Shown here piece by piece: positions 1 to 64,000 of a stretch of DNA of 64,000 nucleotides (the first letter of the stretch is position 1; every line of letters starts with the position of its first letter). Made by a program: the position numbers and the translations under genes. The stretch lies in the NCBI RefSeq assembly GCF_000484535.1, contig NC_022600.1:992001-1056000 (forward strand), given 5' to 3'. The notes beneath the pieces were generated by a model. That model saw only the letters and a program-made list of their open reading frames with translations. It had not been told where the DNA came from and did not search any database. Source of the stretch: Gloeobacter kilaueensis JS1. GTDB taxonomy: Bacteria > Cyanobacteriota > Cyanobacteriia > Gloeobacterales > Gloeobacteraceae.

Positions 1-375
1 GGGCGTATGAATCGTGACCGGCAGCAGCACCTCGCCCTCGTAACCGTAGGAAACCAGAGCGGGCGAGGCGTCGGAGCGCACAAACTTTTGAGGATAGGGC
101 CATTGCACACTTCCAGCGGCGAAGCCGGGAGGCAGGTGCCAGTTGACCGTCGTCGGCAGACCAACATCCCCGGCGTATTGCCAGTAGGTGTGCCAGCCTG
201 GATCGAGCCGAAAATGCAGCCCGACCACCAGAGGACGCCCCGGCTGCACGCTGTCTTCTTCGGCTACCAGCTGGACCTCGGCGTGGGTGGAGCGCGCTAC
301 CTCCTGGGCTGAAACTGGCAGGATGAACAGCAGCAGAGCCAGCCCGACCAGCAAGCCCAATGCCCGCAGTGTCAT
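1..375 (-). CDS. DsbD-like protein, N-terminal part (runs off the window)
   Basis: Only the first 125 codons are inside the window; the gene continues past base 1. The protein starts MTLRALGLLVGLALLLF, a signal peptide ending near VSAQ, and continues with a beta-rich stretch containing LDPGWHTYWQYAGDVGLPT, typical of the periplasmic N-terminal domain of DsbD/ScsB-type thiol-disulfide reductases. Its ATG overlaps the TGA of the upstream thioredoxin-like gene (ATGA), so the two are probably translationally coupled and work together in extracytoplasmic disulfide reduction or cytochrome c maturation. Whether the transmembrane electron-transfer domain follows cannot be seen. Confidence 0.75.
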   Translation of the reverse strand, partial: MTLRALGLLVGLALLLFILPVSAQEVARSTHAEVQLVAEEDSVQPGRPLVVGLHFRLDPGWHTYWQYAGDVGLPTTVNWHLPPGFAAGSVQWPYPQKFVRSDASPALVSYGYEGEVLLPVTIHTP

Positions 376-881
376 CGCGCTTTTGGTGCCCACGCTTCCA
401 GTAGATTGCCTACCTGCTGGGCAGTCATCGTGCGGGCATTGGCCAGCTCTCCACCGGCTGTCGAGCCGACAATCTTGCCCTGCGAATCGAGCACTACTAC
501 CGCCGGGATGCCCTTTTTAATAGGGTTGCCGTACTGGACAGCTATATCTGTATTACGGTTCCAGCGCCCGACGTCGATCGACACCAGATGAAAGCGCTGA
601 TCGACCAGGTTCTTAAGTGGGCCATTCTCGAAATAACTGCCCAGAACCCGGCAGTCCGGGCACCAGTTCGCCCCAAAATCAAGCAGGACGTATCTGCCGT
701 CTTGTCTGGCGGCTGCCAGGGCACTGGTGATTTGCTTGTGGGCGTCGGCAGTCTCGTCGTAAGGTTGACCTTCGACCGCCAGCACTGGTTGGATAACCGG
801 CATCACCGATGTTGCAAGACCTATCAGGCCAGCCAGAACAAACAGATGGGCGGCGAAACGGAAAAAGGCTCTGTTATTCAT
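372..881 (-). CDS. Secreted or membrane-anchored thioredoxin-fold protein
   Basis: 169 residues. An N-terminal hydrophobic segment (about residues 10-35) is a signal peptide or anchor, followed by a thioredoxin fold with the redox motif WCPDC in FGANWCPDCRVL and the cis-proline region KKGIPAVVVLD. WCPDC occurs in thioredoxin-7/DsbD-gamma-like proteins rather than standard thioredoxin (WCGPC). The start has a good ribosome site (AAGGATG) about seven bases upstream. It overlaps the next gene, a DsbD-like protein, by four bases, so an extracytoplasmic thiol-reducing pair is likely. The exact partner is not known. Confidence 0.8.
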   Translation of the reverse strand: MNNRAFFRFAAHLFVLAGLIGLATSVMPVIQPVLAVEGQPYDETADAHKQITSALAAARQDGRYVLLDFGANWCPDCRVLGSYFENGPLKNLVDQRFHLVSIDVGRWNRNTDIAVQYGNPIKKGIPAVVVLDSQGKIVGSTAGGELANARTMTAQQVGNLLEAWAPKAR

Positions 882-1045
882 CTACGCATCCTTCAACCTT
901 AGAATTCGCTCTTTCGTTGCAGCAGCGGGAAACTAGACGAAGGCAGCAATGGGACAAGGACGTAGCGGGGCAGGAGCTGGGCTGCACCTTCACTAAAGTA
1001 CTATAACTCAATCAACAAACCGCTCTATCAGCAGAGCGCCTGGCA

Positions 1046-1075
1046 TTCGACTCTGCTCACCGGCAGTTCTATAAT
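1046..1075 (+). promoter_or_regulatory. Probable sigma-70 promoter giving a leaderless or near-leaderless mRNA
   Basis: A perfect TATAAT lies at 1070-1075, with TTCGAC (similar to TTGACA) at 1046-1051, 18 bases apart. Transcription would be expected to start around 1082, two bases before the ATG of the TPR gene at 1084. No Shine-Dalgarno sequence precedes that ATG. The promoter is seen; the start site is inferred from spacing. Confidence 0.5.
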
Positions 1076-1083
1076 GTGTACCG

Positions 1084-2235
1084 ATGCTCACTCGCCGCGT
1101 CTTTATCCTGTGTAACCTGCTCTCAGCGGCCTTGCTGGGATCTGTGAGCGACGCGCTGCTTGCAGCTGAATCTGGCGATAACCTGGGCTCAACTTTTCAA
1201 CCGCTACCGTTGCGCCGACAGTTGCCCCGGCTACGCCATTTCACTTTGAGCCCTCCCTATTGGGTTGCCCTGCGTCCAGCGCAGTTCGACCCGGACGGTC
1301 TTATCCACTCAGCAATAGAAATCATCGATCGAGAAAGCTCGGACGGATACCCACAGGCGATCGACCTCCTTAGTCGGGCGATCGATAGATACCCAAACGA
1401 ACCGACCGCTTACTTCAATCGCGCTGTTTGTCGCGACATCACAGTAGACAAGCGTGGAGCCATCGCTGATTACACGAGGTTCCTCACCCTCTGCCCGGAG
1501 GATACGGAAGCTTATTGTCTGCGAGCCGTGACTGCCCGTAGGCCGATTGAGCTGGCGCTGGCGGATTTTGAGCGGGCGATTCAACTGGATAATAGCTATG
1601 GCTTCGCCTTCTACGCGCGGGGAATCCGGCGAATGGATGACGCTTGTGATGCCGGTGGAGCGGTGGAAGATTTTTCGCGTGCCCTCGATCGTCCGGCTGT
1701 CGGATACGACTACTTCAGTGTTTTTCTAAACCGTGCTGTCGCTCGTTTTGACATTGCGGATTTTGCTGGTGCAGTTGCCGATTGCACAGAAGCGGCAATT
1801 CGCGTCCAGAGCGTCGCTCGTTCAGAGTTCGATGCCCAGTTTCTGCGCAGTATGGCTCTCACCAACCGGGGGCTAATCTACGCAACAAGCGGGAATGCAA
1901 AAGCGGCAGTAGTAGACTTAAACGCCTACCTCGACGAAAAACCACAGCTCCAAGACACTCATATTTGTATTTACAGAGCTTATGCGCGTATTGAAGTCGG
2001 CGATTGGATAGGGGCAAGGAGCGATCTGGAATTGGTTCGGCAGGTGGCTACGGAGGATATTCGCTCTCATTCACTGTTCCCCCAAGGTTATCTGTTGCGT
2101 AGCGACGCGCTTGCCGGCTTGGGAGATAGAGCAGGAGCACTTGCTGACCTGCAGAAAGCAGCGGATCTCCTGTCTGGATTTAAAAATGAGGTTTATCGCG
2201 AGACGCTGGAACGCATTCAGGAACTGGCTGAGTAA
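1084..2235 (+). CDS. Exported TPR-repeat protein
   Basis: 383 residues. The N-terminus MLTRRVFILCNLLSAALLGS looks like a signal peptide, with cleavage plausible after DALLAAES or nearby. From about residue 75 onward it is built from tetratricopeptide repeats: units such as AIDLLSRAIDRYPNEPTAYF, RGAIADYTRFLTLCPEDTEA and AGALADLQKAADLL carry the spaced small and aromatic residues of the TPR. Such proteins usually scaffold protein-protein contacts; no partner is evident. It stands alone, facing the convergent dps gene, behind a promoter that leaves almost no leader. Confidence 0.75.
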   Translation: MLTRRVFILCNLLSAALLGSVSDALLAAESGDNLGSTFQPLPLRRQLPRLRHFTLSPPYWVALRPAQFDPDGLIHSAIEIIDRESSDGYPQAIDLLSRAIDRYPNEPTAYFNRAVCRDITVDKRGAIADYTRFLTLCPEDTEAYCLRAVTARRPIELALADFERAIQLDNSYGFAFYARGIRRMDDACDAGGAVEDFSRALDRPAVGYDYFSVFLNRAVARFDIADFAGAVADCTEAAIRVQSVARSEFDAQFLRSMALTNRGLIYATSGNAKAAVVDLNAYLDEKPQLQDTHICIYRAYARIEVGDWIGARSDLELVRQVATEDIRSHSLFPQGYLLRSDALAGLGDRAGALADLQKAADLLSGFKNEVYRETLERIQELAE

Positions 2236-2294
2236 TTTTTAAAGGGCAGCCGGTTGCCCAGCTACCCTTACGAAGTGCTCCGTACCGGAACGCT

Positions 2295-2888
2295 TTAGCT
2301 GCGGACCAGGGGCGTATCGACAAGATGAGAGGCGATATACCAGATCTGAGTCTCGTTAGTAGGGAGGACTTCGCTGGTAAGCAGGTCGTTGGTGCTCGAA
2401 TCACCGTTCTCGTCGGTCAGCTCCGCACCCTTGCGCGCATCCTCGATTACGATCTGGTGGGCTTCGAGCAGGCGCGAAAGCATAGCGGGCACTTCCTCCG
2501 CCCCGTTGGGCGGACGGCTGATCCGGGTGACTTCGGCTACGTGGCGGGGATCGGAGATGGCGATGCCGCCCAGCTTCTGGATGCGCTCGGCGATCATGTC
2601 AACCAGTTCGAGTTGCTCGTCGGCGTGCTTGTCCAATAGCAGGTGCAACTGGTAAAACGTTTCGCCGCGCACCAGCCAGTGGTGCTTCTTGTAGAGGTAA
2701 TAAAGGATAACGCTGTCGGCAAGCAACTGATTGAGACTCTCGCAGCTGTCGGCGCGAACCTTCGCGTCGAGGCCGATGGGCAACTCGATCAGGGTACCGA
2801 AGGGCTGGATCTCGATGCCCTTCTGGTGCAGGATGGGCTGAGCCAGCCCATCGGTATTCTTTTGTGTAGACTTGTCCTCAGTCCGCAT
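2295..2888 (-). CDS. Dps-family ferritin-like protein
   Basis: 197 residues from the ATG at 2888, chosen because AGAGGT lies just upstream; a longer frame to 2975 would add 29 unlikely residues. The core has the Dps signature KKHHWLVRGETFYQLHLLLD followed by KHADEQLELVDMIAERIQ, which supplies the intersubunit ferroxidase residues (two His, Asp, Glu). Family members form 12-subunit shells that bind iron, detoxify peroxide and may coat DNA during stress. The protein extends beyond the core with a C-terminal tail. It is convergent with the TPR gene; no regulator site is obvious. Confidence 0.88.
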   Translation of the reverse strand: MRTEDKSTQKNTDGLAQPILHQKGIEIQPFGTLIELPIGLDAKVRADSCESLNQLLADSVILYYLYKKHHWLVRGETFYQLHLLLDKHADEQLELVDMIAERIQKLGGIAISDPRHVAEVTRISRPPNGAEEVPAMLSRLLEAHQIVIEDARKGAELTDENGDSSTNDLLTSEVLPTNETQIWYIASHLVDTPLVRS

Positions 2889-3091
2889 GGGTGAGACCTC
2901 TTGGTTGAATTCGACTGGATACGGTATCCAGGGCGCACCTGCTACGACCGACGCCGAAGCAGGCATCGGGCACATATTTTATTCAAGTCCGGCAGAGGTA
3001 GGTCCGCCTCCTTCGCGAGAAAGACGTAGGCGCACACAGGTGTATTCATCTTAAGCACGTTTTTTTGAAACGTTTAAGGCCACTGGCCAGC

Positions 3092-4015
3092 TCAGCTGAC
3101 TGATTCAAGCAGGTTCCGCCTGCCCAGCCACTCGCGCTCCAGTTTTTCGATCGCCAGCTCTTTGGCCTTGGCTTCGACCTCGATCCACGGCGCGGCGCGG
3201 TAGCTCTCGGGCATATCGGTGATCAAGTCGCTATGCCGCCTATCGCTGAAACTTCCCGCTCCGTTGGAGATATGGACCAGCTGCTACTGTGGCACCGGCC
3301 AGGTAGAACGGGCACAAGCCAGCATCTGGCCTACGCTCGGGTCGTCGTAGCTTGTCAATTGCTCAGCTATGACGTGGTGGTGGGCGTCGAAGACCATCGG
3401 TACCCCCGATTGGCAGCAGATTTCGTAGATCTCGCAGGCCCGGTAGGCGTACTCGTCGTTTTCAAGACCCAGGCGCAGTCGCACACTGTCGGGCAGCAGG
3501 GCAATCTGCTCGATGAGTCGTTCGGATCTATTCGCCTTGCCGCCGTGGATTTCGATCAGTGCCCAGGGGCTACGGGGCTGACCCATCAGATCGAGCACTC
3601 GAGCGTGGTGGATGAGAACCTTGACGGCGTTTTCGATCACGGCCGGATCGTCGGAGTTGAGTACGACGTATTGATCGGGGTGAACCACCAGCCTGAGCCC
3701 GGCCCGGCTCGCTCGTTCGCCCGCCTGCCCAAGGGGTTCGGCAAACGTCGCAAGCACCTGACCGCCGAGTCGCTCGTCTGCAAACGGAAACAGTGCTGAA
3801 CTGAGGCGGTAGAGCCGAATCCCATGCTCCAGGCAATAGTCGATCGCCCTATCGAGCCGTCGCAGATTTTCCTGGTACAGTTCGCCCAGCACGCGCAGTT
3901 GTTCGTCGCTACCCAGTTGTAATAGCCGTTTGCGCGTCAGTGTCCGAAAGCGCACCTGATCGCTCGCGGTGATGCAGACAAGCCCGAGGGCAGGCAAAGG
4001 GGGCGAGGTAGACAT
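3092..4015 (-). pseudogene. uvsE: UV-damage endonuclease UvsE/UVDE interrupted by one in-frame TAG
   Basis: The first 243 codons from 4015 encode most of a UVDE TIM-barrel nuclease (LVCITASDQVRFRTLTR, LVVHPDQYVVLNS, LIEIHGGKA, LENDE, VFDAHHHV), ending WPVPQ then TAG at 3286-3284. Reading on in the same frame gives QLVHISNGAGSFSDRRHSD and a normal C-terminus down to TGA at 3094-3092, 63 more codons. Family members usually have Trp here (WQLVHISNG), so a single TGG-to-TAG change explains the break. Full length would be 307 residues, normal for the family. The downstream frame has no other lesion, so the mutation is recent, read through, or a sequence error. A slightly upstream start at 4039 is possible. 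Confidence 0.8.
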
Positions 4016-4025
4016 AGACGTCGTT

Positions 4026-4400
4026 CTAATAGAGTGCAAAGGCCGCCGAATCGTAGTAAGAACGGAAGTTGCGCACTTTGTCGTCCTCGAATTCGATAAT
4101 CGTCACTCCCCGGTAGTGAATTGGGCGCTCGTCCGGCAGCGCTCCTTCTGAGACCCACTCCAGCACCGCCACCTGTTTTGCTTCGAGGGCTCTGGTGAAG
4201 CGGGTGCTGACATGCCTGAAAGCGCTCAGATACCCCAGCCAGAACTGGCGCGCTCCGGCTGTGCCCCGCAGCGGTTCCTCGATCGCCAGATTGCTCAGCT
4301 GTGAATCGTCGCTGAAGAGCGCGACCATCGGCTGCACGTCGCGGGTCTGCTCGATCTGCTGCAGCGTGTGCATGAAGTGCTCGGCGGTGGGATTCGGCAT
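4026..4400 (-). CDS. NTF2/SnoaL-fold protein
   Basis: 124 residues. The pattern is that of small NTF2-like proteins: N-terminal helices with a MVALFSDD segment, then LRGTAGARQFWLGYLSAF, a central strand VAVLEWVSEG and a final ITIIEF-like strand (VTIIEFEDDKVRNFRSYYD). These fold as a cone with an internal pocket and act as isomerases, hydrolases or ligand binders; no substrate can be assigned. It is ten bases upstream of uvsE on the same strand, probably in one transcript. AGGTAG precedes the start. Confidence 0.7.
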   Translation of the reverse strand: MPNPTAEHFMHTLQQIEQTRDVQPMVALFSDDSQLSNLAIEEPLRGTAGARQFWLGYLSAFRHVSTRFTRALEAKQVAVLEWVSEGALPDERPIHYRGVTIIEFEDDKVRNFRSYYDSAAFALY

Positions 4401-4594
4401 GGTGCTACCTGAGAAGTCGTCATCTCATTCTGGAGGAAAGCTTTCCTGCTTCCATCTGCCCAGAGTGAGGCTCCAGATCATCCAGGTGGTAATTGTCAGG
4501 CCCGTCTCCGCTCCGGGAGCACAACTTGTGAAAAATAGAACACATTTATCTAAAGTTCGGTTCAAAGGGGAACAGGCAAGACCTGGAATAATAT

Positions 4595-4617
4595 AAGCTA
4601 GATAAACAGGCTAGCTT
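4595..4617. promoter_or_regulatory. Inverted repeat, candidate operator of the Phd/VapC pair
   Basis: AAGCTAG at 4595-4601 and CTAGCTT at 4611-4617 are perfect inverted copies separated by nine bases, immediately before the antitoxin start at 4622. Antitoxins of this class repress their own operon through such palindromes. Assignment is by position and symmetry only. Confidence 0.5.
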
Positions 4618-4621
4618 AACT

Positions 4622-4885
4622 ATGGAGATGATGGTGCGCGAAGTTGGTGCTTTTGAAGCCAAAAACAAACTGGGCACCTTGCTCGATTGGGTAGAGAACG
4701 GCGAAGAAGTGATCATCACCCGGCATGGCAAAGCGATTGCACGACTGATCCCAAACAGGGCTGCACCTGAGCAGGGCAAAGCCGCAGCGGCTGCCCAACG
4801 CATTCGTAAGCGTGCGATTGCACTAAGAGCCGGTGTCTTCGATTGGTTGGAGTGGAAAACCTATCGCGACGAGGGCCGTCCATGA
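4622..4885 (+). CDS. Phd/YefM-family antitoxin
   Basis: 87 residues with the Phd/YefM fold signature: GAFEAKNKLGTLLDWVENG, then EEVIITRHGKAIARLIP, followed by a charged C-terminal tail that would wrap the toxin. It neutralises the PIN toxin encoded next, whose ATG overlaps this stop codon (ATGA). Three ATG codons lie close together (4622, 4628, 4631), so the true start is uncertain by up to three residues. It is likely autoregulated through the palindrome just upstream. Confidence 0.88.
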   Translation: MEMMVREVGAFEAKNKLGTLLDWVENGEEVIITRHGKAIARLIPNRAAPEQGKAAAAAQRIRKRAIALRAGVFDWLEWKTYRDEGRP

Positions 4886-5295
4886 GCCTCGTGCTCGATA
4901 GCTCCATTGCCTTGGCCTGGCTTTATAGCGATGAAGCGAGTGCTGCGACTCAGGAAGTCTTTGATACCGTTCTTGCTGAGCAAGCCTGGGTACCCTCTCT
5001 ATGGCGGCTTGAAGTAGCGAACAGCCTGCAGGTGGGCATCCGACGCGGACGCATCAGTACAGAATTTCGTGATGCATCGCTGGCAGATCTGGCATTGTTG
5101 CCAATTGCAGTCGATCCAGAAACCGACACGTTTGCCTGGTCGGCGACGCTGCGTCTGGCTGAGCGCTACCAGCTGACCCTCTACGATGCAGCCTATCTCG
5201 AACTGGCACAGCGACTCAACTTACCCCTGGCCACGCTCGACCAGCAGCTGCGGGCAGCAGGTGGCATCCTCGGTCTTGCCTTGCTCGGCATCTGA
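4882..5295 (+). CDS. vapC: VapC-type PIN-domain ribonuclease toxin
   Basis: 137 residues. The PIN acidic residues are all visible: Asp in SLVLDSSIALAW, Glu in WRLEVANSL, Asp in LYDAAYLELA and Asp in TLDQQL. VapC toxins cleave tRNA or rRNA with Mg2+ and are held inactive by the cognate antitoxin. The start at 4882 overlaps the antitoxin stop by four bases; a longer reading from 4843 has no support. The gene is intact, in contrast to the PIN remnant near 49.8 kb. Confidence 0.9.
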   Translation: MSLVLDSSIALAWLYSDEASAATQEVFDTVLAEQAWVPSLWRLEVANSLQVGIRRGRISTEFRDASLADLALLPIAVDPETDTFAWSATLRLAERYQLTLYDAAYLELAQRLNLPLATLDQQLRAAGGILGLALLGI

Positions 5296-5364
5296 ACTTA
5301 AAGCGGCATTTTTCTTCTCAGCAAATGTGCTACTTTATCTACTCAAGCTTGATCATCAAGCAAA

Positions 5365-5387
5365 GGGCTGGGGCAAGGCTCCAGCCC
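5365..5387. terminator. Strong hairpin between two convergent genes
   Basis: GGGCTGGGGC (5365-5374) and GCTCCAGCCC (5378-5387) pair over ten positions, one a G-T pair, with a three-base loop. It sits between vapC (+) and the secreted-protein gene (-). There is no immediate T-run on the + strand and only a short one (TTTGCTT) on the - strand, so it is a plausible but not certain bidirectional terminator. Confidence 0.5.
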
Positions 5388-5393
5388 GCCCTA

Positions 5394-6266
5394 TCAACTT
5401 TTTGTGTAACCGGCGGTCTGCAAAAAAGCCCTCAACTTGGCAAAGTAGGCGGACGGCGCACAGGGCCAGTCTTTGTCGCAGATCGCCTCTTTAGAAGGGC
5501 GGTAGGCGGCGCGCAGTTTCTGCCAGCCTCTGGTGGGTTGGCCCAGCAGGTACTGGGTGGCAAGATAGGCGGCGTAGCCGCCGCGCATGTCGCGGCCTGT
5601 TTTCTTCGCCTCGGCAACGCCCTGAAGGATGCGGGCAGCGGCGCGCCGGATCAACGCCGGGTAGTTGCGGGTGACGTTGCGGAAACTGCCCCGGCTGTAC
5701 TGCCAGATCTGAATGGGCGGCACCGAATCGGCAAAATCTGTGAAGGTGTAGGCAAAGGCGTTGTCGGCGCTGACAAATTCAAAGCGGCCATCTTTGTCGA
5801 GGTCTTTGGCTCTGCCTGGCGGATAGTTGCCCCAGTCGGCTCTGGTGGGCTGGTAAGTATCCTGACGGGCTTCGTGGCGCAGAACCCAGATCCCGAAGCA
5901 GCAGTGCGCTCCGCCACTAAAAGTATCCAGGACGATTTCAGCCCTGCCATCGCCGTCGAGATCCTCGATGCGCAGGTTGCTGAGCGCTTCTTGATCGGGC
6001 AGTTTGAGATTCGCGTAGGTTCTGCCGCCCAGCTCAGCGTCGAGGCGGACGCTCACCTTGTTGCCATCTTTGCCAGGCAGGGAACGGCAGCTCAAGGTAG
6101 CCTGCAGGCCGCCCGCTGCGGCGCGGACGGTACCGCTTAGAGCCGTCTCGCTGTAGCGCCCCTCTTCCAGGCAGCGCTCACCCGCGCCGTCGGGCTGGGC
6201 AAACAGGGGACCGCCCGCCATCAGCCAGAAAAGAGGGACCCAGACGACAAAGAGAAGTTGATGCAT
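5394..6266 (-). CDS. Secreted protein with acidic DxDxDG repeats, function unknown
   Basis: 290 residues. An N-terminal signal peptide (MHQLLFVVWVPLFWLMAGG to FAQ) is followed by a domain containing IEDLDGDGRAEIVLDTF and KDLDKDGRFEFVSAD. These are FG-GAP/VCBS-like calcium-binding loops found in beta-propeller surface proteins. A cysteine pair occurs in GAHCCFGIW. The C-terminal 90 residues are Tyr/Ala-rich and carry no motif I recognise. It lies 56 bases downstream of the secreted protease gene on the same strand and may be co-transcribed with it. Confidence 0.65.
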   Translation of the reverse strand: MHQLLFVVWVPLFWLMAGGPLFAQPDGAGERCLEEGRYSETALSGTVRAAAGGLQATLSCRSLPGKDGNKVSVRLDAELGGRTYANLKLPDQEALSNLRIEDLDGDGRAEIVLDTFSGGAHCCFGIWVLRHEARQDTYQPTRADWGNYPPGRAKDLDKDGRFEFVSADNAFAYTFTDFADSVPPIQIWQYSRGSFRNVTRNYPALIRRAAARILQGVAEAKKTGRDMRGGYAAYLATQYLLGQPTRGWQKLRAAYRPSKEAICDKDWPCAPSAYFAKLRAFLQTAGYTKS

Positions 6267-6322
6267 TTTGGATAGCCGGAGATGGGCAGGGCACCCGAAC
6301 CGACACCCTGCCCATAGGACGC

Positions 6323-8659
6323 TTACGGCACCTGGGCTGCTGCCGCCTGGGCGTCGAGCAATCCGAAACCGTCGTACACCGAGTAACCTGTACCGAACTG
6401 GTTGACAAAGGTGCCGGTGAAGGTGCCCCGGCTGGTGACGGCGGTGATCGTGGCATTGCCGAGGCTATCGGCGGAGTTGCCAAAGCCGCCGGTGGCCAGA
6501 TCCCGGTCGATGCCGAAGTTGAGCTTGTCGCCCGAATCGAAGCTCGCGAAGGTGAGGTTGAGCGTCGGGGTGGGCGCGGTAGGACCGGCGGAGGTGATCG
6601 AAGGCAGCGTTGCGCCGCTCACGGTGCCGGTGGTGAGCGGAAAGCCGCCGCTGGCGCTCGGATCGAAGACCAGACCCGCCGGGGTGAGGTCGATGGTGAG
6701 GCTCGTGAGGGTAAGCCCCCGACCGCTCAGGCTGACGCGGAAGAAGTTGGGGTCGGTGCTGCTGCCGCCGTTGCCGGTGACGGTTACAGGTCCGGCGACG
6801 GCCTTGGAAAAGAGCGGATCGATGTCGCGGGCCGGGGCGGTGCTCTGCAGCGCGGTGCGGATCGCATCGGCGCTGATTGCGCCGGGTCCACCCGCCTTTT
6901 GCAACAGCAGCGCGGCGACGGCGGCGGCGTGGGGAGCGGCGGCGCTGGTGCCGCAGAAGTTGGGGAAGCCGTCGCCTTCCAAGTCGGTGCTGCTCAATGG
7001 CCCCGGTGGGAAGAAGGTGGTGTTGACGCAATCGACCGCCGCGATGTCCGGCTTGTTGCGCGTCTGGGGGGTGGCGAGGCGATTGCCGGCGGCGTCGAAG
7101 GCGATCGTCACCGGGCCGGGGGAGGAGTAGCTTTCGAGCACCGGGGCGTAGGGGGGCGGCCCAAAGGTGTCGTCGTACTGGTAGGCAGCGACACCGTTGC
7201 CGCTCGCTGCCGAGTTGTGGCCGTAGGTGGAGACGAAGGAACCCACTGCGTCGTTGTACTCGGCGTTGAGGGTGCCGCCAAAGACGACGTAGCGCAGGCG
7301 AGTCGCCTGCTGGGGCACGCCGGGGGCGCGGGTGGCGTTGCTTTTGGCGATCACGATCCGGTAGGTGGTGTCGGCGGCCAGATCCCGCGAGGGAATCTCG
7401 ATGGGCTCGTTGGTGGAGAAGTTGTTGGCGACACCGCTCAGGTTGGCGACGTAGTTGCCCTGGCTGTTGAAGACGAGGATGTTGTAGTCGGTGGTTACCC
7501 CGCCACCGGTGACATCAAAAGGATCGTCCCACTGAAAGACGATCGTGCCGGTGTCGCCGGAGGAGGTGATCGTCTGAGAAATATCGACCTTAGAACTGGG
7601 GTCGAAGTCGTGGAAGCCACCTTTGGTATTGACCGAGCTGGGAATCGTCGCCAGATTGATCGTCGTGTCAGCCGGATCGATGCGGGTGCGGGCGACGTTG
7701 TCGGAGACGGGCCGAAAGTCGGAGGCGAAGCCCTTGCCCCGGTTGCCTGCCGAGGAGAAGTAGGCCACCTTCTTGCCCGCCAGGGTGCTGCTGGTAACGA
7801 CATCGTCCACCGCCTGGGCGATGGGCCCGTCGGAGAACATCGGCTCGTTGAGGTAGATGATGTCGTCTGCGATCACGTCGGCGTTGCAGGCCGGATTGGT
7901 CCGCAGCGTGCGGATATTGGCGGCAAACTGGGTGGGTGTGCTGTTGGCGGTGGCAAAGCACAGATCTGCGTCCGGAGCCAGGTCGTGGACGATCTGGGCC
8001 ATGCCCCGGCCCTCGTCGGTGCCGCCGGGAGAATCGATCAAGAACTTGACACCGGGGCTGTTGGCGGTGGTGTTGGTCAGGTTGGGCAGATCGCCTGTCG
8101 CCACGTCCTGGGTGGCGCGGGTGGCAGCGGTGGTGTTGGTGTTGTAGCTGTCGGACATGACGCCGACGGTGATTCCGGCCCCGGTAATCCCGGCTGCGTT
8201 CACCTGATCGACTTTGAGGGCAACGACACCCTGGGAGGTGGTCGCCCCGACGTTGCGCACCGGCTTGAGCGCCAGGTTGACGGCACCCACACCGCTCAGC
8301 CGTCCAGCCTCAGCGGCCCGGACGAGGGGCAGATAGGCGGCGATGACGCCGGAGCGGTAGGTAGGATTGGTGGCGACCACCTCGACGCCCAGCTGTTCGA
8401 GCGCCTGCTGGAGCTTACTTAAAGGCAGTCTGCCATTGGCATAAATTTCGACGAGCGCCCTGTCGCCCTTGAGCTGCAGGCGCTTGCCCGCCCGCAACTG
8501 ACGATAGGTATCCGGCGCGCTCAGGTAACTTTGGGCCAACTCCCGCAGGCCCAGGCCCAGGTTGTCGGGGACGCTGGTGGTCTGCGACCAGACCGGTGAG
8601 ACGCCCAGGCAGGCAGCGAGCAGGGCGAGAGGGAGATATCTGGAGTGGATTGATTTCAT
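6323..8659 (-). CDS. Secreted subtilisin-like (S8) serine protease
   Basis: 778 residues from the ATG at 8659, chosen because it begins a clear signal peptide (MKSIHSRYLPLALLAACLG to WSQ); an upstream frame to 8725 would spoil it. The catalytic triad is recognisable: Asp170 in GVMSDSYN, His225 in MAQIVHDLAPD and Ser572 in CGTSAAAPHAAA. The 350-residue stretch between His and Ser contains an inserted beta-rich domain (TTDYNILVFNSQGNYVANLS), and about 170 residues follow the Ser as a beta-sandwich-like tail. The enzyme probably acts outside the cell or at the cell surface. No propeptide boundary can be set. Confidence 0.85.
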   Translation of the reverse strand: MKSIHSRYLPLALLAACLGVSPVWSQTTSVPDNLGLGLRELAQSYLSAPDTYRQLRAGKRLQLKGDRALVEIYANGRLPLSKLQQALEQLGVEVVATNPTYRSGVIAAYLPLVRAAEAGRLSGVGAVNLALKPVRNVGATTSQGVVALKVDQVNAAGITGAGITVGVMSDSYNTNTTAATRATQDVATGDLPNLTNTTANSPGVKFLIDSPGGTDEGRGMAQIVHDLAPDADLCFATANSTPTQFAANIRTLRTNPACNADVIADDIIYLNEPMFSDGPIAQAVDDVVTSSTLAGKKVAYFSSAGNRGKGFASDFRPVSDNVARTRIDPADTTINLATIPSSVNTKGGFHDFDPSSKVDISQTITSSGDTGTIVFQWDDPFDVTGGGVTTDYNILVFNSQGNYVANLSGVANNFSTNEPIEIPSRDLAADTTYRIVIAKSNATRAPGVPQQATRLRYVVFGGTLNAEYNDAVGSFVSTYGHNSAASGNGVAAYQYDDTFGPPPYAPVLESYSSPGPVTIAFDAAGNRLATPQTRNKPDIAAVDCVNTTFFPPGPLSSTDLEGDGFPNFCGTSAAAPHAAAVAALLLQKAGGPGAISADAIRTALQSTAPARDIDPLFSKAVAGPVTVTGNGGSSTDPNFFRVSLSGRGLTLTSLTIDLTPAGLVFDPSASGGFPLTTGTVSGATLPSITSAGPTAPTPTLNLTFASFDSGDKLNFGIDRDLATGGFGNSADSLGNATITAVTSRGTFTGTFVNQFGTGYSVYDGFGLLDAQAAAAQVP

Positions 8660-8889
8660 CGCTTTGGTTAAGTTGAGGTGACTGGATGGGAGGAACCACT
8701 GGTCTGCTGGCAGGTGGTCGGCCACGAGAAACTACTGTCTGCACTCCCACACCGAGAATGTCGGCTGCCCTCGGCCAGCAGGCGATTGAGATCCAGCAAG
8801 AATCTTACCAGAGTGGCCAGAGGCATTTGATGAAGTCTTAACAAGGCATATGATGGTCGTGCGCGTCGCGTTTGCCTGGAAAGCTGCTT

Positions 8890-9252
8890 ATGCGTCAACT
8901 TCTGTGTCTTGTGAGCCTTCTGGTTCTGAGTGCCGCCTCTGCCTCCGCCCAGATCACCCAACCGACCACCACGCCCCTGACACCGCCCGACCCGGCTTTA
9001 AACGATCCGGGCCTGTCCAATCAAAACCGCGACCCCAACAGCTTTGGTTCATCGAGCGGTGGCTTCAACATGATGAATTTGATCCACCAGGCCAACCTGG
9101 GGGGCAACCGCAACCTGGACCAGTACCGCCAGGACCGCGACCGCAACATCGATCAGGCTGTCTCCAACTTCAACAACCGCTCCGAGGTGCAGATCACCCC
9201 GAAGCTGCTCAATCCTGCGCCTGCAGAACCGGCCCCACCGGCCAGACCGTAG
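8890..9252 (+). CDS. Small exported protein of unknown function
   Basis: 120 residues from the ATG at 8890 (GGAAAG lies upstream; a TTG at 8872 is less likely). A signal peptide (MRQLLCLVSLLVLSAASASA) is followed by a low-complexity Pro/Thr stretch, then an Asn/Arg/Asp-rich region (NLDQYRQDRDRNIDQAVSN) and a Pro/Ala tail. No domain is recognised. Its stop codon directly abuts the ATG of gpsA, so the two are co-transcribed, though a functional link is not apparent. Confidence 0.6.
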   Translation: MRQLLCLVSLLVLSAASASAQITQPTTTPLTPPDPALNDPGLSNQNRDPNSFGSSSGGFNMMNLIHQANLGGNRNLDQYRQDRDRNIDQAVSNFNNRSEVQITPKLLNPAPAEPAPPARP

Positions 9253-10161
9253 ATGCGCATCGCCGTGCTCGGGGCCGGCAGCTGGGGAACGACACTCGCG
9301 CAACTGGCCACCAGCCTCGATCACCGTGTCCAGCTCTGGTCGCGCACAGGTCCGCTCGCACTCTCTGCCGTGCTGGCCGATGCCCAGGTGGTGCTGAGTT
9401 GCCTGCCGATGCGGGCGGTAGCAGGGGTGATCGAGCAGGTTGCAGCCGCTGGTCTGCCGCCCGGCGCGATCCTGGTCAATACGACCAAGGGGCTCGACGC
9501 CACCGCCCGGCCCGCCTCGCAACTCTGGCGCTCGGCATTCCCTGACTGGCCGCTGGTGGTGCTCTCGGGGCCGAACCTGGCCGCTGAAGTGCGCGCCGGC
9601 TTACCGGCGGCGACGGTGGTGGCGAGCGCTTCGCCGGAGGCAGCCCGGCGCATCCAGCAGTGCTTCGCCTCCGAGCGCTTCCGCGTCTACACCAGTGGCG
9701 ACCAGCTCGGCGTCGAGTTGGGCGGTGTGCTCAAAAACGTCGTCGCGATCGCTGCCGGGGTGAGCGACGCTTTGGGCCTGGGGGCAAACGCGAAGGCGGC
9801 GCTCATCACCCGTGGCCTCGCTGAGATCATCCGGGTGGGAACCCACTGGGGGGCTCAGGCTGAGACGTTTTATGGCCTCTCGGGGCTGGGCGATCTGCTT
9901 ACTACCTGCAACAGCGCCCTCAGCCGCAACTATCAGGTGGGCTTTGGCCTGGGCGAGGGCCGAACCCTGTCAGATATTCTTGCCCAACTGGTGGGTACCG
10001 CCGAGGGCGTCAACACCGCCTCGATCCTCGCAGACTACGCCCGCAGGGTCGATCTCGAAGTGCCGATTACCGATCAGGTGTGCGCCCTGCTGGGCGGCGA
10101 ACGCCCGCCCCAGGTGGCCCTGGCTGCCCTGATGAGCCGCAGGCTTAAAGACGAAAGCTAG
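9253..10161 (+). CDS. gpsA: Glycerol-3-phosphate dehydrogenase [NAD(P)+]
   Basis: 302 residues, somewhat short for GpsA. It converts dihydroxyacetone phosphate to sn-glycerol-3-phosphate for membrane lipid synthesis in the cytoplasm. Signatures: Rossmann motif LGAGSWGTTLAQLA at the N-terminus, SGPNLAAEV, the catalytic Lys in GGVLKNVVAIAAG, the helix LGLGANAKAALITRGLAEI and FYGLSGLGDLLTTC. The substrate-binding Asn-Thr region (GTAEGVNTA) is present. It follows a small secreted-protein gene without a gap; pyrC lies 58 bases downstream on the same strand. Confidence 0.95.
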   Translation: MRIAVLGAGSWGTTLAQLATSLDHRVQLWSRTGPLALSAVLADAQVVLSCLPMRAVAGVIEQVAAAGLPPGAILVNTTKGLDATARPASQLWRSAFPDWPLVVLSGPNLAAEVRAGLPAATVVASASPEAARRIQQCFASERFRVYTSGDQLGVELGGVLKNVVAIAAGVSDALGLGANAKAALITRGLAEIIRVGTHWGAQAETFYGLSGLGDLLTTCNSALSRNYQVGFGLGEGRTLSDILAQLVGTAEGVNTASILADYARRVDLEVPITDQVCALLGGERPPQVALAALMSRRLKDES

Positions 10162-10219
10162 CGGCGGCAACTTCCAGTGCCCAGACAGTTAAGCTGAAGG
10201 CGTAGAACCTGGATACTGG

Positions 10220-11542
10220 ATGACTTCTTTGCTGCTGCGCAACGTGCGCATGGTGCTCGACGACGGTTCGCTCTACGCCGGGGATCTGCTCTGTCGCGAC
10301 GGAACGATAGCGCAGATCGATCGCGCCCTGAATGAGGCCGCCGAGCGGACGATCGACGGCGGTGGCCGGGTGCTCTTGCCGGGGGTGATCGATCCTCAAG
10401 TCCACTTTCGCGAGCCGGGCAAAGAATACAAGGAAGACCTGCAAACCGGTTCCTGGGCCTGTGCGCGCGGCGGAGTCACCTCGTTTCTGGAGATGCCCAA
10501 CACCAGCCCCGCCACCACCACCTGCGAACTGCTCAAGGACAAACTCGCGCGGGCGGCGAGCAAGTGCGTCGTCAACTACGGTTTTTTTATCGGGGCCACC
10601 TCGGACAACATCGCCGAGTTACAACAATCGATTGGTCTCAGTTGCGGCGTCAAGATCTTTATGGGCGCTTCTACCGGTGACCTGCTCGTAGACGATCCGG
10701 TAGCGCTGGAGCGCATCTTCAAAGAAGTGCCGCACCTCATCGCTGTTCACGCCGAGGACGAGGCGCGCATCCGGGAGCGCACGGCGCTGTTTGCTGACCG
10801 CACCGACCCCCACGTCCACTCCGAGTTGCGCGACGACGAGTGCGCCCGCCTCGCTACTGACCTGGCGCTGACACTTTCTAAGCGCTACCGGCGGCGGCTG
10901 CACATCCTGCACCTATCCACGGCAGCAGAAGTGGCGTTGCTCGCCGCCGACAAACCCGCCTGGGTCACTGCCGAAGTGATCCCCCAGCACCTGTTTCTCT
11001 CGACAGCAGCCTACGATGCGATCGGGATGCGCGCCAAGCAAAACCCGCCCCTGCGCTCAGAAGCGGACCGACTGGCGCTGTGGGCCGGCTTGCGCTCGGG
11101 GCTCATCGACTTTGTGGCCACCGACCACGCACCCCACCTGCTCTCCGAAAAAGACAGAGACTACTTTCAGGCCGCCGCCGGGATGCCGGGGGTCGAAACC
11201 TCACTCCCCCTGATGCTCACCGCCCTGGTGCGCGGCGAGGTGAATTTCGAGCAGATCGTCCGCTGGATGAGCCGGGCAGCGGCCCACGCCTACAACATTC
11301 CCAATAAGGGCTCGATCCGGCCCGGCTACGACGCCGACCTGGTGCTTGTGGATCTGGAGACCACCCGGCCCGCCCAGGCGGCCCGGATGGCGAGCCGCTG
11401 CGGCTGGACTCCTTTTGAAGGCTGGCCGCTCACCGGCTGGCCGGTACTGACGGTGGTGGGGGGCCAGGTAGTCTTTGAAGAAGACGAAGTTCAGAAGGAC
11501 GTGCGCGGTCGCGCCCTCAGCTATTCGCCGGGGCAATCCTGA
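10220..11542 (+). CDS. pyrC: Dihydroorotase (class I)
   Basis: 440 residues, as expected for class I dihydroorotase, which closes carbamoyl aspartate to dihydroorotate in pyrimidine synthesis. Metal-site motifs are in order: DPQVHFREPG near residue 60, the carboxylated-Lys segment VKIFMGASTGDLL, IAVHAEDEARI, LHILHLST and the catalytic VATDHAPH. The C-terminus has the usual amidohydrolase strand (DADLVLVDLE). An allantoinase-type role is possible in this superfamily but less likely. The 3' end overlaps the convergent lipoprotein gene by 26 bases. Confidence 0.92.
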   Translation: MTSLLLRNVRMVLDDGSLYAGDLLCRDGTIAQIDRALNEAAERTIDGGGRVLLPGVIDPQVHFREPGKEYKEDLQTGSWACARGGVTSFLEMPNTSPATTTCELLKDKLARAASKCVVNYGFFIGATSDNIAELQQSIGLSCGVKIFMGASTGDLLVDDPVALERIFKEVPHLIAVHAEDEARIRERTALFADRTDPHVHSELRDDECARLATDLALTLSKRYRRRLHILHLSTAAEVALLAADKPAWVTAEVIPQHLFLSTAAYDAIGMRAKQNPPLRSEADRLALWAGLRSGLIDFVATDHAPHLLSEKDRDYFQAAAGMPGVETSLPLMLTALVRGEVNFEQIVRWMSRAAAHAYNIPNKGSIRPGYDADLVLVDLETTRPAQAARMASRCGWTPFEGWPLTGWPVLTVVGGQVVFEEDEVQKDVRGRALSYSPGQS

Positions 11543-11996
11543 GCACGAAGACGCTCACCTCCGGCGTATCGCCGTAGTACACCTTCACCGTTCCGGGATC
11601 GGGAAGCTTGAGGTAGACATCGCCCTCAGCCGCCTCGCGCGGCGCAATTTCTTTTTGGGGCAGGGTCGTCTTTGTCGGTTCATAGCCAGCTACCGGGTCG
11701 GCAGTTCCTTCGTTGGGACTGACATAAAAGTTGTTGGGGCCAATTTTTTGCGGCAGCGGCACCGCTCCCGGATTGAAGAGCCGCACGCTCAGCTTTGCCT
11801 CACTCGCGCTCAGGCGCTCGGCTTTTTTGACCTGCAGAATGATCCCTTCGGGTGTGCGCACACCGGCGACCAGACCCTTGCTGCGCGCTGCTTTTGATTG
11901 CTCTGAGCCGATATTGGCGGGCCTGGTATTGGCCGAGCAGCCTGTTAGAAGGGCCAGGACCACTACCCACCCGATAACGATGTCGATGCGTTTCAC
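11517..11996 (-). CDS. Small lipoprotein of unknown function
   Basis: 159 residues. The N-terminus MKRIDIVIGWVVVLALLTGC ends in a lipobox (LLTGC), so the mature protein is probably membrane-anchored through Cys20. The remainder is a beta-rich domain (LSVRLFNPGAVPLPQ, VKVYYGDTPEVSVFVLRI) resembling DUF4352-like immunoglobulin folds. No function is assigned. The last 26 bases overlap the end of pyrC on the opposite strand. Confidence 0.65.
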   Translation of the reverse strand: MKRIDIVIGWVVVLALLTGCSANTRPANIGSEQSKAARSKGLVAGVRTPEGIILQVKKAERLSASEAKLSVRLFNPGAVPLPQKIGPNNFYVSPNEGTADPVAGYEPTKTTLPQKEIAPREAAEGDVYLKLPDPGTVKVYYGDTPEVSVFVLRIAPANS

Positions 11997-12206
11997 TGCG
12001 CCTTGCGAATATGTCCCTCCTCATCGAACCACATTTGCCCGAGTGCCGGAAGCACGACCTCCTTCCTCAGTGGGTGCTGAAGGTGCCTCTCGCGGAGGAA
12101 CACTCCTCGACGTAGGCGAGACTCGTTAAGCTGAAAGAACTGCCACCAGCTTACAGTCCCAGGCTCCCTGCTCCTCGTAAGCTGTTCGTGGCGGGCCAAT
12201 GAACGC

Positions 12207-12279
12207 CCGAGCGTAGCCCAATGGTAGAGGCAGAGGACTTAAAATCCTTCCAGTATGGGTTCGAATCCCATCGCTCGGA
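12207..12279 (+). tRNA. tRNA-Leu (anticodon UAA) with a short variable loop
   Basis: 73 bases folding as a cloverleaf: acceptor CCGAGCG/CGCTCGG, a three-pair D stem, anticodon stem GAGGA/TCCTT with loop CTTAAAA (anticodon TAA), a five-base variable region CCAGT, T arm ATGGG-TTCGAAT-CCCAT and discriminator A. CCA is not encoded. A leucine tRNA normally has a long variable arm; this one does not, so it is an atypical class I-shaped molecule. Its charging identity is uncertain. Its 3' part is repeated at 22795-22841 and marks the left edge of a genomic island. Confidence 0.85.
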
Positions 12280-12280
12280 T
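12234..12280 (+). repeat. Left attachment-site-like repeat (3' part of tRNA-Leu)
   Basis: 47 bases from the anticodon stem to one base past the tRNA discriminator match 22795-22841 in direct orientation with a single A-to-C difference in the anticodon loop. This is the layout left by integration of a mobile element into the 3' end of a tRNA gene: here the tRNA stays whole and the far copy is a fragment. Confidence 0.8.
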
Positions 12281-12360
12281 TCTTGAAACCCCGTCCTATC
12301 ATCGCTTGTAGTCCCTGCAGGCACTGAAAATTCGGCTGTCCGAAAATTGCACCAAGCGTC

Positions 12361-12625
12361 TTGAACGCGTCCAAAACTGCAGTTTTTGGCGTAAAGTTTG
12401 ACCCAGAGCCTGCGGCAGAGGATCGGCAGTTTGAGGACAGTCTGGCATTGCCGAGGCGGAGTCGATGGCAAGCGAACTGCACATCGCGCTGGAGCGTGGC
12501 CAGTTTGCCTGGAAAGACTGGCGGCAAGGTGGGACCCACAAGCCCGCAGTTGCGGATACTGGCTCGAAAAATATGCGCAGGAGCACTGGGGGCGTTATCC
12601 GAGTACTCTAATGCCTCATCACTGA
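12361..12625 (+). pseudogene. Decayed tyrosine-integrase N-terminal remnant
   Basis: Directly downstream of the tRNA, two overlapping frames carry integrase-like pieces. At 12450-12530 one frame gives AEAESMASELHIALERGQFA followed by WKDW, which resembles the arm-binding domain of cyanobacterial tyrosine recombinases. From about 12550 another frame gives GYWLEKYAQEHWGRYPSTLM, like the start of the core-binding domain. A frameshift separates them, a stop precedes the first piece, and the sequence ends at the neighbouring oxidoreductase gene; the catalytic domain is absent. Similarity was judged by eye, but the position and orientation are those of an island integrase. Confidence 0.45.
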
Positions 12626-13563
12626 CTTAACGCGCTTCCTAACGCACTCATTTGCAATACGATTTTGCCCCGAACATGCCCCTTCTGACTGAGTTCCTGA
12701 GCCTGACGGGCTTGGGACAAGGGGAAGGTTTGAGCGATATCGGTCTTCACCTGTCCGGAATCAATTAAACTTGCTATCTGCTCCAACAGCGAGGCAGAGG
12801 CTTCCATACTGATCATCTTGGCGCGCACACCTCGTCTTTGTGCTTCTTGAGTATCAGGGGGGGCGGAAGTTGAGATGAGAATGCCACCTGGCTTCAGCAC
12901 TGCATAAGACCGCGTTTGAGTGTCGCCACCTAACGTATCTAGAACGACATCCACATTCTGCGCTACTTGTTCAAACGGGGTGGCGCGATAGTCAATCACT
13001 TGATTCGCACCGAGCGATCGCACAAAATCTGCATTCGCGGCTGAAGCAGTTCCAATCACATATGCTCCTCTCCACTTTGCAAACTGCACAGCGAACATGC
13101 CGACACCACCCGATGCCGCGTGGATCAAAACGGTTTGACCTGGCTTGAGATCGCCATGATTAAACAGGGCTTGATAGGCAGTCATACTGACCATCGGCAC
13201 TGATGCTGCCTGCACAAAATCGAGCGTTCGAGGTTTGAGCGCGATTGTATCGGGTGAAGCGGTCGCGAACTCAGCATACGCTCCCATCTTGAGTTCACCG
13301 TACACAGATTGACCAACCTGGAACGCCTTGACATCCGTGCCAACCGCTTCCACAATGCCCGCAACATCCATACCGGGCGTGTATGGTAGCGGCATGGGCA
13401 AAACCTCTTTCACCATGCCTGATCGGATTTTCCAATCGAATGGATTGACCCCAGCAGCCTGAACTCGGATCAGGACTTCATTCGGTTGAGGTTCAGGCGG
13501 GGCAACCGTTTCTAGTTGCAGCACGTCTGACTCACCATATCGATGAACGCGAATCGCTCGCAT
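12619..13563 (-). CDS. Zinc-independent MDR oxidoreductase (quinone reductase-like)
   Basis: 314 residues of the medium-chain dehydrogenase/reductase superfamily. N-terminal GroES-like fold (RYGESDVLQLETVAPPEPQP, RVQAAGVNPFDWKIRSG) and a Rossmann domain with LIHAASGGVGMFAVQFAKW. The cysteine ligands of zinc alcohol dehydrogenases are lacking. Family members reduce quinones or enones with NADPH. It is the first gene inside the island, with base composition lower in GC than the chromosome: a 60-base sample from 13141 is 50% G+C, against 57% in gap1. Probably part of the oxidative cassette to its right, but 92 bases separate it from the next gene. Confidence 0.85.
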   Translation of the reverse strand: MRAIRVHRYGESDVLQLETVAPPEPQPNEVLIRVQAAGVNPFDWKIRSGMVKEVLPMPLPYTPGMDVAGIVEAVGTDVKAFQVGQSVYGELKMGAYAEFATASPDTIALKPRTLDFVQAASVPMVSMTAYQALFNHGDLKPGQTVLIHAASGGVGMFAVQFAKWRGAYVIGTASAANADFVRSLGANQVIDYRATPFEQVAQNVDVVLDTLGGDTQTRSYAVLKPGGILISTSAPPDTQEAQRRGVRAKMISMEASASLLEQIASLIDSGQVKTDIAQTFPLSQARQAQELSQKGHVRGKIVLQMSALGSALSQ

Positions 13564-13655
13564 GATGTTGCTCCCAAAGTTCTACAGGAATTGGTAAATC
13601 TGAGCCTCAATTGACAATTTGCGACAGATACATTGTGCTCAGCTCAACTTCATAA

Positions 13656-14690
13656 TCAAGAGCCAAAGCCAGCCGCTACCTGTTCGGAGAGCGGACTCAG
13701 GTTCAAAGAGAACAGCTTGTTCGCATTTTCACGACCGACCTTCAGCTTTGTGACGTTCTCAAGCCGCATGTCGTCGAACCAACGCCCACCCATGTCCATC
13801 TGCTCATAAGGGTAATCCACAGAGAACAGTACCCGGTCCTCGCCCATCTGCTCAATGGCTTCCAAAAACGGCTTGCTGTGGAAGTGTCCGCTTGTGGTAA
13901 TCCAGAAATTGTTGCCAAAGTAGTAGCTGGCCCGCCGCTTCGCCTTGGAGCCTTTTTCTCCGTCGCGCTGCTCGTCGAGGCGATGCTGCATGCGCGGCAG
14001 CATGAAGGGGAGACCTTCTCCCAGGTGACCCAGGATCACTTGCAAATTAGGGTACTCGTCGAAGAGCCCACTCAGCATCAGGCGAATGGCATGGCTGGCG
14101 GTCTCGTAAGCGAAAGCCCAGGCGGAGCCGACCAATTCGGGGTAGCCCTTGATCGCACGGGTCTGACTGGGCAATGGTTCGCGCGGATGCAGGTACACTG
14201 GAACGTTGAGGCGGGAGACGCGCTCCCAGAACACCCGTGCTGGCTCCTCGTCTAGATACTGGACGTGTTCGTCAGGGCCGATGTTTGAGTAACCGTTGAT
14301 CAAAGCCCCTTTGAGTCCTAGTTCGCTCACAGCCCGCTCCAGTTCGTCTGCTGCACCCTCCGGGTTCTGCATGGCCACCGCTGCGAAGGAGGCGAACCGC
14401 CCAGGGTATTTCTGAATGAAGGAGTGCGCATAGTTGTTTGCAGACCGCGCCAGCTCAGTGGCTTGTTTCGGCTCGATCACCCCCTGCACGCCGGGCGAGG
14501 TGAGTGACATGATGCAAAGCTCGATGCCGGAGCGGTCCATCTCGGCAATGCAAAGTTCAGGATCGAGCAGGCGACGTTCGATGTCCTGAGCATAGGCGCG
14601 GCCATTTCGACCTTCTTCACCCTTCGCATCCCAGTACCTGTTGTTCAACTCTGTAGAAAAGTGTTCTTCGAGCGCAATCTTGCCTTCCAT
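13656..14690 (-). CDS. Amidohydrolase 2 family, gamma-resorcylate decarboxylase-like
   Basis: 344 residues. The start MEGKIALEEHF is the metal-binding ExH motif of the ACMSD/resorcylate decarboxylase family. Further signatures: NVPVYLHPREPLPSQ, SAWAFAYETASHAIRLMLSG, VILGHLGEGLPFMLPRM and LFSVDYPYEQMDMGGRWFDD, which supply the His and Asp ligands. Members reversibly decarboxylate hydroxybenzoates such as 2,6- or 2,3-dihydroxybenzoate. The exact substrate cannot be read from sequence. It lies within a run of leftward genes including an aldehyde dehydrogenase and NTF2-fold proteins. Confidence 0.85.
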   Translation of the reverse strand: MEGKIALEEHFSTELNNRYWDAKGEEGRNGRAYAQDIERRLLDPELCIAEMDRSGIELCIMSLTSPGVQGVIEPKQATELARSANNYAHSFIQKYPGRFASFAAVAMQNPEGAADELERAVSELGLKGALINGYSNIGPDEHVQYLDEEPARVFWERVSRLNVPVYLHPREPLPSQTRAIKGYPELVGSAWAFAYETASHAIRLMLSGLFDEYPNLQVILGHLGEGLPFMLPRMQHRLDEQRDGEKGSKAKRRASYYFGNNFWITTSGHFHSKPFLEAIEQMGEDRVLFSVDYPYEQMDMGGRWFDDMRLENVTKLKVGRENANKLFSLNLSPLSEQVAAGFGS

Positions 14691-14853
14691 GTTCTCCTCC
14701 TATGTGAGTGGTTGGTGATTACCGGTGTGCTCAGGAGATTTATCAAAAACAAACTACCCGCTGTCTTCGTCTTGACTCACTCAGCCAGAGATTGCGCCCT
14801 GAGCGGAACCGAAGGGCAGTATTTCAAACGGTAAGCTCTTTTTAGAAATCTCC

Positions 14854-15321
14854 TTAGACCTCGACCTCTCCACCGACAGGATTACTCTGGAACTTCCAAG
14901 TACCACCTGAGCGGAAGGTCGAACCAGTGCCAAAGGTATCCTCCATGTACTGCATATAGGTGACCAGGCCATTATTGACCTTTGCAAAGAAGACAAAAGG
15001 AGAGGTAAACTTCTTGTCAAGTTTCACAGAGTGGGTGGTAAAGGTGCCGAAGAGCGCTACGTTCTCGCCCTCGCCAAAGGCATCATGCACCTCCAAGTCT
15101 TCGATCGTCCAAAAGGTGTTGAGTTCTTGGAAAACTTTGAGGACGCCGGCTGGACCACCATTTTTATGGGTACCCGCCCAGGGCATGAGCTTTTTCAGGT
15201 CGGGATTATCAAAGGTGAGCGATACGTAGGTAGCATCAGGGGCGACAAACCGATTGACGACCTCAGGCTGGGTGGCTCCTTTGAGGAGTTCCTGCACGAT
15301 TTCAACGTTGCTGTTTGACAT
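14854..15321 (-). CDS. NTF2/SnoaL-fold protein (island copy 1)
   Basis: 155 residues. Pattern of a SnoaL-like polyketide-cyclase/isomerase fold: helix VEIVQELLKGATQPEVVNRF, PDATYVSLTF, then strands VALFGTFTTHS and FTSPFVFFAKVNNGLVTYMQ. Known relatives act as isomerases, dehydratases or ligand carriers; substrate unknown. It lies between the amidohydrolase and the aldehyde dehydrogenase on the same strand, so it may handle an intermediate of the same pathway. Confidence 0.75.
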   Translation of the reverse strand: MSNSNVEIVQELLKGATQPEVVNRFVAPDATYVSLTFDNPDLKKLMPWAGTHKNGGPAGVLKVFQELNTFWTIEDLEVHDAFGEGENVALFGTFTTHSVKLDKKFTSPFVFFAKVNNGLVTYMQYMEDTFGTGSTFRSGGTWKFQSNPVGGEVEV

Positions 15322-15472
15322 GGGTGTATTCGTTTTTGGTTACCGTTGGTTCAGTAGTGCGCGTTCTGTTGCGGGTCAGTGCCTACCGGGGAGATCAAGG
15401 TGCCTCTCTACCACCGTCAGACTATTCGCATAACCAGCACCGTCCGAGGAGACGAGCTGATTTCAAGCTCGA

Positions 15473-16993
15473 CTAGTGAGTAGAAATGCCCGTACCAGGG
15501 AGCGTGCCTGAGTTGAAAGCGATGTGTTTGTACTCTAAAAATTCGTCCATAGCCGCCAGACCATTCAATCTGCCGTTGCCGCTACTCTTGAATCCACCTT
15601 CTTCAAATTCGTCCCAAATAACCGCCCAATCGTTGATCCAGATCGTGCCTGCATCGATCTCACGAGCAACGCGCAGTGGACGGTCAATATCCCGCGTCCA
15701 GATGCTCGCAGCCAGGCCATACTCACTATCATTTGCAAGCTGCACCGCTTCTGCCTCAGTATCGAAGATCTGCATGGTGAGAACTGGTCCAAAGACCTCT
15801 TCTTGCACGATCGTCATTTTTGGATCGCTGACTTCAAGTAAGGTCGGACGGTAGAATGCGCCACTAGCGAGTGGACCTTCAGTAATTGGGCCTCCTCGGA
15901 CCAGCACCTTCGCACCCGCTGCAATCGCTTCTTCCACCATCTTGTCAACACGGGAGACATTCGACTTATCGATCAGAGGCCCCATATCGCTGGACGGATC
16001 AGATGCAGGCCCTGTTTTGACCTTCTCCAGTCGCTGGCTGATTAGCGTGCGAAATCGATCGGCAACAGCACGCTGCACTAGCAAGCGAGAACCTGTCATG
16101 CAGAACTGACCCGCGAAGGTCGTCAGTGCCTTCTCAACTTTGGGTGCAGCCACTTCAAGATCAGCATCATCAAAGATAATCATCGGGGTCTTACCACCGA
16201 GTTCAGTTTGAAATAGCTTGAGTGTCGCTGCCCCTGTCGCCGAAATTGCTTTTCCGGTCTTTGTGCTTCCTGTAAAGCTAATCACTCGAACATCCTTTGA
16301 CTCCATCAGAAAAGATGATCCACCTCTGCCTCTGCTTTCACTGAAGACATTGATCACGCCCTTCGGTAAATCGGCAGCTTCAGCGAGCGTTTTACTAAAC
16401 AGATAGTTAATCTGTGCTGTATTACCCGGAAGTTTAAGAACGGTTGTAACACCAGCAGCAAGAGCAGGTGCGAGAGAACGCACAGTCAGGACAAGCGGCG
16501 AGTTAAACGGTGCGACGATTCCAGCAACTCCGATCGCCGATCGAGTCACGACCGAAAGATGGCCCGGTTGGACTTCCATCGCCCGTCCGTAATTCGTCAG
16601 CACAACAGATGCCCAGTATCGAAATTTGCTGGGAATCATATCTACTTCAAATGCTGCCTCGTTATGGACTTTGCCGTTTTCAAGCGAGAGAATCGCGATC
16701 AGTTCATCTCTCCTGGCTTCAAAGCGATCGGCAATTTGATTCAGCACTCGCGCTCGAAGTGCCCGATTCTCCTTCCAGTCTAATTCCCGAAACGCCCGCA
16801 CCGCAGCATTAATCCCTTGAAATGCCTCGTCGCGTCCACCATCTGCATACGTTCCAATCACATTGCCTGTCGCTGGATCGACGCTATCAGTATGCTTTTC
16901 TGAATCGATCCACTCGCCGTCAATCCAATTCAGTGCGGGTTTTCCTGGTTCAATGTTTGGTGCTGGGGATTTCTTCCCTGTCGTTACTGTCAT
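15473..16993 (-). CDS. Aldehyde dehydrogenase
   Basis: 506 residues, full length for the NAD(P)+ aldehyde dehydrogenase superfamily, which oxidises aldehydes to acids. The fold is clear from VAPFNSPLVLTVRSLAPALA, VISFTGSTKTGKAI, the catalytic Glu in TELGGKTPMIIFDDADLE, the nucleophile Cys298 in GQFCMTGSR and QEEVFGPVLTMQIFD near the C-terminus. Substrate is unknown; the neighbouring decarboxylase-like amidohydrolase suggests an aromatic or related aldehyde. GC content is visibly lower than in core genes of the window. Confidence 0.92.
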   Translation of the reverse strand: MTVTTGKKSPAPNIEPGKPALNWIDGEWIDSEKHTDSVDPATGNVIGTYADGGRDEAFQGINAAVRAFRELDWKENRALRARVLNQIADRFEARRDELIAILSLENGKVHNEAAFEVDMIPSKFRYWASVVLTNYGRAMEVQPGHLSVVTRSAIGVAGIVAPFNSPLVLTVRSLAPALAAGVTTVLKLPGNTAQINYLFSKTLAEAADLPKGVINVFSESRGRGGSSFLMESKDVRVISFTGSTKTGKAISATGAATLKLFQTELGGKTPMIIFDDADLEVAAPKVEKALTTFAGQFCMTGSRLLVQRAVADRFRTLISQRLEKVKTGPASDPSSDMGPLIDKSNVSRVDKMVEEAIAAGAKVLVRGGPITEGPLASGAFYRPTLLEVSDPKMTIVQEEVFGPVLTMQIFDTEAEAVQLANDSEYGLAASIWTRDIDRPLRVAREIDAGTIWINDWAVIWDEFEEGGFKSSGNGRLNGLAAMDEFLEYKHIAFNSGTLPGTGISTH

Positions 16994-17076
16994 AGTAGCC
17001 GCTCCTTACTTTCCTTGTAGGTGATACCAGTACCGGCGCTTAAGCATTTTACTCAGCCTGCTGGACAGTTGAGTTT

Positions 17077-18387
17077 CTACTCCGTCGAAGATTCATCGAC
17101 ATACTGCTCACTACCGATCATGATGAATTCAACCGTGCTGGCTGGAGCTGTGAAATCCAGTGAAGCGATTTCTTCTCTTTGGGCCTGGGCTTGACCTACC
17201 ACAATGAGTTCCTTTCCACTTGTGCCCGGTTTGAGGCTCAGGGCGTGGGCATCGAGCTGTAGGATTGCACCCCGCACCAAACTGTTGCCCCTACCGCCTT
17301 TTGTGATCACGTCTCCAAGCACGAGAATGCTGCCAAATGGTTTGCTGGTCTGTATGCCGATCGATCCATTGCCATGAGTGGTAATGCTTTTGAATTCTGC
17401 ATAAGCCAGGGTTCCATCGTATAGATTGAATCCCCGCGCCCCTTCACCGTAGGTCGTCAGCTCACCTTGCACAATTAGAGTCTGCAAATTTCCGAAATTC
17501 ACGAATCCGATTCCACTAGTCCCATGAGATGCGACGGACTGCTTAGCCAGCCAAAGACGGACATTGCCCCAGTTATCCAGCACCATGTCGTTCATCCCAT
17601 AAGTTGTTACAGGACTGTTGTTGATCACTTGTTGAGCCTTCACGCCTGAGCCAACAAATACTCCAGCTGAGATGAGATTGCTGACACCGGGCGGAATATT
17701 GCCATTGGTATGGATTTCACCCGTAGTCAACAGCTTAAGGTCAATCGTGCCGCCAGGGGAGGTGGGTGCTGGTCCACCTTGAGGGTCAGCATCTGCAGGA
17801 ACAGTCATGCCGCCAAAAATAAAGATGCCACTGCCCCTCAAAGGTCTATCTTGAGTTCCCCCTGAAAGATTTTCGGCGCGAAGTGTCCAGCGACTTTGGG
17901 GATTGGTGCAGCGATTGTAGATGGTCAAGCAACCGGGAACGACCTCTACGCCGTAACCAGATGGACGATGCAGGTCTGAGGTACTGTCGCCATCGTGGAC
18001 TTGAATATCATTAAGCATCAGGTCTGCCGTCATCGCGGTGCTAGATTCCAGGTGAAGCCGACCGTAGACGACAAGATGCTGCAACTTGAGTTGCCTTAGT
18101 GCGCTCGTTGTTGGTTCCAGACTGAGCGCCAGTCGGCTCGGATCAGATCGGAGGGTTAGATTCTGAAGTGTGTTATTTGCTGTGAGCGATACTCCATCTG
18201 AATCAGGCTTGAAAGCCAACTCGGCATCAGAAGTTATCCCCACCAAACTTGAGCCTTCAAGAAGCGGAAATCTCTCCAGGTTATGGAGGCGACCAGCTAC
18301 CTCGATAACGACGTGTGTATGCTGAACCGCCTCAGCCAGAGAAGCCGTATCCCGAACAACTATGCGAGCGTCGGCTGTACTTACCAC
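17077..18387 (-). CDS. Right-handed beta-helix-like protein, function unknown
   Basis: 436 residues without a signal peptide. Successive short strands separated by turns rich in Gly and Asn (LQNLTLRSDPSRLALSLEP, GGTIDLKLLTTGEIHTNGN, TTYGEGARGFNLYDGTLAY, ITTHGNGSIGIQTSKPFGSI) suggest a parallel beta-helix of the pectate-lyase/adhesin type. Repeated TTYG/TTHG segments recur about every 35-40 residues. No catalytic motif is recognised. Being in the middle of a catabolic-looking run with no export signal, its role there is puzzling. Confidence 0.55.
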   Translation of the reverse strand: MVSTADARIVVRDTASLAEAVQHTHVVIEVAGRLHNLERFPLLEGSSLVGITSDAELAFKPDSDGVSLTANNTLQNLTLRSDPSRLALSLEPTTSALRQLKLQHLVVYGRLHLESSTAMTADLMLNDIQVHDGDSTSDLHRPSGYGVEVVPGCLTIYNRCTNPQSRWTLRAENLSGGTQDRPLRGSGIFIFGGMTVPADADPQGGPAPTSPGGTIDLKLLTTGEIHTNGNIPPGVSNLISAGVFVGSGVKAQQVINNSPVTTYGMNDMVLDNWGNVRLWLAKQSVASHGTSGIGFVNFGNLQTLIVQGELTTYGEGARGFNLYDGTLAYAEFKSITTHGNGSIGIQTSKPFGSILVLGDVITKGGRGNSLVRGAILQLDAHALSLKPGTSGKELIVVGQAQAQREEIASLDFTAPASTVEFIMIGSEQYVDESSTE

Positions 18388-18492
18388 AGGTAATTCCCAT
18401 CAGAAGAAAGCGGTGAAGTGGTACTGCTTAGGAACGTGGATTAAATGGCCTAAGCTAGGACTACCTCCCCGCCGTTTGCTATAGCGTCTGGC

Positions 18493-18879
18493 TCAGCGCT
18501 CTTCGGCAACTTCAACATTAAAGATGTAACGGTGGAACTTCCAGGTGCCCTGAATCCTCTTGAGGACGAAGATTTCGCGGTTGCTCTCGCCGTCCGCCGT
18601 CTTCTGTCCTTTGGGCGTGATAGTGCCGTTAGAGTGGGTGCGAATGTAACCGAGATCGCCGCTCACCTCTTGCTCCAGCAGGTTGAACTGAACGTTGAAG
18701 TCGAGCTTCGAGAAGAAGTCGGTGTAGAGCGCGAGGATCGCCTCGATGCCGGTAGTCGTGGGGAACGCCTGGCCAATGACCATCGCATCGTCTGTAAAGG
18801 CGCTCCGAATGAGGTCAAGCTTGGCCTCATTCAGGCCGCGTTGATATGTCTGGAGCAGGCTCTTGAATTCTTCACTCAT
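18493..18879 (-). CDS. NTF2/SnoaL-fold protein (island copy 2)
   Basis: 128 residues, resembling the SgcJ/EcaC or YybH type: FKSLLQTYQRGLNEAKLDLI, SAFTDDAMVIGQAFPTTTG, AILALYTDFF, FNLLEQEVSGDLGYIRTHSN and IQGTWKFHRYIFNVE. Such proteins commonly form dimers with a hydrophobic pocket. Together with the neighbours at 14.9 kb and 19.0 kb it makes three NTF2-fold genes in one cluster, which suggests a multi-step conversion of one small-molecule skeleton. AGGAG lies just upstream of the start. Confidence 0.75.
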   Translation of the reverse strand: MSEEFKSLLQTYQRGLNEAKLDLIRSAFTDDAMVIGQAFPTTTGIEAILALYTDFFSKLDFNVQFNLLEQEVSGDLGYIRTHSNGTITPKGQKTADGESNREIFVLKRIQGTWKFHRYIFNVEVAEER

Positions 18880-18966
18880 GGGTGTCTCCTTCTAACAGCA
18901 AATAATCCCGTAACTATGTTGTTATGCGGAAACTGGTAGGTGAAACTTACCTACAAAAGTTTGACG

Positions 18967-19455
18967 TCAGGACGCTTTAAAAGTGGTGTCCGCCGCATCG
19001 ACAAATTGCTGGAACAGGTCTGTCGGCCAATTGGGATCGGTCCTGGAGGTGCGCTCCAGGCACTTCCAGATGCCATCGCGGCGCTCAAAGATGTCGTCGT
19101 AAGTACCAGTGGACACAGTTCCGACGTGCTCGGCTCGCCAGGACACTGTCCATCGCCAGTGCGCTTCGGCCCGATTACCCGAGCCAGAAATTTCGAACGG
19201 GCCCATAGAGTGGAACCACTTGTCCAGCGGGAAGACGCTGTGCGCGTAGTCGAACATCTGCTTCATGCCGTCAGGACCCTCGAAGGTCGAAGTGCGCAGA
19301 TCGTTGACGTAGAACCTGGCCTCAGGCCAGTAAAGGCGGTTATAGAAAGCGGCCTGCTCGCGCCCCCATCCCTTGTCGATATATCGCTGATGCAGGTTGA
19401 GTTGCTCGAAGATGATAAAGCGTTCAATCGCCGTGAGATCGTTGCTCTCTGACAT
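18967..19455 (-). CDS. NTF2-fold protein (island copy 3)
   Basis: 162 residues. N-terminal helices IERFIIFEQLNLHQRYIDKG, then GREQAAFYNRLYWPEARFYV, FEGPDGMKQMFDYAHSVFP, strands AEAHWRWTVSWRAEHVG and GTYDDIFERRDGIWKCLERT. The fold matches SnoaL_4/scytalone-dehydratase-like proteins. The substrate is unknown. It is the first gene of the leftward run and lies opposite the lysR gene, so it is the natural target of that regulator. Confidence 0.75.
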   Translation of the reverse strand: MSESNDLTAIERFIIFEQLNLHQRYIDKGWGREQAAFYNRLYWPEARFYVNDLRTSTFEGPDGMKQMFDYAHSVFPLDKWFHSMGPFEISGSGNRAEAHWRWTVSWRAEHVGTVSTGTYDDIFERRDGIWKCLERTSRTDPNWPTDLFQQFVDAADTTFKAS

Positions 19456-19672
19456 TCAAGTTCTCCGCGTGTCCGGTCGAGGCATGGGCAGTATTGCAGA
19501 TTCGTATTTAACGTACCTGAAACGCTCGATGTGTAAACCCTTCAGATGAGTTCAGCAAACCTGGGATACTGCCTTTTTTACCTCAGTCACAGCTATCTCC
19601 TTGCCTGGATATTTGATGCTGTATTGCCGAAAACATAACTTGATACCTCATCGCTGCACAAGCAGCATTTCG

Positions 19673-19828
19673 TTGATGCTGTGTTTCTTCGTAGGAAACT
19701 TTAGAATCGAGATAGAAAAACTAATGAGCATAAAAGTATTGCGTCCGCTGTGCCTTGATGCTAGGTTTCTGCGCAGGAAACTTTTAGAATCAAGATGGAC
19801 ACACTAACGAGCATAAAAGTATTACGTC
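19673..19828 (+). repeat. Tandem duplication of the lysR promoter and first codons
   Basis: About 73 bases at 19673-19745 (TTGATGCT...GCATAAAAGTATTGCGTC) recur at 19755-19828 with scattered differences. The second copy includes the real lysR start; the first has ATGAGCATAAAAGTATTGCG at 19724, equivalent to codons 4 onward of lysR, then diverges. The 339-base gap between the divergent genes is otherwise without a gene. It looks like the remains of a second lysR copy deleted down to its first codons, or a small slippage duplication. Confidence 0.7.
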
Positions 19829-20694
19829 AGGTAGTGGAATTGGGAAGTTTTGTGGCAGCTGCTGAGCGGCTCAACTTATCCACAGCCATGGTCAGTAAGC
19901 ATGTGATGCACCTGGAGCGAAACCTTGGCACACGCTTGCTGAATCGAACCAGCCGACACTTAAGCCTGACCGAGGCAGGAACAATCTATTACGAACACTG
20001 CCGGGAGATGCTTGATAACCTGGAAATGGTAGAGGCACAGGTGAGGCAATCAACTGGTGTCGTGCGTGGAGCACTCAAGATCAGCGCCCCAGTTTGGTTC
20101 GCTAACCCTTTATTTACCAAAATCCTGGCAGAGTACCGCTCCCAATATCCAGATGTTTTATTAGATCTGAATTTGAATGATCGGATAGTGAACTTAGCGG
20201 AAGAGGGGTTTGATCTGGCGTTACGTGTTTCGCATGATGACCTTAGATCTTCACTGCCCACACGACGCATTTGCCCTATTCAATTTATGTTGGTCGGCTC
20301 ACCAGACTATTTCCAGAGAAATGGACGACCCAAAAATCTTGATGAACTGGCGAAGCATACAGGCATCAGCTATTACTATTCGCAGTTTGCCGATCAACTG
20401 TTCTTTGATAGCTCCGATAGACGGGAGATGGTTAAACTGGCAGTCTCACTCCGCACCAACAACACCATCATGGAGTATCAAGCGGCCTCAGCCGGCATCG
20501 GGTTGGCACTTTTACCAGAGTGGTTGATCAAAGATGATCTTACTAGCCAGCGATTGGAGATGCTGGATCTCGGCCACATCGGATCAACTGCGTCCCTCTG
20601 GGCAGTCTATGCAAGTCGGCGGTACCTATCACCGAGGATAGAGACCTTCTTAGGTTTTCTGGTAGAACGTTTTTCTAGCACTACTGAGCTGTAG
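19795..20694 (+). CDS. LysR-family transcriptional regulator
   Basis: 299 residues. N-terminal winged helix-turn-helix (VLRQVVELGSFVAAAERLNL, STAMVSKHVMHLERNLGTRL, LNRTSRHLSLTEAG) and a C-terminal effector-binding domain. Regulators of this type usually respond to a pathway metabolite and control divergently transcribed genes, here the NTF2/beta-helix/aldehyde dehydrogenase run that starts 340 bases to the left. Low GC (a 60-base sample from 20341 is 47% G+C) marks it as part of the acquired segment. A duplicated 5' end lies upstream. Confidence 0.92.
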   Translation: MDTLTSIKVLRQVVELGSFVAAAERLNLSTAMVSKHVMHLERNLGTRLLNRTSRHLSLTEAGTIYYEHCREMLDNLEMVEAQVRQSTGVVRGALKISAPVWFANPLFTKILAEYRSQYPDVLLDLNLNDRIVNLAEEGFDLALRVSHDDLRSSLPTRRICPIQFMLVGSPDYFQRNGRPKNLDELAKHTGISYYYSQFADQLFFDSSDRREMVKLAVSLRTNNTIMEYQAASAGIGLALLPEWLIKDDLTSQRLEMLDLGHIGSTASLWAVYASRRYLSPRIETFLGFLVERFSSTTEL

Positions 20695-20747
20695 AATCTG
20701 ATCTACCCCCGGAAATTAACAGCCTCCCTGATTTGACGGTGGCCTGG

Positions 20748-21392
20748 TCACAAGGGTTGTTGTGTGACCGGGAGCGAGAACTCTGGCCACGAACGCATCG
20801 CGGTTGCGGCCAAACGCAGCAGCTTTTCGCGCGACGCCCCATCGCGCGCCAGGGTAGACATGCCCTGGATAACCGCCATCGTGTGCGCTGCCAGGGCATC
20901 TGCGTCGATATCGCGAGCGATCGCCTCAGCCTCAAGCGACCGGGCAATCTTCTCGCGCAGGCGCGCTTCGATGCCACGGCGAATGGCGGCCAGTTCTTCC
21001 TGCACTTCGCTTGCGGCAGGCGAGCAACTGATGGCCGCACTGGCCAGCAGACAGCCTGGTGGAGTTTCTGCACCTGTAAAGCCAATGGCCGCTGCCTGCA
21101 TGAGTCCCCAGGCAGCGTCGCGCGCCGTCGCCGCTTGCTCGATGATCGTCTCGGAGGTGACTGGCCCCGACAGGTAGTGCGCAACCGCTTCGAGGAACAA
21201 CCCCTTTTTGTCTCCAAATACCGTGTAAATGCTCGATGGCGCAACACCCAGCACAGCAGTCAGATCGTTGAGGGAGGTTGCCTCATAGCCATGCCGCCAG
21301 AAGAGCAGCATCGCCTGGTGCAGTGCAACCTCGCGGTCGAAGGACAAGGGACGTCCTTTCCTTCGCCGTGGAGTCGGTTCGACGATATTCAT
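20748..21392 (-). CDS. TetR-family transcriptional repressor
   Basis: 214 residues from the ATG at 21392; an upstream ATG at 21428 would give 226. The N-terminal DNA-binding domain is clear (GRPLSFDREVALHQAMLLFW, YEATSLNDLTAVLGVAPSSI, YTVFGDKKGLFLEAV) and the C-terminal ligand domain is of the AefR/YcdC kind (TPPGCLLASAAISCSP). It is divergent from an aldo/keto reductase gene with a perfect palindrome over its own start, so it probably represses both. Confidence 0.88.
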   Translation of the reverse strand: MNIVEPTPRRRKGRPLSFDREVALHQAMLLFWRHGYEATSLNDLTAVLGVAPSSIYTVFGDKKGLFLEAVAHYLSGPVTSETIIEQAATARDAAWGLMQAAAIGFTGAETPPGCLLASAAISCSPAASEVQEELAAIRRGIEARLREKIARSLEAEAIARDIDADALAAHTMAVIQGMSTLARDGASREKLLRLAATAMRSWPEFSLPVTQQPL

Positions 21393-21405
21393 AGTGCTCA
21401 CTATG
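21390..21405. promoter_or_regulatory. Perfect palindrome, probable TetR operator
   Basis: CATAGTG-CT-CACTATG, seven-base perfect arms with a two-base centre, covers the tetR start codon. A second CACTATG lies at 21433-21439, in the 79-base space before the divergent aldo/keto reductase. Symmetry and location fit autorepression and control of the neighbour. Confidence 0.6.
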
Positions 21406-21471
21406 AAATAAGTGGCCCGCTTCGACAAGTGCCACTATGATTTTACTATCAGTCACTAGGAAAATCTAATT

Positions 21472-22584
21472 ATGGGCCTCACCGACTACCGCACCCTTGG
21501 GCGTTCTGGACTTGTTGTCAGCCCTCTTGCCCTGGGAACAATGACCTTTGGCACCGCTCGCTGGGGCTCGGGCGAGGATATCTCGCGCGCCGTGTTCGAC
21601 GCCTACGTGGACGCAGGCGGGAACTTCATCGACACAGCCGATGTGTACTCAAGCGGTCGTTGTGAGGAGATGGTGGGCAGATTTGTCGCCGAGCGCGGTC
21701 TGCGCGATCGGGTCGTGCTTGCAACCAAGGCTGGTTTTGCTGTGGGGCAGGGTCCTCATACCGGTGGAAATGGCGCAAAGCACATCTACTCGGCACTGGC
21801 CGGATCGCTGGGGCGGCTCCAGACCGACTACGTTGACCTGTTTTGGGTGCATGTGTGGGATTCTGTCACCCCGGCAGAGGAGTTGCTGGAGACGATGGCG
21901 GCACTGGTGCGTTCGGGAAAAATTCGGTACTGGGGTGTTTCGAACTGCCCGGCTTGGTACGTTGCCAGTCTGGCGACGCTCGCCGCCGTGCGCGGCCTGC
22001 CTGGGCCGATCGCCTTGCAGTATTTTTACTCGCTGATAAACCGCGACATCGAGGAGGAGCATGTGCCGTTGGCGGCGGAATTCGGCTTGGGCATCTTGCC
22101 CTGGAGCCCCCTCGCCTACGGGTTGTTGACCGGTAAATACGACCGGGCCGCCGTCGAAGCTGCGGGCACGAGAACGGGGGGATTGCCCAGTGAGGCAGCC
22201 ACAAAAGACGAAGTGCGCCCCGACAGCGACAAGCGGTTGGACGGAGCCAATCCGTTCGGAGATTCGTTATTCACCGATCGCAACTGGAAAATTGTGGAGG
22301 TTTTGCGCCGGGTGGCGGACGAAGCGGGGTACAGCCCCGCCCGTGTCGCACTGTCCTGGGTAAACGGTAGACCAGGGATCACATCCACCCTGATGGGCGT
22401 GAGCCGGCTCGAACAGGTGGCCGATAACATCGCCGCGCTGGACGTTGTGCTTTCAGCCGAGCATCGCGCTGCTCTTGACAGCGTGAGCGCGCCAGAGCAG
22501 AGGATGTTATACAGCCTTTTCACACACTCTCTGCGCCAGCACGTCGTTTTCGGTGGAAGCTCGGTGACACTCTGGGGTGCATGA
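21472..22584 (+). CDS. Aldo/keto reductase
   Basis: 370 residues, slightly long for the family (usually 310-350). It would reduce carbonyls with NADPH on a TIM barrel. Signatures: YRTLGRSGLVVSPLALGTMT, the catalytic Asp-Tyr segment NFIDTADVYSSGRCEEMVG, LATKAGF, YVDLFWVHVWD, IRYWGVSNCPAW, ALQYFYSLINRDIEEEHVPL and ILPWSPLAYGLLTGKY. It faces the TetR gene and is likely induced when that repressor binds a ligand. GC content matches the chromosome more than the rest of the island. Confidence 0.92.
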   Translation: MGLTDYRTLGRSGLVVSPLALGTMTFGTARWGSGEDISRAVFDAYVDAGGNFIDTADVYSSGRCEEMVGRFVAERGLRDRVVLATKAGFAVGQGPHTGGNGAKHIYSALAGSLGRLQTDYVDLFWVHVWDSVTPAEELLETMAALVRSGKIRYWGVSNCPAWYVASLATLAAVRGLPGPIALQYFYSLINRDIEEEHVPLAAEFGLGILPWSPLAYGLLTGKYDRAAVEAAGTRTGGLPSEAATKDEVRPDSDKRLDGANPFGDSLFTDRNWKIVEVLRRVADEAGYSPARVALSWVNGRPGITSTLMGVSRLEQVADNIAALDVVLSAEHRAALDSVSAPEQRMLYSLFTHSLRQHVVFGGSSVTLWGA

Positions 22585-22620
22585 GGGATACCGTGTTGCC
22601 ACAGCCGCTCGAAAAGTGAG

Positions 22621-22720
22621 TCGGTCATGGTCAATCGGCACGCTCCTGCTCCTGCTTCCACTGATTCTACGAGCCAATCTTGCCACAGCAGACATTTGAC
22701 TCCAGAATGGCGCTGTCGCT
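22621..22720. repeat. Partial copy of the rpn gene start and upstream region
   Basis: This 100-base stretch matches 24326-24435, which holds the first codons and leader of the Rpn nuclease gene, with a few substitutions and a roughly ten-base gap. On the minus strand it reads VPIDHDRL and then diverges. It sits just inside the right tRNA fragment, so it may be the stump of another Rpn-family gene deleted when the island edge was remodelled. Confidence 0.75.
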
Positions 22721-22794
22721 TGGTCCCGAATTTGACCCAATCAAAAAACGATCCCGCAAAACTGCTCACAGCAAAGGTTTCAAAAAATATTGAA

Positions 22795-22841
22795 AGGACT
22801 TAAACTCCTTCCAGTATGGGTTCGAATCCCATCGCTCGGAT
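22795..22841 (+). repeat. Right attachment-site-like repeat (tRNA-Leu 3' fragment)
   Basis: 47 bases identical except one to 12234-12280. The acceptor 5' strand and D arm are absent upstream (sequence there is CAAAAAATATTGA), so this cannot make a tRNA. The pair of direct repeats encloses 10.5 kb and defines the right edge of the island. Confidence 0.8.
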
Positions 22842-22872
22842 CTTCCAGATCCTGTTCCAGCAGCGCCCGTCC

Positions 22873-23352
22873 ATGCTGATCCTCTTCGACCTCGATGGCA
22901 CGCTCATCACTTCTTACATGGAGCGGCCCGACCGGCAGTACCACCGCTGGCAGGTTCTGCCGAACCGACGCGCGTTGCTTGCGCAGTTGCGCGCCGAGGA
23001 CCATCAACTCGGGATTGCCACCAACCAGGGAGGCGTTGGGCTGGGCTTTATCACCCAGGCAGCCTTTTACCGCAAGCTGGGCCTGGTGCTGGAAGCGCTG
23101 GAGCTGCCCTGCGATCTGCCGGTTGCCGTCTGCTTTGCCCATCCTCAAGCCCGGCGCAAGGAATACCGCAGTCCCGATGCGCTGGCCCGGCGCAAGCCCA
23201 ATCCAGGAATGCTGCTGGAGCTGGCTCAAAACTTCAGCGAGGCTGCCGCTGGGGGTGTTCTCTATGTTGGGGATAAGCCGGAGGACCGGCAGGCTGCCCG
23301 TGCTGCCGGCGCTGACTTCGCCTGGGCAGAAGATTTTTTTGATCAGGAATGA
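22873..23352 (+). CDS. HAD-superfamily (IIIA-like) phosphatase
   Basis: 159 residues from the ATG at 22873, where the HAD motif begins at once (MLILFDLDGTLI, DxDxT). Other motifs: GIATNQGGVGLG (motif II), ARRKPNPGMLLEL (motif III Lys) and LYVGDKPEDRQAARAAGADF (motif IV acidic pair). It resembles histidinol-phosphate or heptose-bisphosphate phosphatases; the substrate is unknown. It begins 32 bases after the right tRNA fragment, so it is the first chromosomal gene outside the island. Confidence 0.85.
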   Translation: MLILFDLDGTLITSYMERPDRQYHRWQVLPNRRALLAQLRAEDHQLGIATNQGGVGLGFITQAAFYRKLGLVLEALELPCDLPVAVCFAHPQARRKEYRSPDALARRKPNPGMLLELAQNFSEAAAGGVLYVGDKPEDRQAARAAGADFAWAEDFFDQE

Positions 23353-23365
23353 ATCCGCCGAATGG

Positions 23366-24346
23366 CTACGAATGGCTGTGCCGAGAAAGCCAGACCTCGA
23401 GGTCAGCCACCCCTACAAAATCGAGCAACGCTTCGCCCAGCTCTTCCAGTTGATCCACTGACAGTTGCTCCACCCGTTGCCGGGTCTGCTCACCCAGCCT
23501 CCCCACGCGGCGACCCAACTGACGCAGCACAATTGCCAGAGCCTCCTGCTGGCGGCCTTCCTGGCGGCCTTCCTGGCGGCCTTCCTGGCGGCCTTCCTGG
23601 CGGCCTTCCTGGCGGCCTTCCTGGCGGCCTTTTTCTGACCAACTGGTGACAATCTCCATCACCTGCTCCTGCTCCTTTGGGGCAATCCTAGCAAGCGCCT
23701 CCCCAAAACGCGCTTCTTCCTCGCCACTCAGACGCAGGTACGTATCCACGAAGCCCGATATCAGTTGCATCCGCGCCCGGTCCAGCCTCAGGCTAGCAAT
23801 CAAGCGCAAACACTCCAGCTTCACCTGCACCCGCTCAGCAGGAGCAATGTTCATCTTTGCCATCAGTGCTCCGGCTACCGGGTTGGGCTGACGCACATAG
23901 TCGCGCCAGTTCAGGCGATTGAGCTGAACCACCCGGTAGTGAAACTCCAGCACCCTCAAGCCTGCAACCTCGACGCGGTGGAACGTCGGTTGGGCTTTTG
24001 CTGGGGCATCGAAGGAGAAGACGGCAATCGGGTAGACAGGCAACTGGTACTTTTCGTAGAGCCGGGCAAAATAGCGGAAGATGCGGTAGCTGAAGTGCGC
24101 CTGGGCTTCGGACTGGTTTTCGATGTGAATTAAAAAGTAGGACTCCTGTCCTTGCAGGCGAGCTTTGACAACGAGATCGGCTACGAACTGCTCGCCAGCG
24201 GTAACGTCGGTGAACAGCTCTTTGTCCAGGAAGACAAACGAGTAGCGGTCGAGCAGGGCCGCAAGGTCAGGAAAAAACAGGTCGATGAATTCGACAAAGA
24301 AGGTGGAAAGCAATTCTTTGAACAGTCGGTCGTGGTCAATCGGCAC
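23366..24346 (-). CDS. Rpn-family (PD-(D/E)XK) recombination-promoting nuclease / putative transposase
   Basis: 326 residues from a GTG at 24346 preceded by AGGAGCAGGAGC. The nuclease core is in the first 130 residues: [20 protein letters not shown], then DKELFTD, ADLVVKA and [20 protein letters not shown], containing the E-x-Q of the PD-(D/E)XK fold. The C-terminal third has a run of GRQE units followed by a helical tail ([11 protein letters not shown]). Related RpnA proteins stimulate recA-independent recombination; this type is abundant in cyanobacteria. The start region is partly duplicated at 22.6 kb. Confidence 0.82.
23549..23632. repeat. Twelve-base tandem repeat inside the rpn gene
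   Basis: Seven near-identical 12-base units (GGCGGCCTTCCT on the + strand) encode GRQE six times and then GRQQ. A 12-base period keeps frame, so copy number can vary by slippage without breaking the gene, lengthening or shortening a charged helix or linker. Confidence 0.9.
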
Positions 24347-24435
24347 GCTCCTGCTCCTGCTGCAACACTGATTCTACGAGCCAATCTTGTCACAGCAGAC
24401 AACTGAACTTTTGACTCCAGAATGGCGCTGTCGCT
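24326..24435. repeat. Second copy of the rpn leader repeat
   Basis: Matches 22621-22720 from the rpn GTG start region into the upstream sequence; both copies end at the same place (GGCGCTGTCGCT). It provides the ribosome site of the intact rpn gene. Confidence 0.75.
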
Positions 24436-25165
24436 AGAGAAGAGTGAGGTAGGACACTGTAAGCATAGTGAGGCCGTCTGCGCTGCTATTATCTCCTTGA
24501 CATCACGCTAGCCGAGGGAGAGCAGAAATACAATTAGAATATGCTCGCCTTCCAGGCAGCCTAGAATGGGAGATGACCTCGGCAGGGTGGCGGTGGCTGC
24601 AGTAGGGGGAGTTAGGTCTGCTCATCGTTCTACAGTGCCAGAACCCTGTCCTGAATGAGTACTCCTTCAACTTGACAATGCCTCACTGAGGACAACGCCA
24701 CCTCTGGATAAACGACCTCAGAGCTATAGCTTGGGCTTAACTACTCGGTAGACGGTGACCGGCAGACAACAGTGGCAATGGGCACCACCAGCCGGACGTA
24801 GCCCGCTGGAGTGGGCAGGCGCTCGCCAGCAGATAACTGGTGAGCATATATAATTTTACAGAATCTTGATGGTTCACAACCTGATGCATTTCACTACATC
24901 AGCGAGGTCCAGGAGGCCGGTAGACCAGCGGACGTATCAGGCTACAGGTAACGGATTATCGGCTATGAATTCTGCACCGGCGAGAAAAAGTCACTTTTCA
25001 AAACTAGCGCTGAAATGCAACCGGAACAGGAATGGGGAAGATGGGGACTGAATTTTTTAGCCCGTGGTAATATGTCCACAAAACAGATCGGTTCTGCCAT
25101 CCTTACTCTGGGACAGATAGGATGGGTGAACACTCTTTGAAGACTTCGTTACACGACGGGCGGAC
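24436..25165. other. 730-base intergenic region with no recognised gene
   Basis: Between rpn and uvrA. On the minus strand a frame stays open upstream of a TAG at about 24751 and reads AGERLPTPAGYVRLVVPIAT near its end, which looks protein-like, but it has no start codon and nothing to place it; it may be a gene remnant. No hairpin with a T-run, RNA gene or repeat stands out. The uvrA promoter must lie near the right end, but I cannot assign -35/-10 boxes. Confidence 0.5.
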
Positions 25166-28108
<2,943 letters not shown>

Positions 28109-28119
28109 TACTATTCCGC

Positions 28120-28782
28120 TTACTTTTCAGTCCTCGCGGTCAAACCAGGAACGTCCAGATCGCTTCTTTGCCAGTAAGAATAAAGTGCCAGGCAGATAAC
28201 CTTCAGCGCATAGTAGAGCGTGGTAATAATCGCAAAAGTGATAGCGATCACCAGCAGCGGCTGCTTCGCCGCCAGTACTTCCAGCAGTTCAGCGACCACA
28301 CCGCGCAGACCAGTCACGATATCCCAACTGTTGAGCCGGACAAAGCGGCCAAGATAGACGCCCACCGCACTCAGCGCGTGGAGGGTCAGTTCTACCGGCA
28401 GCACCCAGCGCTTCAGTTGCAAAGATTTGAGGTAGCGGCCCAGGTAGATGAGTGAGACGACGTAGGCCAGAAAGCCCGAGAGGATAAATACGATGTACTC
28501 GGGGATGAGCACCAGACCGATCACCCAGGCGGAGTAGTGGCCGTCCCGCGTCTCATCGATGAGATGAATGATGTCGGTGAGCACGTAGGGCGCGTTCGGC
28601 AAGAATGCGAGCCAGATGCAGGCTACCAGCCACCAAAAAAACGTGCGCGGTCGGTGCGGCCTAAAAAGCCAGACGCTCAAGGCCAGCGGCACCACCGCCA
28701 GAAACAAGTTCCAGCCCATCCAGTGCAGGTTGTGCCTGAGCGCACCGAAGGCTTCAGCGGTCCAGCCGACTAGCGAACCCAT
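28120..28782 (-). CDS. DUF1361 integral membrane protein
   Basis: 220 residues with about six hydrophobic segments (LFLAVVPLALSVWLF, FFWWLVACIWLAFLPNAPYV, AWVIGLVLIPEYIVFILSGF, LLVIAITFAIITTLYYAL). The segment LAFLPNAPYVLTDIIHL and the later RFVRLNSWDI are hallmarks of DUF1361, a family of unknown function found in bacteria including cyanobacteria. It is convergent with uvrA, eleven bases apart, with no clear terminator between. Confidence 0.85.
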   Translation of the reverse strand: MGSLVGWTAEAFGALRHNLHWMGWNLFLAVVPLALSVWLFRPHRPRTFFWWLVACIWLAFLPNAPYVLTDIIHLIDETRDGHYSAWVIGLVLIPEYIVFILSGFLAYVVSLIYLGRYLKSLQLKRWVLPVELTLHALSAVGVYLGRFVRLNSWDIVTGLRGVVAELLEVLAAKQPLLVIAITFAIITTLYYALKVICLALYSYWQRSDLDVPGLTARTEK

Positions 28783-28867
28783 CTATCTTCGTCTATTCCG
28801 TAACCCTTGCCCGATCCTGGCATATTCGCGCTTCAGTGTTGCGTTTTCAGGAGGTTCGCGCGAAAAG

Positions 28868-29497
28868 CTACCCTTCAAGTTTCGCGCCCAGGATGTACTG
28901 CGCCGCCGCCGCATCACCTTCCGCCTGTCCAATCTGCAGAGCCTGGTGCAATACCAATGTGTCTAGATCGGGCAGTACCTGGGACCGCTGACTCTGAGTA
29001 CTCAGTTGGGACACAAAAATCGTCACCTGGGACGATCTGCTATCGACAACCCAGTATTCACCCACTCCCATCTGGGCGTACAGGCGACGCTTCGTCTCAA
29101 GATCGTCGTTCAGAGTCGAGGCAGATACTTCGATCACCAGATCGGGAGGAGCGTAGACAGCGAGGTCAAGGGGGGCATTGGTGCGCCCAGGCAGCCGCAC
29201 CTCGTTCAGGTAATAGGCCAGGTCCGGCTGGGCTTCGGCCAGTTCTGCTTTACGCAATGTCGGATTGACCAATCCCCACAGGCGTTGCCCGGAACGGATG
29301 GCCCAGGCAAGGACGATGGCAGCAATCAGACTATTGTCCTGGGCATGGGAACGACCAACCGGAGCCATTTCGACCCGCATCCATCCATCGTGATAGTAGA
29401 ACCTGGCGTGCGTGTAGGCTGGATTATTCGCGAGGTCAATAAAAGTAGCCCAGCTAGCTTGCAGCCAGGTATTTTCTGCAATTGCGGAAGCTGACAT
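28868..29497 (-). CDS. Uma2 (DUF820) family PD-(D/E)XK endonuclease-like protein
   Basis: 209 residues from the ATG at 29497, which has AGGAGT seven bases upstream; a longer frame to 29584 lacks this. Family motifs: QPDLAYYLNEVRLPG, APPDLVIEVSASTLNDDLET (acidic catalytic pair), KRRLYAQMGVGEYWVVDSRS. This family is hugely expanded in cyanobacteria, with a restriction-like fold and no settled role. It stands alone here. Confidence 0.85.
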   Translation of the reverse strand: MSASAIAENTWLQASWATFIDLANNPAYTHARFYYHDGWMRVEMAPVGRSHAQDNSLIAAIVLAWAIRSGQRLWGLVNPTLRKAELAEAQPDLAYYLNEVRLPGRTNAPLDLAVYAPPDLVIEVSASTLNDDLETKRRLYAQMGVGEYWVVDSRSSQVTIFVSQLSTQSQRSQVLPDLDTLVLHQALQIGQAEGDAAAAQYILGAKLEG

Positions 29498-29685
29498 CAG
29501 CCACTCCTGGCAGGCGTGCCCAGATGCTCCCCATTCTAATCCTCCGCTCAAGCTGGAGCTTTTTGAGAATGGACACTGTCGCATTGTATTGCGAGCACTG
29601 CCGAGCTAACTTTTAAGTAGTACAGCCGATTCGATTTTCCCAGGATCGTCGTTCGCTCCAGGCCACTGTAGTTGGAGAACCTGTC

Positions 29686-30195
29686 ATGCCCGAGCTTTCT
29701 GCCGCCAGCCGCCGCCAACTGCTCACTAGCCTGACCGGCGGTGCGATTGCCTCGACTACCCTGGCTGCCCTCTACCCGTTGGCCCGCTTCTTTTCACCGC
29801 CCGCCAGACAGTGCGCCGCTCCAATTGGCAACGTCGCCCGCGACAACCAGGGCAACGAGATCAGGGTCCATAAGTTGCTGGCAGGAAGCCCCTGCTCTGA
29901 AGCACTGAAGCGGGTTCTGGTTCAAAATGGGCGACCTGGAGAAGGTTCACCCGTCTATCTGGTGAGCAATGATTGCCGCCTCGCCGATTACGCGATCAGC
30001 GCCGTCTGTCCGCACCAGGGCTGCGTCGTCCCCTGGAACAGCGAGTCCCAGATCTTCAGCTGTCCCTGCCACAGCTCCCGCTTCGACCCGGAGGGCCGTC
30101 TGCTCAAAGGTCCGGCGAAGCAATCCCTTGCTCTGCTAGCGGTGAGGGTGCAAGACGATCGGGTTCTATTGCTGCCCCGGCAGGGCAATAGATGA
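29686..30195 (+). CDS. Rieske 2Fe-2S protein (cytochrome b6f PetC-like)
   Basis: 169 residues. The cluster motifs CPHQGCVVPW and CPCHSSRFDPEGRLLKGPA match Rieske proteins of cytochrome b6f, with the disulfide Cys residues present. The N-terminus has a twin-arginine-like SRRQLLTSLTGG followed by a hydrophobic stretch, as in PetC, which is exported folded and stays anchored. It is not next to petA, so it may be an extra isoform rather than the main b6f subunit; cyanobacteria often carry several. Confidence 0.82.
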   Translation: MPELSAASRRQLLTSLTGGAIASTTLAALYPLARFFSPPARQCAAPIGNVARDNQGNEIRVHKLLAGSPCSEALKRVLVQNGRPGEGSPVYLVSNDCRLADYAISAVCPHQGCVVPWNSESQIFSCPCHSSRFDPEGRLLKGPAKQSLALLAVRVQDDRVLLLPRQGNR

Positions 30196-30262
30196 GAACT
30201 GCTTTTTAGCATTTAGAAATTCGATGCCAGCTACAGAGCCGTCTTCCAGCGTTCAACGCTTC

Positions 30263-33200
30263 TCACACCCCGAAGTAACGAGCCTCAGGATGGTGGCAGA
30301 CGATGGCGGTGGTGGACTGCTCTGGGAAGAGCTGGTGGCTCTCGTCCATCGTGAGGTCGATGGCATCGGCGTGGACCAGCTCCAGCAAGATTGCCTGTTC
30401 GGCCAGGTTGGGACAGGCGGGATAGCCGTAGGAGAAGCGCGCTCCCTGGTAGCCACCGGCGATGAGTCTGCGCAGGTCGGGGGCATCTTTGCCCGCGATG
30501 GCCAGCTCATGACGGATGCGGGTGTGGGTCCAGTCGGCGAGCGCTTCGGCGGTCTGGACCGACAGACCGTAGTAGTAGAGGTAATCGCTGTAGCGGTCAG
30601 CCTTGAATAGTTGCTGGCCGTACTCGGTGGCGATGTGACCGACAGTGACAGCCTGCAGGCCAATCACGTCGAGCTGACCGCTTGTAACATCGGCGAAGTA
30701 ATCGGCGATACAGAGGTGATCCTGGCCTTTTTGGCGGGGAAAGTGCAGCCGGGTGCGCACCGCCAGGTGCTCGGGGTTGCCGCTGGCGCGGTACTGCTCG
30801 AAGGACTCGAAGGAGTAGATCTGCACGGTGTTGCCTTCGGCCTGGCAGGGGAAGTAGCCGTAGGCAATCTGCGGGTGCAGGAGTTTGTTCTCGGTTACTT
30901 CTGCTTTCAAGCGTTCGAGCACCGGCCCCATCTCGGCGTCGCGCTTTGCCTCGTACTCGGAACGGCTCTGGTCAGGGGCTTTGCGATAGTTCCACTGACC
31001 GGCAAAAAGGGCGTTGAGGTCGAGGTAACGGAAGATATCGGCCAGGTCTAGATCCTCTGGCCCCAGAAGACGCACGCCCCAGAAGGGCGGCACCGGGCGG
31101 GGCACCTCGCGGGCAACGGCAGAGCGGACGATGGGAGAAATAGCCTCGGGTTCAGCCAGAGCGTCGGTGGAACGGAAAGTAGCAGCCGGGCGGGATACTG
31201 CTGCCGCTTCAGAACCAGCTACCAGGCGCTTGAGGTCGTCGCTCGTCGGAACAAAGCCATCGACGAAGCCCTCGATATCCTTCCAGGCGCTCCGGCTTTT
31301 GGCCTCCACCAGGGCGTCGAGAAAGTACAGGTCCGCAAAGGCATCCCGGCCATAGACGACCTTGCCCCGGTAGACGTTCTGGCAATCCACCTCCACGAAG
31401 CGGCGGGTGAGGGCCGCTCCGCCCAGGATGACAGGAGCGGTGATCTCCCGCTCGTTGAAGACTTCGAGGTTTTCTTTCATAAAGCCGGTGGATTTGACCA
31501 GCAGGCCGCTCATCGCGATGCAGTCGGCGTGGTGCTCCTGATAGGCGGCGATGATGTTTTCGACCGGCTGGCGGATACCGAGGTTGATCACGCGGTAGCC
31601 GTTATTTGAAAGAATGATGTCTACGAGATTCTTGCCGATATCGTGAACGTCGCCCTTGACCGTCGCGATCACGACCGTGCCACGGGTGGAGCCTTCGGAC
31701 TTTTCCATGAAGGGCTCAAGGTAGCCGACGGCAGCCTTCATCGTCTCCGCCGACTGCAGCACGAAGGGCAACTGCATCTGGCCGCTGCCGAAGAGTTCAC
31801 CCACCACCCGCATCCCGTCCAATAGATGGACGTTGATGATCGTAAGGGGCGGGTGGGTTTTGAGCGCTTCGGCCAGATCCTTGTCGAGGCCGACCCGGTT
31901 GCCGTCGATAATCCGCCGCTTCAGCCGCTCCTCTACCGGCGCGCTCGCATCGATCGTGGGCTGCTTGCGCGTCTTGCCGCCGCCTTCTTGTCTTGCATAA
32001 AAGGCGAGCAGGTTCTGGAGCGGATCGCCCGCGTCGTGCTCGTCGAAGATGAGCTTGCGGTGCAGTTCGCGCTCCTCCGGCTCGATGCGGTTGAGGGGCA
32101 AAATCTTGCTCGCATGGACAATCGCCATGTCGAGGCCGTTCTGGACTGCGTAGTAGAGGTAGACCGAGTTGAGCACCTGGCGGGCCGCCGGGTTGAGACC
32201 AAAGGAGATGTTCGACAATCCCAGGATCGTCCGGGTGCCGGGCAGTTGTTCTTTGATGAGGCGAATGCCTTCGAGGGTTTCGATCCCGAGCCGCCTCGAA
32301 TCGGCGTCGCCGGAGCCGAGGGTGAAGGTGAGCGGGTCGAAGATCAGATCTTCGCTCTTGAGGCCGTACTTGTAGACCGCCAGATCGTGGATGCGCCGGG
32401 CCACCGCCAGCTTGCGCGCCGCCGTGCGGGCCATCCCTTCGGTCTCATCGATCGTGAGCGCCACCACCGCCGCCCCAAATTCGTGACACAGCGGCAGCAG
32501 CTTCTGCATCCGCACCTCGCCGTCTTCGAGGTTGATCGAGTTGACGATCGCCCGGCCCCCCAGTTGCTTGAGGGCGGTGTGGATGACCGGGATCTCGGTC
32601 GAATCGATCATCAGGGGCACGGTGGCCTGGGTCTTGAGCCGGGCGACGGTTTCGTTCATGTCGCGCACGCCGTCGCGGCCCACATAATCGACGCAGACAT
32701 CGAGGATGTGCGCTCCCTCGCGCTCCTGCTCGCGGGCCATGCCGACGATGCCATCCCAATCTTCGACGAGCAGCAACTCGCGAAATTTTTTAGAACCGTT
32801 GGCGTTCAAGCGCTCGCCCACCAGCAGCGGAGCCGGGTCTATGCTTAGAGGCACCGGATTGTAGAGCGAGGCGACCTGGGGAACGACCTGCACCTGGCGC
32901 TCGCGGGGCTTGACACCCTCGACTGCCTGGGCGAGGGCTCGGATGTGCTCGGGGGTAGTACCGCAGCAACCGCCGACAATGTTGATCCCCAGTTCGTCTA
33001 CGAAGCGGCGCACGTGGCTCACCATCTCTTCGGGGGTGAGATGGTAGTGGGCGTGGCCGCCGACGTTCTCCGGCAGACCGGCGTTTGGAATCACCGAGAT
33101 CGCAAAGGGCGAGTTGTGGGCCAGGTAGCGCAGGTGCTCGGACATCAAATCCGGACCAGTGGCGCAGTTGAGGCCCAGCACATCGATCGGGTACGGCAGC

Positions 33201-33838
33201 AGGGCTCCGAGGGCTGCGGAGATGTCGGAGCCAACCAGCATCGTGCCCTGTTGCTCGATCGTGAGCGAGGTGATCACCGGCAGGCGAATCCCTTTTTGCT
33301 CGAAGACGAGGGCGATGTCGGCGAGCACCGCCTTGATCTGCAACAGATCCTGGCAGGTCTCGACCATCAACACGTCCGCCCCGCCGTCCACCAGGCCGCG
33401 CACATTGTCGAGGTAGGCCGCCTTGAGGGCGTCGTAGTCGGTCTGCCCCAGCGTCGCAATCCGGGTGCCGGGGCCAATCGAACCGGCGACAAAGCGGGGT
33501 TTGTCGGGCGTCGAGTAGCGGTCTGCCACCCGGCGGGCCAGTTGCGCTGCCTGAAAAGCCAGCTCATAAGCTCTATCTGCCAGACCGTACTCGGCCAGCA
33601 CGATCGTGCTGCAGCCGAAGGTATCGGTCTCGATCACATCCGCCCCCGCCTCCAGGTAGCTCGCGTGGATCTGCTCGATCGCCTCGGGTTTGGAGATCAC
33701 CAGATATTCGTTGCAGCCTTCGAGCTGGGCTCCGCCGAAGTCCTCCGCGCTCAGTCCCATCTTTTGAATAGACGTTCCCATCGCTCCGTCGAAGACGACG
33801 ATCCGCTGGCGCAGCAATTCGAGAAAAGGATGGGTCAT
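30263..33838 (-). CDS. metH: Cobalamin-dependent methionine synthase
   Basis: 1191 residues, the expected full length. MetH transfers a methyl group from methyltetrahydrofolate to homocysteine through B12. Domains in order: homocysteine/zinc barrel ([12 protein letters not shown], zinc ligands in LGLNCATGP and [10 protein letters not shown]), folate barrel ([16 protein letters not shown]), B12-binding cap and Rossmann domain ([20 protein letters not shown], with the lower-ligand His) and activation domain ending with YGYPACPN. No riboswitch can be fitted into the short 110-base leader shared with the divergent glutathione transferase gene. Confidence 0.97.
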
Positions 33839-33949
33839 AGCGCTAAAACTCGTATCCGCGTTTAATCATCTTAGACGGGAAGTTCCTGCCCCAGGGCGCT
33901 GCTGGTAGACAGGCAGCGTACAATCCGGTTGGCCTGCAAGGGGACAGCT

Positions 33950-34609
33950 GTGATCAAGCTCTACCATCTGCCCGTCTCGTTCAATTCCCGACGCATCTGG
34001 ATTGCGCTGTTAGAAAAAGCCCTGCCCTTTGAACTGGTCGAGATGCGCCTCGACGGCGACCAGTTCCAGCCGGACTACCTGGCACTCAACCCGTTTCACC
34101 ACATTCCTGTGCTCGTCGATGGCGGGCTGCGCGTGCTGGAGTCGCTGGCCATCCTCGACTACCTGGAGGCAAAATACCCCTCGCCCCCCTTGCTTCCCAC
34201 CGACCCGGCCCAGGTGGCGACCGTGCGGATGGTGGAACTGGTAACGATCAACGAACTGGTGCCGCCCTACGGTCTGCTCGTCCGCCACTTGATGGGTGCA
34301 AACATCGAAGACGCTGCCGCCCACCAGGCCCGACAGCGCATCGGTACGGTTCTCGCTTTCTTCGAGCAATTGCTGGGTGAAAAGGCGTACTTTGCCGGTG
34401 AACAGCTCACTCTCGCCGAAGTGGTCGCAGGAACAATCGTCCCCAGGGTGCCAGGGGTGGGCGTGCTCCTCGACGAATATCCACGGTTGCAGCAGTGGTC
34501 CCGGCGGCTTGCCGGGCGTCCCTCCTGGCAGCAGAGCGAACCCAAGGCGGCAGATCTGGCAGCTTCTCGGGCACGCATGGCAGCGATGGCCTGGCGATCA
34601 CAGCCTTGA
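33950..34609 (+). CDS. Glutathione S-transferase family protein
   Basis: 219 residues from the GTG at 33950, preceded by AAGGGGAC; earlier in-frame TTG is unlikely. N-terminal thioredoxin-like domain (IKLYHLPVSFNSRRIWIALL, the cis-Pro in FHHIPVLVDGGLRVLESLAI with the Glu-Ser pair that binds glutathione) and an all-helical C-terminal domain (FAGEQLTLAEVVAGTIV). The first-domain Ser/Tyr used for catalysis is uncertain. A second transferase follows 59 bases downstream on the same strand. Confidence 0.9.
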   Translation: MIKLYHLPVSFNSRRIWIALLEKALPFELVEMRLDGDQFQPDYLALNPFHHIPVLVDGGLRVLESLAILDYLEAKYPSPPLLPTDPAQVATVRMVELVTINELVPPYGLLVRHLMGANIEDAAAHQARQRIGTVLAFFEQLLGEKAYFAGEQLTLAEVVAGTIVPRVPGVGVLLDEYPRLQQWSRRLAGRPSWQQSEPKAADLAASRARMAAMAWRSQP

Positions 34610-34668
34610 AGCTGATTCGCCTTCTTTCCTTCAGCTGTACGATCGACTGACCGCAAGCGAGGCGCAAA

Positions 34669-35298
34669 ATGATCGAGCTTTACACCTGGAACACGCCCAA
34701 CGGTCAGAAGATTCCAATCTTCCTGGAGGAAACGGGCCTGCCCTACGCGCTGCACCCGATCAACATCGGCAAGGGCGAACAGAAGCAGCCGGACTACCTG
34801 GCGATCAACCCCAACGGTCGCATCCCGGCGATCGTGGATAGCGATGGACCGGATGGAAAGCCGCTCGCTATCTTCGAATCCGGCGCAATTTTGATCTACC
34901 TGGCAGAAAAGTCCGGCCAGTTGCTCCCGCAAGATCCGCGTCGGCGCATCGAAGTGCTCGAATGGCTGATGTTCCAGATGGCGGGTGTGGGGCCGATGTT
35001 TGGCCAACTGGGCTACTTCAAGCGCCAGGAACCACCGAATCCACCGGCAGTCGAGCGGTTTTTACAGGAGACGGTGCGGCTGCTGGGGGTGCTCGATGGA
35101 CGGCTCGCCCAGGAGCCGTTTCTGGCCGGAGAGTATTCGATCGCCGATATTTCCACTTTCGGTTGGGTCCGGGGGGCGGCCCAGCGCCTCGGCGTACCGC
35201 TGGAGGAAAAACCGCACGTCAGGCGGTGGCTCGAAGCGGTAGCTGGGCGGCCTGCTGTGCAAAAGGCTCTGCAAATCTTGCAAGAAAAGTGTGTCTGA
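34669..35298 (+). CDS. Glutathione S-transferase, YfcG/Ure2p-like
   Basis: 209 residues. The start MIELYTWNTPNGQKIPIFLE and the motif NPNGRIPAIVDSD are characteristic of the nu-class YfcG/YghU group, which show disulfide-bond reductase activity with glutathione. The Glu-Ser pair (AIFESGAILIYLAEK) binds the gamma-glutamyl group. The C-terminal helical domain ends SIADISTFGWVRGA. It is probably co-transcribed with the preceding transferase. Confidence 0.92.
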   Translation: MIELYTWNTPNGQKIPIFLEETGLPYALHPINIGKGEQKQPDYLAINPNGRIPAIVDSDGPDGKPLAIFESGAILIYLAEKSGQLLPQDPRRRIEVLEWLMFQMAGVGPMFGQLGYFKRQEPPNPPAVERFLQETVRLLGVLDGRLAQEPFLAGEYSIADISTFGWVRGAAQRLGVPLEEKPHVRRWLEAVAGRPAVQKALQILQEKCV

Positions 35299-35696
35299 GC
35301 TGTTATTTCGATTTTTGAAGAAAACTGAGTGCATCTACCCTGAATCTGGGATGATTTATTGCAAATTTTTGTAATCCCCTAAAAAGGGAGATTAAAGGTT
35401 GTAATCTTTCCTGGATTGCTATCTCTCTACCAGACTGCCCCCGAACAGCAAGGGCAGGCACAGGCTATAACCGGACGGTTCGGCCTGCATCGCTGACTGT
35501 GTCCATAGCTATACAAAATCTATATAGACAATAAAGCCGATATTGTATCGCCAGTGACACGGAAGTTGTCCTTTGGTTCATGGCGAACTTGTCTGCCGAA
35601 TTCTCCGTCACTGACGGACACCCTGGCGTCACATGAGCGTGGTAATTTCGCCTGGGCTTGAAAGCCCGCGCCTTTTTTATTGGGGGAACACGAAGC
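35299..35696. other. Intergenic region of about 400 bases before the sedolisin gene
   Basis: No gene is recognised. It holds AT-rich stretches (around 35340-35410 and 35510-35560), a short inverted element CCCCTAAAAAGGGAG near 35376 and, just before the gene, AAGCCCGCGCCTTTTTTATT. A purine-rich ribosome site (GGGGGAAC) lies at about 35682. No known riboswitch could be fitted. Confidence 0.5.
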
Positions 35697-37799
35697 ATGT
35701 TGACGAAACTATGGCGATCCGCACTCGGCCTCGCTCTCGGGGCTGGAGTTCTTGTTTCGGCAGTCGCTGTCAAGGCGGCTCCCGCCGATCGCGCCGTGCT
35801 CACAGGGAGCATCCGGCCCTTCAGCGATCGCGTCCGCGTTGCAGGCACTGCCGAGGCGGGGGCGTTCGTCCAGTTCGATGTGGCCTTGAAGTTGCGAAAC
35901 TACGACGCTCTGCGCGCCCGTCTCGCCCGGCGCGAAAAGCTCTCACCGTCCCAACTGGACCGCGAGCACCTGCCGCTGCGCTCCGATCAGGCGAGTCTGG
36001 TAAGCTGGCTGCGCGAGAACGGCCTGACGGTGACGCGTACCTACACCAACCGCCTGAGCCTGCAGGTGCGAGGGACCGTCGCCCAGGTGGAGCAGGCGCT
36101 GGGCGTCGATCTGGTGCGCGTCACCTTTGAGGGCAAAGCCTACATTGCGGCGCGCACAGCCCCTTCGCTGCCGACTGCCCTCAGCCGGTTCGTGCTGGGT
36201 ATCAACGGCCTGCAGCCCTACTTGAAGGCACGGGCACTCAACACGGGCCTGCAGCCCCAGAGTCCGACCGCACCTTTCACGACGCCCTACTCGGTCAACG
36301 ACATCAAGACCGCCTACAACGCGACAGGGGTACCGGCCACCGGTGCCGGTCAGCGCATCGCGATCTTGATCGATACCTTCCCGAACGACAGCGATCTCAC
36401 CAGTTTCTGGTCCGCCAACGGCATCAACCAGAACCTGGGCAACATCGAAAAAGTCCAGGCAGTAGGCGGCACACTGCCGGGCGTATCGGGCGAGGAATCG
36501 CTCGATGTCGAGTGGAGCAGCAGCATCGCCCCGGAGGCGAAGGTGCGCATCTACGCGAGCCAGAGCCTGGCTTTTACCAACCTCGACCAGACCTTCCAGG
36601 CGATCATCGCCGATCTGCAAAATGGCCTCTCTATCTCGGCGCTGTCGATCAGCCTCGGTGCCTGCGAGTCGGATCTTCCCAGCTCACAATTGAGCACCGA
36701 CGATCAGTACCTGGCCACGATCGCAAGCTTTGGGGTGAGTACGTTTGTCTCCAGCGGCGACAGCGGCTCGAATGGCGGCTGCAGCAATGGCCAGGGCGTA
36801 GATTTCTACGCGAGCAGTCCGAACGTGACGGCGGTGGGCGGCACCAGCCTCACCCTCGACAGTTCGGGAGCAGTCGTGAGTGAGACTGGCTGGAGCGGCA
36901 GCGGCGGTGGTACCAGCGTCAACTTTGGCCAGCCCAGCTGGCAGGCCGGTATCGCGCCGGGCAGCACACGGGCGGTTCCCGACATCGCAGCTAACGCCGA
37001 TCCGAACACGGGCTACTATCTGGTCGTCAACGGCCAGGTGCAGCAGATCGGCGGCACCAGCGCCTCCGCCCCGGTCTGGGCCGGTTTTACGACCCTCTTC
37101 GATCAGGGCCGAGCCGCCGCCGGTCAGGGACTGCTGGGCCTGCTCAACCCGACCCTTTATCCGCTCATCGGCTCGGCCAACTTCCGCGACATCACAAGCG
37201 GCAGCAACGGTGCCTACGCCGCTGCCCCCGGCTACGATCTGGTGACTGGCCTCGGTGTGCCCAACGTGGGCACCCTTTATACGACTCTGACCGGTTCGAG
37301 CGGCGGCGGCAACCCGCCTCCCTCCGGCAACCTGCTGACTAACCCCGGTTTTGAGAACGGTTCGAGCAACCCTGCCCCCTGGGTGGCAACGCCTGGGGTG
37401 ATCGACAGCTCCGCCAATCCCCCTGCCAACTCCGGCTCCTGGAAAGCGTGGCTGGATGGCTACGGCACCACCCACACCGACACGCTCTACCAGCAGGTGG
37501 CGATTCCTTCGACCGGCAACTCCGCCACTTTGAGCTTCTATCTCTATATCGCGACGGCGGAGACGACCACGACCACCGCCTACGACACCCTCACCGTCCA
37601 GGTGCGCGACAGTTCAGGAAACGTCCTCGGCACCCTGGGCAGCTTCTCGAACCTGAACGCCACAAACAGCTACGCGCAGAAGACCTTCGACCTCTCGCCC
37701 TACCGGGGCCAGACCGTCCAGATCTATCTGGTCGGCACCGAGGATGCTTCCCTGCAGACTTCCTTCGTAGTCGATGACTTTGCGCTGAGCGTCCAGTAG
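35697..37799 (+). CDS. Sedolisin (S53) serine-carboxyl protease with C-terminal beta domain
   Basis: 700 residues from the ATG at 35697 behind GGGGGAAC. Order: signal peptide (LGLALGAGVLVSAVAVKA), activation propeptide (about residues 40-190, RLSLQVRGTVAQVEQALGV), then the S53 catalytic domain. Catalytic residues have sedolisin spacing: Glu266 and Asp270 in GEESLDVEWS, and Ser455 in GGTSASAPVWAG. A calcium site is plausible at FRDITSGSNG. After a Gly/Pro linker a final jelly-roll-like domain (LLTNPGFENGSSNPAPW) may bind polymers. Such enzymes work at acidic pH outside the cell. Confidence 0.9.
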   Translation: MLTKLWRSALGLALGAGVLVSAVAVKAAPADRAVLTGSIRPFSDRVRVAGTAEAGAFVQFDVALKLRNYDALRARLARREKLSPSQLDREHLPLRSDQASLVSWLRENGLTVTRTYTNRLSLQVRGTVAQVEQALGVDLVRVTFEGKAYIAARTAPSLPTALSRFVLGINGLQPYLKARALNTGLQPQSPTAPFTTPYSVNDIKTAYNATGVPATGAGQRIAILIDTFPNDSDLTSFWSANGINQNLGNIEKVQAVGGTLPGVSGEESLDVEWSSSIAPEAKVRIYASQSLAFTNLDQTFQAIIADLQNGLSISALSISLGACESDLPSSQLSTDDQYLATIASFGVSTFVSSGDSGSNGGCSNGQGVDFYASSPNVTAVGGTSLTLDSSGAVVSETGWSGSGGGTSVNFGQPSWQAGIAPGSTRAVPDIAANADPNTGYYLVVNGQVQQIGGTSASAPVWAGFTTLFDQGRAAAGQGLLGLLNPTLYPLIGSANFRDITSGSNGAYAAAPGYDLVTGLGVPNVGTLYTTLTGSSGGGNPPPSGNLLTNPGFENGSSNPAPWVATPGVIDSSANPPANSGSWKAWLDGYGTTHTDTLYQQVAIPSTGNSATLSFYLYIATAETTTTTAYDTLTVQVRDSSGNVLGTLGSFSNLNATNSYAQKTFDLSPYRGQTVQIYLVGTEDASLQTSFVVDDFALSVQ

Positions 37800-37979
37800 C
37801 AACCCCGGAGCAACACCTTCGTCTGTATCTTGTGTGTGGTTCACAAACAGGGTTTCGATGGGGCTGGTCCTCTATACTCCTGCTTCTCTATTGCGTTTCA
37901 GCCAGCAAAGCAGCTTACAGCCAGCGGCTTCTCCTGGCCAGGACTTGGGTTGTGCCCGCGTTGTCTTTATCCCACCAGG

Positions 37980-39653
37980 TCATAGGGGCGGGAAGACGAG
38001 GATGGCGTGGGGAACGATGCGGCTCGGGATGCTGCGCTCGGTGTGGCCGGTGACGAGCACTTCGCCTTTATAGATGAGGGAAGTGGAGAAGCCCGAATCG
38101 AGGAGCACCGCCTCGCGCATCCCGGCTGCTTCGAGGGCGCGGGCGAGCTGGCTCGCGTTGACGTTGGAGAGGGTGGCTCCGACTAGAGGCAGGCCCGCTT
38201 TGTCGATCGCCATAAAGGCGCGGCGGCGAAATTCGGCGTGGTTGGCCAGTTTGAACTGGTCGATCGCTTCGGTGGTGAGGGCGTGGCCGTCGCTCACCAG
38301 CCACACACCGGCGACGAACATATCCGACATATCCGGCAGGTACATCCGCGCCCCGGCCTCGGTGTTAAAAGTCTCGGGGCTGAAGGGTACAAAGCGGACG
38401 GCGGTGGAACTTAAAAGAACGACCGGCCTGCCCCGCAGGGACTTGTCGAACTGCTCGGCTCCGCTCACGAAATGGCCTTCGTTGTGGGCCAGGTAGGGAC
38501 CGACCATGTCGCTGTTGCTGGAGTGGAGCTTGGCAAAGGCGAAGAAGCCGCCGTTGATGCCCGCTTCGGCCTTTTCGCGGGCGACGAAGGTGCCCACCGG
38601 GTAGCGCGCTCCGTCGGAATGATCGGTGAGGTAGGTGCCGCCGGTGAGCCAGACGAGCTTGACGCGCTCGAAAGTTCCCTCGTGTTTGGCGATCGGAGCG
38701 CCCATGTTGACGCGCAGATCCGGGGTGCCCATGTTCCCGAGGGCCAGAGCGAGGCGCGTGTCGATAAAGCGTTGCACGGCGAGCAGACTGCCGGACTGGC
38801 CCGCGTAGCCCAGATCCATCGTGAAGGACATCCGGTAGCCGGCGGCAATTGCCGCTTTGCGTACCCGCTCGTCCTGGTTGCCGGTGGGATAGCAGACGTA
38901 GAGGATCGGATGGCCGAGCTTTTCTTCGAGGATGCGCTTCGATTCGACCAGTTCGCGGTCGAGGGCGGCGTCTGAGAGAGTGCGCAGGTCGGCGGGGTGG
39001 GTGACGGTGTGCGACTGAATAGCCACCAGTCCTTCGCTATCGATGCGCTTGAGGTCGTCCCAGCTCATGTGAGCTTTGCCGGTGCGCACGCCGACGTAGG
39101 CGGTGTGAACAAAGAAGACCGCCGGGTACTTGTATTGCTGCAAAAGGGGATAGGCGTACTGGAGATGACCCAGGTAGCCGTCGTCGAAGGTGAGCAAAAT
39201 CGCCTTCGCAGGCAGGGCAGCACCGTTTTTGAGATGTTCGTAGAGCTGGTCGATCGTGATTGGCGTCGCCCCGGCAGCCTGGATCGCCGCTAATTGTTCG
39301 CGGAACTCGTCCACCGTCGTGTCGAACCAGACCGCCTTTTTGCCCTCGACGATGTCGTGGTACATGATTGCGGGCACGCGGGCGAGGCGGGCGGCAGCAG
39401 CGATGTCCTCGGGGCCGCTCGCGGGAGCTGTGTCACTCAGCGAATCGGTCGTTACCGGCGTCGGCAGGGCGTTGACGGTGGCGGTGGCTGGTTGGGCAAC
39501 GGGCCGGGTCAGGAGGAACCAGGCTGCCAGGGCCGCAATCACCCCAACCACCGCTCCCAGAAACAGAATCCTGCGCAGCAGTTGATTGGACGTGGGACCG
39601 GAGGATCTCAGGGCGCGACTCAAAGCAATGCTCCACGCGAAGACCACTCTCAA
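37980..39653 (-). CDS. Membrane-anchored polysaccharide deacetylase fused to a phosphodiester-glycosidase (NAGPA) domain
   Basis: 557 residues. An N-terminal membrane segment (ILFLGAVVGVIAALAAWFLL) is followed by a CE4 NodB domain: VPAIMYHDI, LLTFDDGYLG (catalytic Asp and metal Asp), SHTVTHPADL (metal His pair) and YVCYPTGNQDERVRKAA. From about residue 310 a second domain continues: LVWLTGGTYLTD, EAGINGGFFAF, LDSGFSTSLIYKG and SRIVPHAILVF, matching the NAGPA/phosphodiester glycosidase family seen in exopolysaccharide proteins. The joining of both activities suggests cell-envelope glycan remodelling. Confidence 0.85.
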   Translation of the reverse strand: MRVVFAWSIALSRALRSSGPTSNQLLRRILFLGAVVGVIAALAAWFLLTRPVAQPATATVNALPTPVTTDSLSDTAPASGPEDIAAAARLARVPAIMYHDIVEGKKAVWFDTTVDEFREQLAAIQAAGATPITIDQLYEHLKNGAALPAKAILLTFDDGYLGHLQYAYPLLQQYKYPAVFFVHTAYVGVRTGKAHMSWDDLKRIDSEGLVAIQSHTVTHPADLRTLSDAALDRELVESKRILEEKLGHPILYVCYPTGNQDERVRKAAIAAGYRMSFTMDLGYAGQSGSLLAVQRFIDTRLALALGNMGTPDLRVNMGAPIAKHEGTFERVKLVWLTGGTYLTDHSDGARYPVGTFVAREKAEAGINGGFFAFAKLHSSNSDMVGPYLAHNEGHFVSGAEQFDKSLRGRPVVLLSSTAVRFVPFSPETFNTEAGARMYLPDMSDMFVAGVWLVSDGHALTTEAIDQFKLANHAEFRRRAFMAIDKAGLPLVGATLSNVNASQLARALEAAGMREAVLLDSGFSTSLIYKGEVLVTGHTERSIPSRIVPHAILVFPPL

Positions 39654-39670
39654 GAATACCAGCCCCGTCT

Positions 39671-39696
39671 CCGTCTCCTCATCAGAGGAGAGACGG
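39671..39696 (-). terminator. Hairpin downstream of gap1
   Basis: CCGTCTCCTC (39671-39680) pairs with GAGGAGAGACGG (39685-39696) around a four-base loop, with a two-base bulge. It lies in the 45-base space after the gap1 stop. There is no T-run, so it may be a processing or partial-termination structure instead. Confidence 0.4.
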
Positions 39697-39698
39697 CT

Positions 39699-40745
<1,047 letters not shown>

Positions 40746-40915
40746 CTAATACCGTCATAACCGGGATGCTCAGATTATCAGAGATGCTGCCACCGGGAAA
40801 ACGGGAATTTTCGCGAATTTCTACCTGTCTCGCCCTGTATAGATTTGTAAACTTGCACGGAAACAGAAATTGACGATAATTCAAAGAGAGTCAGGGTGTC
40901 TACCAGGAGAACCGC

Positions 40916-42457
40916 ATGAGTGCGAGTGTATACAATTGGCGCGAGGTAGTTGCCAAGATCAAGATCGGCGATCAGGCAAAAGAAGGTGACTTCAACAACT
41001 ACCTCGACATGGCGCGCAGCGTCCAGCCGCGCACGAGTGTCTGGGCGATCCCCTACGAGAGCCTGCGCACCCTTGGGCCACCTGGCCTCGACGAAGTGCA
41101 GACGCTGTTGCGTCCGGCGGTCGAGAAGACCAGCGATTCGCAGGGTCAAAAGCAGCTGGGGATCACCTCGATTGCCCCTGCCCCGGTCTACCAGTTGCGG
41201 CCCACCAGCAGCGCCCAGGACGTTGAGGCGTTGCTGCCGGTCATCTACAAGCAGGTCTTCGGCAACACGTACATTCTGGAGTCCGACCGACTCATCCAGG
41301 CCGAATCCCTACTGCGCAACGGCAGTATCAGCGTGCGCGAGTTCGTTCGCCGCCTGGCCAAGTCTGAACTGTATAAGTCGCGCTTTTTCCAATCGACCTC
41401 CAACAACCGCTTCATCGAACTCAATTTCAAGCATCTGCTGGGGCGGGCACCCTACAGTCAGGCCGAAATTCAAGAGCACTTCGGTCGTTACCACAAGGCC
41501 GGTTACGACGCAGAAATTGACAGTTACCTCGACAGCGACGAGTACCTGGAGGTGTTCGGCGAGGAAGTGGTGCCGTACTTCCGGGGCTTCAAGTACCAGA
41601 CCAACCAGGCAGCGGCGGCTTTCCCGCGCCTGTTGAAGCTGTGGGGAGGCGACGCCGGGAGCGATACCGACCGCAACAAGGACGGTCAATACACCCGTAT
41701 CACCACCACCGACCTCGTCAACCGTCTGGGAGATAGCAAGGCACCGGCAGCTCCGGTCACGCCGTTCCTCTTCTTCGAGGAGCGCAAAGAAGTCACCGCC
41801 AGCCCCGCCGAACTATTGCGCCCGGCTACCGGCGGCACCAGCGAGGCCCAGGGCCAGATCAAGCTGGGCATCAGTTCGATTGCTCCAGCCCCGATCTTCG
41901 AGCTGCGGCCCAACAGCAGCGAAGCTGACTTGCAGGTGGTGCTGCGCGCCATCTACAAGCAGGTCTTCGGCAATACCTACGTGCTCGAAAGTGAGCAGCC
42001 AATCCAGGCAGAGTCGCTACTGAGAAACGGCAGCATCAGCGTGCGCGAGTTCATCCGCCGCCTTGCCAAATCCGAACTCTATAAGGACCGCTTCTTCTAC
42101 AACACCTCCAACAACCGCTTCATCGAACTCAATTTCAAGCACCTGCTGGGCCGCGCTCCCTACGACCACGGCGAGATCCAGGAGCACTTCGGCACCTACC
42201 ACCGGGCGGGCTACGACGCAGAAATTGACAGCTACCTCGACAGCGACGAGTACCTGGCGCTGTTTGGCGAAAACATCGTGCCCTACTTCCGGGGCTTCAA
42301 GTACCAGACCAACCAGAGCGCTGGAGCCTTCCCGCGCCTGGGCAAACTCTGGAGAGGCGACGCCGGCAGCGACACCGACCGCAACAAGGACGGCCAGCGC
42401 ACTCGCGTCACCACCAAAGATCTGGTCGTCTCCGGTCAGTTCAGCAAACCTGTCTGA
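40916..42457 (+). CDS. Phycobilisome linker with two PBS-linker domains
   Basis: 513 residues behind a good ribosome site (AGGAGAAC). Two copies of the linker fold (about residues 85-250 and 325-500) repeat nearly word for word: YKQVFGNTYILESDRLIQAE and YKQVFGNTYVLESEQPIQAE, then SLLRNGSISVREF, NRFIELNFKHLLGRAPY, YDAEIDSYLDSDEYL and VPYFRGFKYQTNQ. Each copy would seat in a phycobiliprotein disc, so one polypeptide could join two discs or a rod to the core. Gloeobacter is known for multidomain linkers in place of CpcG. It is followed by psbK 80 bases downstream. Confidence 0.92.
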   Translation: MSASVYNWREVVAKIKIGDQAKEGDFNNYLDMARSVQPRTSVWAIPYESLRTLGPPGLDEVQTLLRPAVEKTSDSQGQKQLGITSIAPAPVYQLRPTSSAQDVEALLPVIYKQVFGNTYILESDRLIQAESLLRNGSISVREFVRRLAKSELYKSRFFQSTSNNRFIELNFKHLLGRAPYSQAEIQEHFGRYHKAGYDAEIDSYLDSDEYLEVFGEEVVPYFRGFKYQTNQAAAAFPRLLKLWGGDAGSDTDRNKDGQYTRITTTDLVNRLGDSKAPAAPVTPFLFFEERKEVTASPAELLRPATGGTSEAQGQIKLGISSIAPAPIFELRPNSSEADLQVVLRAIYKQVFGNTYVLESEQPIQAESLLRNGSISVREFIRRLAKSELYKDRFFYNTSNNRFIELNFKHLLGRAPYDHGEIQEHFGTYHRAGYDAEIDSYLDSDEYLALFGENIVPYFRGFKYQTNQSAGAFPRLGKLWRGDAGSDTDRNKDGQRTRVTTKDLVVSGQFSKPV

Positions 42458-42537
42458 GGAAAACTGCTGCGCCCGTTTCGTAAGCACATGTTACGATTAT
42501 TGAACTGCGGCGCACATTCTGTAGCGAGGCTTAACAG

Positions 42538-42675
42538 ATGACAGCATTGGTAATCTTGGCGGGTTTGCCCGCAGGTTGGGAATGGGCCAGTCCCCTCGTG
42601 GATCTGCTGCCGATCATTCCGCTTTTGTTCTTTGCGCTGGCCTTTGTCTGGCAGGCAGCGGTCGGCTTCAAATAA
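42538..42675 (+). CDS. psbK: Photosystem II protein PsbK
   Basis: 45 residues. After a short N-terminal extension ([17 protein letters not shown]) the conserved single-helix sequence follows: [13 protein letters not shown] and [13 protein letters not shown], the PsbK signature. PsbK sits at the edge of the photosystem II core next to CP43 and stabilises dimers and plastoquinone binding. The stop is followed 33 bases later by a strong terminator. Position after the linker gene suggests shared expression. Confidence 0.93.
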
Positions 42676-42708
42676 GCTGTCCGGCCTACCATTGTTAATC
42701 AACCTGTG

Positions 42709-42738
42709 AAGAAGCCGACCCAGCGTCGGCTTCTTTTT
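42709..42738 (+). terminator. Rho-independent terminator after psbK
   Basis: An eleven-pair perfect stem (AAGAAGCCGAC with GTCGGCTTCTT), a five-base loop CCAGC and a following T-run. This is the clearest intrinsic terminator in the window. The ribosome site of the DUF429 gene (AAGGAGAG) follows directly. Confidence 0.92.
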
Positions 42739-42752
42739 GGCAAGGAGAGACT

Positions 42753-43511
42753 GTGTACTGTCTGGGCATCGATTTTGGCTGGCAGAGTCAGCCGAGCGGC
42801 CTCGCCGCGCTGCATTTTACTGGCGATAAAACGTTACAACTTGCCTGTCCCCTCGAGTGCCGCAGCGAACCCAGCGATATTCTGGGTTGGGTCGAAGCGG
42901 TGGTGGGCGAGGCGGATGCGATCGTTGCCGTCGATGCCCCAACTTTGATCCCCAACGCCACCGGGATGCGGGTGCCGGACCGGGAGGCCCATCGCCTATT
43001 TGGCAAGTACCACGCCGGTTGCTATCCGGCCAACTTGGGTCGGCCCTACGCCCAGCGCACACTGGATCTGGGGCTGCAACTGGAGGCGCACGGCTTCGTT
43101 CATGCCGACCGGCTCACCCCCCGCCAGCCGGGGCGCTACCAGATCGAAGTTTTTCCGCATCCGGCGATCGTCGAACTGTTTGGCCTCGATCGGATCATCA
43201 AGTACAAAAAAGGGCCGCTCGCCGACCGCATCCGAGAACTGGGCCGTTATCGGGAATTAATGCTCACCGTGCTGCCACACCTTGCACCGCCGGTGGTGAA
43301 TTTAGAATTGCCCCCTGTCCCGGCGAGCGGCACCGCCCTCAAGGCGCTGGAGGACCGGCTGGATGGCTTGCTCTGCGCCTACGTCGCCGCCCACTGGTGG
43401 TACTGGGGGTTGGAGCGCAACCGCGTACTGGGCAGCCGCTCGGATGGCTATATCGTTGTCCCTCAGCTCCACAACCTGGAAAGCCCTCGATCTGTGAAAC
43501 TGCCGCAATAA
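42753..43511 (+). CDS. DUF429 family protein
   Basis: 252 residues from a GTG at 42753 with AAGGAGAG about six bases upstream. The start YCLGIDFGWQSQPSGLAAL has the phosphate-loop-like look of an RNase H/actin fold, and AIVAVDAPTLIPNATGMR, REAHRLFGKYHAGCYPANLG and YQIEVFPHPAIVELFGLDRI are DUF429 hallmarks. The family is predicted to be a nuclease; its role is not established. It begins straight after the psbK terminator. Confidence 0.85.
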   Translation: MYCLGIDFGWQSQPSGLAALHFTGDKTLQLACPLECRSEPSDILGWVEAVVGEADAIVAVDAPTLIPNATGMRVPDREAHRLFGKYHAGCYPANLGRPYAQRTLDLGLQLEAHGFVHADRLTPRQPGRYQIEVFPHPAIVELFGLDRIIKYKKGPLADRIRELGRYRELMLTVLPHLAPPVVNLELPPVPASGTALKALEDRLDGLLCAYVAAHWWYWGLERNRVLGSRSDGYIVVPQLHNLESPRSVKLPQ

Positions 43512-43528
43512 TGGGCTAGAGCAGGTGA

Positions 43529-43624
43529 GTGCTGGAGCCTAACTCGAAGGACAATCAGGACAAAGGCAGCGAGACGCCCCTGTGGGACCGCACCTGGACG
43601 GAGGTCAAGGGCGAGGGCGGTTGA
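43529..43624 (+). CDS. Possible 31-residue protein
   Basis: A GTG-initiated frame encodes LEPNSKDNQDKGSE followed by TPLWDRTWTEVKGEGG, hydrophilic and rich in charged residues and Trp. The composition is protein-like and it fills the gap between two genes, but no strong ribosome site is visible and I do not recognise it. It may be chance. Confidence 0.25.
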   Translation: MLEPNSKDNQDKGSETPLWDRTWTEVKGEGG

Positions 43625-43637
43625 TGGCTCTCCACGT

Positions 43638-43681
43638 ATCACATAGTAGACGAAGAGCGCTGTTTTTGTCTACTATGTGAT
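43638..43681. promoter_or_regulatory. Perfect 14-base inverted repeat, hipB operator
   Basis: ATCACATAGTAGAC at 43638-43651 and GTCTACTATGTGAT at 43668-43681 are perfect inverted copies 16 bases apart, ending two bases before the hipB start. HipB-type antitoxins bind such palindromes to repress their own operon. The arms are long for an operator; they could also fold in the transcript. Confidence 0.7.
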
Positions 43682-43683
43682 GC

Positions 43684-43989
43684 ATGCCGAGCAAAAAACA
43701 ACCCATCTTCCCCTCTGAAAAAAAACTCCTCGCCGATTTTGGCGAGCGGCTTCGGCTTGCCCGTCTCCGGCGGGAGATCTCAGCTGAGACCCTTGCAGAA
43801 AGAGCATCTATTTCTCGTATGACCTTGTACCGGGCCGAAAAAGGCTCGCCCGCCGTTGCGTTGGGAACCTATCTGAGGATTTTGGCTGCGCTCCATCTGC
43901 AAGATGACATCAATCTGCTTGCGCAGGACGACAGGCTCGGTCGCAAGTTGCAGGATCTTGAACTTCCGAAAAGAAGAGAAGCAAAATGA
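43684..43989 (+). CDS. HipB-like XRE-family regulator
   Basis: 101 residues. A helix-turn-helix of the Cro/C1 type is clear: LADFGERLRLARLRREISAE, TLAERASISRMTLYRAEKGS, PAVALGTYLRILAALHLQDD. The C-terminus (LLAQDDRLGRKLQDLELPKR) matches HipB antitoxins, which bind the kinase toxin HipA. The stop overlaps the start of a hipA-like frame (ATGA), the usual hipBA arrangement. Since that toxin is cut short, the regulator may be an orphan. Confidence 0.85.
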   Translation: MPSKKQPIFPSEKKLLADFGERLRLARLRREISAETLAERASISRMTLYRAEKGSPAVALGTYLRILAALHLQDDINLLAQDDRLGRKLQDLELPKRREAK

Positions 43990-44129
43990 GCAATAACAGG
44001 CTCGAAGTCTGGATTGATGCAGATTTTATCGACAAGACTACCAGGATTGGAACACTCTTTCATGACCGTGGAAATATCAGATTTAACTATGACAGAGACT
44101 GGCTGAAGCATCCGAGCAAATTTGACTGA
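43986..44129 (+). pseudogene. Truncated hipA, N-terminal fragment
   Basis: 47 codons starting in the ATGA overlap with hipB. The sequence NRLEVWIDADFIDKTTRIGT and LFHDRGNIRFNYDRDWLKHP resembles the beginning of HipA, where a short beta domain precedes the kinase. HipA is normally over 400 residues; the kinase part is absent, and a leftward conjugation-type gene ends only 55 bases further on. Either a deletion fused the fragment to that locus, or it is an unusually short HipS-like partner. Deletion is more likely. Confidence 0.6.
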
Positions 44130-44183
44130 GCTGTACTTCCTTCAAAAACTGTGCAATTTCTACGCCAGTTCCCAAAGTAAAGA

Positions 44184-45797
44184 TCAAAAAAGCTGGACGC
44201 TGCGGGAAGAGGCGGGCGAATCGGAGGCGTCGAGGGGCAAAAAGCGCTCGGCAGCCTGCTGGCGCTGGGCGAGCGCCTGGGCGCTGAGCAGAGCGCTATT
44301 TTGGGCCAGCGTGGCTTGCTCCTTGGGCCAGAGTCGCTCGCACAGATCGGCCACGGCGATCTCGCTCGGATGCAGCCGCACAAGGAGGCGCATCGGCACC
44401 CCGGCCTCGGAGGCTCTGCCGTACTCGGGGTTCAAAAGCAGGCAGTGCCCCTGGCCCAGCTTGAGCAGGCTGCTTGCCTCCAGCAACGGACGGGTCTTTT
44501 CGTTGTCGGCGTAGGTGCGGGAGGCACCGCCTTTGCCGCTGTTGCGGCTGAGAGTGCGCTGCACAATCGATTCGTTGCCGAGCATCTCGGAGATGTACTG
44601 GGCGGAGTCCTTCTCGCCAGGGTTGAACAAAAATTTGGTGGCGCAGGCACCAAAGATTGCTCTGGCCGTCTCCTTGCTGTAGGTTTTCTCAAGCTGGGCG
44701 AGATTCTGCAGGCCGAGAATGCTCACCAGGCCATCTTCGCGGTTTTCGTTCAGCCAGTTGACGAGGGCCGGGAGAAAAAGTGTCGGTAGCTCGTCGAGGA
44801 CCAGAACGAGCGGATCCTTGCGCCGGGAGTGGGCGTTGAACTGGATGAGCATGTGCAGCAGCGTCGCCACCAGAGGCAGCACCACGTCGCGGCGGGTGCG
44901 GTCCACCCCGAGAATCAACAATTTCTTGCCCGTCAGCTCAAAGTCGATCGTGCTCGTCCCGGCGAAGCTGCGCGCCACCTGCGGCTTGAGGATGCGGGTA
45001 AACAGCGCACTTGCCGTCGCCACGATCGAGGCAGCGGTCTTCTCGGAACTGGCGGTGCTCAGAAACTGGCCGTAGGAGGCTTTGATCCAGTTGGAGAGGT
45101 GGTCCGCCTGTTGCAGGCGCTTAGGTAGTTCCCCCAGACTCAAGATCGACTGGACCATCAGCAGATCCGGGTAGGGACTGGCTTTGGCCGTAAGGAGCAC
45201 CGCCTCCGCCAGTTGATCGCCGGCAGGACCAAAGAAGGCGTCCTCGCCGGACTGGGAGGCGACGAGCTTGAAGTTGCGGCCCAGTACTTCGGCCAGTTGC
45301 CGGGCCGTCTCGCTGTCTTCTTCGGAGGCAAGCAGATCCAGTGGATTGAAGACGGCAGATTCTGCAAAGCCAGGCGCAAAGACCTGGGTGCTGTAGCCCA
45401 GGTGGCGGGCGTAGGCGGCGAGCCGCTGGGTCTGGGTCGGGTACTTGAAGTCGTAGAGTACCAGCGGCAACTCCTGGCGCAGGGCTGAGCGCACCAGCGG
45501 GTCGATGGCCGAGTAGGTTTTGCCGGAGCCGGGCTGGCCCATGACCAGAACGCCCCGCTCGGCGTGGGGCACCGGGATGAGCTGTCCCCCCCCGGCGGCG
45601 GGATTGATCTGCAGGGCGACTTTGTTCTTGGCGCGCCGCTGCTGCTGTTGGCGGGCGGTGCGCAGCGCCTGGGCGCGTTCGGCCCTGCCGCCCCAGCGGG
45701 CAGAGGCAGAGCGGGGCAGCTTCGCCGTGCCGCTGCGGCTCAACCAGACAGCTGCACCACCGAGCAGAGCCAGCAATAGATAGTTCGCGTCCATCAA
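44184..45797 (-). CDS. VirD4/TraD-like coupling ATPase
   Basis: 537 residues. A short N-terminal hydrophobic segment (YLLLALLGGAAVWL) is followed by a P-loop NTPase: Walker A VLVMGQPGSGKTYSAIDPL near residue 85, LVLYDFKYPTQTQRLAAYA, a Walker B LVLVLDELPTLFLPALVNWL and the sensor region GLVSILGLQNLAQLEKTYSK, typical of TraD/TraG/VirD4. These pump DNA into a type IV secretion channel. It is the last gene of a compact leftward operon and overlaps its predecessor by four bases. Confidence 0.85.
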   Translation of the reverse strand: MMDANYLLLALLGGAAVWLSRSGTAKLPRSASARWGGRAERAQALRTARQQQQRRAKNKVALQINPAAGGGQLIPVPHAERGVLVMGQPGSGKTYSAIDPLVRSALRQELPLVLYDFKYPTQTQRLAAYARHLGYSTQVFAPGFAESAVFNPLDLLASEEDSETARQLAEVLGRNFKLVASQSGEDAFFGPAGDQLAEAVLLTAKASPYPDLLMVQSILSLGELPKRLQQADHLSNWIKASYGQFLSTASSEKTAASIVATASALFTRILKPQVARSFAGTSTIDFELTGKKLLILGVDRTRRDVVLPLVATLLHMLIQFNAHSRRKDPLVLVLDELPTLFLPALVNWLNENREDGLVSILGLQNLAQLEKTYSKETARAIFGACATKFLFNPGEKDSAQYISEMLGNESIVQRTLSRNSGKGGASRTYADNEKTRPLLEASSLLKLGQGHCLLLNPEYGRASEAGVPMRLLVRLHPSEIAVADLCERLWPKEQATLAQNSALLSAQALAQRQQAAERFLPLDASDSPASSRSVQLF

Positions 45798-46921
45798 TTT
45801 GGTCCTACAAAAGTCAGCGCTTTTTCTTGAGAAGGAATCCAGGGGATAGGACCGATAAAGTACGGCGTGCAGCCCAGGTCGATGAAGGCGGTTTTGATGC
45901 AGACTCTTAGATAAAGACCAAAATCAGCCGTTCCCGCCTTTTCGTTTACGGCGGTGAGGACGATCTTGCCCCAGGGACCGAAGGGCAGGCGGCCCGTGGG
46001 CTCCTTGCCTGTATTGACGGCAGCGAGGGGACCGTGACCGCCGCGCACCAGTTGGGTTTTGCCGATCCACTGCTTGCCTGATAGGGGGTTTCCCAATTCG
46101 ACGTGCAGGCAGTCGCGGTGGCAGGGCACAGCGAAGCCCTCGATGTCAGAACCGGTGATCGTGCGGATGCGCTCCTGCTCGATCGCCGCTAGAGGAATAT
46201 CCACCAGACCGGCGATGCCGCTGAAGCGGCGCGGAAAGCGGGCAAAGCGGGCAAAGGGAATGTCGGCCAGCCCCGGAATGTCGCGAATGAACTGGCCTGC
46301 CCACCCGGCCAGCCGGTCAATCGCTACCTGCTCGATGCCCGGTAGCCCCGAAAGGGCGTAGCGGGCCAGATCGAGGGTGCCCAGGGGCAACTCGCCAAAA
46401 CCCGGAACGTACTGGATGAGGTCGATGAGCCGCTCGTAGGGCGGCGTTCCGCCCTTAAAAAAGTAGACGGCCAGATCCCGCAGCAGGGGGACTGCCTCCG
46501 GCGGCAAATTCTCGTAGGCGAGCGCCTGGACGATGTCGGCCACAGTGTTGATGGCCAGAAGCTTCAGATCCGACAGGCGCAACTGCGACAGCTGCAGGCT
46601 CTGGGTGAGGCCCAGGGCGGCAATCTGTTCGAGGGAGAGTTGCTCCGGGCCAAAGGCTGTCGCCATATCCCCCAGCAGGATCGTGGCGTCCGCCCGCGCC
46701 CCCGATTGCCAGAGGCGGCTCGGATCGTAGCCCAAAGCGGCGATAATTGCGGGATCGGCAATCTGGATGCTGCCCCCCTCGGCGATCGGAGGCAGGTTGG
46801 CAAAGGTAATCCGCTCGAAGTCGGGCAACGGCACCCCGGCGGACCAGCGCACCGGGATCGCCCAGCAGGCTGTGGGCGAAACAATCGAAAGGACGATGAT
46901 CAGCAAGAGCAATCGGCGCAT
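45794..46921 (-). CDS. Exported protein of a conjugation-type operon, function unknown
   Basis: 375 residues with a signal peptide (MRRLLLLIIVLSIVSPTACW). The middle contains short Leu/Pro repeats (IPGLADIPFARFARFPRRFS, LPLGTLDLARYALSGLPG) that look like a solenoid. The C-terminal domain has conserved Cys pairs (VPCHRDCLHVELG, RVCIKTAFIDLGCTPYFIGP) and EPTGRLPFGPWGKIVL. I recall similar proteins next to TraD-like genes in cyanobacterial plasmids, but no function is known to me. It overlaps the coupling ATPase gene by four bases. Confidence 0.6.
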   Translation of the reverse strand: MRRLLLLIIVLSIVSPTACWAIPVRWSAGVPLPDFERITFANLPPIAEGGSIQIADPAIIAALGYDPSRLWQSGARADATILLGDMATAFGPEQLSLEQIAALGLTQSLQLSQLRLSDLKLLAINTVADIVQALAYENLPPEAVPLLRDLAVYFFKGGTPPYERLIDLIQYVPGFGELPLGTLDLARYALSGLPGIEQVAIDRLAGWAGQFIRDIPGLADIPFARFARFPRRFSGIAGLVDIPLAAIEQERIRTITGSDIEGFAVPCHRDCLHVELGNPLSGKQWIGKTQLVRGGHGPLAAVNTGKEPTGRLPFGPWGKIVLTAVNEKAGTADFGLYLRVCIKTAFIDLGCTPYFIGPIPWIPSQEKALTFVGPN

Positions 46922-46926
46922 GGCAG

Positions 46927-47394
46927 TCAGTGCAGGGCAGTGGGTGCGGTGGGCGGTTGGGAGGCAGGTAAGATTTCGAGGCCGTGGTAGCGCACTTCGT
47001 CGGTGCGCGGGTTAACCCGGTCCTGAAAGCGGATGGCAAAGTGCAGCAGGTTCATCCGGCCCTGGCTGTCGCTGGTGAGAATCTTGAGGGTAGTCCAGGT
47101 GCGGTTGCTGGGCAGCAGCGTCGGCAAATTGACCAGCCTAAGGCTCAAGATCTGGCCGGTGCGGTCGGTGCGGGCCACCACCCGCGACGGATCTTCTACC
47201 CACCAGTCGCTGATTTTTTCACCCGTAGCAAGCAGGCTGATGTCAAAACCCACCCCCCGGTAGAGGTCGATGACGAAGACGGGCCTGCCGCCAGTACCAG
47301 TGGCGGTCTGCTGATCGATGCGGGCGATGATAGAAGCACCTGCGCTGCCCGCCAGCCAGAACACCAGTGCCCAGGCGGCAGCCAGAGCCCTCAC
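46927..47394 (-). CDS. Exported protein, possibly VirB9/TraK-like
   Basis: 155 residues with a signal peptide (MRALAAAWALVFWLAGSAGA). The rest is beta-rich: VFVIDLYRGVGFDISLLATG, KISDWWVEDPSRVVARTDRT, WTTLKILTSDSQGRMNLLHF. VirB9 and TraK proteins share this kind of N-terminal secreted beta domain that joins the VirB10 ring, and the position between VirB10-like and coupling genes fits; the assignment rests on this. It overlaps the VirB10-like gene by four bases and is five bases from the next. Confidence 0.5.
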   Translation of the reverse strand: MRALAAAWALVFWLAGSAGASIIARIDQQTATGTGGRPVFVIDLYRGVGFDISLLATGEKISDWWVEDPSRVVARTDRTGQILSLRLVNLPTLLPSNRTWTTLKILTSDSQGRMNLLHFAIRFQDRVNPRTDEVRYHGLEILPASQPPTAPTALH

Positions 47395-48692
47395 AGCCGC
47401 ACCTCCCGAACAAAGAGCAGTTCGACCGCCGTACCGCCGGGGATGAGCCAGAGACCGGGCCGATCGAGCACCTGCTGTACTGCCTGCTGGTTGCGCGAGC
47501 GGATCACCCGCCCCAATTCGCCAAAAAGACCACTGCCGAGGGCGGCAAGTGGGTTGGGGCGGCCAAAGGTGGTGGTGGTCGAGATGCCGCCAAAGCCGCT
47601 GCTCTGCGTGCTGCTGCTGGCCCGGTTGAGGATGGCCAGTCCCTCTTCCGCGCCTTTAAGCAGGGCTTGACCGGCGTCGAGCCCGGCCACCTCGCCGCCC
47701 CGGTCCTGGCGATTGGCGACGAGGGGCAGGCCGCCCACCGCCCGGATACTCACCCCCTGCAGGGGCACCTCCCGGTTGCTGCTGCGCAGAGCCACCGCCA
47801 CGAGCGATACCAGGCCGTTGGCTGTGATGCGCTGCACCTGGGCAAGGATGCGCGTACCGACCGGCAGTACCGGCTCGCCCGCCTCGGTGAGCACCGGCTC
47901 AGTGAGCACGACCACGTAGCGCTCGTCGTCAGTAGCCGCATTCGTCGCCTGGGTCGTCTGCTCGCGCAGGATGGGCCGCTCCAGCACGCCGACGGCCAGG
48001 GTAGTGGCGGCGATCGCGCCTGTGGTGGCGGAGGCGGATAGCCGCTGCTCAGCCGCTCCTTCGAGGTCCGGATCGAGGCTGGTGGCCTGGGGCTGAAGGA
48101 CAGGCCGTGCGGGGGCTGTGGCACTTCCGCCTGCTATTGCCGGCGGAGAGAGCACGGGGGTATTGCTGCGGGTCGGCTGGGCCTGGGGCTGATCCTGGCT
48201 GGAGCCAAGGTAGGCGAGCCGGACTGGATTGCCCGATGGCGATGGGGCCACAGGCGGTAGCAGGCGCGGGGCAAAGCTCATCTGGGCCGGTGGCGGTGGG
48301 GGCGGGAGGACCGTCCGCTCCGCCTGGGCAGTCAGAACACGCGGCCTGCTCGTCGCCGGGGGAGGTGCCTGGCGCTTTTTGTCCCCCTGCAATCGTTCGA
48401 GCATCTGGCGCTGGTCGGCGAGGGCCACCTCCGCCCGCAGCCGCTCCAACTCACCGCCGCCGGCAGGAACTGCCGGTGGTGGTGTCGCCGCCGGCTGTGC
48501 CCGCGCTGGAGAGGAGCCCGTCCGGGCAGCGCTCTGAAAAAACAGGCCGTTGAGCACCCCGCCGATGCCCAGGGCCGGCAGCAGGGTGATCACTCCGACA
48601 ATCGCCACCTTGCGGCCCGGCGTCAGCCAGCTGAGCAGTTGTTCGCGCCGGTCGGCGGACTCGAGTTTCTCGAATTCTTCTAGCTGCGACAT
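47391..48692 (-). CDS. VirB10/TraB/TrbI-like protein
   Basis: 433 residues. Topology matches VirB10: a short cytoplasmic N-terminus, one membrane helix (VAIVGVITLLPALGIGGVLN, about residues 29-48), a long Pro-rich periplasmic linker (about residues 60-220) and a beta-barrel C-terminal domain including VLPVGTRILAQVQRI, VSLVAVALRSSNREVPLQGV, and LWLIPGGTAVELLFVREVRL. VirB10 spans both membranes of a type IV secretion channel. It follows the VirB8-like gene after a 14-base gap. Confidence 0.75.
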   Translation of the reverse strand: MSQLEEFEKLESADRREQLLSWLTPGRKVAIVGVITLLPALGIGGVLNGLFFQSAARTGSSPARAQPAATPPPAVPAGGGELERLRAEVALADQRQMLERLQGDKKRQAPPPATSRPRVLTAQAERTVLPPPPPPAQMSFAPRLLPPVAPSPSGNPVRLAYLGSSQDQPQAQPTRSNTPVLSPPAIAGGSATAPARPVLQPQATSLDPDLEGAAEQRLSASATTGAIAATTLAVGVLERPILREQTTQATNAATDDERYVVVLTEPVLTEAGEPVLPVGTRILAQVQRITANGLVSLVAVALRSSNREVPLQGVSIRAVGGLPLVANRQDRGGEVAGLDAGQALLKGAEEGLAILNRASSSTQSSGFGGISTTTTFGRPNPLAALGSGLFGELGRVIRSRNQQAVQQVLDRPGLWLIPGGTAVELLFVREVRL

Positions 48693-48706
48693 GACAGATC
48701 ACTCCT

Positions 48707-49429
48707 TCAAGAAGGGCTATTGGGCTCCAGTGAGCGCATCGCCACGATCTCCAGACCACTGGCGCGGATGCGGGCCACGGCCTGCTCCAGAGGTGTTTGT
48801 AAAAGACCCTCCACCGGCAGGGGCGCATCGATGGCCCGCACGGTGATTTGCTTGTTGAAGGGAATCGGTTCACCTTCGACGCGCTCGGGGCTGTAGACCA
48901 CCTGGGCACCGACGACATTCACCGTCCAGGTGTAGGGCTGGCCCGCTACCGGCTGGGGCTGGCCGATCAAACTGGCATTGAAGATGACCTGGCTGTTGCG
49001 GCCTGAAACAACGCGGGAACTGAGGGCTGCCAATTGGCGCAACAGTTCGGAGCGCAGATCCTCGCTCAGGCAAAAACCGGCCTGATAGACGCTGCTCGGG
49101 AGCCGCGCCCGGTTACTGAGCACGATACCCGGATCGCGGCTGGCGCTCTGTCCCGGCAGCGACGCCGCTATCGTGTAGCGCCAGGTGAAGAGCATCTGCA
49201 CCGATTCACCCACAAAGCGGCGAATCACCTCTGGCTCCCGCTCATAGTGCGCCTGCGCTGTTACGGCGATGCTGCGCCCATCGCTCAACTGCACCAGGCT
49301 CGGCAGGGGCCGGTGCGCCAGAATCTGCAATTGAACAGTATTCCAGATTGTCAAACAGCTGAGCAAAAAGCCGATGACCACTGCCACCAGTACAAAACTG
49401 CCCAAAAGTCCATTGCCGCTCGTCTTCAA
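48707..49429 (-). CDS. VirB8/TraE-like inner-membrane protein
   Basis: 240 residues: a short N-terminus, one membrane helix (GSFVLVAVVIGFLLSCLTIW) and a periplasmic domain with an NTF2-like pattern (IRRFVGESVQMLFTWRYTIA, LLRQLAALSSRVVSGRN, YTWTVNVVGAQVVYSP, KQITVRAIDA). This matches the TraE/VirB8 topology, an assembly hub of type IV secretion. It is the first gene of the leftward operon; the tRNA-Asn lies 158 bases upstream on the other strand. Assignment depends on topology and neighbours more than on a hard motif. Confidence 0.6.
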   Translation of the reverse strand: MKTSGNGLLGSFVLVAVVIGFLLSCLTIWNTVQLQILAHRPLPSLVQLSDGRSIAVTAQAHYEREPEVIRRFVGESVQMLFTWRYTIAASLPGQSASRDPGIVLSNRARLPSSVYQAGFCLSEDLRSELLRQLAALSSRVVSGRNSQVIFNASLIGQPQPVAGQPYTWTVNVVGAQVVYSPERVEGEPIPFNKQITVRAIDAPLPVEGLLQTPLEQAVARIRASGLEIVAMRSLEPNSPS

Positions 49430-49587
49430 GGCTGTCCGCCACTCGACAGGGGCAGCTTAACGCAACCGTTGTTTTTCCCAAAAATGGGAGACAAAAAACC
49501 GGTACAACGGTGTCCGGCGACGGACGGGAACACGGCGAGCAGACCCTTGCCGTTCTCTTTGTGCAGAGGTTAAAGTTAAAGACGCAT

Positions 49588-49659
49588 TCCTCGGTAGCTC
49601 AGCGGTAGAGCAGCCGACTGTTAATCGGCTGGTCGCTGGTTCGAATCCAGCCCGGGGAG
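49588..49659 (+). tRNA. tRNA-Asn (anticodon GUU)
   Basis: 72 bases folding into a standard cloverleaf: acceptor TCCTCGG/CCGGGGA with one G-T pair, D arm GCTCAGCGGTAGAGC, anticodon stem-loop CCGAC-TGTTAAT-CGGCT giving GTT, T arm CTGGTTCGAATCCAG and discriminator G. CCA is not encoded. It lies between the secretion-type operon and a PIN-domain remnant, a common integration hot spot. Confidence 0.95.
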
Positions 49660-49716
49660 CTACTTCGATACAAAACTGCGAGATTTGGCGTTCGCAGTCT
49701 GCACTCCAGATGCCTC

Positions 49717-49932
49717 TCAGGTCTTTTCGCTGGTCGCGTGCTGCCGTTCGACGAAAGGTCGGCTCTCGCGTGGACCCGACTGATGGCGGACGGAAAAGCG
49801 CGCGGGAGACCGCGCAGTGTACTCGACACGATTATCGCGGCGGTCGCCGAAGCCAACGAATGCGTCGTCGTTACCGACAACGAAAAGGACTTTGAGGGCG
49901 TCGAGACACTCAATCCACTTCGGCCCCGTATG
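49717..49932 (+). pseudogene. Truncated VapC/PIN-domain toxin, C-terminal remnant
   Basis: The frame reads GLFAGRVLPFDERSALAWTR then LMADGKARGRPRSVLDTIIA, CVVVTDNEKDFEGVETLNPL, the C-terminal half of a VapC with its last Asp residues. The first half, with the leading catalytic Asp, and any antitoxin are missing; only about 70 residues are recognisable, and the frame then runs into unrelated sequence. It begins 57 bases after the tRNA-Asn, suggesting loss during integration or excision at that tRNA. Confidence 0.65.
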
Positions 49933-49981
49933 GAATGCAGGAGCTATCTGAAACTGCAGGCGCGGGTTTTACAAACGCCCG

Positions 49982-50587
49982 TTAATTTGGTTTGTCCGTC
50001 TGGGCATCGCTTACGGCGTTGTCGAGGACACCGGCCAGAGTTGCGACTACTTCCTGAACCTGAGACCAGCGCTGCTGTTCGGGATGATCGGGGTCTTTGC
50101 CGGTCAGTTCGCGCGTTCCGAGGGTCTCGATGATTGCTTTGAGCTGTTCCTGGTGGGCCCGGTTCTCGAAGTTGACCGCGTGCAGGGGGGCGACCGCCGC
50201 CGCTAGATCCCCCGCCGCCACCTGAGCAGCCCGGCACACCAGGGTGCCGTTCATCACCTGTTCTTGCTTGAGCAGGGCGTAGCGCACGACCCGCTCGTGA
50301 AGGACACCCTCGGAGTCGCTGATGAGCCGGTTCGATTCCTGGAGGGTTCTAATCGTGGTGGCGCTGGGTTCCGCCTTCAGTTCAAGCCTGGCAGCGACCG
50401 CGTCCAGAGTCCCGGCGTTTTTTTGATCGTCTCGAAAGATTTTGCCCAGGCGCTCGCAAATTTCTGGATCAGCGCAGTCGGACAACAGGCGCTGTCCATC
50501 GTCGATGAGCGAATTTTGTAAAGCTTTCATGTCCGCCAGCTTGGCCGCAATGGCGGAGCGGTCCTTATCCTCTGTGTGCGGTTGCAT
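49982..50587 (-). CDS. Helical protein of unknown function
   Basis: 201 residues from the ATG at 50587 (AGGAGCAGGTGAG upstream; a frame to 50650 would add a low-quality extension). The composition is strongly helical with heptad-like spacing (IAAKLADMKALQNSLIDDGQ, ICERLGKIFRDDQKNAGTLD, LLKQEQVMNGTLVCRAAQVA, HQEQLKAIIETLGT), like a four-helix-bundle or ferritin-like fold. No metal motif is convincing. The gene stands alone between the PIN remnant and a gene-free stretch. Confidence 0.55.
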   Translation of the reverse strand: MQPHTEDKDRSAIAAKLADMKALQNSLIDDGQRLLSDCADPEICERLGKIFRDDQKNAGTLDAVAARLELKAEPSATTIRTLQESNRLISDSEGVLHERVVRYALLKQEQVMNGTLVCRAAQVAAGDLAAAVAPLHAVNFENRAHQEQLKAIIETLGTRELTGKDPDHPEQQRWSQVQEVVATLAGVLDNAVSDAQTDKPN

Positions 50588-51321
50588 CTCACCTGCTCCT
50601 CTACGCCTGCTTGCTGATCTATTGTTGGAACTACATCTGTGTGTATCCATCTCTCCCCAGACGGATGTCCTGGCCGAAACGTGCTTTTGTCCTGCATTTC
50701 TATCAAAAGGCAGGCAGATACTACCGGTGCTGACTCCAGAGCTTATCTAGACTCAGGTGCTATTTACCGTGCCCTGGCCGCCGTGATACGGTTTCACAGG
50801 AGTCCAGAAGGTTGCGGAGCAGATGTCTTCATCTTGCTTTGCACGCCAGCTGCACTCTACCGACTACTCTGTCTGTCCCTCCCCCCGAGCCGTCTGCTGC
50901 GTCCACACCCAGGGATGCGCTTAAAGAACAAGTACAGCTAAGCATCAGCTACGTCTATCTGTTATAAGCTGCAGGCGGGTCTGGATTTCCAGTCCTGCTC
51001 GCAGGCTTTTGGGCTGTCTGCCGTCCCATGCTCCCCGATCCCGGCAGACGCAAGCCTGGGCTTTGACCACGTCTAGAATTGGGCGACAAGGCTTTCACAG
51101 CATCTTCATAGTGAGCCGGAGTGGAGATGTTATGTTGGCTGCTAGATATATTGCTTGTCCTGATCGATGCCCACCGCCTTTTTCGCCGGCCTTACCAGTC
51201 TGTCTGTTCATTTCAGACAGTCAGGCAGCCAGTTGGCTGGTTGCTGGCGGCAAGAAGGCAGGCAGGTGGTGGATTGCCTGCTATTCCGCTGTGAAATCCC
51301 CCCCACTGTCGGTGCGCGTCC
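50588..51321. other. 734-base region with no recognised gene
   Basis: No frame here resembles a protein and base composition is uneven, with C-rich stretches near 50880. One inverted repeat at 51200-51220 is listed separately. The promoter of the histidine kinase operon should be in the right half, but no convincing -35/-10 pair was found. Confidence 0.5.
51200..51220. promoter_or_regulatory. Inverted repeat upstream of the histidine kinase
   Basis: CTGTCTG (51200-51206) and CAGACAG (51214-51220) are perfect inverted copies seven bases apart, about 100 bases before the kinase start. It could be a regulator site or a transcript hairpin. Confidence 0.35.
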
Positions 51322-53637
51322 ATGAAGCTTTCTTTGCCGCTGTTGGCCTGGAAGAAGGGGGCTCAGCCGATCAGCGACAACCCCATGCCATTTTTGTCCA
51401 GCCGGTTGACCCTGATGCTGATGGTGGCTGTCGTCGTCATCGGTATAGCAGCAATTCAGCTCAGTGTCACCGACGTGCGCCGCAAATTGTTGGTCACAGA
51501 ACAGTACATGATGGAAGGCGATCTCATTCAGTTTGAGACCGTCCTGGCTGCCAAACAAAAAGAAATTGAAAACGGTTTACAGCACGCTTATCTGCGCTTC
51601 AAAAAAGAAGGAATCCACACCGATAACTTAAAGGAACTGGTCGTCGCGAGCCACCTCAACTTTATTTCGATCCTCGACGATCAAGACCGGATCGTCGGCG
51701 GTGCCAGCCGCATTCTCCGCCGCAGCGAAGGACTTTCAAAAAACGCCGATCTATTCGGTCATCCGGTCAGCAGACCGGACAAATGGCTGCCGACCTACAG
51801 GACGCCTGTTCCCTTCGCCTTGCTCGACTACGAGCCGAGCGCCGTTCAACGCGGTGCCCAACTGCGGATGGGTCTGTTGCAGGACGCGCACCTGAACCAG
51901 GCCGGAGCGCTCAGCAATTTCGAGCTGCTCGATTGGCGCGAGATGGCGATTTTGGGCATCGACAGGCAGGCAGGATACTTTCAGCCAAAAGCGGCGCTTC
52001 GATCACAAGTCGGGCTTGCGATCGTCGCTATTCAGCCTCTGGTGCGCTCGGGCAAAACCTACCGGATCGTCGCCGGCTATCTCATCAACAACAATCCCGA
52101 GCTGGTCGATCAGATTTGTTATCTGACGGGCAAACCAGCGATTTCGATCGCCGCCGGTGGCTACCGGATCAGCACCACCCTCGCTGCTAGAGGTGGCTGG
52201 GTGCGGTTGCTGGGCCAGAAGATGCCGGGTGCGATCGTGCGCGCCACTCTGGAGCAGGCCGGTCCCTACTGGGGGGTCGAGGAGATTGCCGGAGGCCGTT
52301 ATGCCTTTGGTGCCGTTCCACTCTACGATCACAGGCTCAAATCCCCGCGCATCGAGGCAGCACCGATCGGTATGCTCGAAATTGGTGTGCCGATGGCCGA
52401 GGCGGTCGAAAGCCGGATCAAGCTGAGCACCGACAATATCTACCAGATCGGCGCGCTGGGCCTGGTAACAGTGGTGGTCTTCGGCGGTGCGGTCTTCTAT
52501 ATGATTCGCCGGGGTGAACTGAATAACTGCGACCTGCACCAGTCCAAGGACCTGATCTTGGAGTCGGCGGCAAACGGTATCCTGGGCTTTAACCAGCGGG
52601 GCCAGTGTACCTTTGCCAACTCGGCAGCCCTTGAGCTGTTGCGCTGGACAGCCGAAGAATGCATTCTGCAAAAAGATATTCACAGCGTGCTGTCGCTACT
52701 GTACTGGAGCGACGAAAAGATCGGCTGCCAGATCGAGCAATTCGACCTCGGGAACACCACCCAGCCCAACTGTTCGTTTACGCGCGGCGATGCCTGGCTA
52801 CTGAGAGCGGGCGGCAAATCGGTGCCGGTCGAGGTGAAGTTGACCAGAGCCAGCCATCCGAGTAGCCAGGTCAGCCTGGTGCTCACCCTCACCAACCTCG
52901 AAGAGCGGCAGCGCGCCGAAAAACAGGGCCGTCTGGCAGCGGTACTGGGCGAGCGCAACCGGATGGCGAGCGAAATTCACGACAATCTGGCCAACATCTT
53001 CGCTGGCCTGATGTTGCAGATCAAGTCGATCTTAAGCGCCCTCCAAAAGCCCACGATCGCCGAGGAGCAACGGCGATTAATTAGCGTCGCGACCTTGATT
53101 CAAAACACGGCTCAGTACGGCCTGCAGGAGATGCGGCGCTCGCTGTGGCTACTTCGGCCCGACGCCGTTGGTTACTCGGACTTGAGCACCAGTCTGCAGC
53201 AGTGCATTGAGCGGTTGTCCGTCGATCAAAGCTTCCACGTCGAATTTCATTGCAGCGGCACCCCTTACTGCCTCGACGATGCCGTTGAAAAAGAACTGCA
53301 ACTGCTTGGCCAGGAAGCGCTGACCAATGCCTGCAAGCACGCCGCCGCTCAGCGCATTTCGGTCTCGCTCACTTTTGAACCGGACCAGTTGACGATGCGC
53401 ATTCAAGATGATGGTTGCGGCTTTGATCTCAAAGGCTACAACCATCGACAGCACAGTCCCCAAACCCAGGATGATGTTCACTTTGGTCTGTTCAGTATGT
53501 TCAGACGAGCAGAAGAAATCGGTGGGCAACTTGTGATCGACACCGCCGTGGGCCAGGGGACCACGATTACCGTTTGCCTGCCGATAGCGGCATGTGAAGA
53601 AACCAGAGGAGTCCTCGATGGAAGCGAATCTTACTAA
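51322..53637 (+). CDS. Membrane sensor histidine kinase, NarX/DesK type
   Basis: 771 residues. Two membrane helices (about 29-49 and 375-393) enclose a 325-residue extracytoplasmic sensor domain. A PAS-like domain follows (ILESAANGILGFNQRGQCTF), then a HisKA_3 dimerisation helix with the phospho-acceptor His553 in NRMASEIHDNLANIFAGLML, and an ATPase domain (LLGQEALTNACKHAAAQRIS with Asn669, then IQDDGCGFDLKG). It phosphorylates the LuxR-type regulator encoded next, whose start overlaps this gene by 20 bases. The signal sensed is unknown. Confidence 0.92.
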   Translation: MKLSLPLLAWKKGAQPISDNPMPFLSSRLTLMLMVAVVVIGIAAIQLSVTDVRRKLLVTEQYMMEGDLIQFETVLAAKQKEIENGLQHAYLRFKKEGIHTDNLKELVVASHLNFISILDDQDRIVGGASRILRRSEGLSKNADLFGHPVSRPDKWLPTYRTPVPFALLDYEPSAVQRGAQLRMGLLQDAHLNQAGALSNFELLDWREMAILGIDRQAGYFQPKAALRSQVGLAIVAIQPLVRSGKTYRIVAGYLINNNPELVDQICYLTGKPAISIAAGGYRISTTLAARGGWVRLLGQKMPGAIVRATLEQAGPYWGVEEIAGGRYAFGAVPLYDHRLKSPRIEAAPIGMLEIGVPMAEAVESRIKLSTDNIYQIGALGLVTVVVFGGAVFYMIRRGELNNCDLHQSKDLILESAANGILGFNQRGQCTFANSAALELLRWTAEECILQKDIHSVLSLLYWSDEKIGCQIEQFDLGNTTQPNCSFTRGDAWLLRAGGKSVPVEVKLTRASHPSSQVSLVLTLTNLEERQRAEKQGRLAAVLGERNRMASEIHDNLANIFAGLMLQIKSILSALQKPTIAEEQRRLISVATLIQNTAQYGLQEMRRSLWLLRPDAVGYSDLSTSLQQCIERLSVDQSFHVEFHCSGTPYCLDDAVEKELQLLGQEALTNACKHAAAQRISVSLTFEPDQLTMRIQDDGCGFDLKGYNHRQHSPQTQDDVHFGLFSMFRRAEEIGGQLVIDTAVGQGTTITVCLPIAACEETRGVLDGSESY

Positions 53638-54307
53638 CAGTGCCCCGATCCGGATCATGACCGCCGACGATCAGCCTGTCGTCCGCGCCGGTCTGGTCTG
53701 GATGCTCGAACAGGCTCCCGATATGGCAGTCGTCGCCCAGGCGAGCAATGGCCGCGAAGCTTTTGATCTGGCGATGACCCACCGGCCCGATGTGATCTTG
53801 ATGGACCTGCGGATGCCGGTACTGAGTGGTGTCGATACGATTAAATTAATTCGCAAGCACTGGCCAGAGGCGCGGATCATCATTCTCACCATCTTTGAAG
53901 GCAACGACGACTGCATCCGGGGCAAACAGGCCGGGGCGGTCGGCTATCTGCTCAAGGATGCCCCCCAGGAAGAACTGTGGGGAGCGATCCGGGCTGTTCA
54001 TCAGGGACTGGAGCATATTTCTCCCAAGATTGCCGCCAAGCTCGTCAGCAACGAAGAGACCGGCGAGCTGACAGCGCGAGAAAAAGAAGTTCTGCGCCTG
54101 GTGATTGCAGGCAAGAGCAATCAGCAGATTGCGGAGGAACTCAATATTTCTGTGGCAACGGTCAAATTGCACACCGGCACTGCGTATCGCAAGTTGGGCA
54201 TCAGCGGCGAGAACAAGCGCCTGCAGGCGGCCAACAAAATTCGTCACCTCAATCTTTTTGATCAGCACGAAGTCTTCCAGAATCCCCATTCCGCAATCAC
54301 CAACTGA
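53618..54307 (+). CDS. NarL/LuxR-family response regulator
   Basis: 229 residues from the ATG at 53618 (AGAGGAG upstream), overlapping the kinase gene by 20 bases, which indicates coupled translation. The receiver domain is complete: acidic pair in IMTADDQPVVRAGL, phospho-acceptor Asp in VILMDLRMPVLSG and Lys in GYLLKDAPQEEL. The output domain is a LuxR helix-turn-helix (LTAREKEVLRLVIAGKSNQQ, IAEELNISVATVKLHTGTAY). Its likely target is the peptide/radical SAM unit 32 bases downstream, with no terminator between. Confidence 0.93.
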   Translation: MEANLTNSAPIRIMTADDQPVVRAGLVWMLEQAPDMAVVAQASNGREAFDLAMTHRPDVILMDLRMPVLSGVDTIKLIRKHWPEARIIILTIFEGNDDCIRGKQAGAVGYLLKDAPQEELWGAIRAVHQGLEHISPKIAAKLVSNEETGELTAREKEVLRLVIAGKSNQQIAEELNISVATVKLHTGTAYRKLGISGENKRLQAANKIRHLNLFDQHEVFQNPHSAITN

Positions 54308-54339
54308 GTTTCCCGTATCCGACCCCGAAGGAGCAAATC

Positions 54340-54567
54340 ATGTCCACGCGTGAAAGTCGATCTTCCCTCGTTCACACGGCCATCTTGTGTGCGATGCTCG
54401 CTGTCACCCTTCCCCACCTGCCCCAGCACAATTCGTTGTTGCAGAATCTACTGGTTGAACCGGACCCGAGCGATCCCGATCCGATTCCTGAACCTGGTTT
54501 CAATCGCGGTCCCTACAGGCCGCCCCAGCTGCAGTTGCATGTCCCTTCAGCCAGCGTACCTGTTTAA
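54340..54567 (+). CDS. Candidate precursor peptide of a radical-SAM RiPP system
   Basis: 75 residues with a good ribosome site (AAGGAGCAAATC-ATG). Residues 10-28 (LVHTAILCAMLAVTLPHLP) are hydrophobic and signal-peptide-like; residues 40-62 are Pro/Asp-rich (EPDPSDPDPIPEPG) and contain aromatic-centred tripeptides F54-N55-R56 and Y59-R60-P61; the tail is LQLHVPSASVPV. It directly precedes a radical SAM/SPASM gene, as precursor genes do. Three-residue cyclophane enzymes act on aromatic-X-X motifs, so FNR or YRP could be the modified core. No identified family fits, so the function is inferred from context. Confidence 0.6.
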   Translation: MSTRESRSSLVHTAILCAMLAVTLPHLPQHNSLLQNLLVEPDPSDPDPIPEPGFNRGPYRPPQLQLHVPSASVPV

Positions 54568-54594
54568 CTTGAAACACTGACGGTAGTCTCCCCC

Positions 54595-54638
54595 AACCTC
54601 GGCTCGTTGAGGTTTCTCTGGCTGCCTCAGGCAGTCAG
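54595..54638 (+). promoter_or_regulatory. Two hairpins between precursor peptide and radical SAM gene
   Basis: AACCTC/GAGGTT (54595-54600 with 54609-54614, eight-base loop) and CTGGCTGCC/GGCAGTCAG (54618-54626 with 54630-54638, three-base loop, one G-T pair) lie in the 86-base gap between the two genes. Neither has a T-run directly after it until TTTTT just before the ATG. They could lower read-through into the enzyme gene or protect the peptide message. Confidence 0.45.
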
Positions 54639-54653
54639 TCGCCAGAGGTTTTT

Positions 54654-55829
54654 ATGATTAATCAGTTCATCTTGAAGGTTGCCTCGCGTTGCAACATGCG
54701 GTGCAAATATTGTTATGTTTACGAACATCAAGACCAGTCCTGGCGCGATCAGCCGGCTTTGATGTCCGAGACGGTGATGCGCATGGCGGCCCAACGCATC
54801 GCCGAACACTGGCAGGGATCTGAGGAGCGTCTGCCGGTGCGGCTCGTGCTGCACGGAGGCGAGCCTTTGTTGTTGGGCAAAGCTAAAATGCGTCGCCTGA
54901 TTACTATCTTTCGCGAGGTGTTCGATCCACTCGGTATCAACTACACATTCTTGATGCAGTCGAACGGCTTGCTGTTCGATCCGGAGTGGGTCGAACTGTT
55001 GCACGAGCTGCGGGTAGGCGTCGGCATCAGTCTGGATGGGCCACGAGCCTTTCACGATCGGCACCGGCTCGATGTGCAGGGTATGGGTACGCACCGGCGC
55101 GTCACCGACACCATCGAGCTGTTGCAGGGCACTGCTGCCGGGCAGGCTATCTTTGGCGGCACGATCAGTGTCCTCAACCGCGACTGCCCGCCGGAGGAAC
55201 TGTACGCCTTTTTGCGAGGACTGGGACTGCAAAAGCTCGGCTTTTTGCTGCCCGATCACAACTTCGAGCATCCGCCAGCCGGCTGGCGGGGTCCAGAGCA
55301 GCCGACGGGGTTCGGAGAATACCTGATTCGACTTTTTGACTGCTGGATTCAAGAAGCCGATCCGCAGGTAAGCATCGGTTTTTTTGAGATGCCGATGCGG
55401 CTTTTGCGCGGATCGTCCCTGCGCTGGGGCGACGAGTACTGGGGACTTACTCCGGCGATGCTCGCGGTGATCGAAACCGACGGTTCGATCGAGCCGGTGG
55501 ACTACCTCAAAGTCTGTGCGGCGGGAATTACCAAGACCAGCTTGAACGTCGCCACCGATCCGATCGCGGCCCTGCTCGCCACCTCGATCCTGCAGCCGCT
55601 CGTCGAGCGCGAAGCGCACCTGGCCCCTGTCTGCCAGAGCTGTCGCCTCAAATCGGTCTGCGGCGGTGGTCTGCTTGCCCATCGCTACCACCAGGGCCAC
55701 TTCAGCAACCCGAGTGTCTACTGCCACGACATTCAGCAACTGCTCGATCACATGGCAGCGACAATTACCCTCTTCGAGTTGGCGGCAAGCTGGCAAAAAA
55801 AAGCGGACGCCGTTTCCATCGTCAATTAG
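54654..55829 (+). CDS. Radical SAM/SPASM peptide-modifying enzyme
   Basis: 391 residues. The 4Fe-4S/SAM motif is CNMRCKYC (Cys13, Cys17, Cys20) right at the start, followed by VRLVLHGGEPLLLGKAKM and the Asp-rich strand VGISLDGPRAFHDRHR. The C-terminal SPASM region has VCAAGIT, PVCQSCRLKSVCGGGLLAHR and FSNPSVYCHD, the cysteines of two auxiliary clusters. CGGG...NPSVYC is shared with the FxsB/GrrM/XyeB group that installs side-chain crosslinks (cyclophanes) in ribosomal peptides. AGAGG precedes the start. It sits after the candidate precursor and ends before a hairpin/T-run. Confidence 0.9.
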   Translation: MINQFILKVASRCNMRCKYCYVYEHQDQSWRDQPALMSETVMRMAAQRIAEHWQGSEERLPVRLVLHGGEPLLLGKAKMRRLITIFREVFDPLGINYTFLMQSNGLLFDPEWVELLHELRVGVGISLDGPRAFHDRHRLDVQGMGTHRRVTDTIELLQGTAAGQAIFGGTISVLNRDCPPEELYAFLRGLGLQKLGFLLPDHNFEHPPAGWRGPEQPTGFGEYLIRLFDCWIQEADPQVSIGFFEMPMRLLRGSSLRWGDEYWGLTPAMLAVIETDGSIEPVDYLKVCAAGITKTSLNVATDPIAALLATSILQPLVEREAHLAPVCQSCRLKSVCGGGLLAHRYHQGHFSNPSVYCHDIQQLLDHMAATITLFELAASWQKKADAVSIVN

Positions 55830-55885
55830 GCTGGCGGTTCAAAACCTATAATCTCGTGCAGCCGTGCCTGTCTGGGCCGCCTGCT

Positions 55886-55940
55886 CCCTTGGGTTATCCC
55901 AGGGGCGCGGCGGGAGATCTGCACGTTTTGGTTTTTTTAC
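55886..55940 (+). terminator. Hairpin and T-run after the radical SAM gene
   Basis: CCCTTGGG (55886-55893) and CCCAGGGG (55898-55905) pair around TTAT, flanked by GCCGCC/GGCGG that can extend the stem. T-rich sequence (GTTTTGGTTTTTTTAC) follows about 20 bases later. Likely the end of the peptide/enzyme transcript, although the distance to the T-run is long. Confidence 0.5.
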
Positions 55941-56066
55941 GGGCGGGCCTAACCGTTTTTCCGGGTAGGCGCTAGCTGATTCGCCGATGGTCTTCGCCCC
56001 TGGGGTACGACATGCTTGGAGGACAGGACAGATAGCCTGTCTTTCCCATTCGGAGTACCGATTGTT

Positions 56067-56987
56067 ATGACTGCTTCGAGCACCCTATCCAGTATTTCCA
56101 GCGAACTGGCTGCCACCGTCGAGCGGGCCAGTCCAGCGGTCGTGGCCGTCAATGCCCGAACGCGGATTGCCGCGAGTGGCATCCACTGGCGCGAGGGGAT
56201 CGTCGTCACCGCCGAGCACACCCTCAAGCGCGACGAAGAAATTACCGTCAGTTTCGCAGATGGCCGTAGCGGCTCGGCCACCCTCGTTGGCCGCGATCCC
56301 GGCAGCGATCTGGCCGTCTTGCGGGTCGCCGATCTGCCGGAGGCGACTACACCCTTCGCTGCCGCCGACAGCCTCAAAGTTGGCCATCTGGTACTCGCCA
56401 TCGCCCGCCCCGGCGAGGGTGGTCCGAGTGCCAGCCTGGGCACCGTCAGCACGATCAGTGGTCCCTGGCGCACCTGGCGCGGCGGGCAGATCGACAGGCT
56501 CATCCGCCTTGACCTCAACTTTTATCCTGGCTTCTCCGGCGGTGCCCTCGTCGATACTGCCGGGCAGATCGTGGGCCTTACCACTGCCGGTCTATCGCGC
56601 AGCGCTGTGGTCGCCGTGCCGGTAAGCACGATCGAGCGCACCGTCGATCAACTGCTTGCCACCGGGCGCATCGCCCGTGGCTACCTGGGCATCGGTATGC
56701 AGCCGGTGCGCCTGCCGGATGCCCTCAAAGCGCAGCTGAATCTTGCGGGTAACGGCGGTGTGATCGTCGTCAACCTCGAACACGAAGGACCGGCGGAGCG
56801 CTCCGGCGTTCTCATCGGCGATGTACTCGTCGCCATCGACGGCACCACGATCGATGACACCGACGACGTGCTCGCGCTATTAAGCCCCGAACGGGTGGGC
56901 AAGAGCGTTCCGGTCCAGGCGGTGCGGGGCGGGCAACCGGTTGCACTCACCATCACGATCGGCGAGCGGCCACGGAGGGGAGGATGA
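56067..56987 (+). CDS. HtrA/S1C-type serine protease with PDZ domain, no export signal
   Basis: 306 residues. Trypsin-like triad: His in VVTAEHTLKRDEEITVSF, Asp in DPGSDLAVLRVADL and Ser in NFYPGFSGGALVD. A PDZ domain follows (GYLGIGMQPVRLP, GVIVVNLEHEGPAERSGVLI, GDVLVAIDGTTIDDTDDVLA). Unlike HtrA/Deg proteins it starts directly with the catalytic fold (LSSISSELAATVERASPAVV) and lacks a signal peptide, so it is probably cytoplasmic. Genes of this kind are commonly paired with a LuxR-type regulator, as here 76 bases downstream. A link with the RiPP genes is not required. Confidence 0.85.
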   Translation: MTASSTLSSISSELAATVERASPAVVAVNARTRIAASGIHWREGIVVTAEHTLKRDEEITVSFADGRSGSATLVGRDPGSDLAVLRVADLPEATTPFAAADSLKVGHLVLAIARPGEGGPSASLGTVSTISGPWRTWRGGQIDRLIRLDLNFYPGFSGGALVDTAGQIVGLTTAGLSRSAVVAVPVSTIERTVDQLLATGRIARGYLGIGMQPVRLPDALKAQLNLAGNGGVIVVNLEHEGPAERSGVLIGDVLVAIDGTTIDDTDDVLALLSPERVGKSVPVQAVRGGQPVALTITIGERPRRGG

Positions 56988-57063
56988 TCGCCTCCGGCCC
57001 GGCTCGCGCTATCTCGACGGATACCGTCCACACCAATGACCAACCGAGCTATCCGGAGGCGGC

Positions 57064-57726
57064 GTGATCCGGGTGCTCATCGTCGCAGCGGCGGCAGTTG
57101 TCAGGGCCGGGCTGGAGAGTGTGATCGCCGCCAGTCCAGCGCTTGCCGTCGCCGGTCGTCCGGTCAGCTTGCTGCAACTGGCCCGGCAACTGGAGGAACT
57201 GCTGCCCGACGTGGTGCTCATCGATCTTGAAAGCGAAGCCGACGAGGCGGCCCTCGCCCGCCTGCCGCTGCCGGTCTTTGAACTGGACAAACAAATAGAA
57301 GCACCGCCTCTGGTCGTGCTCGTCGAGGAAGCAACCGGCAACTGGACAGCGGAGGCGCTGCGCGCCGGGGTGCGATCGATCCTGCCGCGCACGGCGACCG
57401 CCACCGAAATCGTTGCCGCTGTCGAAGCCGCCGCTAACCGCCTCGTCACGATTCATCCCGACTTGATCGAGTCTTTGATCGCCTCGCTGCCGGAAGCCCG
57501 CTCCACCCAGGCAAGCCCCCCCGCCGATCAGCCGCTCACCCCCCGCGAAGCGGAAGTGCTGGCGATGCTCGCCGAGGGTCTGGGCAACAAGACGATCGCG
57601 AAGCGGCTCACCATCTCAGAGCACACCGTCAAATTTCACATCAGCTCGATCTTTGGCAAGCTGGGTGCCACCAGCCGCACCGAAGCTGTCACCCTGGGCG
57701 TCCGTCAGGGTCTGATCTTGCTTTAA
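57064..57726 (+). CDS. LuxR-family response regulator with degenerate receiver domain
   Basis: 220 residues from a GTG start. The C-terminus is a LuxR helix-turn-helix (LTPREAEVLAMLAEGLGNKT, IAKRLTISEHTVKFHISSIF). The receiver-like N-terminus has lost the acidic pair (VLIVAAAAVVRAGL has Ala where Asp-Asp is expected) and the Lys (ILPRTATATE), but keeps Asp in VVLIDLES. It is therefore probably not phosphorylated in the normal way. It follows an S1C protease gene and may be controlled by protein contact or proteolysis. Confidence 0.88.
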   Translation: MIRVLIVAAAAVVRAGLESVIAASPALAVAGRPVSLLQLARQLEELLPDVVLIDLESEADEAALARLPLPVFELDKQIEAPPLVVLVEEATGNWTAEALRAGVRSILPRTATATEIVAAVEAAANRLVTIHPDLIESLIASLPEARSTQASPPADQPLTPREAEVLAMLAEGLGNKTIAKRLTISEHTVKFHISSIFGKLGATSRTEAVTLGVRQGLILL

Positions 57727-58274
57727 TCGCCTTCCTGGGCGATCAGGCGCTTGCAAAAATGCACCGTCCGCTCCACCTCCTGATAGCCCAGCCGCTCGTG
57801 CGCCCGCAGGCTCACCAGATTCTCGATCTCCGCGTCAGAGGCCATCTCGCTGCAGCCTTGAGCCCGCGCCCACGCTTCCGCCGCCGCCACCAGTGCCCGG
57901 CCCATACCCCGATTGCGCACGTCCGCATCGACGTACCAGCCCTCCAGATAACCGACGTTCGCGCTCTCACAACCGGGGGCTGAGGCGCGCACCGAGAGTT
58001 CTACAAAACCAGCCAATCCCCCGTTGGAGCGCGGGTAGACCAGCACCGTCATCGCCCACGGCTCGATGCCGCCTGCAAAATACCGTTCGATCTCGCGGGC
58101 GTGTTCGCCGCCCACTTCCTCCGGCCAGAGTTCTGAGCGCATCCGCAGCCATTCCGCAGCGTCCCCAGGCTGCGCAGGCCGTACCGGCGGAACGGCGAAG
58201 GGCGGGTCTGGCACTTTGAGCGCACCAATTTGATCGCCTTCTATTTTCAGGCAAATGGAGGACGCGCTTCGCAA
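57723..58274 (-). CDS. GNAT acetyltransferase, AAC(6')-like
   Basis: 183 residues (the true start may be 20 or so codons later, at a less exposed position). GNAT motif A is VGYLEGWYVDADVRNRGMGR followed by ALVAAAEAWARAQGC, with LRAHERLGYQEVERTVHFCK near the C-terminus, which resembles the aminoglycoside 6'-N-acetyltransferase group. The natural substrate is unknown and resistance activity cannot be inferred. It overlaps the stop of the convergent regulator by four bases. Confidence 0.85.
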   Translation of the reverse strand: MRSASSICLKIEGDQIGALKVPDPPFAVPPVRPAQPGDAAEWLRMRSELWPEEVGGEHAREIERYFAGGIEPWAMTVLVYPRSNGGLAGFVELSVRASAPGCESANVGYLEGWYVDADVRNRGMGRALVAAAEAWARAQGCSEMASDAEIENLVSLRAHERLGYQEVERTVHFCKRLIAQEGD

Positions 58275-58351
58275 AATGCAACTATGATGAGAATGGTTTT
58301 CAGTTTTGTTTTCGCTTAGAATAAATAGACCGCCTGGGGAGGTTGCCTGCG

Positions 58352-59119
58352 TTGTTCGCCGTGATTCTCAGCCTGCTGGCTCTCGCTGCCACCTTGATTG
58401 GGGGGGCAGTGGTGCTGCGCTTTCGGCAATTGCCGCCGGAGCTACTGGCTTTTAGTGCCGGGACGCTGCTTACGATTCTTGGCCTCGATCTGTTGCCTTA
58501 CAGTCTGCAGGTCTGCGGTCCGCTCGCCCTGCTCGCCTGTGGGCTCAGCTACGGTGGGCTGTGGTGGTGGCAGCGCTCTGGGCGGATCGGCGGACACTCC
58601 CACGGCCCTGAAGCCCTCGAAAGCCACCCATCGACCGAATCGGCGCTGGTCGGGGCGGTGGCTTTGATCGTCCATAAGCTGCTGGACGGGGCGATCCTGG
58701 GCATCGGCTTGAGCACCGGCTCTGCCATCGCTGCGGGCATCGGTCTGGCGGTGGTGCTCCACAGTTTTTGCGACGGGATCAACACGGTCGTTCTCGTGCT
58801 GCGGGCCCGCGCCGATCGCCATCTGGCCGCACTGTTTCTTGTCACCAACGCCGTTGCACCGCTCGTTGCGGCCCTGGGCATCGGTGGCCTCCACTTTGCG
58901 CCGGCGGTACTGGGCTGGCTCATCAGCGCTGTGAGCGGCACGTTTTTGTTTATCGTCCTGCACGATCTTCTGCCGGCGGCGCTGCAATCGCAGTCCGATT
59001 TTTCGATCGCCGCCGACGGCAAGGTGGTCCTCTTCTCCAGCCGGGCTGTGAGTCTGGCCGCCGGCCTCAGTGCCGGGGTGCTCTTGACCTGGGCGTTGAA
59101 TGGGCTACTGAGCCAGTAG
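58352..59119 (+). CDS. Divergent ZIP-like metal transporter
   Basis: 255 residues with about eight hydrophobic segments. TTG at 58352 was taken as the start because GGGGAGG lies nine bases upstream; TTG at 58343 touches that site. The ZIP helix IV/V signatures HxxxEG are present with Asp for Glu: VHKLLDGAILGIGLSTG and LHSFCDGINTVVLV. A histidine-containing loop (GGHSHGPEALESHPS) precedes them, as in ZIP proteins. The changed ligands make the metal uncertain. Confidence 0.65.
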   Translation: MFAVILSLLALAATLIGGAVVLRFRQLPPELLAFSAGTLLTILGLDLLPYSLQVCGPLALLACGLSYGGLWWWQRSGRIGGHSHGPEALESHPSTESALVGAVALIVHKLLDGAILGIGLSTGSAIAAGIGLAVVLHSFCDGINTVVLVLRARADRHLAALFLVTNAVAPLVAALGIGGLHFAPAVLGWLISAVSGTFLFIVLHDLLPAALQSQSDFSIAADGKVVLFSSRAVSLAAGLSAGVLLTWALNGLLSQ

Positions 59120-59132
59120 TACAGTAGTCCTG

Positions 59133-59981
59133 ATGAAAAGTCTGCTTTCGTTGCTGGCGGGCGTATTTTTCCTGGCTATCCAGGTTCAAGCCCAGCCCTG
59201 CCGCCCCCAGCGGGTGACTCGCTTTCCGGTGCCGCCCCTCGATGAAGCATCCGGTCTGGTGCGCGCCGGCGGCAACTTCTGGTGGACCCACAACGATTCT
59301 GGCGACGGGCCATTCTTGTACGCCATAGACGATGCCGGTAAGTTGCTGGGCAAAGTGAGCGTTGCGGGTGCCACCAACGTCGATTGGGAGGATCTGGCGG
59401 CGGGCCGCTGCCCGGACAACGGTGGCCGCTGCCTCTACATCGGCGATGTCGGCAACAACAGCCTCAAGCGCCAGGACCTGGCTATCTACGTCGTGCGCGA
59501 GCCGGCTCCGACGGCGACGAGCGCGGAAGTGCTGCTGAAGTTGCCGGTGCGCTTTACAGATAAGCCCGCCAACACCGAAGCCCTCGTCTACGACGATGAG
59601 GGACGGCAGTTGCTGCTTGTCACCAAGGACTACTCTGGCCTGGGCCGGGTGTTTACCCGCAGCCTCGATCCCCAGCAGGCCAACCTGCAACCGGTGGCGG
59701 TTTTAGACCTCAGCAAGCGCGAGATCGCAGACAACCTGATTACCGGAGCGGCCCTCAGCCCCGATGGCCGCCAGTTCATGCTGCGCACGTATCTGACGGC
59801 CTTTCGCTGGCAGCGCCAGAGCGGCGAGGACTGGCATAAACTCTTCGAGCGCCAGCCCGTGGCGATTCCCCTCGAGCGCGAGCCCCAGGGCGAGGCGATT
59901 GCCCTGCCGACGAATGGGCCGGACTTTTATACCACCAGCGAGGAGCAGCCGGTTCTGTGGCACTACGTCTGCCAGCCCTAG
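59133..59981 (+). CDS. Exported beta-propeller-like protein
   Basis: 282 residues with a signal peptide (MKSLLSLLAGVFFLAIQVQA). Blade-like repeats can be seen: LDEASGLVRAGGNFWWTHND, DAGKLLGKVSVAGATNVDWE, CLYIGDVGNNSLKRQDLAIY and EALVYDDEGRQLLLVTKDYS. Such propellers often bind or hydrolyse sugars or phosphoesters; no catalytic set is recognised. Thirteen bases separate it from the transporter gene, so they are probably co-transcribed. Confidence 0.6.
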   Translation: MKSLLSLLAGVFFLAIQVQAQPCRPQRVTRFPVPPLDEASGLVRAGGNFWWTHNDSGDGPFLYAIDDAGKLLGKVSVAGATNVDWEDLAAGRCPDNGGRCLYIGDVGNNSLKRQDLAIYVVREPAPTATSAEVLLKLPVRFTDKPANTEALVYDDEGRQLLLVTKDYSGLGRVFTRSLDPQQANLQPVAVLDLSKREIADNLITGAALSPDGRQFMLRTYLTAFRWQRQSGEDWHKLFERQPVAIPLEREPQGEAIALPTNGPDFYTTSEEQPVLWHYVCQP

Positions 59982-60040
59982 GTGTTCAGGGCAAACATTT
60001 CTCCTGTAGATAGATGCCGGAGCCCATGGGTCCAGGGACA

Positions 60041-60568
60041 ATGCGGGCAGTGATGCGCTTTACTAAAACGATGAAGACTCCACTGCTTGCTGCCGGTGTT
60101 GCACTGCTCGTGCTGGGGGGAGCTGCCCAGCCGCTTCGAGTTCGGGCCGAAACCTGCACCCCCCTTGAAGTCGTCGGCGCTGAGACCGGCAATACCGAGG
60201 GTGCAAAGCTCACCCGAGGCGACACCCGCGTCAAAAAATCGATCTCACCGGCGGGCACTTTTGTGACCGCCAACAACTGGAACACCGACTTTACCGTTCC
60301 GAGCGACTCTGCCTTCAATCGCTATGTGGCGACCGTCGTGCCCGACAGCGACGGCCAGTACGATATCCGCTTCGCCCTCAAGTACAGCGACCAGACCAGC
60401 GAGAAGTTCTTTGACAGGACGGGCGTCTCCCTCGGCAAAGGCAAACGCTACAGCTACGACGCCAAGCCGCGCGGCCTCAAAGACCAGCCCTATCAGGTCA
60501 ACTTCTCCTTCGGCGGCCCGGTCTCGATCGGCAAGAGCTACACCGTGACGGTCCTCGGCTGCAAGTAG
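60041..60568 (+). CDS. Exported small protein of unknown function
   Basis: 175 residues from the ATG at 60041 (AGGGAC upstream; ATG codons at 60014, 60053 and 60071 are alternatives). An export signal (TPLLAAGVALLVLGGAAQPL) is followed by a beta-rich domain with Cys near the N-terminus (ETCTPLEVVG) and at the very end (VLGCK), possibly forming a disulfide. Internal repeats were not found. The stop is nine bases before the convergent purH stop. Confidence 0.6.
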   Translation: MRAVMRFTKTMKTPLLAAGVALLVLGGAAQPLRVRAETCTPLEVVGAETGNTEGAKLTRGDTRVKKSISPAGTFVTANNWNTDFTVPSDSAFNRYVATVVPDSDGQYDIRFALKYSDQTSEKFFDRTGVSLGKGKRYSYDAKPRGLKDQPYQVNFSFGGPVSIGKSYTVTVLGCK

Positions 60569-60577
60569 CCCTGGCCC

Positions 60578-62095
60578 TCAGTGCAAAAAGTGGCGAAGGC
60601 CGGTAAAGACCATCGCCACGCCCAGCTCGTCGCAGGCGCGGATCGAGTCGTCGTCCCGCAGGCTGCCCCCCGGCTGGACAATCGCCCGGATACCGGCGGC
60701 GGCGGCAGTGCGCACGGTGTCGTCGAACGGGAAGAAGCCATCGCTTGCCAGCACTGCTCCTTTTGCTTTTTCGGCGGCCTGCTCAAGGGCAAGCCGGGCG
60801 GAGCCGACCCGGTTCATCTGACCGGCTCCGATGCCCAGGGTGCAGTGGCGGTGGGCGACGACGATCGCGTTGGACTTGACGTGCTTGCAGACTTTCCAGG
60901 CAAACAGCAGTTCAGCCAGTGTCTCTGGGTCGGGTTGCTGCCGGGTTACTGCCTTCCAGTCTGCGGTCGTCTGTACGGGTGGATCGGGCTGCTGGACTAA
61001 AAAACCGCCGCTGATGGGCTTGATGTCGAAGACCGGTGCGGCGCTTAGATCTGCAAGCTCCAGAAGCCGCAGATTTTTTTTTGCCGCGAGCACGGCGAGG
61101 GCTTCCGGCTCGAAGGCCGGGGCGACGATGCACTCCAGAAACGTCTGGCTCAACTGCTCGGCGGTCGCTGCGTCGCAGGGGCGGTTGAGGGCGACGATGC
61201 CACCGAAGGCGGAGACGCTGTCGGCCTCGAAGGCCCGCCGGTAAGCGTCGGATAGCGTCTGGGCGGCAGCGACGCCGCAGGGATTGGTGTGCTTGATGAT
61301 CACTGCTGCCGGTGCGTCCGTAAATTCGGCCACCAGCCGCCGACTCGCCTCAAGGTCGATCAGGTTGTTGAAGCTGAGCGCCTTGCCCTGGAGGATGCGG
61401 CCCGTGCTCCAGCCGGTGGGCGTCGTTCCAGATTGGTACCAGGCTGCCGCCTGATGCGGGTTCTCGCCGTAGCGCAGAGGCTGCACCTGCTGCAGATCGA
61501 GGTGCAACCGGGCCGGGAGCACCTGAGGCGTCTGGACCGGCTGGGAGGCAAACCAGTCCGCGATTGCCCGATCGTAGCCGGCGGTGCGCTCGAAGGCGGC
61601 GGCGGCACAGGCGGTCCGAAAAGGCAGGGTGGTCACACCGCCGTTGCGCCGCAGCTCGGCGAGGCAGCTCTCGTACTGGGCCGGTGCCACCAGAACGGTG
61701 ACGAAGGCGCAGTTTTTGGCGGCGGCGCGCACCATCGTTGGTCCCCCGACATCGATCTGCTCGATGCGCGGATCGTCCTCAAAAGGATAAAGGTTGACCA
61801 CCACCAGATCGATAGGTTCGATCTGCTGGGCCTGCAGATCCTGGCGGTCGCTTTCTTGATCGCGGCGGGCGAGGATGCCGCCGTGGATCTTGGGATGCAG
61901 CGTCTTTACCCGCCCGCCCAGCATCTCCGGCGCGCCGGTGTAATCGCTCACCTCCCGCACCGGCACCCCCGCTTCCCCCAGGGCGCGGGCGGTGCCGCCG
62001 GAACTGACAAGCTCAAAGCGAAATTCGGCGACCAGGGCGCGGGCAAATTCGACGAGGCCCGTCTTGTTGGAGACGCTGAGCAGAGCGGTGGGCAT
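60578..62095 (-). CDS. purH: Bifunctional AICAR transformylase/IMP cyclohydrolase
   Basis: 505 residues from the ATG at 62095, the family's usual start (PTALLSVSNKTGLVEFARAL); a TTG at 62107 is less likely. PurH carries out the last two steps of purine synthesis. N-terminal cyclohydrolase: ELVSSGGTARALGEAGVPV, KTLHPKIHGGILARRD, LVVVNLYPFE. C-terminal transformylase: LQQVQPLRYGENPHQAAAWY, AVIIKHTNPCGVAAA, VKSNAIVVAHRHCTLGIGAG and FFPFDDTV. It is convergent with the exported protein gene at 60568. Confidence 0.97.
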   Translation of the reverse strand: MPTALLSVSNKTGLVEFARALVAEFRFELVSSGGTARALGEAGVPVREVSDYTGAPEMLGGRVKTLHPKIHGGILARRDQESDRQDLQAQQIEPIDLVVVNLYPFEDDPRIEQIDVGGPTMVRAAAKNCAFVTVLVAPAQYESCLAELRRNGGVTTLPFRTACAAAAFERTAGYDRAIADWFASQPVQTPQVLPARLHLDLQQVQPLRYGENPHQAAAWYQSGTTPTGWSTGRILQGKALSFNNLIDLEASRRLVAEFTDAPAAVIIKHTNPCGVAAAQTLSDAYRRAFEADSVSAFGGIVALNRPCDAATAEQLSQTFLECIVAPAFEPEALAVLAAKKNLRLLELADLSAAPVFDIKPISGGFLVQQPDPPVQTTADWKAVTRQQPDPETLAELLFAWKVCKHVKSNAIVVAHRHCTLGIGAGQMNRVGSARLALEQAAEKAKGAVLASDGFFPFDDTVRTAAAAGIRAIVQPGGSLRDDDSIRACDELGVAMVFTGLRHFLH

Positions 62096-62196
62096 CAAAT
62101 TTCTCAAAGCGGCGGACCAGGCAATTGTGCCACAACCGTTGCAGCGGGCGGCGGGCTCGGCAATAATGACCTCACGTCGTCCGTGCGCTCTTTACT

Positions 62197-62370
62197 ATGT
62201 GCATTCACTACATCGAAGCTGAGATCGCCGTGGACACCAGCCGCGAACTGGTGGGCCAGATCGAGCAGGCGCTGCGCCCCCAGGGCGAACCGCTCCGCTG
62301 GGCGATCGTCGAAGCCTCTGGCTCGCCGGAGGCACCGGTGCGCGTCGAGGCGGTAGTCGTCCGCGAGTGA
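62197..62370 (+). CDS. Small conserved protein, function unknown
   Basis: 57 residues: CIHYIEAEIAVDTSRELVGQ, IEQALRPQGEPLRWAIVEA, GSPEAPVRVEAVVVRE. The pattern with PLRWAI, followed by a final strand ending in charged residues, is one I recall from short conserved cyanobacterial proteins of unknown role. Its TGA overlaps the GTG start of the DUF3326 gene, so translation is coupled. It is divergent from purH. Confidence 0.65.
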   Translation: MCIHYIEAEIAVDTSRELVGQIEQALRPQGEPLRWAIVEASGSPEAPVRVEAVVVRE

Positions 62371-63413
62371 GGCCGCTCACCGTTGTCCTGCTGGTGCCGA
62401 CCGGGGTCGGAGCGGCGATTGGCGGCTACGCCGGGGACGCAATTCCTGTCGCCAGACTCCTGGCCGGGGTAGCCGACCGGCTTGTGACCCATCCGAACGT
62501 CTTAAACGGCGCGCTTTTAAGCTGGCCTCTGCCCAACGCCCTCTACGTCGAGGGCTACGCCCTCGATCGCTGGTGCCGGGGCGAGTGGGCGCTGCGGCCT
62601 GTCCACCGCAACCGCGTCGGCGTCCTGCTCGATGCCGCGTTAAGTGACAGCCAGCGCCTGCAGCACCTCCAGGCGATCGAGGCGGCCCGCTTTACCCTGG
62701 GCGTCGATATCCTGGGCCACTGCACCAGCGAAGGGGCTTTGGGCATCCTGGTTCATCCAGGTTCCACCGGCACCGCCTGGGGAACGATCGCCCATCCGGA
62801 TCGGCTGTTGCGCGCCGCCGAGCGGCTGGTGGCGGCTGGCGCAGACGCAATCGCTATCGTCAGCCGCTGCCCGGAAGTGGACGACAGCGCCTATCTGGGT
62901 GGCCGGGGCGTGGACCCAATCGGAGGGGTCGAAGCGCTCGTGAGCCATCTGGTGGTGCGCCACCTGGGGCGACCGGCGGCCCACGCACCTGCCTTCGACT
63001 ACGCGGCGGAACCCCAGCCGGTCCATCCGCGCGTCGCTGCCGAGGCGCTGGGACCGACGTTTTTACCCTGTGTGCTCGCCGGGCTTTCTACGGCCCCGCG
63101 CTACGTGAGGGCAGACGCCGCCCACCCGTCGGATCTGCTCCCCACGCAGGTAGATGCGATCGTCGCCCCGGTCGGTTGCTCAGGCGGTCCGGGATTGCTC
63201 GCTCTGATGGCCCAGACAACCCCGCCGGTATTGCTCGCTGTCGAAGAAAATCTCTGCCGCCTGGATGTTACCCCCGAACGGCTCGGGCTCAAGGCCCGGC
63301 GCGTGCGCTCGTATCTGGAGGCGTGCGGCTGGCTGGTCGCTCTCAAGCAGGGTGTGGCTCTGGCGGAGGGAACGGTCTGCGCAATCAAACCGGACCCGCA
63401 CCAGGACTGCTGA
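62367..63413 (+). CDS. DUF3326 family protein
   Basis: 348 residues from a GTG that overlaps the preceding stop codon. Key segments: VVLLVPTGVGAAIGGYAGDA, THPNVLNGALLSWPLPNALY, VGVLLDAALSDSQRLQHLQA, GADAIAIVSRCPEVDDSAYL, VAPVGCSGGPGLLALMAQTT. These match the DUF3326 family, conserved in cyanobacteria and plants, function unknown. Five bases separate its stop from the convergent psbI stop. Confidence 0.85.
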   Translation: MRPLTVVLLVPTGVGAAIGGYAGDAIPVARLLAGVADRLVTHPNVLNGALLSWPLPNALYVEGYALDRWCRGEWALRPVHRNRVGVLLDAALSDSQRLQHLQAIEAARFTLGVDILGHCTSEGALGILVHPGSTGTAWGTIAHPDRLLRAAERLVAAGADAIAIVSRCPEVDDSAYLGGRGVDPIGGVEALVSHLVVRHLGRPAAHAPAFDYAAEPQPVHPRVAAEALGPTFLPCVLAGLSTAPRYVRADAAHPSDLLPTQVDAIVAPVGCSGGPGLLALMAQTTPPVLLAVEENLCRLDVTPERLGLKARRVRSYLEACGWLVALKQGVALAEGTVCAIKPDPHQDC

Positions 63414-63419
63414 ACAAAT

Positions 63420-63536
63420 TTAACGCTCGCCGCTGCGACCGGGGTTGCGGGCCGGGTCGCCGGAGAGAAAGCCAAAGGCAAACAAACCGACGAACAACAG
63501 CACCACGATCGTGACAACCCACTTAAGAATTTCCAT
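63420..63536 (-). CDS. psbI: Photosystem II protein PsbI
   Basis: 38 residues: a single membrane helix ([20 protein letters not shown]) followed by the conserved stromal-side tail [16 protein letters not shown]. The usual ending SGDPxRNPxR is unmistakable. PsbI is an early assembly partner of the D1 protein in photosystem II. The gene is short and easily missed; it is separated from the psbK gene by 21 kb. Confidence 0.93.
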
Positions 63537-63582
63537 TCTTGAGGATCCCGAAGTATTTCTTAAACAATAATAGAGCACCGCT

Positions 63583-64000
63583 TCAAATTTGGAGATATTC
63601 CCGAATGCCTTCGCTGAGGCTGGTGAGGGCAGCCGGTGGCCCCTCCGCGAACGGGTTTTGCTCGGTGATGTTGTCCTCCTGCAGCATCACGAGTTGGTCC
63701 GATGTGATCGGCAACAGCTGCGGAGCGATCGCACTGCCGATCGCGACCGCCGGTCTGACAAACGCGAGTGGAATCGAGACGAAGGGCTTGTTGACCCGCA
63801 GGTAGGCGGCGAGAATTTCGAGGATCCGCCGCAGGCTCAGCTGTTCAGGGCCGCCCAGTTCCAGCGTGCGGTTATCCAGGGTATCGCTGGTCACACAGCG
63901 GACGATGAACCGGGCCAGATCTTTTACCCATAGAGGCTGCAGGCGGTTGGTGCCGGGGCCAATTACCGGAATCACCGGCGGTGTGCGCACCAGGTCGTTG
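63583..64000 (-). CDS. NAD(P)-binding NmrA/NDUFA9-like protein, C-terminal part
   Basis: The frame stays open to the window edge, so only the last 138 codons are seen. [59 protein letters not shown] are characteristic of the extended short-chain dehydrogenase-like family (complex I NDUFA9/Ycf39 type), which act as chaperones or assembly factors in photosynthetic membranes. The Rossmann domain is outside the window. It is 46 bases upstream of psbI on the same strand, so a link with photosystem II assembly is plausible. Confidence 0.7.

Follow-up and report, generated by a model that had tools for sequence, protein, structure and literature searches.

The triceptides of the YhhA/YhhB type, for which Nguyen 2020 and Sugiyama 2022 are said to be the main papers, are among the described systems closest to the locus reported here. 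In R. etli (L179), the small peptide YhhA is encoded just 5' of its radical SAM/SPASM enzyme, YhhB; it ends in SYDRMHHRHNRS and carries the aromatic-x-Arg motifs YDR, HHR and HNR. A second system is FxsA/FxsB, a family whose precursors end in FxSxx; in Nocardia (L180) the peptide contains FNSFIAPVK and a gene with an HEXXH domain comes after the pair. The GrrA/GrrM (OscA/OscB) systems of cyanobacteria belong, by the name of model TIGR04261, to the cyclophane-forming radical SAM/SPASM group, and ChlB is reportedly titled a multiple cyclophane synthase. According to the available part of its description, the radical SAM domain of ChlB belongs to a fused radical SAM/HExxH protein (PMC12636437).

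We analysed a 64,000-nucleotide stretch of the Gloeobacter kilaueensis JS1 chromosome, from base 992001 to base 1056000 (the window), in which a small peptide is likewise encoded just 5' of a related radical SAM/SPASM enzyme. The peptide has an F-x-R motif like the aromatic-x-Arg motifs of YhhA, with Phe instead of Tyr or His. Unlike YhhA, whose best 14-residue hydropathy mean is 0.57, it has a hydrophobic leader (2.11), and the 8-kb R. etli stretch has no kinase, whereas the window pair is preceded by one. Neither FNSFIAPVK nor the HEXXH-domain gene of the Nocardia system occurs in the window block, the peptide differs from GrrA in having no Gly-rich repeats, and the enzyme, unlike ChlB, is unfused. 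Two plasmid-borne systems offer further comparisons. On a Calothrix plasmid, an enzyme with 39.8% identity is preceded by a peptide that has no hydrophobic leader and terminates in LFSRCP, an aromatic-x-Arg motif again. A Spirosoma oryzicola plasmid (L178:2205-9215) combines in one run a kinase, a regulator, two small peptides, a 36.5% identical FxsB-like radical SAM enzyme and an ABC exporter; it differs from the window in its Gly-Gly type leaders, its peptidase-domain exporter, the absence of an F-x-R core and a kinase in which no Cache region is seen by eye. Among the papers listed in a literature search, judged by titles and abstract openings, also for those naming Gloeobacter, none gave an account of a kinase-linked cassette in this genus. 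On balance, we consider it probable that the window carries a triceptide-like RiPP cassette linked to a two-component system of its own: a small peptide is accompanied by a maturase from the cyclophane group, and an F-x-R core is found in four such peptides.

The gene block in the window

The kinase, regulator, peptide and enzyme genes follow each other in this order on one strand (Table 1). The regulator gene overlaps the end of the kinase gene and has an alternative, longer start at GTG 53594, and 86 bp separate the stop codon of the peptide from the start of the enzyme. Both the peptide and the enzyme genes lie where the first-pass annotation had placed them, and its description of a good ribosome site, of a peptide without Gly-rich repeats and of an end other than FxSxx was borne out, the latter two points by eye; the C-terminus reads SASVPV. 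Its proposal of a signal peptide stood in part, for the hydrophobic stretch is present, but no A-x-A cleavage site was seen in the window copy. That annotation had overlooked two upstream genes that accompany the pair repeatedly, for the histidine kinase and the response regulator, as well as the exporter genes of relatives.

Table 1. Features of the block, with coordinates in the window
Feature	Position	Strand	Basis
Histidine kinase, 771 aa	51322..53637	+	Pfam sCache_3_3, PAS, HisKA_3, HATPase_c; homologous kinases at other loci
LuxR-type response regulator	53618..54307	+	Pfam Response_reg, GerE; ATG 53618 behind GAGGAG
Ribosome site AAGGAG of the peptide gene	54328..54333	+	Sequence; 6 nt 5' of ATG 54340
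Candidate precursor peptide, 75 aa	54340..54567	+	ORF; ATG 54340, stop codon ends 54567
Hydrophobic leader stretch VHTAILCAMLAVTL, peptide residues 11-24	54370..54411	+	Mean Kyte-Doolittle 2.11
Core G53-F54-N55-R56, proposed crosslink Phe54-Arg56	54496..54507	+	GFxR conserved; crosslink putative
Radical SAM/SPASM enzyme, 391 aa	54654..55829	+	Pfam Radical_SAM; NCBIfam nearest FxsB, YhhB

Few regulatory signals were recognised around these genes. One sigma-70-like site was found in 50600-56200, against 2.1 expected, and Rfam gave no match in 50000-57500. A search for a shared regulator-binding site in eight upstream regions found no 12-base word common to any two of them and one 11-base word in two. 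Directly 5' of the enzyme start, a stem-loop followed by a run of T (54611-54650) perhaps reduces the enzyme relative to the peptide. In a hairpin test the whole gap reached a z of only -1.21 (-2.18 for a sub-stretch chosen by eye), and the hairpin was set aside as evidence. A PDZ/trypsin-like protease encoded downstream (56061-56987) was considered as a dedicated leader peptidase, a role that it may have but that we do not favour: the region 55948-57725 matches other places in three other Gloeobacter genomes, two of which (G001 and G002) have no such radical SAM enzyme, so that the protease is not specific to the block.

Recurrence of the enzyme and its gene neighbourhoods

A search of 59 genomes gave enzyme homologues with more than 300 bits in three of them, at two places in the own genome, one in G003 and two in G005. 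We take G003 to be Gloeobacter morelensis, as its gene run is the same as that of plasmid pGMOR1 of this species. Among 388 genomes of the class, five enzymes score at least 559, and the next best scores are 303.5 and 286.5. At an E-value of 1e-50, the enzyme is matched in 1 of 63 genomes in the order of G147 and in none of 36 in the order of G117. A wider enzyme search kept 80 of 245 relatives, each at most 29% identical, and 184 plasmid records (30 of them listed) hold an enzyme match; a kinase and a regulator share the run in two of the five plasmid neighbourhoods read. The peptide/enzyme/kinase block is probably a real, lineage-restricted peptide-making system, with similar blocks in a few related genomes.

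Two more distant genes were noted in passing. In G147, a related radical SAM gene (L173:4919-10021; 303.5 bits to the profile) lies in the same run as an ORF that by eye is TfuA-like. On the G003 chromosome (L113:7935-9556), a radical SAM gene that is only distantly related (27% identical) has a 140-aa ORF just 5' of it, and the two may form a GrrA/GrrM-type pair.

The kinase belongs to the enzyme's gene run at four of the five loci; at the fifth, the contig stops short. The fullest run is that of the G. morelensis plasmid (L110), with an HlyD-type adaptor, peptide, radical SAM enzyme, ABC ATPase, MacB/FtsX permease, kinase and regulator, hence a complete MacAB-type set of permease, ATPase and adaptor. 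The paralogous locus of the own genome (L112) has peptide, radical SAM enzyme, ATPase, permease, kinase and regulator. Its ATPase has no front part (116 aa, covering only profile positions 89-136; L112:8542-8892, minus strand), and an ORF at 10627-11019 (minus strand) resembles by eye the end of an HlyD-type adaptor, with no Pfam match; from these sequences, the L112 exporter looks decayed. At L109, the run comprises peptide, radical SAM enzyme, permease and kinase, and neither an ATPase nor a regulator was found in it. A further locus, L172, has the end of an adaptor gene followed directly by the ATPase, the enzyme being absent from between them, and also has a permease, a kinase and a regulator.

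A kinase also occurs with a candidate peptide alone. In the own genome near 210.7-213.6 kb (L171), a 59-aa ORF (L171:12429-12608, minus strand) with a ribosome site, a hydrophobic leader and an F-I-K core (NFIKAIDPGP) lies 477 bases upstream of a kinase (9690-11951, minus strand) that is 37% identical to the window kinase. No radical SAM gene was found in this 19-kb stretch, nor was an exporter recognised in it by eye.

These neighbourhoods bear on what the peptide may be for. The permeases, of the MacB_PCD/FtsX type, adjoin the kinase at L109, L110, L112 and L172 and lean to export or immunity, and the gene set of L172 indicates that a module of permease, kinase and regulator can exist without a peptide. 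The mature peptide might accordingly be an antimicrobial, in which case the kinase, joined in relatives by the MacB-type permease, would act in a sensing and export-immunity module and not as a peptide receptor. We hold this reading to be possible, if doubtful, given that the window block has neither an exporter nor a MacB-type permease and that the orphan L171 kinase has a candidate peptide with no recognised exporter nearby. The constancy of the kinase as partner and the orphan kinase-peptide pair lean instead to signalling. In its strongest form, signalling would mean that the cyclophane peptide is a pheromone in early-branching cyanobacteria, with the adjoining kinase as its receptor, paralogous pairs as separate channels and the orphan L171 pair served by the enzyme of another locus. 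As drawn from gene layout, this extension falls on the unlikely side.

Likely kinship of the small peptides

The first-pass annotation had made the peptide/enzyme pair depend on a conserved small ORF upstream of orthologous enzymes, and such an ORF lies directly upstream of four of the five: in the window and at L112, L109 and L110. For the fifth enzyme (G005:C416) no such ORF was found upstream, and the contig ends within the enzyme. The four peptides have a hydrophobic stretch in common (14-residue means 2.11-2.89) and similar cores, GFNRGPYRPP in the window, GFPRDKPP at L112, GFRRFGPP at L109 and GFPRGRIPP at L110. Among 1344 ORFs of 40-130 aa from eleven sequences, the pattern GF.R.{1,4}PP occurs in four, exactly those upstream of the enzymes; the looser GF.R.{0,4}P occurs in ten, six of them elsewhere. 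Both patterns were devised after the four peptides had been inspected. The recurrence of a small ORF with this core motif directly upstream of four of five homologous enzymes upholds the pair.

Profile searches tell a less uniform story. Leave-one-out profiles, run over 1071 ORFs, recover the peptides of L112 (E 2e-11), L110 (E 1.3e-6) and L109 (E 0.0081); these profiles contain the window row and derive from one common alignment. A profile of the three other peptides did not recover the window peptide among 411 window ORFs (rank 9, E 9.4). Including the peptide of L171 did not help (rank 6, E 5.2), nor did realignment without the window peptide (rank 14, E 15). A four-row profile that includes the window peptide ranks the L171 peptide first of 780 ORFs, with a weak E-value of 0.11, and a five-row alignment searched over six genomes returned its own five members and otherwise nothing better than E 0.32. 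In the full-length alignment, the core of the window peptide is not aligned with the cores of the others. In pairwise comparison with L171, one shuffle in 1000 outscored the window peptide; the corresponding numbers were 10 for L112, 166 for L110 and 238 for L109. The results for L171 and L112 are generous because shuffling disrupts the hydrophobic run. As profiles built without it miss it, the kinship of the window peptide to the other three is likely on the strength of place, design, motif and weak pairwise similarity, profile similarity failing to reveal it.

This failure favours another reading, in which the window ORF is not the substrate and the enzyme modifies a different one, for example the peptide of the paralog, or the pair is decaying; the absence of an exporter from the window and the truncated ATPase of the L112 paralog point the same way. 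We judge it unlikely, since the ORF has a good ribosome site, the expected position and a GFxR...PP core, the cysteines of the enzyme are intact, and the pairwise scores against L171 and L112 are rarely surpassed by shuffled sequences.

The kinase ectodomain as a marker

Pfam itself detects one Cache domain, sCache_3_3, in the window kinase, and finds it in all six kinases tested. The predicted structure of the ectodomain (residues 49-370; pLDDT 82.4) appears double-Cache-like, superposing on 3lid_A over 240 residues with Z 16.0 and rmsd 4.5. A profile built from six ectodomains scores above 200 bits at seven places, three in the own genome, one in G003 and three in G005, where a contig end truncates one of them, so that ectodomains above this score are confined to the three enzyme-holding genomes. 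In the remaining seven of the ten genomes there was no ectodomain match at E 1e-8, including G001 and G002, of the same genus, and G004, of the same family. Across the class, 69 of 388 genomes match at this threshold, with scores of 209-444 bits inside the three genomes and at best 146 outside, a gap partly built in because the profile was made from these very copies. The absence from G001, G002 and G004 is not built in by the profile design.

This distribution weighs against the reading that the peptide/enzyme pair is real and the window kinase and regulator are chance neighbours with another purpose. Cache-type kinases are indeed common, as the 69 class genomes attest, and the window order, with kinase and regulator first, differs from that of the other loci. 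Such an accident nonetheless seems distinctly unlikely, in view of the homologous kinases in the gene runs of most of the enzymes, the score gap between the three enzyme genomes and all others, and the lack of the ectodomain in near relatives.

Placement of the enzyme

The first-pass annotation had assigned the enzyme to an FxsB/GrrM type, of which the FxsB half stands: FxsB (TIGR04269) is the nearest curated model, at 339 bits against a cut-off of 370. Kinship with GrrM does not, the GrrM/OscB model (TIGR04261) giving 102 bits against a cut-off of 310 and the peptide having no repeats. YhhB (NF041707) follows FxsB closely, at 336 bits, again below its cut-off of 445, and XyeB reaches 146 bits. 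The FxsB and YhhB models are each matched by all five homologues, with the window E-values the best of the five for both; for the XyeB and sulfatase maturase models, another of the five outscores the window enzyme. A sulfatase-type maturase with a protein as substrate is a highly improbable identity for the enzyme: its match to that model, 151 bits, is far under the cut-off of 349 and below the FxsB and YhhB scores, and the solved sulfatase-maturating enzyme scores 78 bits against 219 for the closest solved chain, the ChlB radical SAM domain (PDB 9gm3; E 8.6e-64, residues 4-367).

The window enzyme has the radical SAM cysteines Cys13, Cys17 and Cys20 and, towards the C-terminus, the SPASM-type Cys288, Cys327, Cys330, Cys336 and Cys357. 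The first three are common to all ten proteins compared, and Cys327, Cys330, Cys336 and Cys357 to all nine whose sequences extend to this part. All five enzymes of the Gloeobacter group have Cys288, as do the Calothrix, Spirosoma and G147 enzymes; it is absent from R. etli YhhB, Nocardia FxsB and the ChlB-like enzyme of G141. The Gloeobacter-group enzymes cluster with modest support (85/75) in a tree of 11 rows, and its deeper forks are weak. The sub-cut-off scores, the cysteine pattern and the tree together place the enzyme, by its sequence, beside and not inside the FxsB and YhhB families. Its predicted structure, from an alignment of five rows, was too poor for use (mean pLDDT 60.7).

Proposed crosslink and mechanism

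The first-pass annotation had named both FNR and YRP as sites of crosslinking. YRP has no counterpart in the other peptides, whereas FNR is conserved (FNR, FPR, FRR, FPR) and has a precedent in YhhB, which according to the available part of a review joins Tyr or His to Cbeta of Arg (PMC11002830); conservation and precedent together support FNR as the site. The links named in that part of the review are Phe-Asn, Phe-Ser, Trp-Arg, Trp-Asn, Trp-Asp, Tyr-Asp, Tyr-Arg, His-Arg and His-Ala, and Phe-Arg is not among them (PMC11002830).

Extrapolating chemistry, export and regulation from gene set, recurrence, motif and domains, we propose the following course. The membrane kinase, through its Cache-type ectodomain, would sense an outside cue, and gene order suggests that the LuxR-type regulator would then control the genes. 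The enzyme would recognise the peptide and join the Phe54 ring to Cbeta of Arg56, forming a three-residue cyclophane with a loss of 2 Da; this link is put forward from the group to which the enzyme belongs and from the conservation of GFxR. The hydrophobic leader may bring the peptide to or through the inner membrane, and in relatives a MacB-type ABC pump, with an HlyD-type adaptor at one locus, may carry it outside. Secretion of a peptide toxin out of the periplasm has been reported for MacAB-TolC, in the available part of the source (PMC8277102), and a Sec-type leader would fit such a route. As the window block has no pump, its peptide would use another or stop in the periplasm; the missing pump may reflect either decay or use of another pump. 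Permeases of the MacB type are common, with 23 places in 7 of the 20 genomes searched.

Origin of the block

At the nucleotide level, the block (51322-55829) has only short matches to G001, G002 and G003, of up to 485 bases (regulator, 65%) and of 142 bases in the enzyme. The left flank (46014-49661) and the right flank (55948-57725) both match these genomes, though in separate places, which leaves no empty site to be demonstrated; the idea of a simple insertion into a locus shared with other Gloeobacter was therefore rejected. In 1-kb windows, G+C is 0.54-0.60 in the block, 0.58-0.71 to its left and 0.62-0.66 to its right. The G. morelensis copy is plasmid-borne. From these features, acquisition of the block by transfer is plausible. 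A tRNA-Asn gene (49588-49660) ends 1.7 kb left of the block, at the edge of Gloeobacter-conserved sequence, and is a possible integration point.

Implications

The first-pass annotation had expected an undescribed product from the peptide/enzyme pair; this is plausible, the enzyme class and the likely chemistry being already known. If the crosslink is made, Phe-x-Arg would be added to the links named in the available part of the review (PMC11002830), and the peptide bearing it would have a hydrophobic leader. More importantly, the repeated occurrence of such peptides together with a Cache-domain kinase provides a concrete, testable case for a role of radical-SAM peptides in sensing or signalling in Gloeobacter.
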